From: an uncultured Armatimonadota bacterium
GTDB lineage: Bacteria > Armatimonadota > Fimbriimonadia > Fimbriimonadales > Fimbriimonadaceae
Length of the DNA stretch: 36,266 nucleotides
Direction: 5' to 3'
Assembly (NCBI GenBank): GCA_903833215.1
Contig: CAILEM010000138.1
Location: 1 to 36,266, forward strand
Shown here piece by piece: positions 1 to 36,266 of this stretch. Within the stretch, counting starts at the first letter, position 1, and each line of letters opens with the position of its first letter. The notes beneath the pieces were generated by a model, which was given only the letters and a program-made list of their open reading frames with translations, was not told the origin of the DNA and did no database searches. The position numbers were made by a program, and so were the translations under genes.

Positions 1-66
1 ATCACTCCTGAAGTTGGACCTGGTACCTACCAGAACGTTGGCATCATCACGGTTAGCCGAAACTAG
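1..66 (+). CDS. C-terminal end of an unknown protein (5' truncated by window edge)
   Basis: Frame 1 is open from the first base to a TAG at 64-66 and encodes 21 residues ending in TVSRN. The peptide is too short to assign to a family. A strong hairpin terminator lies 25 bases downstream, which supports this being the true 3' end of a plus-strand gene rather than a chance open frame. Function unknown. Confidence 0.5.
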   Translation: MTPEVGPGTYQNVGIITVSRN

Positions 67-91
67 TTCCTAACGATTCACCCCAAAACAG

Positions 92-136
92 CAGAAACGC
101 GAGGTCCAAATCAATTGACCTCGCGTTTCTGTGTTT
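92..136 (+). terminator. Intrinsic-type terminator after the truncated first gene
   Basis: A perfect 15-bp inverted repeat (CAGAAACGCGAGGTC at 92-106 and its complement at 117-131) encloses a 10-base loop and is followed by the short T-rich stretch TGTTT. The T tract is weak, but the stem is long and the position just after a stop codon fits a terminator. Confidence 0.75.
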
Positions 137-151
137 ACCGAACACCACCCG

Positions 152-561
152 CGATGATGCCTCCACCCGAAACGAAGTGGAGCGTGGAGGCTACCCATAG
201 AGTGCTCGGCAGGAAAACCTTCCAGCCCCCACCCACGTCGATGCCTCACGACTGAGGCACCGCCGAAGCCGTGAGGCTAAACGACAGAGTGCTTGGAAGT
301 CAAACGGCGCGTTCGTGTTCGAAAGCAGATGGTTCGAGCCTCCATGCTCCGCTATCGCTCCGGCTGGAGGCATCATCGCAGTTGGTGTTTGTGATGCTCT
401 TCCGGTCTCCCCCGAGAGCAGGAGGACTCACAGCCTCCAGGCTCCGCTATCGCTTCGGCTGGAGGCATCATCGCTAGTGGTGCTCCTTCGGACCCACCTC
501 CGATGGCTGGTCGGTCTCTTAGCCTCACGGCTTCCCCATTTGGCTCAAGCAGGAGGCATCC
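152..561. repeat. Cluster of five palindromic interspersed repeat units
   Basis: Five related units of about 40-58 bp lie in this gene-free stretch. Two are in plus orientation: 152-209, with arms GCCTCCAC/GTGGAGGC, and about 239-296, with arms GCCTCACG/CGTGAGGC. Three are in minus orientation: 335-378, 431-473 and 521-561. Each has a GCCTC...GAGGC inverted repeat with a 16-25 base interior, flanked by CGATGATG on one side; the plus units end in GAGTGCTCGG or GAGTGCTTGG. The same family recurs at 25058-25200. Open frames cross the cluster, but none resembles a protein, and they follow the repeat sequence. It is probably a REP/BIME-like structured DNA or RNA element of unknown function. Confidence 0.85.
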
Positions 562-765
562 TTGCTGGATGCAGATCGTCAAAATGTTGTCGGAAAGATC
601 AGAGCTACGTTTTTGTTTAGTACGTAGAAACTACCGGACGCCTAACTGATTGCCGTTTTAAGGCCGAATCGACCTCACATCCAGCACACTGGAGAGACAG
701 CTGATTTCGGCGCGGGTACGCTCTTAGGGCTCAAAGGCGAGTGGAATGACTTGACGTAGACAGTA
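562..765 (+). other. Intergenic leader upstream of the FNR-like gene
   Basis: This stretch between the repeat cluster and the reductase gene has no convincing coding frame. I see only small hairpin potential (for example CTACG around 605 with CGTAG around 625) and no recognisable riboswitch or clear sigma-70 promoter. It presumably holds the promoter and leader of the reductase gene. Confidence 0.3.
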
Positions 766-1767
766 ATGAGCACGAATTTGGTTGATGTAACGATCGTCGG
801 TGGTGGTCCGTGCGGACTCTTTGCGAGCTTTTATGCAGGACTGCGAGGAATGTCGGTTCGGATTATCGACTCCCTTCCCGAGCTTGGCGGACAGCTTGCC
901 GCTTTGTACCCGGAGAAGTACGTCTACGACGTCCCTGGCTTCCCCAAGATTCTAGCCAAGGACCTAGCCCACGACATGATCGTTCAGGGCACGCAGTTCA
1001 ACCCCGAACTCGTTCTGGAAGAAACCGCTAATGAGTTGATCAAAACGGACGAGGGCTACCTCATCAAGACCGTCAGCGGATTGGAGCTTCCTACCCGGAC
1101 GGTCATTATCAGCGCAGGCGCTGGTGCCTTTAGCCCAACGAAAATCGGAGTTGACAGAGAGGATGACCTTCATGGTAAGGGCGTCCATTACGGAGTGCGC
1201 GATAAGTCCGTCTTCAAGGATAAAAAGCTCGCCATCGTTGGTGGCGGAGACAGCGCTTTCGACTGGTGCATTAACCTTGAAGACACTGCCGGTGAAATCA
1301 CACTCATTCACCGTCGAGACGTCTTCAAAGCTCACGAGGACAGCATCGAGAAGGTCAAAGACAGCAGCGTCAACATGAAGATCTGGTACGCGGTGAAAGA
1401 ACTACACGGCGACGATCAACTCACAGGCGTGACCTTGGAACACACTCAAACGAAAGAAAAAGAGCACTTCCCCTGCGATGCCGTCATCGTCAATATCGGT
1501 TTCAAGTCGAACCTCGGCCCAATCAAGGACTGGGGATTGAATATCGTCAAGAACCAGATCGTCGTGGACAACCACTACGAAACCACCCTCCCAGGTGTGT
1601 TTGCGGTCGGTGATGTCGCAACATTCGAAGGCAAACTCAAGCTGATCGCCACTGGCGTTGGAGAAGCCGCCACTGCGGTTTGTTTCGCGAAAACTTATAT
1701 CGACCCCGAGGCGAAACTATTCCCAGGACACAGCTCGGATATGGATATCCCGGCTCCTCAAGCCTGA
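766..1767 (+). CDS. Thioredoxin-reductase-like ferredoxin/flavodoxin-NADP+ reductase
   Basis: This 333-residue flavoprotein belongs to the two-dinucleotide-binding-domain family. The FAD-binding motif GGGPCG is at residues 12-17, the NAD(P)H-binding motif GGGDSAFDW at about 159-167 followed by HRR, and the C-terminal FAD motif GVFAVGDV lies near residue 285. The redox CxxC of true thioredoxin reductases is absent: the corresponding place reads VHYGVRD, as in YumC-type ferredoxin-NADP+ reductases (VHYFV in family members). The likely reaction is electron transfer between NADPH and ferredoxin or flavodoxin in the cytosol. The ATG at 766 gives the FAD motif its usual N-terminal position, but no strong ribosome site is visible. 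A long hairpin follows the stop codon. Confidence 0.88.
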   Translation: MSTNLVDVTIVGGGPCGLFASFYAGLRGMSVRIIDSLPELGGQLAALYPEKYVYDVPGFPKILAKDLAHDMIVQGTQFNPELVLEETANELIKTDEGYLIKTVSGLELPTRTVIISAGAGAFSPTKIGVDREDDLHGKGVHYGVRDKSVFKDKKLAIVGGGDSAFDWCINLEDTAGEITLIHRRDVFKAHEDSIEKVKDSSVNMKIWYAVKELHGDDQLTGVTLEHTQTKEKEHFPCDAVIVNIGFKSNLGPIKDWGLNIVKNQIVVDNHYETTLPGVFAVGDVATFEGKLKLIATGVGEAATAVCFAKTYIDPEAKLFPGHSSDMDIPAPQA

Positions 1768-1787
1768 TATCTATCATCGCCGACCAG

Positions 1788-1838
1788 ATTCACCTCAGCG
1801 AGCCGATACGAGTCGGTTCTCTGAGGTGAATTCAGTTT
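1788..1838 (+). terminator. Hairpin terminator after the FNR-like gene
   Basis: ATTCACCTCAG (1788-1798) pairs perfectly with 1821-1831. A shorter inner CCGA/TCGG pairing lies at 1803-1816, and TTCAGTTT follows the stem. It begins 20 bases after the stop codon, so it most likely ends the reductase transcript; read-through into the next gene is possible because the T tract is poor. Confidence 0.6.
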
Positions 1839-1896
1839 AAGGGGCGGTAAACTTCCGCCTGCGACTTCGTCGCTCGTTTGGAGGATTTCGAATACA

Positions 1897-3024
1897 TTGG
1901 CTAGTGCATACACACCCGGTCTCACAGTTAGCGGCGATATTGTCGTCAAGCGCGTTCGCCGACTTCCGATTAAGGGTGAAGTGCTGGTCAAGCTCGGAGA
2001 AAAGGTAGGTCCTCAGCAAGTTGTCGCTCAGGCGATGCTCCCAGGCGTTCTGCAAACGATGAAAATTGCGGACAAGCTTGGAATTGAGCCGCAAGACATC
2101 CCCACTTTGCTGAAGGTAAAAGTTGGCGATCCCGTCACCAAAGACATGCTGATCGCCGAAGGCAAAAAGCTTTTCGGGTTCTTCAAAGCTCCTACCGTGA
2201 CATCTGATTTCACTGGCACCCTTGAGTCGATCTCAGACGTCACCGGAAACCTCCTAATCCGAGAGCCTTCGATTCCAGTTGATATCAAAGCTTATATCCA
2301 AGGCCAAGTCGCTGAGATCATGCCTGAAGAAGGCGTTATCGTCGAGACCCGATGCGCAATGATTCAGGGAATCTTTGGTGTTGGCGGTGAGAGAGTCGGT
2401 GTCATCCGCATCGCCGTTTCAGATCCAACCAAGATCCTTGATGCTTCCGATATCCTCGATTCAGATGCAGGAAAAATCCTCATCGGTGGCTCTGGGATGA
2501 CGTACGAAGCGATCGTGAAAGGTTCCCAAGTCGGAATCACGGGCATTGTCGCGGGCGGACTCAAAGACAGTGATCTCACCAAGTTCTTGGGTTTTGACAT
2601 TGGTGTTGCGATCACCGGCCAAGAGCAGATTAACCTCACCCTCATGGTAACCGAAGGCTTTGGATATCTTGGGATGGCGCAGAGAACCTTTGCGCTCTTC
2701 AAGACGCTCGAGGGACAAACCGCAAGCATCAACGGGGCAACCCAAATTCGTGCCGGTGTCATCCGACCCGAGATCATTGCTCCTATCGCCGCAGATGTCA
2801 AACAAGCGGTGCAATCCCACGAATCGTTCGAGCTCAAGATCGGAACACCGATTCGAGTTATCCGGGAACCATATTTTGGAAAACTTGGAGCGGTCACCGA
2901 TCTGCCGGCTCAATTAGTTGTGCTCGATTCCGGCACAGAGGTCCGCGTCCTTCGAGCAAAGCTCAGCGATGGTGAAGATGTCACAGTGCCCAGAGCCAAC
3001 GTCGAAATCATCGCTAGTAACTAA
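1897..3024 (+). CDS. Conserved unknown protein with lipoyl-like barrels and a C-terminal KOW-like domain
   Basis: This 375-residue protein has no signal peptide. Residues about 24-50 and 66-120 read as two small beta-rich modules resembling biotinyl/lipoyl or hybrid-barrel folds (GEVLVKLGEKVGPQQ, then SDVTGNLLIREP). The middle (about 150-260) is hydrophobic and glycine-rich, for example QVGITGIVAGGL, but has no certain membrane helix. The C-terminus (about 315-372) has a KOW-like pattern: TPIRVIREPYFGKLGAV, and then VPRANVEII close to the end. I recall similar uncharacterised proteins in Chloroflexota-like genomes, but no function is established. The start is a TTG at 1897 with GGAGG at 1880-1884, a rather long 12-base spacing. 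A molecular function cannot be assigned. Confidence 0.75.
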   Translation: MASAYTPGLTVSGDIVVKRVRRLPIKGEVLVKLGEKVGPQQVVAQAMLPGVLQTMKIADKLGIEPQDIPTLLKVKVGDPVTKDMLIAEGKKLFGFFKAPTVTSDFTGTLESISDVTGNLLIREPSIPVDIKAYIQGQVAEIMPEEGVIVETRCAMIQGIFGVGGERVGVIRIAVSDPTKILDASDILDSDAGKILIGGSGMTYEAIVKGSQVGITGIVAGGLKDSDLTKFLGFDIGVAITGQEQINLTLMVTEGFGYLGMAQRTFALFKTLEGQTASINGATQIRAGVIRPEIIAPIAADVKQAVQSHESFELKIGTPIRVIREPYFGKLGAVTDLPAQLVVLDSGTEVRVLRAKLSDGEDVTVPRANVEIIASN

Positions 3025-3035
3025 ACGAGCTAATT

Positions 3036-3055
3036 TTCGGCTTCCTCAAGCCGAA
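3036..3055. terminator. Short hairpin downstream of the KOW protein gene
   Basis: TTCGGCTT (3036-3043) and AAGCCGAA (3048-3055) form a perfect 8-bp stem with a 4-base loop, 11 bases after the stop codon. No T run follows on the plus strand. On the minus strand AAAATTAGC follows, so it is not a classic terminator in either direction. Confidence 0.4.
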
Positions 3056-3160
3056 GAAGCTAGTGTAGTGAGTCTATTTGCATCTGCTTTACAGTCCCTT
3101 AACCTGGATCGGCTACAATTGGTAGCGGGCTCGTTTTTAATACTTTCGGCATCAAGCTGT

Positions 3161-3166
3161 TATATT
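3161..3166 (+). promoter_or_regulatory. Possible -10 element upstream of the response regulator
   Basis: TATATT at 3161-3166 lies about 80 bases upstream of the likely start codon and follows an AT-richer stretch (TTTTTAATAC). No good -35 box is visible at 16-18 bases upstream, so the call rests on the -10 alone. Confidence 0.25.
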
Positions 3167-3246
3167 AGGAACACAGGGCGCGTGAACGATGTGATCGGAT
3201 GGCGCTTAGCGAAAAACTACAACTCGATCCCCAAGGGGCTGGCTCA

Positions 3247-3918
3247 GTGAAGCTGCTCATTATTGACGACGAACCTTCCATAGTTGAGACGGTTGAGAAC
3301 AAATTCCGAAAGGAAGGGTTCTCTACCTTCACTGCGGATTCTGCCGAGGAGGGAATGCGCCTCTTTCGCAGGGTCAAGCCTGACCTCATTATTCTGGACA
3401 TCATGCTGCCTCAACGGTCCGGCATGGATTTCTGCCGCGCAGTTCGAAAGGACAGTTCCACCCCAATCATCTTCATCTCGGCGCGAGCTGACGAATCAGA
3501 TAGGGTGAAGGGGCTTGAAATGGGCGGAGATGACTATGTCGTCAAGCCGTTCAATCTTTCAGAATTGGCTGCCCGCGTGAAAGCCATTCTGAGAAGGTCA
3601 ACCGGGGAGCCGATCAAGGAGATCATCGAGCGGGGAAACTTGCGTATTGATCCCCGAAGTCATGAAGTGACGCTTGACTCTGCTCCCTTGAGTCTGTCGC
3701 CGAAAGAATTCGCCTTGTTGTATTTCCTCGCTCGAAATGTCGGCCAAGTATTTTCGCGAGAGACGCTGCTGGACCGAGTTTGGGGGCGGGATGCATTTGT
3801 ATCGGCGCGGACGGTCGATGTCCACATTCGATGGCTCCGAACGCGCATCGAACCCGATGCCAACAACCCGACTCGTCTGATGACGATTCGAGGCGTAGGC
3901 TATAAGTTCAGCGGCTAA
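3247..3918 (+). CDS. OmpR/PhoB-family response regulator
   Basis: This is a DNA-binding response regulator of 223 residues. The receiver domain spans about residues 1-115, with the acidic pair D7/D8, phosphoacceptor D51 (LIILDIMLP), switch residue S78 (FISAR) and conserved K100 (VVKPF). The winged-helix output domain runs from about 125 to 223 and ends in the typical TIRGVGYKF. I chose the GTG at 3247: AAGGGG at 3233-3238 is spaced 8 bases from it, and the receiver then starts at its usual place (KLLIIDDEP). An ATG at 3199 would add 16 atypical residues and has no ribosome site. The gene converges on a sensor kinase gene with overlapping stop codons, making that kinase a possible partner. Confidence 0.92.
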   Translation: MKLLIIDDEPSIVETVENKFRKEGFSTFTADSAEEGMRLFRRVKPDLIILDIMLPQRSGMDFCRAVRKDSSTPIIFISARADESDRVKGLEMGGDDYVVKPFNLSELAARVKAILRRSTGEPIKEIIERGNLRIDPRSHEVTLDSAPLSLSPKEFALLYFLARNVGQVFSRETLLDRVWGRDAFVSARTVDVHIRWLRTRIEPDANNPTRLMTIRGVGYKFSG

Positions 3919-6233
3919 TCTCTCGCCGCGATTTCTAGAGTGAAGAAGAAGGTAGCCCCCTTTCCTACTTCACTCTCTGCCCACACTTTGCCACCGTGTT
4001 TTTGGACGATGCGTTGCACGGTTGCCAAGCCAATTCCTGAGCCAGGGAATTCGCTTTGCGTATGAAGTCGCTCAAACGCGACAAATAGCTTTTCGGCATA
4101 GGCAGGATTGAATCCTACACCATGATCTCGCACGTAAAAGGCTGAGCCGTTGTGGCCGATCTCAATCCTAGCTGGCAATGACCGTTGACTAAACTTGACG
4201 GCATTCCTGACCAGGTTATCCAGGACAACTCTGGCTAGCTTCGGATCGGCTTCCACAACCATTCCAGGCTGTACGTCCACGGTGTATTGAGACTTGTCTT
4301 TGCCTTCCAGAGTGTCTTCTACCGTGAGCCAGGCCATTTGCGTCAGGTCTACGGTTTGACGAGCAAGCTCCAATCGTGTGATCCGAGATAAGTTGAGTAG
4401 AGCGCTAATCAGCTCATCCATTCTGTGGGATGCCTTTCGGACCCTACCAATATAATCCTTGGCTTGGTCATCGAGCTGCTCCCCATAATCCTCAAGCAAT
4501 GACTGACTAAAGCCATCCACACTCCGCAAAGGTGCCCGAAGGTCGTGCGACACGGAGTAGCAAAATGCTTCGAGTTCTTGATTCGTGGCCTTGAGCTCGG
4601 TGGTCCGCTCGTCGACGATATGCTCTAGATTCTCGTTGAGTCTGCGAATCTGAGCTTCTGCCTTCGTACGTTCTTCAAGCTCACGCTGCTTTTCTTCGAA
4701 AAGTCGAACGCTTTCCAAAGCGACGGATGTTCTTGCCGCGATTTGTTCAAGGACCTGAACGTCATCCGGCTCGAAACTCTTCCCAGTTCGTCCAGCAATC
4801 ATCGACATCAAAACGCCAGATCGACTGAGAATTGGCACGACAACTATAGATCGAACTCCGAGTTTCCTAAGCGGTTTCAGTGCAGGTTCGCTTCGACTAA
4901 CCGACTCAATTTGAACGACGGATCGTTGCTCCAGAAGCCACTCCAAGAGAACACCCTCGTCAAGGCAGGTACCTGGGTCTTCTGGGAATTGGCACCGATC
5001 ATCGACTTCCGACACTCGGGTTATTCGGGAACGGTTTCCTTCGGAAACGACAATCGAAAACCAATCGGCAATTTCGGCAATGACGAGGCCAGCAACGGCT
5101 CTCAAGTTTTGCTCAGTGGCTCCAGAATCAACGAGAGTCGCCCCAATTTCGGCCAGAAGACGCTGATCAGCCTCGCGCCGAATCAAAGTCGCAGCTTGAT
5201 TGCCTAGCTGCCCGTATGCGCGAACCTGGCTCAGACTGACAGCGGCAAGCAACAAACTCACCATGAACCCAGCGATGGGAATCCAATTCACGAGCCACGC
5301 TGCCGACTGCTGCTCAAATCCCAAACTTGAGTGGTAGCGAACCTTCCACCGGCGTCCCTGCACGGGAATATAGCCATCGAAAACGATTCTTGATTCGCGA
5401 TGGACAGTCTGTCGGGATGAGGCGTAGAACCTCGTCTCGGGACCTCCGTCTGGGACGTCGGATATCTCAATGTCAAGATCTTTTCGCGCCTCGCCCTCCA
5501 GAACATTTCGGAAGATATCGATTCCCCTAAAACGGATGTAAACGAAGCCAATCAGCAAACGTCGCCTTTCGACGACCGAATCTGGGTTCTCTCCCCCCTC
5601 GTAAATCGGACAATACAGCACGAATCCGCCCTGGGACCTCTGCGGCGTTACGCCAGGGCCTGACGTAATAACGCCAGACATCGTCGTTTGACCAGTATCC
5701 CGTGCTACCGTCATTGCCTCCCGCCTAACGGGTTCAGAGAAAGGGTTAAATCCAACCGAAGGCTGATTTGTCTCCGTTTCTGGTTCGAGATAAATGATTG
5801 GATAGACCTCTTGTTCAGAGGGTATCGGATGAACCTTGAAGCCTTTAGCACCCTGCTTGATAAGCGCCTGCTCCAGCTCCGGCACTTGAGACTCCCGAAC
5901 ACGTTTGATGAATCCCAACCCCTGCGACCCTTGAAAATTGGTACTCAGCCCGAGGTTGGCTACGTAGGTTCGGAATTGAGATCGCGACCAACCACCTTGA
6001 ATCGTAAAGGCGGCCGCGCTGGTCTTTAGGAGGTCGACCTCGTCGTCAATGCGGCCCTTAATGGACTGCTCCGCTTCCTCAGTTGCATAGGCGAACCGAT
6101 CTCGGTCCTGCCCGCCGATGATCATTCCAGCCCATACCCAGGCGCAAACTGTCGCGGCAATCGAAAGTATGAAAACAAGATACGGCAGTGACGTTCGATT
6201 GCCACCCCATCCTCTCTGCCAGCCAAGCTTCAT
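3915..6233 (-). CDS. Membrane histidine kinase with CHASE and GAF domains
   Basis: This 772-residue sensor kinase has a membrane helix at about 18-40, an extracytoplasmic CHASE domain at about 75-290 (GGWSRSQFRTYV, GLGFIKRV, GFVYIRFRGIDIF) and a second helix at about 318-340. A GAF domain (about 360-510) and a coiled coil follow. The HisKA domain carries phospho-acceptor H563 in SVSHDLRAPL, and the ATPase has N677 (NLVRNAVKF), DHGVGF near 703 and GSGIGL near 731. CHASE domains bind small extracellular ligands, but the ligand here is unknown. The HisKA segment resembles that of phytochrome-like kinases. The stop codon overlaps that of the convergent response regulator by 4 bases (3915-3918). 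No strong ribosome site precedes the ATG at 6233. Confidence 0.93.
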   Translation of the reverse strand: MKLGWQRGWGGNRTSLPYLVFILSIAATVCAWVWAGMIIGGQDRDRFAYATEEAEQSIKGRIDDEVDLLKTSAAAFTIQGGWSRSQFRTYVANLGLSTNFQGSQGLGFIKRVRESQVPELEQALIKQGAKGFKVHPIPSEQEVYPIIYLEPETETNQPSVGFNPFSEPVRREAMTVARDTGQTTMSGVITSGPGVTPQRSQGGFVLYCPIYEGGENPDSVVERRRLLIGFVYIRFRGIDIFRNVLEGEARKDLDIEISDVPDGGPETRFYASSRQTVHRESRIVFDGYIPVQGRRWKVRYHSSLGFEQQSAAWLVNWIPIAGFMVSLLLAAVSLSQVRAYGQLGNQAATLIRREADQRLLAEIGATLVDSGATEQNLRAVAGLVIAEIADWFSIVVSEGNRSRITRVSEVDDRCQFPEDPGTCLDEGVLLEWLLEQRSVVQIESVSRSEPALKPLRKLGVRSIVVVPILSRSGVLMSMIAGRTGKSFEPDDVQVLEQIAARTSVALESVRLFEEKQRELEERTKAEAQIRRLNENLEHIVDERTTELKATNQELEAFCYSVSHDLRAPLRSVDGFSQSLLEDYGEQLDDQAKDYIGRVRKASHRMDELISALLNLSRITRLELARQTVDLTQMAWLTVEDTLEGKDKSQYTVDVQPGMVVEADPKLARVVLDNLVRNAVKFSQRSLPARIEIGHNGSAFYVRDHGVGFNPAYAEKLFVAFERLHTQSEFPGSGIGLATVQRIVQKHGGKVWAESEVGKGATFFFTLEIAARD

Positions 6234-6289
6234 GGGTTGAACGGCGAGGAACTCTCTTCAAGGCTCGCCGTAATAAGCATAGTCCGAAT

Positions 6290-9200
6290 CTACAGTTTAA
6301 GTTTGATGGTCAGAATCTCAAATGGCTTAAATTCAAAACTTAGGATGCCATCCTGCAAGTCGAGATCCATGATTTCGTTCTCTTCAAGGTCGCACAGGAC
6401 CGCACTCTTGGGAGTTCGAGCACACGTCAACTCGGCCCGGCCACGGCTGTTGTGGCACTCGTAGAGCCTAACAATGATATCGCCCGAATCTTCTGCTTTC
6501 TTGACTGTTTCGATCACGATATTGCGATCTTCACAGGCCACGAGCGCAGGCAAACTACCATCTTCTCCCTTGGCTGGGTCAAGGAGTACGGAGCGAAGTG
6601 GTGCATTCAATGCGTAGCCAGCTTGAACGATGCCAGCGTAGTTATACGGCCCGTAGTGCGGCACGAGAGTGTAGGTGAATCGATGCCTACCCATATCACA
6701 AACAGGGTCTGGAGCCTTTGGTGCCCTTAGCAAGGTTAGGCGCATCACGTTTCCATGAACGTCATACCCATATTTGCAGTCGTTGATAAGAGCGACGCCT
6801 TGATCTCCCTCACTCATGTCAACCCATTTTTGTGCACAGACCTCGAACTTGGCCATGTCCCAACTCGTGTTCATGTGGGTCGGCCGCTCAACATTTCCGA
6901 ACTGAATTTCGTAGGTCGCACGACTCGCATTGATATTCACTGGGAAAGCCACCTTCAGCAGCTTGTCTTCCTCGTGCCAATCGATCATTGTGTCAAATCG
7001 AATGCCCGGCGTCGGGCCGAGTGATATCCGTTGACGAATGGTCGAGTTTCCAAAGCGCTTTACGACCTCCGCTGCAACTCTGACTGGACCTTTTTCGACA
7101 ATTTCAAAGGACTCACTTCGAATAAGGTCTTGTCCTGTTTCGAATGCGAAGAGATCCACATCCCAAGCAGACCAGAAATTCGGCTTATCCTCAAAAATCT
7201 GAAAAACGTTACCAAGCTTCCCTGGCTCTAAAAATTCGGTTTGGTCCTCAAGGCTCTGAATGGATGTAATGTTTCCGTGAACGTCGAAGCGAACGCTGAG
7301 TTCCTCATTTTCGATACGACGATTGCTGCTCTTCAGTCGATTTTTGACAGTAGACGCAGCTTCACTCAAGTCTCCAACCACAACGCTGCCAAGCGCACCT
7401 TGCGGGACAGGAAGAATGAGTTTTCTCTCGTCAAACTCGGTTACGAGCTGAACCGGCAAATTCTCTTCCGTGGTGACCAGAGAAGCTGGCACAACTTCAT
7501 CTTCCCACGGTATTTCCCCTTGAGAAACCATGGTGGCGTTCTGGAAGAGCGCAACGGGTCGACTCATCGACGAAGTGTCAAAGGCAGACCCAATCTCGCG
7601 AAGTGCAGTCGTGACGATCAGACTTCCGGCCTGCTCGATCTTCACGTAGTCCGCTGCACTATCCACATACACCTCGTTCACCGAGGAACCAGGAATGATG
7701 TCGTGGAATTGGTTCAGGAGCACCAGCTTCCAAGCCCTCTCTAACTCTTCAGAGGGATAGGAATTTGGAAACCCTGGCGTAAAGCACGAGAGAATCTCGG
7801 CATCTCTCAGCAGAAATTCGCTAACTCGATTTCCCTTCTTATTTGCGGCCTGGCTTGTATATGTGCCCCGGTGAAGCTCAAGATACAACTCACCGACCCA
7901 AGTCAAAAGATCGCGCGACTTCGCCTTCGCATCTCGGAAGAAATCAACCGCTTTTTTGCCGCTGGCGATTTCTGGGTAATTGGGCGACAGCCTTCCCCGT
8001 CGCAAGAATTCCAAGTGTCGCTCGGTAGGTCCGCCACCGCCGTCGCCAAATCCGAACACATACATTGACTGGTCGACTCGCGCATGATCTTTATAATTCT
8101 TTACCGAGTAGACCACCTCTTTGGGCTCGCACGAGGCGTTATAGGTATCCGCAGGTGGAAAGTGAGACCAAACTCGGGAGCCATCGATTCCTTGCCACCA
8201 GAACGTGTGGTGCGGGAATTTGTTGAATTGATTCCACGAGATTTTCTGGGTTAGGAAGTATTTGATGTTGAACTTCGCGAGGATCTGAGGCAATGCTGCG
8301 GAGTATCCAAAAACGTCCGGCAGCCACATATCATCGGTCGTATATCCCAACTTCTCACGGAAGTAGCGCTTGCCGTAAAGGAATTGCCGAATCAGCGATT
8401 CAGACCCCGTCAAGTTACAGTCCGCTTCAACCCACATCGATCCAACCGGCTCCCACTGCCCCTTCTTGACCGCCGCTTTCACTCTTTCGAACAAGACTGG
8501 ATAGTCCTGCTCAAGCCACTCATACTGGCTTGCCTGGCTGTGGACAAAAACGTACTCGGGATAGCGCTCAATTAGGCCCAACTGAGTCGAAGTGGTGTGG
8601 GCCATCTTCTTACGTGTGATATGCAACGGCCAAAGCCAAGCGGTATCCAAGTGCGCATGCCCAACCGGGACGATTGTGTGCTTGAACTCACCATTCAAGG
8701 AGCCCAACGCGTCACGTATGATTTTTCGACAGCGTGCGATCGATTCCCTTGCAGTTGCGGAGTAGTTATTAACGACGTCGTTTAGCGCCCGTAGGACGGT
8801 TGTGTAAGCGGGATCCTGTGGGTCAATCGTCTGAAGCAAATTGAGTGTGAAATCGACGTCGTAAAACAGGTCTTTCGTATCGGGGTCAACGATCACCAAC
8901 TCGGCGCGATCGACCTTCTCGGTAACCGCAGTTCTCGGTTGCTCTTTCCCGTGAACTGTCGTTTGAGCGTTGCGAGTGTAGGCCTGAATATAGAACTCAA
9001 CAGGCTCGCCTCCCTTGGCCGGCGTTCCTCCGTTCGAGAAAGCAGCTCCTTCGAGCCACCCAAAATCGCTGTGCTCAACGTCAACACCGCACCACGGTGA
9101 ATTATCTTTCCAGACCGTTCTTTCACCCCCTAATTCAGCGACAACGGCAACAGGGTGACCGCCAAATGTGTCCGGAATCGTCCCCGTGAGTCGAAACCAA

Positions 9201-9400
9201 TAAGTCGCATAAGCGGGACCATATTGGTATCCTTCCTCGACTTCTTTCCAGGGTCCCTTCTCAGCTTCAGCTTGAGTGGCGCAAGGATTCGCGTTAATTT
9301 CTATCTTCAGTGGCGTACGCGACCCGAAAATTCTGGGCTTCAATTCGGTGCTGAGAAAGGCGGAAATGCGGTTACGGGTTAGATCGGAGTGCTTTAGCAT
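6290..9400 (-). CDS. Alpha-mannosidase, glycoside hydrolase family 38
   Basis: This 1036-residue enzyme hydrolyses terminal alpha-linked mannose. The zinc site begins with GHAHLDTAWLWP (H250 and D252), and the catalytic nucleophile is D362 in WLPDVFGYS. A later NQFHDIIPGSSV supplies the fourth metal ligand typical of GH38. The N-terminal roughly 240 residues form the accessory beta domain found in cytosolic class II (MAN2C1-like) enzymes, and the C-terminal half is the usual beta-sandwich region. There is no signal peptide, so it acts in the cytosol, probably on imported or recycled mannosides. It lies 56 bases downstream of the kinase start on the same strand but appears to be transcribed from its own upstream region at 9401-9507. 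No obvious ribosome site precedes the ATG at 9400. Confidence 0.95.
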   Translation of the reverse strand: MLKHSDLTRNRISAFLSTELKPRIFGSRTPLKIEINANPCATQAEAEKGPWKEVEEGYQYGPAYATYWFRLTGTIPDTFGGHPVAVVAELGGERTVWKDNSPWCGVDVEHSDFGWLEGAAFSNGGTPAKGGEPVEFYIQAYTRNAQTTVHGKEQPRTAVTEKVDRAELVIVDPDTKDLFYDVDFTLNLLQTIDPQDPAYTTVLRALNDVVNNYSATARESIARCRKIIRDALGSLNGEFKHTIVPVGHAHLDTAWLWPLHITRKKMAHTTSTQLGLIERYPEYVFVHSQASQYEWLEQDYPVLFERVKAAVKKGQWEPVGSMWVEADCNLTGSESLIRQFLYGKRYFREKLGYTTDDMWLPDVFGYSAALPQILAKFNIKYFLTQKISWNQFNKFPHHTFWWQGIDGSRVWSHFPPADTYNASCEPKEVVYSVKNYKDHARVDQSMYVFGFGDGGGGPTERHLEFLRRGRLSPNYPEIASGKKAVDFFRDAKAKSRDLLTWVGELYLELHRGTYTSQAANKKGNRVSEFLLRDAEILSCFTPGFPNSYPSEELERAWKLVLLNQFHDIIPGSSVNEVYVDSAADYVKIEQAGSLIVTTALREIGSAFDTSSMSRPVALFQNATMVSQGEIPWEDEVVPASLVTTEENLPVQLVTEFDERKLILPVPQGALGSVVVGDLSEAASTVKNRLKSSNRRIENEELSVRFDVHGNITSIQSLEDQTEFLEPGKLGNVFQIFEDKPNFWSAWDVDLFAFETGQDLIRSESFEIVEKGPVRVAAEVVKRFGNSTIRQRISLGPTPGIRFDTMIDWHEEDKLLKVAFPVNINASRATYEIQFGNVERPTHMNTSWDMAKFEVCAQKWVDMSEGDQGVALINDCKYGYDVHGNVMRLTLLRAPKAPDPVCDMGRHRFTYTLVPHYGPYNYAGIVQAGYALNAPLRSVLLDPAKGEDGSLPALVACEDRNIVIETVKKAEDSGDIIVRLYECHNSRGRAELTCARTPKSAVLCDLEENEIMDLDLQDGILSFEFKPFEILTIKLKL

Positions 9401-9424
9401 TGGACTATGAGAGGCCAGGGACTC

Positions 9425-9477
9425 GTCAGTTTACACTGACAATGAAACAAACATTCCATATGTCCCGATAACGGGAC
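9425..9477. promoter_or_regulatory. Two palindromes with identical 6-4-6 geometry in a divergent intergenic region
   Basis: GTCAGT-TTAC-ACTGAC (9425-9440) and GTCCCG-ATAA-CGGGAC (9462-9477) are both perfect inverted repeats with 6-base arms and 4-base centres, 37 bp from centre to centre. They sit between the divergent mannosidase and DprA-like genes. They could be operators for dimeric regulators of either gene. No regulator gene is adjacent, and the arms differ between the two sites. Confidence 0.4.
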
Positions 9478-9507
9478 TCTGCATAATTTATGCTGTAAGG
9501 ACGAACC

Positions 9508-10368
9508 ATGTTGGAGGAAATCTCGGTCTGCTTGACAGCGCTTTACTTGCGTGGGCTCTCTCGCCCGATCAACGTTCCTCGTCGCCGGTGGGTCCAGGTC
9601 GTTTCAAACCTACGAACCGCAGAGTGTTCGATTGCTGATTCCCCAGCAGTGCTTCGTAAGGCCGGCTTTTGGGAAGAAGCCATTCTCCTTGAGACGGATG
9701 AACTTATTCAAGCATCCAAAGAACTGGTCTCAGCGCGCTCGGTGCTTACAGCTGTAGAAGTGACTTATCCAGCACGATGGCTTGAGCGACTCGGCCACTC
9801 CGCCCCGCCAGCACTTTGGATCAAAGGCGCAATGCCTGAATCTGCTTTGCTCGGCATCGTCGGGAGTCGTCAAATTGAGCCTCACGTCAAGGAGTTTGCC
9901 GTGAACGTTGGAGGCGAAGCCGTCCGGTTAGGTTTCTCGATCGTCTCGGGAGGTGCAGATGGATGTGACCGTGCTGGTGCTGCCGGGGCTGTTGCACGTG
10001 GGGGGCAAGCTGTTGAGATCTTGCCATTTGGAATCAACGGGTACGTTCGCGCGGCACGTTGCGGCTTGTCCGTTTGTGCTCCGGACGACGTATTTAGTAC
10101 CGCCGCCGCCATGGAAAGAAATACGCTCATCTATGCCGCATCTGAGCAGACAGTCGTCGTCCAGGCAAGATTCAAAGAAGGTGGAACTTGGATCGGGGCA
10201 GTGGAAGCGACACGAAAAAAACTTTGCCCCCTGATCATCCGTGAAGATGGATCTCCCGCTAGCAAAGCCCTCATTGGACTTAGTGGCACTCCGTTGGCCA
10301 CCCCGGAAGGACTTCAGGAAGCACTGAACAGCCAACCAACTCAGAGAGGACTGTTCGGCATTGGATAA
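9508..10368 (+). CDS. Atypical DprA/Smf-like Rossmann protein
   Basis: This 286-residue protein has the DprA-type nucleotide-binding core. YPARWLERLG (about 87-96) and PALWIKG come first, then GIVGSR (116-121) and SGGADGCDRAG (147-157). ERNTLIYAAS (203-212) and GGTWIGAVEA (225-234) match the RNxxIAGLS and GSLxTAxxA elements of DprA. Canonical DprA reads SGLARGIDxxAHxGAL, so the signature is clearly diverged here, and there is no C-terminal winged helix. DprA loads RecA on incoming single-stranded DNA; whether this paralogue does so is unknown, and a LOG- or YpsA-like nucleotide-binding role is an alternative. AAGG at 9497-9500 supports the ATG start. serA follows after 45 bases. Confidence 0.7.
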   Translation: MLEEISVCLTALYLRGLSRPINVPRRRWVQVVSNLRTAECSIADSPAVLRKAGFWEEAILLETDELIQASKELVSARSVLTAVEVTYPARWLERLGHSAPPALWIKGAMPESALLGIVGSRQIEPHVKEFAVNVGGEAVRLGFSIVSGGADGCDRAGAAGAVARGGQAVEILPFGINGYVRAARCGLSVCAPDDVFSTAAAMERNTLIYAASEQTVVVQARFKEGGTWIGAVEATRKKLCPLIIREDGSPASKALIGLSGTPLATPEGLQEALNSQPTQRGLFGIG

Positions 10369-10413
10369 CGAGAGTGTGTTGGGGGCCCCACCTCGGTACA
10401 CTGTCTCACCGGC

Positions 10414-11619
10414 ATGAAGATTCTGGTAGCAGATAAGTTCGAAAAGAGTGGGCTCGACGGGCTCAAGGCAATTGGGGCGGAAGTTCTTTACGAACCTGAC
10501 CTAAAAGACGATTTGCTCGCCACTAGGCTCACAGAATCAGCAGCAAAAGTGCTTGTCGTTCGATCGACAAAAGTCACGGCAACGATGATTGAGGGTTCAA
10601 GCCTGAGCCTAATCATTCGCGCTGGCGCTGGTTACAACACGATTGACGTTGAATCTGCGAGTCAGCACGGAGTGTTGGTTACAAATTGTCCAGGCAAGAA
10701 TTCACAGGCTGTCGCTGAGCTGGCATTCGGGCTGATCATTTCCTGCGACCGCCACATTCCCGATAACGTTTCTCAACTTAGAGAAGGCGTTTGGAATAAG
10801 AAGGGATTCAGCGTCGCCCGGGGACTTCACGGCAGAACGCTGGGGCTCATCGGCATGGGCAAGATCTCGCAAGAGATGATTCCACGCGCTAGAGCTTTTG
10901 GAATGAATGTCATCGCCTATTCGCGCTGGATGACGCCAGATATCGCTGCCGCCCTCGGTATTGGGCGTGCCAGTACACCCGAAGACCTCGCTCGGATGTC
11001 CGATGCCATCTCGATTCACGTTTCCCTCACTCCAGAAACGCGTGGTCTCGTCAATGCGAGTTTTCTCGATGCCATGAAGCCAGGGGCAATCTTCGTGAAT
11101 ACGAGCCGAGCCGAAGTCGTCGATCAGGCGGCGTTGCTCAAGGCGGTTAGCGAGAAGGGGATCATTGCCGGGCTTGACGTCTTCGAGGGTGAACCGTCCT
11201 CGGCGACAGGTTCTTACGACGGAGTACTCCGGTCGGCTGAAAACGTCTATTGCACCCACCACATCGGTGCCAGCACCGAGCAGGCTCAAGAAGCTATCGC
11301 TGCAGAGACTGTCCGTATCGTCCGTGAGTACAAGCTAACCGGAATCGTCCCGAACGTCGTCAACATTAGCCGTGCTGAACTTGCCACGCACCTCTTAGTA
11401 GTTCGCCACCTCGACAAGGTGGGTGTGCTCGCTCACATTTTGTCTGTGCTCAAGGACGAAGGAGCAAGCGTTCAGGAGATGGAGAACATCATCCTCGGCG
11501 GTGCCAAAGCGGCAATTGCGCAAATCACCATCGACAAAGAGCCGTCGGAGGAAGCGATTCAGCTTATTAAGCGAAATCCGAACGTGTTCGACGCCAGCGT
11601 CTTTGTCATCAACAAGTAA
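10414..11619 (+). CDS. serA: D-3-phosphoglycerate dehydrogenase with ACT domain
   Basis: This 401-residue enzyme catalyses the first step of serine synthesis: 3-phosphoglycerate plus NAD+ gives 3-phosphohydroxypyruvate. The substrate-binding N-terminal part includes RAGAGYNTID. The NAD-binding Rossmann motif is GLIGMGKIS, and the catalytic set is visible as Arg in NTSRAEVVD, Glu in VFEGEPS and His in THHIGASTEQAQ. A C-terminal ACT domain (about 325-401) would allow serine feedback control. The length matches the short ACT-containing form. The upstream DprA-like gene is on the same strand with a 45-base gap. An ABC-F gene follows after only 27 bases, so the three may be co-transcribed. No clear ribosome site is visible. 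Confidence 0.92.
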   Translation: MKILVADKFEKSGLDGLKAIGAEVLYEPDLKDDLLATRLTESAAKVLVVRSTKVTATMIEGSSLSLIIRAGAGYNTIDVESASQHGVLVTNCPGKNSQAVAELAFGLIISCDRHIPDNVSQLREGVWNKKGFSVARGLHGRTLGLIGMGKISQEMIPRARAFGMNVIAYSRWMTPDIAAALGIGRASTPEDLARMSDAISIHVSLTPETRGLVNASFLDAMKPGAIFVNTSRAEVVDQAALLKAVSEKGIIAGLDVFEGEPSSATGSYDGVLRSAENVYCTHHIGASTEQAQEAIAAETVRIVREYKLTGIVPNVVNISRAELATHLLVVRHLDKVGVLAHILSVLKDEGASVQEMENIILGGAKAAIAQITIDKEPSEEAIQLIKRNPNVFDASVFVINK

Positions 11620-11646
11620 TCAACCCGAAGGCTTCATACTTAACCA

Positions 11647-13587
11647 GTGCTGCTTTCCGTTTCCAATGTCGCTAAGTCGTTTGGCGTGGATCAGATCCTC
11701 TCTGGCGTAACTTTTCGGCTCGACTCGCGCGAAAAGGTGGCCCTCGTTGGGCGTAACGGAACCGGTAAGACGACCCTGCTAAAAATCCTAACCGGCCAAA
11801 TGGAACCGGATAGTGGCACGGTACATTTTGCCAAGGGTGCCAAGATTGGATACCTAAGGCAGGAAGCACCGGTTTCCATGGGCCACTCCGTTCTCGAAGA
11901 GGCGGAAGAGGCAGTCAAGCAGCAACTTGAGTTGCGGGGACGACTCAACGAACTCGAAGCAAAACTGGAACTCGGCTCTCCTTCCGATGAGGACTTGGAG
12001 GAATATGCTTTGCTCCATGAGCATTTCTTGGAGGCTGAGGGCTACTCCGCGGAACGTGACATCAAAGTCGTGCTCCAGCGAATGGGCTTTACGGAAGATG
12101 AGTTCGATAAGCCAACTTCAAAGCTGAGTGGCGGAGAAAAGACGCGCCTCGCAATCGCTCGCTTGCTTCTGGAAGAGCCCGACCTCCTGATTCTTGACGA
12201 GCCAACCAACCACCTTGACCTTCAGGCCACAGAGTGGTTGGAAGGATGGCTCAAAGGATATCACGGTGCGGTCCTGCTCGTATCACACGACAGGGCCTTC
12301 CTAGACAACACCGCAGAGCGGGTTCTGCTCATGAAGGATTGCACCGTCAAATCCTATCCTGGTCCCTTCCCCAAATATCTTCAACTCCGCGCCGAAGAAG
12401 ACGAAAGACAGGCTGAAGTCGCCCGACGCCAAGAGATTGAACTCGCCAAGATGGACGAGTACGTAAGGCGTTTCATGAACTCCCAGCGCACCGCACAAGC
12501 TCGTGGTCGCCTTAAGCTGATGAACCGACTTTTGGAAACGAAAGTCGAAGCCCCTAAGAACGAAAAAGGCATGAAAGGCGGATTTGGCGATGCCAAGCGG
12601 AGTGGTGACGTCGTCGTCGCGGCCGAGAAACTCGCCATTGGGTTTGTGTCAGAGGAAGGCGAAAAGACGACCCTTTTTTCGGGCATGGAATGGACAGCAA
12701 GATACGGCGATCGTTGGGGTGTTATTGGCGAAAATGGCGCGGGTAAATCCACGTTGATCAAGGTTCTCCTTGGCGAGCTCGATCCCTTGGTTGGCAAGAT
12801 CAAACTTGGCTCGAACGTTATTGCCGGATATTTTTCACAGGACACATCAGACCTCGATCCCGATATGTCACCGCTCGACGTGATGGTATGGGAAATGGAT
12901 ATGAAGCCCCCCGATGCCAGAAATCTGCTCGCTAGGTTTCTCCTGGTTGGCGACGACGTCTATCGGCCCGTTAAGACTCTAAGCGGTGGTGAGAAAAACA
13001 AGCTTTCACTGGCGAGATTGACTCAGCTTCAGCCAAACCTGCTCATCCTTGACGAGCCAACAAACCATTTGGATATGGACTCAAGAGAGGCCCTGGCCGA
13101 AGTTCTCAAGGACTACAAAGGCACACTTATCTTGGTATCTCACGATAGGTGGCTACTGACCCAGGTGACCCAACAAACTCTCGATGTTCGTAAAGCTGGT
13201 CCGATTGTCTTTCACGGTTCGTACACCGAATATCGAAACCGATCCACGAAACAAGCGACAAAGGCACAGAAACCCATTTCGCCAGCCCCTGTTATTCCTA
13301 AGCTCTTGGGCCAGGAAAAGCCGGAAGAGCCACAGCTAACTCCTCGCGAACTCAGTAAAGAGATTGGCCGTATCACCAAGCTTGTGGCCGAAGTGGAAAC
13401 CCAAATTGCGGATGACGAACAAGCTCTCAAGGATCTAGAAGAGCAGTTGGCAAACCTCTCGCCAACCGCAGACGTCTTCAGTTTGACCCGAGAACATCAA
13501 CGCCTTCAAGAAGAACTTGAAGGCAGTATGTCTGCATGGCAAGAGCATTCCGAAAGACTCGAAAAACTCATCGCCATGCAAGGTTAA
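11647..13587 (+). CDS. ABC-F family ATPase (Uup/EttA-like ribosome-associated factor)
   Basis: This 646-residue protein has two ABC ATPase modules and no membrane segments. The first has Walker A GRNGTGKTT (about 35-43), signature LSGGEKTRLAIARLL and Walker B LLILDEPTNHLD. The second has GENGAGKST, LSGGEKNKLSLARL and again LLILDEPTNHLD. Between them lies the linker typical of ABC-F proteins (KMDEYVRRFMNSQRTAQARG). The charged C-terminal end (about 560-646) is predicted to be a coiled coil, as in Uup-like members. ABC-F proteins act on the ribosome E site in translation control or antibiotic protection; the exact role cannot be told from sequence. The start is a GTG at 11647, chosen because the ABC fold then begins immediately (LLSVSNVAKSFG). 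Confidence 0.93.
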   Translation: MLLSVSNVAKSFGVDQILSGVTFRLDSREKVALVGRNGTGKTTLLKILTGQMEPDSGTVHFAKGAKIGYLRQEAPVSMGHSVLEEAEEAVKQQLELRGRLNELEAKLELGSPSDEDLEEYALLHEHFLEAEGYSAERDIKVVLQRMGFTEDEFDKPTSKLSGGEKTRLAIARLLLEEPDLLILDEPTNHLDLQATEWLEGWLKGYHGAVLLVSHDRAFLDNTAERVLLMKDCTVKSYPGPFPKYLQLRAEEDERQAEVARRQEIELAKMDEYVRRFMNSQRTAQARGRLKLMNRLLETKVEAPKNEKGMKGGFGDAKRSGDVVVAAEKLAIGFVSEEGEKTTLFSGMEWTARYGDRWGVIGENGAGKSTLIKVLLGELDPLVGKIKLGSNVIAGYFSQDTSDLDPDMSPLDVMVWEMDMKPPDARNLLARFLLVGDDVYRPVKTLSGGEKNKLSLARLTQLQPNLLILDEPTNHLDMDSREALAEVLKDYKGTLILVSHDRWLLTQVTQQTLDVRKAGPIVFHGSYTEYRNRSTKQATKAQKPISPAPVIPKLLGQEKPEEPQLTPRELSKEIGRITKLVAEVETQIADDEQALKDLEEQLANLSPTADVFSLTREHQRLQEELEGSMSAWQEHSERLEKLIAMQG

Positions 13588-13608
13588 TCGTCGCTAGACC
13601 TGAGAAGT

Positions 13609-14223
13609 TTAGCGATTTCCGTGCTTGGCAGTCCAAGGACGCAGCGCTCGTCCAAGAGCAATCTGAGCGGCTCGTTGCTCTCTTGGTGTTGCTGGCCCGC
13701 CGCTCACGACGGTGACGAGTGGGGTGAGCACAACCGCTGCGATATCCTTGATGACGGATTCCTTCTCGTCACTTCGTCCTTCTACCCCGAGCGCTTGGTA
13801 CGCGATTTTGTTCGCTTTGGCGTTATAGATGAACAGATCAATCGTGGCGGTTGAAATCGTCTTAGGGCCGGTACCAACCCAAATGCTGCGGGTATGCCAA
13901 GAAGCGGCACCAAACACCAGACGGTCAGCCTGTAATGCATGGGCGTATCGCGCTAGGTCTGGCAAGTTCACGCCACTTCGGCGGTGCTTCATAGCTGGCC
14001 GTAGGCCGTCGTAGGTGCTCTGAACTCGGTTTTGTGGCAAAACAGTAAAGCCGTTGTGCTCCATGATTCGCTTGACCGTGCTAATCAACATTGTTCGAGA
14101 TGTCTCGTTACCTTCGGTAAATCGCCATGGACCAACTGCGACAGTCCCTGCTGCTTGCGCCGTGCAAATCGATGCCAGAAGACCGCATGCGGCAGCCAAA
14201 GTTGTGAGTCGAATCGTTTTCAT
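13609..14223 (-). CDS. Secreted protein of unknown function
   Basis: This 204-residue protein has a clear signal peptide (MKTIRLTTLAAACGLLAS, probable cleavage after AQA near residue 24). The mature part reads as one alpha/beta domain with segments such as VGPWRF, HALQADRLVFGAAS and TATIDLFIYNAKANKIAYQ. This pattern recalls periplasmic CsgG/TolB-N-like or GNA1162-like proteins that build outer-membrane assemblies, but the resemblance is weak and I do not assign it. AGAGGAAGAA directly before the ATG is a good ribosome site. It converges on the ABC-F gene with a 21-base gap and diverges from the aldo/keto reductase gene. Confidence 0.75.
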   Translation of the reverse strand: MKTIRLTTLAAACGLLASICTAQAAGTVAVGPWRFTEGNETSRTMLISTVKRIMEHNGFTVLPQNRVQSTYDGLRPAMKHRRSGVNLPDLARYAHALQADRLVFGAASWHTRSIWVGTGPKTISTATIDLFIYNAKANKIAYQALGVEGRSDEKESVIKDIAAVVLTPLVTVVSGGPATPREQRAAQIALGRALRPWTAKHGNR

Positions 14224-14358
14224 TTCTTCCTCTTAAGAGTCTATTGACATCTTTTGTGGTGTGACCTCCTGATGACCCGTCGATGTTCCGTTTTGCCAAA
14301 CGATCCCTCTCTTTTCGTCGCCGCCAATGGAGCAAGAGCGCGCTATCATCAAGACCAA

Positions 14359-15252
14359 ATGGAAAAGCGTAAATTTGGGAAGACAGACATGCTGGTGAGC
14401 GTGCTGGGCTTTGGAGGAGCCGAGATCGGATTTGAGGGCGCCCCCCAGGCAGACGTGGATGCTCTGCTGAATGCTGCACTTGATTCAGGCTTGAACGTCA
14501 TCGATACGGCAGAATGCTATGCCGATAGCGAATTCAAGATTGGGCAAGCAGTGAGCGGTCGCCGGAGCGATTTCTATCTTTTCACGAAATGTGGCCATTC
14601 CTCTGGATTTGACCTTCCCGACTGGGATCCCAAAATGCTTACGCTGAGTATCGAGCGAAGCCTTGAGCGACTTCAGACGGATTGCGTCGATCTAGTCCAA
14701 CTGCACTCGTGCTCCGAACAACTATTGCGCCAAGGGGACGTCATTGATGTTCTTCTTCGTGCCAAGGAAGCAGGGAAAACGCGCTATGTTGGATATAGCG
14801 GCGATCACCTCGATGCACTTTATGCGGTGGAATCTGGTGCCTTCGATAGCCTCCAGACCTCTGTTAACATTGCCGATCAAGAGTGCTTGGCCCTGACCCT
14901 TCCAAAGGCCGAAGAAAGTGGAATGGGAGTCATCGCAAAGCGTCCGGTGGCCAACGTTGCGTGGCGAAGTGGTAACCAGCCACCAACCAACGGTTACTAC
15001 CAAACGTATTGGGAGCGACTTCAGAAACTCCAGTACCCATTCCTCACAGAAGCCGATGCCGTAGCAACCGCCCTCAGATTCACCCTCAGCCAGTCCGCCG
15101 TTAACGTCGCGATCGTCGGGACGAAGAACCCTTCGCGCTGGGCCGAGAATTCTGCTTTCGCGCAGTTGGGTCGGCTTTCGGATTCAGCTTTGCAGTCGAT
15201 CCTGAAGCGATGGGCTGAGGTTTCGGATGCGGACTGGTATGGCCAGCAGTAG
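14359..15252 (+). CDS. Aldo/keto reductase
   Basis: This 297-residue NADPH-dependent oxidoreductase has the (beta/alpha)8-barrel pattern of the AKR superfamily. The N-terminus reads MEKRKFGKTDMLVSVLGFGG, and NVIDTAECYADSE contains the catalytic Asp and Tyr. Further catalytic-region motifs are FTKCGH, the His in VDLVQLHSC, and the C-terminal cofactor loop AIVGTKNPSRWAEN. It ends with ADWYGQQ, a common AKR ending, so the C-terminus is genuine. The frame stays open upstream to 14254, but the ATG at 14359 matches the family start. The last 152 bases overlap the antisense terC-like gene. The substrate is unknown. Confidence 0.9.
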   Translation: MEKRKFGKTDMLVSVLGFGGAEIGFEGAPQADVDALLNAALDSGLNVIDTAECYADSEFKIGQAVSGRRSDFYLFTKCGHSSGFDLPDWDPKMLTLSIERSLERLQTDCVDLVQLHSCSEQLLRQGDVIDVLLRAKEAGKTRYVGYSGDHLDALYAVESGAFDSLQTSVNIADQECLALTLPKAEESGMGVIAKRPVANVAWRSGNQPPTNGYYQTYWERLQKLQYPFLTEADAVATALRFTLSQSAVNVAIVGTKNPSRWAENSAFAQLGRLSDSALQSILKRWAEVSDADWYGQQ

Positions 15253-15988
15253 AATCGGCAACTAGCTGAATCTTTCGCTTCTTGAAGAAGCGGAGGTTCA
15301 GCATCTCCACCAACACAGACCACGCCATCGCGAAATACGTGTATCCCCGTGGTATGTCGTATCCAAAGCCCTCTGCGACAAGGTTGACCCCAATAAGGAC
15401 CAAAAAGGACAGCGCAAGCATCTTGACGGTCGGATGCTTGTCAACAAACTTGGCCAGCGAGTTGATGCCGACCAACATCACACCTGATGCCAAAACGACC
15501 GCAATCACCTGAATGGCCATGATCTGCACCATGCCAAGCGCGGTGATCACCGAGTCGAGCGAAAACACTACGTCAAGAACGAAGATCTGGAGCAATACCG
15601 CGTTAAGGCTCGGAAACACATTCAGTTTTCGGTGGTGCTCGTCCCCTTCCATCTTGTGGTGAATTTCAGTGGTTGCCTTTGAGATAAGGAAAAGGCCGCC
15701 AGCGATCAAGATGAGGTCTTTACCGGAAACCCCTTGGCCGAGCACCTTGAATAGGGGATGTTCTAGAAAACTTGCGATCCAAAGCAGTGTGCAGAGTAGG
15801 ATCAGGCGTGACACCATCGCCACGATAAGTCCAAGTTTCCTGGCTTTAGCTTGATCGGATGCAGGCAGTTGGCCAGACAAAATCGTGAGCAAAACGATAT
15901 TGTCCACGCCTAAAACGATCTGTAAGAAAGTCAGCGTTACGAGCGCTATCCAAGCCTTAGGATCCGAAACCCAGAAAAAAGCACCCAT
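15101..15988 (-). CDS. TerC-family integral membrane protein with a low-complexity C-terminal tail
   Basis: This 295-residue protein has the TerC pattern of about seven membrane helices. The first carries the conserved acidic motif LGVDNIVLLTI, and a later helix has VFSLDSVITALGM. TerC/Alx proteins are implicated in manganese or calcium export and tellurite resistance. The conserved core ends at about LRFFKKRK, near residue 240. The remaining 55 residues are rich in Ser, Pro, Lys and Arg and lack family similarity. That tail (15101-15252) lies antisense to the end of the aldo/keto reductase gene, suggesting extension into a pre-existing frame after loss of the original stop. The tail would be cytosolic if the helix count is right. 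Confidence 0.9.
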   Translation of the reverse strand: MGAFFWVSDPKAWIALVTLTFLQIVLGVDNIVLLTILSGQLPASDQAKARKLGLIVAMVSRLILLCTLLWIASFLEHPLFKVLGQGVSGKDLILIAGGLFLISKATTEIHHKMEGDEHHRKLNVFPSLNAVLLQIFVLDVVFSLDSVITALGMVQIMAIQVIAVVLASGVMLVGINSLAKFVDKHPTVKMLALSFLVLIGVNLVAEGFGYDIPRGYTYFAMAWSVLVEMLNLRFFKKRKIQLVADSTAGHTSPHPKPQPIASGSTAKLNPKADPTARKQNSRPSAKGSSSRRSRR

Positions 15989-16198
15989 CTTGCCGACTAA
16001 TCATACCGGCATGGTGGTTGAGGGGAGATCGGACACATCGCCCTCTACACGAGGTTTTGAGTGGCAATTCATGGAAAATTCATCAATTGGGGCCATCTCT
16101 GAGGCGTGCGTAACCCAACGAAGTCTGGGACTGAACTGCTGCTAGCCGGGCCAAGTGTACTGCCGCCTGCCAGCCACGCTTCGAGACCGCCTGCCATA

Positions 16199-17317
16199 AT
16201 GAACGTTATGATCCCTATTCGCCCGAACGTGTTGCGCATGCAACCGTACTCCCCCGGCAAACCTATCGACGAGGTCAAGCGGGAGTTGGGGCTGGACCGC
16301 GTAGTCAAGCTAGCAAGCAATGAGAACCCATTTGGCCCGTCGCCAAAGGCAATCGCAGCGGTAAAAACCGCGGCGGAAAAGATGCACATCTATCCTGATG
16401 GAGCTGCCTACGACCTGAAGTCAGCACTTTCCCGCCATCTAGGCATCCCTGCCACCAACTTGATGGTGGGTAACGGCAGCGATGAACTCATCCATATGAT
16501 TGGCCTCATCCTGATGGGTGAAGAATCGGACGAGATGATCATGGGCGACCCGTCGTTTTCACGCTACGATCCAGCGGCTCAGCTCAGTCCTTCCCGCCTC
16601 ATCAAGGTCCCGCTTGATGCAGAGTATCGGCACGACTTGACGGCGATGGCGAAAGCGACCACTGAAAATACGAAGCTTATTTGGATTGCAAACCCAAACA
16701 ACCCAACGGGAACGATTGTTCGAAAACCTGAATTCGACCAGTTCCTTAAGGACATCCCTGAGAATGTCGTCGTCGTACTCGACGAAGCCTATTTCGAGTT
16801 TGCTGACGGTGTTGCAGATTTCCCGAATTCACGAGACTACGTTCTTGATGGCAAGAATGTGATCGGCTTGCGGACGTTCAGCAAAGCATACGGTTTGGCT
16901 GGAATTCGCCTTGGATATGGCTTCGGCCCCGATGAGATTATTGACGCCATCAACAGGGTCAGAGAACCCTTCAACGTGAACTGCCTTGCCCAACTGGCAG
17001 GCATTGCCGCTCTGGAAGATGAGGAGCATGTTAGGAAGACGGTGGAGAACAACCGGCGAGGCATTCAATTCCTCGCCGGCGCCTTTGAGAAGTTAGGGGC
17101 AAAGCCATGTGAAAGCTTTGCGAACTTTATATACGCGGACCTGGGGAGGCCCGCTAGACCCGTTTTTCAAGCCCTTTTGGAGCGAGGAGTTATCACTCGC
17201 CCGGGCGACGTGCTAGGAAATCCGAACTGCCTGCGGGTGAGTGTCGGTACAGAGGAAGAAATGCAGATTTTCGTTGAACAGCTTGAGATTGTCATGAATG
17301 CGGCGGTGACGAATTGA
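16199..17317 (+). CDS. hisC: Histidinol-phosphate aminotransferase family (HisC)
   Basis: This 372-residue PLP-dependent class I/II aminotransferase shows ASNENPFGPSP near residues 39-49, WIANPNNPTGTI (about 162-173), VLDEAYFEF and the cofactor lysine K229 in FSKAYGLAGIRLGYG. Conserved substrate-phosphate residues fit HisC. The start is placed at the ATG at 16199 (another ATG lies at 16208); an upstream GTG at 16106 would add 31 unlike residues. The stop overlaps the start of the DAHP synthase gene in an ATTGA junction. Such HisC paralogues can transaminate phenylpyruvate or 4-hydroxyphenylpyruvate, and the coupling to a shikimate-pathway gene hints at that role, though this is inference. Confidence 0.88.
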   Translation: MNVMIPIRPNVLRMQPYSPGKPIDEVKRELGLDRVVKLASNENPFGPSPKAIAAVKTAAEKMHIYPDGAAYDLKSALSRHLGIPATNLMVGNGSDELIHMIGLILMGEESDEMIMGDPSFSRYDPAAQLSPSRLIKVPLDAEYRHDLTAMAKATTENTKLIWIANPNNPTGTIVRKPEFDQFLKDIPENVVVVLDEAYFEFADGVADFPNSRDYVLDGKNVIGLRTFSKAYGLAGIRLGYGFGPDEIIDAINRVREPFNVNCLAQLAGIAALEDEEHVRKTVENNRRGIQFLAGAFEKLGAKPCESFANFIYADLGRPARPVFQALLERGVITRPGDVLGNPNCLRVSVGTEEEMQIFVEQLEIVMNAAVTN

Positions 17318-18354
17318 TCGTCGTCATGAAAACCGGCAGTACAACTGCCCAAGTGAAAGAGATCAGTGATCGCCTTGAAGAGTTCGGATATGTCGTCAAT
17401 CCGATCTTTGGGGTGGAGAAAACCGTCATTGGCGCCGTGGGTGGTGCCGAGCACCAAAAGGTGGACTCGATTGACCAACTTCGTGCTTACGAAGGGGTTG
17501 AGGATGTGATCCTCATTACGAAGCCTTACAAATTTGTCGCCAAAGAGTATCGCGGGAAGAAATCCGTGATTGACGTCGGCGGCGTTTTGATCGGCGGTGA
17601 TAAAATTGTCATGATGGCTGGTCCCTGCACGGTTGAAGATGAAGGCCAGCTTCTCTACACGGCCGAAAAGGTTGCCAAGGCAGGCGCACGCATTCTTCGA
17701 GGCGGAGCCTACAAGCCGTGCACATCACCCTACTCCTATCAAGGAATGGGAGTCGAAGGGCTAGAACTCCTCCAGGCAGCTGGCAAGCAGTTCGGCCTTA
17801 AAGTCGTCACGGAGGTCATGCATGTCCGAAAGGTAGAGGAAGTGGCGCAGTACGCTGACATCCTTCAAATCGGGACCCGCAATATGCAGAACTACGACCT
17901 CCTACGTGAGGTAGGTCAGTCCCGCACCCCGGTCATGCTGAAGCGTGGAATGACAGCAAAGTTCGAGGAGTGGTTACTCGCTGCTGAATACATAGCTGCC
18001 GGCGGTAACGAGAAGATCATGCTGTGCGAGCGCGGTATTCGAACCTTCGAGCCGTACACGCGCAACACGCTCGACCTCTCGGCGGTCCCTGCCCTCAACT
18101 CACTTACCCACCTTCCCGTGATCGTCGATCCATCACAAGGCACCGGGCGACGCGAATTGGTTGGCCCCATGAGCAAAGCCTCGGTCGCAGTTGGCGCCGA
18201 TGGTCTCATCATTGAGGTTCATCCAAGCCCAGACCATGCGATCAAGGACGGAGCTCAAAGCATCACTATAGAAGGCTTCGAAAAGCTCATGCCCGAGCTG
18301 GAAGCAATTGCCGCCGCGGTTGGAAGGACGTTCCGACAGCCCGTTTTGTCTTAG
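17314..18354 (+). CDS. aroF: 3-deoxy-7-phosphoheptulonate synthase (DAHP synthase, type I beta, with N-terminal regulatory domain)
   Basis: This 346-residue enzyme condenses phosphoenolpyruvate and erythrose 4-phosphate, the first step of the shikimate pathway. The N-terminal ferredoxin-like regulatory domain (about 1-85) begins [10 protein letters not shown], closely matching Thermotoga-type enzymes (MIVVLKPGST). The barrel has the metal-binding Cys105 in [10 protein letters not shown], then [31 protein letters not shown] and [12 protein letters not shown]. The TTG at 17314 is chosen as the start because it restores the conserved N-terminus and overlaps the hisC stop by 4 bases, implying translational coupling. 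The regulatory domain implies feedback control by an aromatic amino acid. Confidence 0.93.
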
Positions 18355-18372
18355 TTATCCTTCGAAAGGCAC

Positions 18373-18420
18373 AAACGCCTTCCGGTGAGCAGAAGTGCTC
18401 GCTGGGAGGCGTTTCTATTT
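18373..18420 (+). terminator. Intrinsic terminator after the hisC-aroF pair
   Basis: The outer stem AAACGCCT/AGGCGTTT (18373-18380 and 18407-18414) encloses an inner stem GAGCA/TGCTC with a GAAG tetraloop (18387-18400), and CTATTT follows. It begins 19 bases after the stop codon. Confidence 0.8.
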
Positions 18421-18485
18421 CCGTACGGTCCTCCTTGGCACGAATCCTTTTCCCACAACTACGCCCCTATACAAATAGAAAGCTC

Positions 18486-18491
18486 AAGGAG
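18486..18491 (+). promoter_or_regulatory. Ribosome binding site that fixes the OsmC start
   Basis: AAGGAG at 18486-18491 is spaced 8 bases from the ATG at 18500. It therefore favours that ATG over the in-frame GTG at 18491, which overlaps the site itself. Confidence 0.75.
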
Positions 18492-18499
18492 TGACACCA

Positions 18500-18922
18500 A
18501 TGACAACAGTAGAGTGGAAAGGAAACCGAGTATTTGAGGCGCAGCCGCCAAGTGGCAACAGGTTCCTCATGGACGCTTATCCCGAAGTCGGCGGGCAGAA
18601 CATGGGACCAAGTCCAATGGAGGCATTTATCAGTGCCGCCGCCGCATGTTCAGGCATCGACGTTCTCCTCATTTTGGAAAAGAAAAGGCAGCAACTCACG
18701 TCGTATTCGATTGAGGTCGAAGGAACGCGAGCAGAGGATGGGCCATACCCAAGACCGTACACCAGCCTCGTATTCAAACATCACCTAAAGGGTGTCAACT
18801 TGGATACGGGTGCTGTCGAACAAGCAATCAAACTCAGTGATGAAAAGTACTGCACGGCCATCGCCACGATGAGGATGAGCCCCGATGTATCTTCAGTATT
18901 CGATATCTCGGAAGCAGCCTAG
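18500..18922 (+). CDS. OsmC/Ohr-family peroxiredoxin-like protein
   Basis: This 140-residue OsmC-family protein has the two conserved redox cysteines, C50 in ISAAAACSGIDVL and C118 in SDEKYCTAIATM. These reduce organic hydroperoxides in characterised relatives. The N-terminus has the typical swapped beta-hairpin region (TTVEWKGNRVFEAQ), and GPSPMEAF precedes the active-site helix. A good ribosome site supports the ATG at 18500. The TAG stop shares the palindromic CTAG at 18919-18922 with the stop of the convergent sigma factor gene. It belongs to the YhfA-like branch rather than being clearly Ohr; the substrate is unknown. Confidence 0.9.
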   Translation: MTTVEWKGNRVFEAQPPSGNRFLMDAYPEVGGQNMGPSPMEAFISAAAACSGIDVLLILEKKRQQLTSYSIEVEGTRAEDGPYPRPYTSLVFKHHLKGVNLDTGAVEQAIKLSDEKYCTAIATMRMSPDVSSVFDISEAA

Positions 18923-19452
18923 GTTTCGGAATCCACCAACTGGCGGCAACCTAAGCCGGTATCTAGCGACTCCCGCATCATCTCCCGCGCACGAAACAAA
19001 CGGGACTTAACGGCTGGTATGGATATATTCAGATTCAGCGCGACATCCTCGGCCTTTTCGCCGAGGATCTCTCGCTGCAAATAGACATCACGATATATAG
19101 GCGGCAATAAATCGATTGCTCCACTCACGCAACTTTTGAGGGCCGATTGCTCAGCTTCAGTGAGAGGATTTCTAGCCACGTCTTGAACTTCGAAGCCTCG
19201 AGATTCTAGGTCAAATAGGGAGATCGTCTGGAGCAACCGCTCACGTATTCGCGAACGAATGCATGCTCGAGTTCCAATCCGAGCGAGCCATGCTTGAAAA
19301 TTGGCGGGCTCTTTGAGTTGTTCCGATGCCTTTATCGCGGCAAGAAGCGCATCGGCCAAGGCGTCCTCGGCATCCTCATGGTTACCGCATGTTCGAACCA
19401 TCTGCCGATAGACAGCATCCTTATGGCGGAGAAGTTGACGTTCCAGTTCCAT
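18919..19452 (-). CDS. ECF-type RNA polymerase sigma factor
   Basis: This 177-residue protein has sigma region 2 (about 10-75, with NHEDAEDALADALLAAI) and region 4 (about 110-165). Region 4 carries LPPIYRDVYLQREILG and the helix-turn-helix NISIPAVKSRLFRAREMM. It is of the usual ECF length and lacks extra C-terminal domains. No anti-sigma factor gene is adjacent, so its control is not evident here. The last residues (GLGCRQLVDSE) are not conserved, as far as I can tell. The stop overlaps that of osmC by 4 bases. The ATG at 19452 starts directly at region 2. Confidence 0.9.
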   Translation of the reverse strand: MELERQLLRHKDAVYRQMVRTCGNHEDAEDALADALLAAIKASEQLKEPANFQAWLARIGTRACIRSRIRERLLQTISLFDLESRGFEVQDVARNPLTEAEQSALKSCVSGAIDLLPPIYRDVYLQREILGEKAEDVALNLNISIPAVKSRLFRAREMMRESLDTGLGCRQLVDSET

Positions 19453-19558
19453 CTTGAAGTCTGACCGTAGGCACTCAACTTACCATACGCGAATTGCCCT
19501 GGCTGGACACTCGTGTGGGGCGCTAACCTAGGCTCACTCGGGGTAACCTCTCGGAGAC

Positions 19559-20011
19559 ATGCAGGAGTATCTTGGAATACTTGTTTTGCTTGGGTTTGCG
19601 GCCGTTCTTTGCGGCGCGTTTGTTGTCCTAAGCTGGCTCGTTGGCCCGAAAAAGGTCACCCCGTACAAAACCTCCGCATATGAGTGCGGCGTTGCTCCCG
19701 TTGGAGACGCTCACGAAAGATTTCCGATCAAATTCTATTTGGTCGCCATCGTGTTCATCCTGTTCGACATCGAGGTCGTGTTCCTCTGGAGTTGGATGAC
19801 GGTATTCAAAAACTCCGATACCGAATTCGCGATATTCAGCTTCTTCGAATTCATAACCTACATGGCCACTTGGATTCTGGGATACGTCTACGCGATTAAG
19901 GTTGGCGCAATCGACTGGGATGAAACCACCGGTCTTGCACCGGAGAAATTGGGCATCATCAAATCCGAGATCGAAGGACTTGAGCCAGCTCTCATTGGAG
20001 GCGCAAATTGA
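19559..20011 (+). CDS. nuoA: NADH-quinone oxidoreductase subunit A
   Basis: This 150-residue membrane subunit of respiratory complex I has three hydrophobic helices (about 4-28, 60-84 and 92-116). Between the first two lies the conserved loop KVTPYKTSAYECGVAPVG, and the second contains FILFDIEVVFLWSW, whose acidic residues belong to the quinone/proton path. The C-terminal 35 residues extend beyond the last helix. GGAG at 19553-19556 is close to the ATG. The stop overlaps the TTG start of nuoC; nuoB, usually between the two, is absent. Confidence 0.95.
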   Translation: MQEYLGILVLLGFAAVLCGAFVVLSWLVGPKKVTPYKTSAYECGVAPVGDAHERFPIKFYLVAIVFILFDIEVVFLWSWMTVFKNSDTEFAIFSFFEFITYMATWILGYVYAIKVGAIDWDETTGLAPEKLGIIKSEIEGLEPALIGGAN

Positions 20012-20607
20012 TCCCTGTAACTGACGGAGTTCGGCTTGATGTATCGAAAGTCCAGGAAGCATTTCCAGACGACCTCATCAAGGTGAAGGAATTTGTCGGT
20101 GAAACTTATATTTGCGTAAGCCGAACTTCTCTTCCAGCGGTCGCCCAGTTCCTGAGAGATGATCCAGATCTCCAATACAGCTATTTCTGTGAATGCGTAG
20201 GGGTGGATTACAGCCGATGGGATCACGAACGCGACCTTGAGGGGCGCTTCGAGGTGGTCTATAACCTCATGTCTCTCAAGCACTACTCAAGGCTCTTTGT
20301 GAAGGTAGCCGTTGATGACGGCCAAACGATTCCAACCCTCAAGAATCTGTACCTCGGGGCGGAATACCCTGAGCGAGAGGTCAACGACCTCTTCGGAGTC
20401 GTGTTTGAAGGCAACGAACAAATCACTCGATTCCTTCTGCCGGATGACTGGAAGGGCTTCCCGCTTCGCAAGGAATATCCTCTTGGCGGCGACGATGTCA
20501 TCTTCGACGGCGGTGACCGTGGTCCAGCAGTCGAAGATCTGATGATGCCTCACGCCGGTGAGAGTTTCACCGGCCGAACAGGCTCCGAAGAGATTAGCGG
20601 TCGCTAA
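20008..20607 (+). CDS. nuoC: NADH-quinone oxidoreductase subunit C
   Basis: This 199-residue peripheral-arm subunit of complex I has the family signature EREVNDLFGVVFEGN (about 120-135), followed by LPDDWKGFPLRKEYPL. These match the 30-kDa subunit pattern. The C-terminal roughly 40 residues (from DDVIFDGG) form an acidic, flexible extension. The start is a TTG at 20008 within ATTGA, overlapping the nuoA stop by 4 bases, so translation is probably coupled. No nuoD follows; the operon ends here and the remaining complex I genes must be elsewhere. Confidence 0.94.
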   Translation: MIPVTDGVRLDVSKVQEAFPDDLIKVKEFVGETYICVSRTSLPAVAQFLRDDPDLQYSYFCECVGVDYSRWDHERDLEGRFEVVYNLMSLKHYSRLFVKVAVDDGQTIPTLKNLYLGAEYPEREVNDLFGVVFEGNEQITRFLLPDDWKGFPLRKEYPLGGDDVIFDGGDRGPAVEDLMMPHAGESFTGRTGSEEISGR

Positions 20608-20619
20608 TCCTTCTCACTC

Positions 20620-20658
20620 TAAAAGAGGCGGTCACATCATTCAAGGCTCGTGACCGCC
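20620..20658 (-). terminator. Terminator hairpin between nuoC and galT, with T tract on the minus strand
   Basis: GGCGGTCAC (20627-20635) pairs perfectly with GTGACCGCC (20650-20658), with a 14-base loop. Read on the minus strand the stem is followed by TCTTTT, so it looks like the galT terminator about 100 bases after that stop. It may also slow plus-strand transcription out of nuoC. Confidence 0.7.
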
Positions 20659-20759
20659 AATAACACATCCAAGTGCTCTGATCGTAACGAACTGATTATT
20701 GCTGTGAAAGGGGCCGTTTCGCGAGTCCAGCTTTCCCGTTACAGGGTTTCCGGCTTTGG

Positions 20760-21890
<1,131 letters not shown>

Positions 21891-21922
21891 TCAAGGCTAA
21901 CAGACAACTTACTCGAAAGCAA

Positions 21923-22324
21923 TCAGGCCTTTCCGCGTTTTCGGGTGCGAACGAGCTTTGGAGTCCCGTCCGTACCGTATCCGAGCTTATAGCCAGACGG
22001 CAAATTCTTCAGAGCCTCGGCAAGCTCTGTTGGCATCGAAACCGAGGAAGAGCGGCGTCGAGTGCGTCTCTTTCCAGGATTCAGAACATCGAATGCATCG
22101 GTCGCATCCGCATCTTTATCCAAAGCCGTCAGTTGCTTTGAATCAATCTCGTATAACTCGGAAGAAGCTGGGAAGGACAGAAACAGATAGTTTGAACTGC
22201 TCAGCATGCGAGCCTTAACAGGTACGGAATACTTCTTGACGCCGACCTTTATCGACAGCACTCCTTCTTTTTCCTGAGCTTTGAATTTGAGCGAATTCTT
22301 TACGTTCTGTACGGTTTTTTTCAA
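21923..22324 (-). CDS. Small basic protein of unknown function
   Basis: This 133-residue protein has no signal peptide or membrane helix. It is strongly basic, with KKTVQNVKNSLKFK at the N-terminus, GKRRTRRRSSS near residue 84 and RTRKRGK at the C-terminus. The middle looks like a small beta domain (GVLSIKVGVKKYSVPVKA). The composition suggests nucleic-acid or ribosome binding, but I recognise no family. The start is a TTG at 22324 supported by AAGAGG about 8 bases upstream. The leader (22325-22417) is unusually AT-rich and contains TATATT on the minus strand, a possible -10 box. Confidence 0.65.
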   Translation of the reverse strand: MKKTVQNVKNSLKFKAQEKEGVLSIKVGVKKYSVPVKARMLSSSNYLFLSFPASSELYEIDSKQLTALDKDADATDAFDVLNPGKRRTRRRSSSVSMPTELAEALKNLPSGYKLGYGTDGTPKLVRTRKRGKA

Positions 22325-22417
22325 TATTTGCCTCTTAACTTAATTTCGTTAATATACACCACGTTTTGCTTAATTAACCTTAAATACTGCTAACTCAGAA
22401 GCAAAATGGGCCTATAT

Positions 22418-23242
22418 TCACAGCAATACGTTGTCGATTAAGCGTGTCTTTCCCAGACGCGCAGCTGCTATAAGCGCACACTGCATCGAGAGATTTCTAA
22501 CAGCTTTAGTCGTCTCTAATTCGATTAGCTCAAAGTAGTCGACTCGAAATCCATCATCTTCCAGGGAGGTTTTTGCATGGTGGAGTATGCCTTCAGCCTG
22601 CTCGTGTGTGAGATCTGGAACTTGAAGTTTCTGTTTACACTCTGATAGATTCCTGTATACCGAAGGAGCTAGTAGTCGTTCCTCGTGCGTTAAGTAAGCA
22701 TTGCGACTCGACATCGCCAACCCGTCTTCTTCACGCACTGTTGGCTGCAAACTAATCGTTAACGGCATGTTCAGGTCTTCCACCATTCGCTTCACAACCA
22801 AGCACTGCTGTAAGTCTTTCAATCCGAAGTAAGCCACATCGGGCCCCACCATGTTAAGCAACTTACAGACGACGGTTGCGACGCCCTCGAAGTGTCCAGG
22901 ACGATGAGAACCCTCCCAAAGCTTTGACACAACAGGGACATGAATCACAGATCCCAGACGTGGATACACTTCTTCAGGACTAGGCGCGAACAAGACGTCA
23001 ACACCTACTTCTTCTGCAAGGCTGGCATCTCTTTCTAGGTTACGCGGGTAGCGCTCGAAGTCCTCCCCTTCACCAAACTGAGTCGGATTGACGAATAGTG
23101 ACGCGACGACAAGATCACACTCTTCTTTGGCTGTCTTCATCAGCTGAAGATGACCTTTGTGGAATCCGCCCATCGTCGGCACCAAGCCTATGGACGTGCC
23201 GACGTCGTGCGAAAGTTCTGAGATACGCGTTACGATTTTCAA
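22418..23242 (-). CDS. panC: Pantothenate synthetase
   Basis: This 274-residue enzyme joins pantoate and beta-alanine using ATP, the last step of pantothenate synthesis. It has the nucleotidyltransferase signature PTMGGFHKGH (about 23-32), FVNPTQFGEGEDFERYPR, the pantoate/ATP residues in YFGLKDLQQ and the KMSKS-like VREEDGLAMSSRN. The length is normal. It follows panB with a 34-base gap on the same strand, consistent with one operon. It lies downstream of the AT-rich intergenic region that serves the basic unknown protein. Confidence 0.95.
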   Translation of the reverse strand: MKIVTRISELSHDVGTSIGLVPTMGGFHKGHLQLMKTAKEECDLVVASLFVNPTQFGEGEDFERYPRNLERDASLAEEVGVDVLFAPSPEEVYPRLGSVIHVPVVSKLWEGSHRPGHFEGVATVVCKLLNMVGPDVAYFGLKDLQQCLVVKRMVEDLNMPLTISLQPTVREEDGLAMSSRNAYLTHEERLLAPSVYRNLSECKQKLQVPDLTHEQAEGILHHAKTSLEDDGFRVDYFELIELETTKAVRNLSMQCALIAAARLGKTRLIDNVLL

Positions 23243-23276
23243 CAGATTGTTCCTGAATCAAACTTCAATGAGCAGC

Positions 23277-24062
23277 CTAAAACGAATGTTTATCACTAGG
23301 GAATGTCCCATCACGAACCTCAGCCGAATACTCTTTGATCGCACTTACGATGCTGTCGTGACCTGAGAGATACGGCTTGGCATGCTTCAACGGCTTTTGA
23401 TTTAGGCCCAACACATCATAGATAACTTGAACCTGCCCTGAGCAATGCGACCCAGCCCCAATACCAATTGTGGGGATAGACAGATGGTCCGTAATCTGCG
23501 CCGCTAGTTGGGCAGGGATAAGCTCCAATACAATCGAGAAAGCTCCAGAGGCTTCAACTTGCTTGGCTTCTTCAATGACTGCACTACCTGCGTCCCCTTT
23601 CCCTTGAACACGGAATCCTCCAAACGCATTAACGGATTGTGGTGTCATTCCAACGTGCCCCATTACCGGGATCCCAGCACGCACAATCGCAGCAATCGCC
23701 TCGGTGTAAGCGCCTTCGAGTTTGACCGCCTGGGCACCTGCTTTAATCAGCTCGACTGAAGCATCGACCGCCTGTCCTACTGAAGACTGATACGAACCAA
23801 AAGGCAGGTCCGCAACCAGGAGTGCATGCTTTACTCCTTGCCGTGTCGCGCGTGTGTGATGAACCATCTGTTCGAGGCTCACAGGCAGGGTAGACGAATA
23901 GCCCAACACTGTGTTGCCAACGGAATCACCAACCAGGATGAGATCTGCACCAGCGGCATCCGCCAACGCTCCGAGAACGGCGTCATAAGCGGTAATGCAA
24001 ACCACTTTGACTCCTTTAGCACGCATGGCTCTGATTGCCGGGGCAGTAATTATGTCAGGCAT
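23277..24062 (-). CDS. panB: 3-methyl-2-oxobutanoate hydroxymethyltransferase
   Basis: This 261-residue enzyme makes ketopantoate from 2-oxoisovalerate and methylenetetrahydrofolate, the committed step to pantothenate and CoA. Conserved features are CITAYDAV, the metal-binding LVGDSVGNTVLGY, VKLEGA, PVMGHVGMTPQS, and the catalytic Glu in LELIPA followed by IGIGAGSHCSGQ. The frame is open further upstream into the bcp gene, but the ATG at 24062 gives the family N-terminus and lies 22 bases after the bcp stop. panC follows, so pantoate synthesis and its condensation are encoded together. Confidence 0.95.
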   Translation of the reverse strand: MPDIITAPAIRAMRAKGVKVVCITAYDAVLGALADAAGADLILVGDSVGNTVLGYSSTLPVSLEQMVHHTRATRQGVKHALLVADLPFGSYQSSVGQAVDASVELIKAGAQAVKLEGAYTEAIAAIVRAGIPVMGHVGMTPQSVNAFGGFRVQGKGDAGSAVIEEAKQVEASGAFSIVLELIPAQLAAQITDHLSIPTIGIGAGSHCSGQVQVIYDVLGLNQKPLKHAKPYLSGHDSIVSAIKEYSAEVRDGTFPSDKHSF

Positions 24063-24084
24063 CCGAATGAGTTTACCGTTCGCG

Positions 24085-24534
24085 TTAGGATAGGACGGCC
24101 AATACCTGTGCCGCGTGACCCTGAGGTTTGACTTTGTTGAAGGTTTTGACGATGACTCCCGCCTCGTCCAAAACAAAAGTAGTTCTTTCGACACCCATAT
24201 ACTTTTTGCCGTACATTGACTTCTCAACCCAAACGCCAGTGGCCTCACAGAGCGCATGGTCAGGATCTGCCAACAGGGTGAAATTCAAGCTGAACTTATC
24301 CACGAATTTCTTGTGAGACTTAATATTGTCTGGGCTGACGCCAATCACTTTCACGCCTGGAATATTGGGAAGCGCGTCTCGAAATTCGCATGCCTCAACG
24401 GTGCAGCCGCTAGTGTCGTCCTTCGGATAGAAGTAGACGACCACCTTTTGACCCTTGAAATCGTCGAGCGTCCAAGATTTTCCATCTTGATCGGACAAAG
24501 AGAAATTTGGGAAGGGGGAACCTGTTTCGATCAT
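24085..24534 (-). CDS. bcp: Thioredoxin-dependent thiol peroxidase (Bcp/PrxQ)
   Basis: This 149-residue peroxiredoxin has peroxidatic C44 and resolving C49 in DTSGCTVEACEFRD, as in E. coli Bcp. Supporting motifs are VVVYFYPKDDT and the C-terminal ERTTFVLDEAG. It reduces hydrogen and organic peroxides with thioredoxin electrons in the cytosol. The ATG at 24534 is preferred over 24549 because CGAGGA lies just before it. A perfect 11-bp inverted repeat directly precedes this ribosome site. panB and panC follow on the same strand. Confidence 0.93.
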   Translation of the reverse strand: MIETGSPFPNFSLSDQDGKSWTLDDFKGQKVVVYFYPKDDTSGCTVEACEFRDALPNIPGVKVIGVSPDNIKSHKKFVDKFSLNFTLLADPDHALCEATGVWVEKSMYGKKYMGVERTTFVLDEAGVIVKTFNKVKPQGHAAQVLAVLS

Positions 24535-24546
24535 TTTTCCTCGTAA

Positions 24547-24575
24547 CATTCACTCAAGCTTCAGTTGAGTGAATG
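24547..24575 (-). promoter_or_regulatory. Perfect hairpin spanning the CBS stop codon and the bcp leader
   Basis: CATTCACTCAA (24547-24557) and TTGAGTGAATG (24565-24575) are exact inverted repeats with a 7-base loop. The element lies a few bases upstream of the bcp ribosome site and covers the end of the CBS gene. It has no T tract, so an mRNA-level control element, processing site or operator is more likely than a terminator. Confidence 0.5.
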
Positions 24576-24955
24576 TCCAAAAGCATTGCCTGCATAAGGT
24601 CTACGCGCAATACTATGCCTGCCATTCGCCCATCGTCAATGATTGGCAAAATTGTTAAGCCGCTGCTCAGCATCTTGTGAAAAGCCTCACCAATTTCACT
24701 GTCCGCAACCATGGTGGTCGGGTCTTGACTTCCATAGATATATGCCGGTTCCTGAGCCATGCTCGTAAGGCTATCTCGTTTGGCGACAACTCGACAAAGG
24801 TCGCCTTCCGTCACCACTGCAACAGGCCACATATCTTCATCTACAACGACAAGCGCTGGAAACTGATAGATGTCCATCTTGTCGACAGCATCCCGCACCG
24901 TGCTTTCGCGCGTCAGAGTTGGTATGTGCGCGTGGAGCACCTCACGAAGAGTCAT
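24554..24955 (-). CDS. Tandem CBS-domain protein
   Basis: This 133-residue protein consists only of two CBS motifs. The first runs about 10-60 (TLTRESTVRDAVDKMDIYQFPALVVVD); the second runs about 75-128 and contains GEAFHKMLSSGLTILPIIDD and AGIVLRVDLMQAM. Such stand-alone pairs bind adenine nucleotides and act as sensors for partner proteins; the partner here is unknown. The frame is open to 25072, but the ATG at 24955 puts the first CBS motif at a normal distance, while the upstream part runs into repeat DNA. No good ribosome site is visible. Confidence 0.85.
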   Translation of the reverse strand: MTLREVLHAHIPTLTRESTVRDAVDKMDIYQFPALVVVDEDMWPVAVVTEGDLCRVVAKRDSLTSMAQEPAYIYGSQDPTTMVADSEIGEAFHKMLSSGLTILPIIDDGRMAGIVLRVDLMQAMLLDIHSTEA

Positions 24956-25057
24956 TGAGAGACAGTTTACACCCTCCAAATTCAACAACCCCCGTAGACG
25001 ACGTCTCCGCGGCGTCGTCCGGAATCGTGTAATGAGAACCCGCGACGGCCTCCCGTA

Positions 25058-25200
25058 CGATGATGCCTCCACCCGGAGTGAAACGGAGCGTGGAGGCTAC
25101 CCATCGAGTGCTCGGAGGGCACATCATGCTTTGGACTTCCGAAGCAGGCGGTTCACGAGCCTCCAGGCTCCGCTTTCAGCTCCGGCTGCAGGCATCATCC
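25058..25200. repeat. Second cluster of the palindromic repeat family (two units)
   Basis: The unit at 25058-25115 matches the unit at 152-209 over 58 bases with six differences, most of them inside the loop. A second unit in minus orientation lies at 25157-25200 and matches the units at 335-378 and 431-473. The two are head to head with a 41-base spacer whose right half (GAAGCAGGCGGTTC) resembles the spacer before the unit at 335 (GAAAGCAGATGGTTC). The cluster lies in the gene-free stretch 24956-25265, between the CBS start and the end of the metallophosphoesterase gene. That stretch otherwise holds only a 7-bp GACGACG/CGTCGTC hairpin at 24997-25019. Confidence 0.85.
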
Positions 25201-25265
25201 GTGGTTGGGATCTCCAGATTCGGGAAGTCGGTACGATCACCTCCGGCTTTTTCGGGGCTGGCTGG

Positions 25266-26249
25266 CTACCTTCTAGGGGATTTTGTTTCGTAGCTAAAGC
25301 TATCCATGGGAGCGTAATTGCCAGGAGAGGTTCTTCCCTTAAACGTCACTGTCGCCTTCGTTCCATCAATCTCCACGAGCAAATAGCCGTAGGTGTGGTC
25401 AACGTGCTTTACGTTCTCTACTTTCCAGCCAGTGTTGTTTCCCGAATACTCGCCTTCCTCATAGAAAGGAGCACCTGCCGTTCCAGCCGTAAATTGATGC
25501 ATCTCGGGTCCAGGAATTCCGTTGGCTTTGACAACCTTCATGTGATCATAAAAGTGGTCGTGTCCACAGAAGAAAGTTCGAGCTCCAGCCTTGATAATGC
25601 TTTCCCAAAATGCATCTCGCTTATCAGGCGAGGCATCCATGTTGTCTTTATGTCGACCATCCATAAACGCTGGCTCGTGGCCCATAGAGAATACGAACGG
25701 CTTCTTGTGCTTGGCCAGAACTCCATCGAGCCATGGCTGATTGACCGCCTCGCCTTTCTGAATGTACTGGTCGAGTCCTATCGCAAGAACGGGGCCCTGC
25801 ATGTGATAGAACGTTCGGTTGATCTCGCTCGCTGGCCCATTTTGGGGCAGGGCGTACTTGCCAGAAAACACCTTATTCCACGTCGCGTCAGCCTCTGCAC
25901 TTGAGGAGTCGTGGTTGCCACGACATGGGAGCACGGGGATGTGCTTGTCGTATAGCGGCTGCATGATGCTTCTCCAACTAAGCAACTGCGTCTCAAACGC
26001 TTTTGGATTGGCCTTTTCGTATCCATAGACCAAGTCTCCCGTCCACATCAGGAACTTTGCCTTTTCTTTGAGTACGGCCTTACATATCTCGCCAGTGATG
26101 AGGGTATTGACACCGTCTTTGTCTTCTGGCCGATGGGCTTTGGGGTCAGACCGTCCGTCGCCTGCGACGATAAAACAAAACTTGTCGGCGTGGGCCGAAC
26201 CGGCAAGCAAGAAGGTACCGGCGACCACCCATCCAGAAACTGTTCGCAT
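25266..26249 (-). CDS. Secreted calcineurin-like metallophosphoesterase
   Basis: This 327-residue protein has a signal peptide (MRTVSGWVVAGTFLLAGSAHA, cleavage near residue 21) and a metallophosphatase domain. The metal-binding blocks are visible in order: VAGDGRSD (a variant of the usual DxH/GD start), LMWTGDLVYG, CRGNHDSS, SMGHEPAF and CGHDHFYDH. It is likely a periplasmic or secreted phosphatase or phosphodiesterase; the substrate is unknown. The final residues run up against the repeat cluster. The gene ahead of it on the same strand encodes another secreted protein, with a 34-base gap. Confidence 0.9.
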   Translation of the reverse strand: MRTVSGWVVAGTFLLAGSAHADKFCFIVAGDGRSDPKAHRPEDKDGVNTLITGEICKAVLKEKAKFLMWTGDLVYGYEKANPKAFETQLLSWRSIMQPLYDKHIPVLPCRGNHDSSSAEADATWNKVFSGKYALPQNGPASEINRTFYHMQGPVLAIGLDQYIQKGEAVNQPWLDGVLAKHKKPFVFSMGHEPAFMDGRHKDNMDASPDKRDAFWESIIKAGARTFFCGHDHFYDHMKVVKANGIPGPEMHQFTAGTAGAPFYEEGEYSGNNTGWKVENVKHVDHTYGYLLVEIDGTKATVTFKGRTSPGNYAPMDSFSYETKSPRR

Positions 26250-26283
26250 CTGACAAGTCTACAACCCAGTCAATCCATGCAGC

Positions 26284-26967
26284 CTAAGATTTAGGCAAGG
26301 TTCCCTTTGCTAGCCATTGAGGAAAGATGGACGCTTTCAACGCTCCACCCTTGATGATCGGATCCGCATCAAGCCACGCTTGAATCGCAGCTTCATCCTT
26401 GCCTCGGAATAACGCAACACCATAGATATCATCTCTGTTCACTGTCGCTGCGGCAAAGCTGAGGTGACCTGACGTACCCGTTTGGCGAACGTAGTCCCAA
26501 TGAGTCTGGGACGTCTCCTTGCTCAAACGAAACGGACTTGTGAACACCACCATGCGATTCTCTTCGATCCCTTCAGGATCAATCTTCACCGTCTCAAACC
26601 GGCCGTAAGAGATCGTCATCGGAATGGCGTGGACGTCAAACACTTTCGCCTGCACGTATGGATCTGGCCGGAACGAGTAGTTCACCTCTCCAACATTTCC
26701 AACCTTGAGCACCACGATTCCCCGCTTGTTTCCACCCGGAACATCCTGCATGGGCCCCGCGCAAAAGAGCTTGTTGATCTTGAACAACCGCTTGAAGTTG
26801 GCAATATGCCCATCCTGCATCTTCTCCACTTCAGGCTTTGGGACGGTTAACGTAGTCTTTGTCCGCTCCAGAAACACCCACCAAATCAGGTTCGGATCGG
26901 ATGCTATCGATGGGATTCCATGCCCTAATAGTCCAAACGCAGCAGCGCAAGTCGCAAGTCCAATCAT
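26284..26967 (-). CDS. Secreted protein with two YCII-like domains
   Basis: This 227-residue protein has an N-terminal hydrophobic segment (MIGLATCAAAFGLLGHGIPS), probably a signal peptide. Two dimeric alpha/beta-barrel (YCII-like) units follow. The first, about 27-120, contains DGHIANFKRLFKINKLFCAGP. The second, about 138-220, contains THWDYVRQTGTSGHLSFAAA and WLDADPIIKGGALKASIFPQW. YCII-family proteins are poorly understood; the fusion to a signal peptide is less usual. A hairpin with a tetraloop lies at 26976-26993, immediately upstream of the ribosome-site region. The function is not assigned. Confidence 0.75.
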   Translation of the reverse strand: MIGLATCAAAFGLLGHGIPSIASDPNLIWWVFLERTKTTLTVPKPEVEKMQDGHIANFKRLFKINKLFCAGPMQDVPGGNKRGIVVLKVGNVGEVNYSFRPDPYVQAKVFDVHAIPMTISYGRFETVKIDPEGIEENRMVVFTSPFRLSKETSQTHWDYVRQTGTSGHLSFAAATVNRDDIYGVALFRGKDEAAIQAWLDADPIIKGGALKASIFPQWLAKGTLPKS

Positions 26968-26975
26968 GATAATTC

Positions 26976-26993
26976 CCCAACCTCCGGGTTGGG
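26976..26993 (-). promoter_or_regulatory. Stable tetraloop hairpin in the leader of the YCII-like gene
   Basis: CCCAACC (26976-26982) and GGTTGGG (26987-26993) form a 7-bp stem around a 4-base loop, 8 bases upstream of the start codon on the minus strand. The stem contains the purine-rich sequence that could serve as ribosome site (GGAGGTTGGGG), so folding could hide it. Confidence 0.4.
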
Positions 26994-27066
26994 AAACTAT
27001 AACACGACTCCGATAGAGGTGCCAGTTCTATTGAGTGCCCGCAGGCGCTTTCGAACACGAGATAGC

Positions 27067-27516
27067 CTAATTCAGGGAAGGAAGCTTGGGTTCTCCCAAA
27101 ATGAAGTCTCTAAACGCGCTGACAGTGAGCGGCTTCGGGATACCTTCCCGTACATTCAACCCACGACTTATTCCTGTATTTTTCGCCGTGCTCATGGCAT
27201 TGGCACCGGCTCCGCTAGAAATCGCAATTTGAGAGACGCAGCCAGTATCGGCAAGAGACTGAAGCACTTCCATACCATCGATCTCGGGCATGATGAGATC
27301 GAGAATAATATGGGTGGGGTGCCATTGTTCCACCGCGTTAAAAAACTCGGCAGCAAGGCAAACCGATACTGCGTCCACATCAAAGTGCTCAGCAAGCAGT
27401 GCAATGCAGTGGCCAACCTCTGCATCATCGTCGAATATCAGGACTCGGTTTCTAGTTTTCATTATGTGTTCATGGCTAGGGCCACAGGTTGCGGATGCCA
27501 AGTCAGGGTCATTCAC
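27067..27516 (-). CDS. Stand-alone receiver-domain protein (first of two)
   Basis: This protein of 149 residues (131 if it starts at the ATG at 27462) is made of a single receiver domain. It has the acidic cluster IFDDD, phosphoacceptor D73 in HIILDLIMPEIDG, a Ser pair in AISSGAG and K128 in IPKPL (numbered from the GTG at 27516). There is no output domain, so it would act as a phosphate shuttle or by protein contact. It resembles the receiver encoded just upstream (shared LLAEHFDV/LMAEHFDV and THIILDL), indicating tandem duplication. The gap between the two is 28 bases. The start is uncertain because neither candidate has a clear ribosome site. Confidence 0.85.
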   Translation of the reverse strand: MNDPDLASATCGPSHEHIMKTRNRVLIFDDDAEVGHCIALLAEHFDVDAVSVCLAAEFFNAVEQWHPTHIILDLIMPEIDGMEVLQSLADTGCVSQIAISSGAGANAMSTAKNTGISRGLNVREGIPKPLTVSAFRDFILGEPKLPSLN

Positions 27517-27544
27517 CCACTTCGGATCGGAAGGGAATGCAAAT

Positions 27545-28000
27545 TCAAGAGCAGGATACGAGGAAACTTTTGAGATCTGTCAGTCTTACTGGTTTCGGTA
27601 GTACAGCCGTTACGGAGAGTCCGAGTTCAACAGCGATCTTTTTTGCATCACTTAAATCGCGACCGCACATGCCACTTGAAATCGCTATCTGGGCATCGCA
27701 GTGCTCAGCGGCTAATTGGTTAAGAACCGTGATACCATCCGTATTCGGCATCAACAAATCCAGAATGATATGAGTTGGAAGCCAATGCCGTACGATCTCA
27801 AAAAAGGCGACTGGCTCACAAGCACATTGTGCCTCCACATCAAAATGTTCCGCCATAAGGATCATACTCTGCCCAATACTTGTATCGTCATCTAAGATCA
27901 GAAGACGATGATTTTGTTGTTTCATGTCATTATTTCGATAGATTAATGCGTCTACTACTGCCGAATTTCGTAGAGAATTATCAGAAGTGAGGCTGTTCAT
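27545..28000 (-). CDS. Stand-alone receiver-domain protein (second of two)
   Basis: This 151-residue protein has one receiver domain: LLILDDD, phosphoacceptor D81 in HIILDLLMPNTDG, AISSG and K136 in LPKPV. The ATG at 28000 overlaps the stop of the hybrid kinase gene as ATGA, indicating translational coupling and supporting the long N-terminus. An internal ATG at 27925 would start just before the domain. The neighbouring kinase is the obvious phosphate donor. The gene is a tandem paralogue of the next one. Confidence 0.88.
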   Translation of the reverse strand: MNSLTSDNSLRNSAVVDALIYRNNDMKQQNHRLLILDDDTSIGQSMILMAEHFDVEAQCACEPVAFFEIVRHWLPTHIILDLLMPNTDGITVLNQLAAEHCDAQIAISSGMCGRDLSDAKKIAVELGLSVTAVLPKPVRLTDLKSFLVSCS

Positions 28001-30339
28001 TTCGAAAGGACTTGCGTCAGCGCGCTGGTCAAATTCTCTTGAGTGAATGGCTTTTTCAGGAAAGTCTGGACTCCTTTTTTCATAAACCGCCCAGCCTCTT
28101 CTTCGTCCAAATTGCCACTGATAACGATGATTCCAATATCCGGCAGGATATTCCTCACTTGCCTCACAAACGTGAGGCCATCCATATTGGGCATGTGGAC
28201 ATCGGTGATGATCGCGCTCAATTTTTCGCCGATAAGGCCTACGATCTCAAGCGCCTCGTTCCCGTCCATCGCAGTGATTACATGCAGATTGAGCGCGTCG
28301 AGAACCGACAAAGCTGCCGCCCTCATACCTTCCGAGTCATCAACCACCAGGATGGATTCTCCTTTGCCGACAAAGGCGTCTCGGATTACGACCGGGGCGA
28401 TAGTGTCGACAGAACCCGACTGATCTGCGGGCAAGTAGATTGAAAATGTGGATCCCTTGTTTGGAGTCGAATAGACGTTTAGGAATCCGTGGTGACTCTT
28501 CACGATACCTACCACAATGGATAGTCCCAGACCAGTACCCTTTCCCTGTGCTTTAGTCGTAAAGAATGGCTCGTAGATTCGATCGAGCATCTCCATGGGA
28601 ATACCTATGCCCGTATCGGAAATCCTCCACATAACGTAACTGCCTGGAATTGCACCAGGGATGGCGCTCGCGTAACTGGCATCAACCTCGACATTGGCAG
28701 CTGATAGCGTGAGGGTCCCACCGTCTCGCATCGCATCGCGGGCATTCACACATAAATTCAAGAGAACTTGCAGGATTTGAGTGGAATCACCTTGCACTGG
28801 GCAAAGCTGACCTTCTACGTCCAGCCGAAAATGGATATTCTCGGGAAAAGAACTGCGAATCACTTCCTGAATCTCTTCCAGCATCGCGACTGTATCGACC
28901 CGTTTCGGTTCGATATAAGAGCCCTTTGAGAAGACCAAGAGTTGGCGGAGCATTTCTACACCACGATTGGCCGCCGACTCCATGGTGTTGATGAGCTTCG
29001 AGGAACTTGGATTTTGAACGCGGAGCAAATCCATCGACATCAGTACCGGGGCGAGGGCATTGTTGAGGTCGTGGGCGATGTTGCCAGCAAACGTGCCAAT
29101 GCTCTCAAGTCTCTGCGCCCGAACCAATTGGGCGTTCAGCTTGTTCCTCTCCGTGAGGTCACGCATCGCCAGAATCGTAAGCGCCCCGTCCACGGTGTTT
29201 AGCGGACGAATAGTGGCCTCAAACGGAAATTCTGTTCTGTCTCTCTTTCGTCCTACGAGTTCAATGACAACGCCAGGGACTTGGTTTTGCGGTTCCATGA
29301 AGAACTTGGCGACATTTTCTGTATCCTGCGGTCGATATCCGACCGGCATTAATAAATCAACCGTCTGGCCAATGAGCGCCTCAGACGAATAGCCGAACAA
29401 TTTCTCAGACTGATCGTTATTCAGCATGATTGTTCCGCTGCGATCGATAATAACGGTTGCATCCGGCGCGATCTCAAGGAGGCTCTTGAACTTCTGTTCT
29501 GCTTCCTCGTGCAGACGATGCTCCCTGGCGGTATAGGATGCGCGGTCCCGCACCTTCTGGTCTGCAAGCCCCACCGCGATATCTGCACGGCGAGTCATCT
29601 CCGCCTTCAGTTCGTCGGAGCGCCCTTGCATGACCAAATCCTTGGCCTCATTCTCAGCCAAATCAACGACTCTCTGGTCGGCAAGTCCGGTAGCAATATC
29701 TTCGCGTCGGGTCATTTCGGCGACCATCTCTTCCGTACGGCCCTGCATCAAAAGATCTCTGGCTTGCGTCATTGCCTTGTCAAGAAGCCGTTGCGTCGCC
29801 AGAACAGTTGCCTCCGCCGTTTGCCGAGTGAACTTCGCCTCCATCTCTTCGGACCGGCCTTGAAATCCCTTTTCTGCAACTTCCCACTCACCCTGGGCGA
29901 TCTTAAGCTCCACGATTTCTGAGACATCCTCGCTGCAGTGGATGATCATCCGTACGTTGCCGGATTCATCCAATATCGGCGTATTACTTGAAACCCAGTA
30001 TCGAATTTGAAAGCCCTCCTCTGGATGAGGTGAAGGTAAATCGTAACGTTGAACTCCCATCGTGTGGGCCGTTCGGGTCTCCAGCACGTGCTGCAGAGAT
30101 TTGCGCAGCATCGAAAGGCCATTCTTCTTAGGAGAGTTGGGCAACACTGGAAAGACATCAAAGAGATTCCGACCTAGAATATCGTCACGCAACAGACGGG
30201 TCGTCAGAAGCAGCAAATCTGTCGCAGCAATGATCTCAAGGGTCGCGGATAGAACGATGAGCCGGACTGGCACATTGTTTAGAATGAGACGAAAAGCGTC
30301 CGGATTGCTGAGGTCCGTGGTGCTTGCGCCACCGTACAC
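27997..30339 (-). CDS. Hybrid histidine kinase with PAS domains, a 39-residue repeat linker and a receiver domain
   Basis: This 780-residue protein has no membrane helices, so it is cytosolic. The order is: PAS-like domain (about 12-140, ending in HCSEDVSEIVELK); three 39-residue helical repeats (160-198, 199-237, 238-276), each starting QGRSEEM, QGRTEEM or QGRSDEL; and a second PAS (about 280-395, APDATVIIDRSG). A HisKA domain follows with H423 in GNIAHDLNNALAPV, then an ATPase (LLNLCVNARDAM, SDTGIGIP, GTGLGLS) and a C-terminal receiver with D713 in IITDVHMPNMDG. The start is a GTG at 30339; AAAGG lies too close to it to be a convincing ribosome site. Two stand-alone receivers follow, the first coupled by ATGA, forming a signalling operon. 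Confidence 0.92.
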   Translation of the reverse strand: MYGGASTTDLSNPDAFRLILNNVPVRLIVLSATLEIIAATDLLLLTTRLLRDDILGRNLFDVFPVLPNSPKKNGLSMLRKSLQHVLETRTAHTMGVQRYDLPSPHPEEGFQIRYWVSSNTPILDESGNVRMIIHCSEDVSEIVELKIAQGEWEVAEKGFQGRSEEMEAKFTRQTAEATVLATQRLLDKAMTQARDLLMQGRTEEMVAEMTRREDIATGLADQRVVDLAENEAKDLVMQGRSDELKAEMTRRADIAVGLADQKVRDRASYTAREHRLHEEAEQKFKSLLEIAPDATVIIDRSGTIMLNNDQSEKLFGYSSEALIGQTVDLLMPVGYRPQDTENVAKFFMEPQNQVPGVVIELVGRKRDRTEFPFEATIRPLNTVDGALTILAMRDLTERNKLNAQLVRAQRLESIGTFAGNIAHDLNNALAPVLMSMDLLRVQNPSSSKLINTMESAANRGVEMLRQLLVFSKGSYIEPKRVDTVAMLEEIQEVIRSSFPENIHFRLDVEGQLCPVQGDSTQILQVLLNLCVNARDAMRDGGTLTLSAANVEVDASYASAIPGAIPGSYVMWRISDTGIGIPMEMLDRIYEPFFTTKAQGKGTGLGLSIVVGIVKSHHGFLNVYSTPNKGSTFSIYLPADQSGSVDTIAPVVIRDAFVGKGESILVVDDSEGMRAAALSVLDALNLHVITAMDGNEALEIVGLIGEKLSAIITDVHMPNMDGLTFVRQVRNILPDIGIIVISGNLDEEEAGRFMKKGVQTFLKKPFTQENLTSALTQVLSK
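29512..29862 (-). repeat. Three in-frame copies of a 39-codon unit inside the hybrid kinase gene
   Basis: The coded unit is QGR(S/T)(E/D)E(M/L)..E(M)TRR.DIA.GLADQ(R/K)V.D.A, repeated at exactly 39-residue spacing. The second and third copies are closest to each other and the first is the most diverged. The high Glu/Arg/Ala content and absence of proline suggest a continuous helix or coiled coil between the two PAS domains. Confidence 0.85.
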
Positions 30340-30597
30340 CTTTGGCGCCGGAACCTGCAGTTTTGCATCCCCATGGAGACTTGAATTTGCTAATTTTTGT
30401 GTGATGTGAGCCTCGGTATCCGTTTCGGTCCCTGGCTCGACCGCTGCTTACAACGTCAAACCCAATCTGTTCGCTGAGGACCGGACTGCGGACGTGTACC
30501 GCATGTTCCGATATTTCCTTGGATTGTTTGAATGACAGCGATTTCCCACAGTTTCGAGTGGCGAAAGTCTTCAAAGGAGTGCCGCGCGGTCAGAGAA

Positions 30598-30948
30598 TCA
30601 GCGACTCAGTAATTGAGTGATCTCTTCCAGAGGCATGTCCAGTGGCACGATCCGGTCACACAAATGAGACCATTTCTCATTCCCGGCCTCCCACTGAGCC
30701 GTCGCAATCCACAGGATGGCTGCCGGCCGAATCCCACGAAGACGTGGGACCAAGTCCACTGCGGGCTCCGTCGGCATAAAAAACGACATCACGATCAGTT
30801 TCGCATTCGGGGATGCTGTTGCTAAGCGAAGCAGTGAATCGGAGTCAGGCACCGCGGCGAAAGGGATGCCTGCCGACTTCGCCTTTGACTGGAACGTCGG
30901 CAGAGTTCCAGCCAAGATGAGGTTTGTTTGATCGTGAGGCATCCGCAT
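30598..30948 (-). CDS. Possible degenerate receiver-domain protein
   Basis: This 116-residue frame has a receiver-like alternation of strands and helices: LILAGT, a helix with TFQSKAKSAG, AKLIVMSFFMPTEPAVDLV, and AAILWIAT. The third strand reads VMSFFMP, where active receivers have LDxxMP, so the phosphoacceptor Asp is replaced by Ser. The acidic pair of the first loop is also missing. It would therefore be a pseudo-receiver unable to take phosphate. It lies upstream of the hybrid kinase on the same strand, with a 258-base gap that holds nothing I can identify. No good ribosome site is visible, so it could also be non-coding. Confidence 0.5.
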   Translation of the reverse strand: MRMPHDQTNLILAGTLPTFQSKAKSAGIPFAAVPDSDSLLRLATASPNAKLIVMSFFMPTEPAVDLVPRLRGIRPAAILWIATAQWEAGNEKWSHLCDRIVPLDMPLEEITQLLSR

Positions 30949-31007
30949 TTGTATGGTCCGTGCGTGCCCTGAAACCCAATGTTCGTCAGTTACATCGAAG
31001 GCAAGAA

Positions 31008-31023
31008 GCGAGGCACGCCTCGC
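31008..31023 (-). terminator. Hairpin directly after the lipoprotein stop codon
   Basis: GCGAGGC (31008-31014) and GCCTCGC (31017-31023) are perfect arms with a 2-base centre, starting 2 bases after the minus-strand stop, and are followed on that strand by TTCTTGCCTT. The very small loop and mixed T tract make this a moderate call; a DNA-level palindrome is possible. Confidence 0.45.
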
Positions 31024-31025
31024 CC

Positions 31026-32531
31026 CTACTTGCTGCCACGACGAACCGTGCCAGGTCCTTTGGGTGGAAGGATTGCAATCGCTTCTGCCGTGACGACGCC
31101 AGGGGTATCGCCAAGCGTTCCGCGAACCTTGACGACGGAGGAATTCGTGAGTCCAGCAAAGAACGCTGCCGAGTCAACGGTCTTCCCGTTAGCGTCTCGA
31201 TAAGTCGTTTTTGGCGTCGTTGCAATCGTCAGATCTGTGTTCACGTCTTGCCAGCCGCCGGTCCAACCGCTTAAAGTCAGCACGAACGTTTGGGCGGTCG
31301 CGTCAATCTTGGAGACACTTCCCTTCACACCAATAATTGGCGATCCAGAGGATCCACCCGAACTACCACTTCCGTCGCCACCCCCAACCATCGGAGGCAC
31401 GAGTTGAACAGAGGTGGCGGTGACAACCGCATCGGTAAACGATCCCTCCACACGGACCGTGCTCTTTCCCGGCACCAATGCCTTGAAGAACTCCTCCTCG
31501 GTGTCGGTTACCCCACCCAAATCGATAAACGTGGTTGTTGGTTGGACATTAACCGTCACCGTGGTCGAAGTTGGCTGGAAGCTTGAGCAGACGCTCAAAC
31601 TCACCGTAATCGTGTTCGAAGCTAAATTGGCATCGGTCACTAAGCCAAAAACCTCTGGTTTGGGTGGTGCAGGTGGGCCATTTTGAATGGTGACGCCTGT
31701 GGCGACAACGCGATTCGTGGTCGCGTCGAAGGCACCCGTCACCGAAACAAACGTTCCATTAACGAGCGTCGGATTGTCGCTGCCGTCGGCGTTGGTCAAC
31801 ACTGTCGAGGAGTTCGTCTCGATATTAATCGCACTAGGTCCGGCTTCCATCGCGATGACCTCGCCCTGCCCGAGTGAAAACATAAGGTTGGGTGCCGTTC
31901 CCGCAAGGTTGGTCACCGCGCCGAAGTACTCGCTGCCGATGACGTTGCCAGAGCCAATGTTGTCGTCACCCGGACCGCAATCGACGAACTTGCTATTCGA
32001 AGCGCTCATGGTGGCGCCGGTCAGATTCCAGTTAGCCGTATTGAAGTCGATCACAACGTTCTTCGGTTTCGTCGTGTTTTGCGGTGATTTGAACTTCGCC
32101 GTCAGCACCATCGAGGTGCCCTTCGCGCCCTCAAAGTTCGCAGCAACGACGTTCGAACTTCCCTTGGCTACCACCGACAACTTGCTCGCAACCGTGACGT
32201 TAACTCCGGTGTAAATCTGGCCGGATGACTTGAAACCTGACAGCAGCAAATATTGTTGGCCCGCCGAGCCGCGAAGGGAGAGCAGGTCAATAACCTTGCC
32301 TCCGCGCGCCGTGCCATCGTAAACAGTAGTAGATGCGCCCGATGCACTGACCAAGTTAACCTTAGTAATCGTGGTCCAAAGGTGATCGTAATTCGTGTTG
32401 GAAGCGTTCGTCAAAAAGACAAACGAGTTCGACGCACCGCCCGAGGAAGTTCCTCCTCCACCACCGCCACATCCGACCGCCAAAACCGCAATCGCCACTG
32501 CCCATATCCCAAGCATCAGTTTTCGGATCAT
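31026..32531 (-). CDS. Lipoprotein with DUF4382-like and DUF5666-like domains
   Basis: This 501-residue exported protein has a lipoprotein signal (LGIWAVAIAVLAVGC, modified Cys near residue 21) and a glycine-rich spacer. The N-terminal domain (about 40-200, with HLWTTITKVNLVSA and VIDLLSLRG) resembles DUF4382. Later parts (about 215-290, 300-375 and 400-490) look like repeated small beta-barrel units of the DUF5666 type (VFGLVTDANLASNTITVS; VKGSVSKIDATAQTFVL; VRVEGSF; VKVRGTL). A Gly/Ser linker lies near residue 390. These domains occur in surface proteins of unknown role. The ATG at 32531 is chosen because AGGTGG is spaced 8 bases before it; a GTG at 32543 is the alternative. It diverges from the AAA-propeller gene. 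Confidence 0.8.
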   Translation of the reverse strand: MIRKLMLGIWAVAIAVLAVGCGGGGGGTSSGGASNSFVFLTNASNTNYDHLWTTITKVNLVSASGASTTVYDGTARGGKVIDLLSLRGSAGQQYLLLSGFKSSGQIYTGVNVTVASKLSVVAKGSSNVVAANFEGAKGTSMVLTAKFKSPQNTTKPKNVVIDFNTANWNLTGATMSASNSKFVDCGPGDDNIGSGNVIGSEYFGAVTNLAGTAPNLMFSLGQGEVIAMEAGPSAINIETNSSTVLTNADGSDNPTLVNGTFVSVTGAFDATTNRVVATGVTIQNGPPAPPKPEVFGLVTDANLASNTITVSLSVCSSFQPTSTTVTVNVQPTTTFIDLGGVTDTEEEFFKALVPGKSTVRVEGSFTDAVVTATSVQLVPPMVGGGDGSGSSGGSSGSPIIGVKGSVSKIDATAQTFVLTLSGWTGGWQDVNTDLTIATTPKTTYRDANGKTVDSAAFFAGLTNSSVVKVRGTLGDTPGVVTAEAIAILPPKGPGTVRRGSK

Positions 32532-32692
32532 AGAACTTGCCACCTAACCACCATTATCCGCCAGAAGCGAGCGGTATGGGTAGCTACGACGCGCATTTCC
32601 GTGAGAAGATGGAAGGCACACTGCCGATTCATTCACGGCTTTCAACGGCACAGAGTAGGTATATAGGTTAGGGAAAGCAGGATTTAGACGCG

Positions 32693-35600
32693 ATGACTGA
32701 AGACGCCACCCCTCGCGAATCCCTTTTCTTCGTTTCTGGGGGGACGCTGCCACCCGAAACAGAGAGCTACATCGAGCGGGAAGCCGATAGGGTGCTTCTC
32801 GCCAAACTCTCGGCGGGAAAATTCTGCTACGTACTCAACTCAAGGCAGATGGGGAAAAGCTCGTTGTGCGTCCGCACGATGAAGCGGCTTCAAGAGAGCG
32901 GAGCCAACACTTCTTTTGTCGACCTTACCAAGATTGGTGGAAAGAACGTTACAGCCGAGCAGTGGTACGCCGGGGTAGTGATGGACATCGGCCGATCACT
33001 GAACTTTCGGCAGGAATTCCTGCAGTTCTGGAAGGAAAACCAACACCTAAGCCCCGTCCAGCGTCTATTTGAGGCGATTCGAGAAGTCGCCCTCGCGAAG
33101 GCAAATGGGCCGCTCGTCATCTTTATCGATGAGATTGACGCGACTCGCTCCCTTCCCTTTAGTTGTGACGAGTTCTTTGCGTCGATCCGCGAGTGTTACA
33201 ACCGTAGGGTCCAAGATCCTGTATTCGAACGGCTGACCTTTTGTCTGCTTGGCGTTGCGGTGCCGAGCGATCTCATCAACAGTCCGACATCGACACCGTT
33301 TAACATCGGCGAGCGAATCTACCTGCGCGACTTTACGCCGGAAGAGTGCACGCCCTTTGCTCAAGGCATTGGCGGTGACCGAAATGCGTCCGACCTTGTG
33401 AAGCGAGTCGTCCATTGGACGGGGGGCCAGCCGTATCTCACGCAAAGCCTGTGCGCCGCTGTCGCCGCCGACGTAACCATTCGAACCACCGACGATGTCG
33501 ACGACCTCATCTCTCGGGACTTGTTCGCCCCGACGGCACGAGAAACGAACATCAATCTGGCCGATGTTGGAAATCGAGCGCTAATGGCGGGTGAACTTGA
33601 GGCCGAACCCGAGAAGTTCAAGTCGGACCTTCTTTCCGCTTACCTACGCGTCTGGCATGGTAAGCCCATGGCAGACGACGAGGCAAACCGGGTAGCTGCC
33701 CTCCTCAAGATGAGCGGCATCCTAAGGAGCGAGTCCAACCGGCTCGTGGTTCGCAACCGGATCTATCATGAGGTCTTCAACAAGGCGTGGGTCGTGTCAA
33801 ACATGCCCCGCCAAGAAGTCCGGAGGCAGAAGTCAGCCTTCAGGATCGGTGTCCTCAGAACTGCCGTCGTCGCGCTGTTGTTTGTGGGTCTGCTGAGTCG
33901 GCTTCTCTGGACGGAGCGAGTAAGGGCCGACGAAGCAAGACTTGCGAAACAGAAGCAAGACCATGAACTCTACATCGCGCGGATGAACAGTCTGCAACTC
34001 TTCGCACAAGAGAACGACCCCGTCCCCATGCGGGAACTCCTAGCCCAGACGAAAGACAGTCCGTACCGTGGCTGGGAATGGGGCTACTGGAACCAAATCG
34101 TCCACAGCGCTCCTGAGGAATACGCACTCACGGGGAATATAGACGCGGTAGCTGGTCTTTTTTCGGAAGATGGAACCCAGCTTCTGATCACTGGTGATAA
34201 AGGCCGCTCTGTCGTGTACGACCGTAGAAAAAAGGCAGTCTTGTGGCGCAAAAGTAGCACTTCAGGCAACGAAACGCTCCTAAGATTTGCGGGTAGGTGG
34301 ATTCTGCAGAGTGAATCACAGGATGGGCATTCCGCGAAACTTCTAGATCTGCTAACTGGAGCAGACGTATATTCAGCTCATGTCGACTCGGGTTATTTGA
34401 CACTGAATCCGGTCCGTGGGACTCATTTTGTCTGGTCCGAATCCTCTGAAACCCTAACCCAAAAGATTGTGCAAATCACAAACTTTGTGACGCATGAAGT
34501 GGCATGGCGACAAGTCACCAAAGGGGAAACGTTCTACCCTTTGGGTGGTACAGGGCCTTGGGTCATGTTGGCCTCAATTCCTCTGGAAGGGAGTAGTTTC
34601 TACACTGAGATACTGGTTGATATGCGGACCGGAAAAGTCGTCGACAAAGTTAATCTGCCCATTTTCGTGTTTATTGGTGCAATATCCACGAGCGGTAGAC
34701 AATGGGCTTTTTCCAGTGGCAACTCCGTTATTGTAAGGTGCAAGGGTGCCAACGGCTACTTCTCAAGGCCTCTTTATACATCGCCTCACGGGCCTCCTAT
34801 CCCTGTAGGTTTTGATCAGAGCGAACACATCGTGTGGCTACGTTGCCCCCAGGAAGGGGTCATCGCTGTCGATACTGAAACTGGCAGTATCGTAAAAAGA
34901 TATCCCCTGGCTACTACGGCCGAATACTGTGCCGCCTCCGGCGAACTCTGCATAGGGGGTAGTTCGGTACAAATCGTGCAACCCAAAATTGAACCAACTC
35001 GCACCCGGGGTTCAAAAGCACTCGCCTTCGGAAATAAAGATGTACCTATGGCGACTAAATGGCTAAGTCACGACGCTGACCATCCCATTTCACTAAACGG
35101 GAAAATTGCTCTCGTTTCAGACACAAAGCCAATGATCCACGAATTTACAGATCCTGGCTTACTACCACTGCCAGAAGTGAAGCCTCCAAACGGTTCTGGA
35201 TGGCACACGTTGTCACCGTTTGAGCATGTTTGGCAGCGCACCACCGAAGCTGGGAACGTGCAAATTTCCGAGGGAGATGCGCGGAAGTCGGTGCAAATTC
35301 CCGGGAAAGGGGTGGGGACTGTACCCACAACCATAGGTGATCGAATTTACCAAGTAACCTATGGAGTGAAGGCCATAACCGCCTATAGCTTTCGCACAGG
35401 AAAGGAAGTATGGAGGTCTTCACTCGATGCTCCGCCTCTTGGATTTGTCCCTTGCGCAAACAGTTCTCTCGTGATCGTTCCTCTTAAGAACGGCAAAGTG
35501 GTTTCCTTGGACGGTAAGACGGGACGGAATCTTGGCTATCTGGAGGAGGGATCTTCGCTATTTGACTTTGAACAAGGCGGAGGTGCTGACGACTTTTGGA

Positions 35601-35947
35601 TTAGCGACGACCTAGCTGTTTACCATTATCGCGGTGGTCAATTAGTGCCGAGTTTCGTGATCCCGGTGAAGGGGCATCCTTATTACGGAGGGGCACTGTC
35701 ACCTGATGGAAAGCGTATTGCTCTACCGGATGCCTGGGGATACATCACATTAATGGAGGTTGATTCCCAACGGCAACTATTGAGGATCCCTGTGGGAGTA
35801 GCTTCAATCCGACGACTCATGTTTACGGCGGATGGCAAAACCCTTCTGTTCGGAGTACGTGACACCGGAGTCGGAATACTAGATGGGAGCGATCACGATC
35901 CCACGATTACCCTAGATGTCGATGGGCCGGGACGAGCTAAAGGTTAA
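32693..35947 (+). CDS. Membrane-anchored AAA-35 (STAND-like) ATPase fused to a beta-propeller
   Basis: This 1084-residue protein starts with an AAA-like domain of the AAA_35 type. GGTLPPETESYIEREAD leads into Walker A SRQMGKSS (50-57), and LVIFIDEID (141-149) is Walker B. GGQPYLTQSLC (about 244-254) is another family hallmark. A single membrane helix lies at about 386-406, followed by a charged helix and the segment SPYRGWEWGYWNQ, which precedes propellers in WD40-type signalling proteins of planctomycetes. Residues about 475-1084 form PQQ-like or degenerate WD blades (GKEVWRS, GKVVSLDGKTG, GSIVKRY). The likely arrangement is an ATPase on one side of the membrane and a sensing propeller on the other, but both topology and ligand are unknown. 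It diverges from the lipoprotein gene, with possible -10 TATATA at 32660-32665. Confidence 0.85.
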   Translation: MTEDATPRESLFFVSGGTLPPETESYIEREADRVLLAKLSAGKFCYVLNSRQMGKSSLCVRTMKRLQESGANTSFVDLTKIGGKNVTAEQWYAGVVMDIGRSLNFRQEFLQFWKENQHLSPVQRLFEAIREVALAKANGPLVIFIDEIDATRSLPFSCDEFFASIRECYNRRVQDPVFERLTFCLLGVAVPSDLINSPTSTPFNIGERIYLRDFTPEECTPFAQGIGGDRNASDLVKRVVHWTGGQPYLTQSLCAAVAADVTIRTTDDVDDLISRDLFAPTARETNINLADVGNRALMAGELEAEPEKFKSDLLSAYLRVWHGKPMADDEANRVAALLKMSGILRSESNRLVVRNRIYHEVFNKAWVVSNMPRQEVRRQKSAFRIGVLRTAVVALLFVGLLSRLLWTERVRADEARLAKQKQDHELYIARMNSLQLFAQENDPVPMRELLAQTKDSPYRGWEWGYWNQIVHSAPEEYALTGNIDAVAGLFSEDGTQLLITGDKGRSVVYDRRKKAVLWRKSSTSGNETLLRFAGRWILQSESQDGHSAKLLDLLTGADVYSAHVDSGYLTLNPVRGTHFVWSESSETLTQKIVQITNFVTHEVAWRQVTKGETFYPLGGTGPWVMLASIPLEGSSFYTEILVDMRTGKVVDKVNLPIFVFIGAISTSGRQWAFSSGNSVIVRCKGANGYFSRPLYTSPHGPPIPVGFDQSEHIVWLRCPQEGVIAVDTETGSIVKRYPLATTAEYCAASGELCIGGSSVQIVQPKIEPTRTRGSKALAFGNKDVPMATKWLSHDADHPISLNGKIALVSDTKPMIHEFTDPGLLPLPEVKPPNGSGWHTLSPFEHVWQRTTEAGNVQISEGDARKSVQIPGKGVGTVPTTIGDRIYQVTYGVKAITAYSFRTGKEVWRSSLDAPPLGFVPCANSSLVIVPLKNGKVVSLDGKTGRNLGYLEEGSSLFDFEQGGGADDFWISDDLAVYHYRGGQLVPSFVIPVKGHPYYGGALSPDGKRIALPDAWGYITLMEVDSQRQLLRIPVGVASIRRLMFTADGKTLLFGVRDTGVGILDGSDHDPTITLDVDGPGRAKG

Positions 35948-35975
35948 GTTCGCTGGCCAATGAACCTTCTAAGCT

Positions 35976-36051
35976 TGGCGCGGCCGAAAGGACTCGAACC
36001 TTCGACATCTTCCTTCGGAGGGAAGCACTCTATCCACTGAGCTACGGCCGC
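35976..36051 (-). tRNA. tRNA-Arg (anticodon CCG)
   Basis: On the minus strand the gene starts GCGGCCG at 36051 and ends CGGCCGC, discriminator G and encoded CCA (35978-35976); total 76 bases. The D arm is GCTCAGTGGATAGAGT, the anticodon stem-loop CTTCC-CTCCGAA-GGAAG gives anticodon CCG, and the T arm contains GGTTCGAGTCC. Confidence 0.95.
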
Positions 36052-36127
36052 GTGTTTGAACCTGCAACACAGATTCTACCTACCGTCCTATTGACGTGAG
36101 CCGAAGTCGGCAGTTCCCGTGGGAGTT

Positions 36128-36266
36128 TGGAATGCAACCCTTAAGTTGGACACACATCAAGATGGGTCGTTCTTCTTGAGCCACTCCTCGAATTCTTCGG
36201 GGCTCATGTAGTTGAGTGATGAGTGCATTCTCTCCGCATTGTAGTAGCGGATGAACCTGCTGATAG
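36128..36266 (-). mobile_element. End of an IS3-family insertion sequence (cut by window edge)
   Basis: The stretch beginning TGGAATGCAACCCTTAAG at 36128 and reading on into TTGGACAC resembles the terminal inverted repeats of the IS150-like branch of the IS3 family, and the transposase end lies just inside it. The outer boundary at 36128 is inferred from this resemblance; the other end and target duplication are outside the window. It lies 77 bases from the tRNA-Arg gene. Confidence 0.6.
36157..36266 (-). CDS. IS3-family transposase (OrfB), C-terminal fragment
   Basis: The last 35 codons of a transposase gene entering from the right edge are visible. They encode FIRYYNAERMHSSLNYMSPE followed by EFEEWLKKNDPS and a TGA stop. 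This is the typical C-terminus of the DDE integrase (rve) domain of IS3-family OrfB, where the Glu of the catalytic triad lies some way upstream, outside the window. The reading frame is intact as far as visible, so the element may be complete. Function: cut-and-paste (circle-forming) transposition. Confidence 0.9.
   Translation of the reverse strand, partial: ISRFIRYYNAERMHSSLNYMSPEEFEEWLKKNDPS

Follow-up and report, generated by a model that had tools for sequence, protein, structure and literature searches.

A GATG-tagged, REPIN-like repeat family in an uncultured Armatimonadota bacterium, with related hairpins beside RAYT genes of its relatives

The published definition of a REP includes the 5'-terminal tetranucleotide GT(A/G)G (PMC3686654), and GTAG and CGTC are the two REP super-families that have been described (PMC3733652). 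The RAYT of E. coli needs tag and hairpin both (PMC8266576), E. coli genomes with REPINs but without a RAYT are known (PMC8049555), and the class 3 Y1 enzymes have a CnGA tag (PMC6006769). Here we describe a hairpin family from the genome of an uncultured Armatimonadota bacterium, encountered as an array near the start of a 36,266-nucleotide stretch of its DNA (hereafter the window).

Like the GTAG-type REPs, BIMEs and REPINs and their RAYTs (PMC3116915, PMC3733652, PMC3686654), this family consists of short intergenic hairpins with a conserved 5' tag that are present in many copies 3' of genes, that form tag-outward inverted doublets and two-subtype heterodimers, and whose kind of hairpin brackets RAYTs in relatives. 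Unlike them, it carries GATG in place of GT(A/G)G, tag-inside pairs are absent, and no cognate RAYT was found in this genome. A REP-like family with no linked transposase in its own genome is also known in the CGTC-tagged REPs (PMC3733652), but their tag and stem are different, and the relatives studied here do have a RAYT clade with GATG hairpins. The class 3 and subclass 2.6 Y1 transposases, with their atypical hairpin flanks (PMC6006769), offer another parallel as Y1 relatives with non-GTAG hairpins; a GATG tag is unmentioned for them in that work. Repeats also persist without a transposase in the RAYT-less REPIN populations of E. coli (PMC8049555), from which the present case differs in bacterium, tag and hairpin. 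We found no description of a GATG-tagged REP in the open-access literature; an earlier description is possible.

Anatomy, copies and arrangement of the repeat

Each unit is a hairpin of about 42 nt in which an unpaired (GA)TGAT lies immediately 5' of a GCCTC/GAGGC stem; we write the tag as GATG, its last G being paired. Its parts are, from 5' to 3', a head (about 13-17 nt, often ACCACC.G), then (C)GATGATG and the outer stem, and then a junction and the inner stem-loop, which varies. A tail of about 30 nt, of which there are three types, follows the unit. The outer stem is GCCTCCAG/CTGGAGGC, CCTCCAC/GTGGAGG or CCTCACG/CGTGAGG, and examples of the inner stem are GC-GATA-GC, AC-GAA-GT and GCC-AT-CGGC. 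GATG stands immediately 5' of CCTC in 104 of 108 units, a tag that rules out assignment to the CGTC-tagged REPs. Outside the outermost tags, conservation drops to background at about 13-17 nt.

The genome-wide covariance search proposed in an earlier note on this DNA was carried out with a model (R1, 42 positions) built from 81 units of this genome only. At E<=0.01 it recovered 110 copies across the 6.22-Mb genome, and copies therefore do exist outside the window. The covariation of the arms that the same note had reported for the window is confirmed in U1, U2 and U4 (Table 1), and pairing is kept across the genomic copies: 96.5% of the pair cells in the alignment of units hold standard pairs versus 86.6% in shuffles, changes on both sides account for 61 pair cells versus 10.9 in shuffles, and sliding the partner columns by 1-3 positions lowers pairing to 29-46%. 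The compensatory changes sit in outer-stem positions 13-15 and in the inner stem, the outer GCCTC/GAGGC being nearly fixed.

Table 1. Features of the window that bear on the repeat family
Feature	Positions	Strand	Description
Multi-copy gene, 3' end	1-66	+	stop codon 64-66
Terminator-like inverted repeat of the upstream gene	92-131	+	15-bp arms 92-106/117-131; immediately 5' of the array, outside the repeat family
U1	152-192	+	type B hairpin CCTCCAC...GTGGAGG, tail ATAGAGTGCTCGG; 63.4 bits
U2	236-278	+	type C hairpin CCTCACG...CGTGAGG; 49.1 bits
U3	337-378	-	type A hairpin with a single arm mismatch; 64.6 bits
U4	432-473	-	type A hairpin CCTCCAG...CTGGAGG; 69.3 bits
U5	521-564	-	type C, decayed; 24.2 bits, E 0.0066
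Second (inverted, convergent) pair, unit 1	25058-25098	+	64.3 bits
Second (inverted, convergent) pair, unit 2	25158-25200	-	56.0 bits

The window array does comprise five units of mixed orientation (++---), with its end at 564 and not at 561 as first given, and the second pair brings the units in the window to the seven originally counted. Of the two flanks that had been called fixed, CGATGATG is complete in U1, U3 and U4 but reads CGTCGATG in U2 and CAAGGATG in U5, and GAGTGCTCGG is restricted to one unit type, following U1, U2 (as GAGTGCTTGG) and the unit at 25058; the other units have different tails, for instance ACCACCTGCTT and GACCGACCAGCC. The folding z of the whole array is -8.0. That of the decayed U5 is -1.1 as RNA and -0.3 as DNA; an intact paralogous copy of U5 lies on contig C98. 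The array recurs on contigs C98 and C80 at 89% identity, beside a paralogous gene end and terminator. Most of the roughly ten paralogous gene ends share the terminator-like inverted repeat, and the slot after it holds a GATG array in three of them and a GTAGGGG-tagged doublet in five.

Other repeats are found close by. The second pair is bracketed by GTAG-tagged repeats of the family of the RAYT on contig C109 and by a repeat resembling the family of the C99 RAYT (24990-25023 and about 25228-25262), such that three REP families lie within less than 300 bp around 25058-25200. At 30950-31029 the window holds a GTAGGGG-tagged doublet from a family with 48 genomic matches, the likely RAYT of which is L221 on contig C134.

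The arrangement of units within clusters follows a strict rule. Among the 59 neighbour pairs in the 57 clusters of this genome, 27 are +-, 32 are same-strand and none is -+; without the duplicated arrays on contigs C80, C98 and C12, the counts are 24 +- and 0 -+ (p 1.2e-7). The layout is thus (+)n(-)m, and the tags, which are the GATG ends, always point outward. Same-strand units recur with a median period of 86 nt (sd 4.5), and convergent units have a median spacing of 100 nt (sd 3.7). A tag-outward doublet is present in 27 of the 57 clusters and 21 are single units, which show a trend only (p 0.19) towards the greater decay expected of remnants of doublets. Among the spacers listed, the ATAGAGTGCTCGG tail type meets the ACCACCTGCTT type in the majority of doublets, which are therefore mostly heterodimers. 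Three near-identical tandem units with matching spacers on contig C79 suggest local tandem duplication.

With respect to genes, nearly all clusters are intergenic, with two slight gene overlaps among 55 clusters according to home-made gene calls, which called only 77% coding and make gene distances approximate. Of 76 cases, 50 have the 3' end of a gene opposite the tag side (median 37.5 nt), and in a single case the tag side has a gene 5' end within 60 nt. Among the 28 clusters with one orientation only, the 3' end of a gene is found within 120 nt on the tag side 19 times and on the body side twice (p 0.0002), so that a single unit is read in the same direction as the gene upstream of it. Most clusters sit after unrelated genes.

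Transposase genes in this genome and in its relatives

The genome encodes four IS200-like Y1 genes, RAYTs on contigs C59, C99, C109 and C134, and one degenerate RAYT. Each of the four RAYTs is surrounded by its own GTAG-tagged hairpins, and three of these GTAG families have 78, 54 and 48 genomic matches. None of the seven PF01797 matches in the genome, RAYT or IS200-like, has GATG units near it, and none of its NF047646 matches is a RAYT of the GATG-linked clade described below. A gene bracketed by unit clusters on contig C36 was considered as a mobiliser and rejected, as it encodes Hsp70. Two further genes deserve mention in their own right. An IS200-like gene on contig C25 (L031, 1432-2107) lies between palindromes CCTAGGGCGATGCCCTAGG that are probably its own ends. 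The RAYT-like protein of L037 (2345-2851, minus strand; G000:C109:52124-52519) has no HUH motif that can be recognised (PDRTDLIF), occurs apparently as one copy in most congeners, and is possibly a domesticated relative.

The search for a REP-type (Y1) gene that the earlier note had recommended thus found none linked to the units in their own genome, but it did find RAYTs flanked by related hairpins in congeners. In G001 and G018, which belong to the same genus, and in G042, which belongs to the same order, RAYTs are flanked by GATGCCTCCACAG..., GATGCCTCGGGA... or GATGCCTCAACAG... hairpins with the tag outward. The RAYT on C33 of G001 has GATGCCTCCACAGTCGCACTGTGGAGGCT upstream and, downstream, a copy that is inverted and altered in its tag; that on C42 of G001 has GATGCCTCGGGATTC... 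at both sides, tags outward; several hairpin copies lie downstream of the one on C3 of G018; and the one on C11 of G042 is flanked by GATG-type hairpins, which could partly be terminators. Model R1 detects the hairpins of G001 C33, G018 and G042 at E 7.6e-6 to 7e-3, and the flanking hairpins share the tag and outer stem with the units described here and differ in their inner stems.

These four RAYTs and one on C116 of G009 form a clade of five members (support 100/99), in which RAYTs of the relatives are bracketed by GATGCCTC...GAGGC hairpins; the RAYTs on C59, C99 and C109 of the present genome fall in another supported clade. The G009 C116 gene lies at a contig end and has a degenerate hairpin only (GCTGCCTCGGG...CCCGAGGCT). 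Among 39 RAYTs, all four with an intact GATGCCTC hairpin are inside the five-member clade (p 6e-5, a rough value as the clade was noticed in the same data). The clade members of G001 and G018 exceed the NCBIfam cut-off for REP-associated tyrosine transposases.

Two other candidate links were discarded: RAYT L148 of G007 carries GTAG-type repeats instead, and a RAYT remnant on C62 of G009 is 1.2 kb from the GATG unit and has GGAG hairpins. GGAG-tagged hairpins also flank RAYTs of other clades in the same genus (L200, L203, L199, L194 and L220), and the tag type therefore seems to track the RAYT clade.

Matches to the family at E<=1e-4 occur in only two of 20 genomes of the genus, this one and G009. 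The 47 units of G009, which also has a member of the RAYT clade, are weaker and related. They pair GATGCCTCGACCCG...GTCGAGGCT with GATGCCTCAACCACG...GTTGAGGC, the convergent partners lying close together, and, unlike those of this genome, include -+ neighbours. In G018 and G001, which were sampled, convergent GATGCCTCGGG doublets also occur away from RAYTs. A public scan of 84,980 genomes, perhaps excluding records of this genome, returned four scattered single hits to the type-A core pattern in unrelated taxa, which is about chance level.

Origin of the family and alternative explanations

The first reading of the array as a structured RNA or a REP/BIME-like DNA element is supported in its second part, on the strength of copy number, intergenic sites 3' of genes, inverted doublets, a 5' tag, compensatory stems and the RAYT flanks of congeners, a structured RNA being possible as well; what does not fit a canonical REP is the tag itself and the lack of a linked Y1 gene in this genome. 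Set against the published definition (PMC3686654), the palindrome comes right after the tag, the copy number is high and the location almost purely intergenic, whereas the tag is not GT(A/G)G and a RAYT flanked by the repeat is found not in the same genome but in relatives with related hairpins. We rate the family as REP/REPIN-like but outside that definition: it is not a REP in the published sense, yet it works like one.

We consider it likely that these repeats form a GATG-tagged REPIN family dispersed by a RAYT, and that the cognate transposase has been lost here or is missing from the assembly, which is in 168 contigs and often broken at these repeats. The mobile form would most likely be the inverted doublet with both tags outward, a layout shared with the RAYT-bracketing hairpins of relatives, minus the gene. 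Because the ends of the doublet are those of the relatives' RAYT-bearing unit without its gene, the simplest explanation is that a RAYT works in trans on single-stranded hairpins. By analogy with the REP/RAYT system of E. coli, the RAYT, an HUH/tyrosine nuclease, would recognise the tag and the folded hairpin on single-stranded DNA and may then copy or move the doublet to new sites. Further same-strand units would arise through tandem duplication with the 86-nt period, and whole arrays through segmental duplication.

A more elaborate version is offered tentatively. GATG may mark a distinct RAYT-REP lineage that has a guide specificity of its own and is now orphaned in this genome, where sense units by stop codons are selected as mRNA 3'-end elements and the outward-tag rule reflects processing of a RAYT intermediate. 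It is plausible that the units serve secondarily as hairpins at mRNA 3' ends, and the sense orientation past stop codons fits selection against insertion elsewhere or an RNA function alike.

That the units are kept mainly as RNA, as mRNA 3'-end hairpins that block 3'-5' decay or aid transcription end and that spread via gene or segment duplication, seems unlikely to us. Such a function would suit their position right behind stop codons, with sense orientation in 19 of the 21 one-orientation clusters that could be decided, as well as the compensatory stem changes, the good folding as RNA and the duplication of some arrays along with a paralogous gene end. However, it predicts neither fixed tag-outward inverted doublets nor the likeness to RAYT-flanking hairpins, and most clusters lie behind genes that are not related. 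No structured RNA family described in Rfam matches the units, the window yielding tRNAs only, and no TTTT occurs within 12 nt 3' of any of 108 units, which excludes intrinsic terminators.

A route proposed earlier for CGTC repeats, mobilisation in trans without an enzyme dedicated to them, would here fall to the GTAG-type RAYTs of this genome; it is also unlikely. Four such enzymes are at hand and binding by some RAYTs tolerates tag changes (PMC8266576), but each is found with a GTAG family of its own, none is accompanied by GATG units, and the GATG hairpins of relatives go with a different RAYT clade. A MITE-type element, bounded by terminal inverted repeats and dependent on an ordinary DDE transposase, is very improbable: inverted ends do bound the doublets, and conservation reaches background soon beyond the outer tags, but no transposase gene was found bracketed by units in this genome, the gene between two clusters on C36 being the Hsp70 gene, such hairpins adjoin RAYTs in relatives, and single units and one-sided arrays are common.

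Experiments on RAYTs centre on GTAG-type tags, and a natural GATG clade offers a test of whether the tag guides the choice of cleavage site, as in IS200/IS605. Any model of REP cluster formation is constrained by the strict array rule, and the orphan population in this genome provides a case for studying why REPs persist in the absence of their enzyme.
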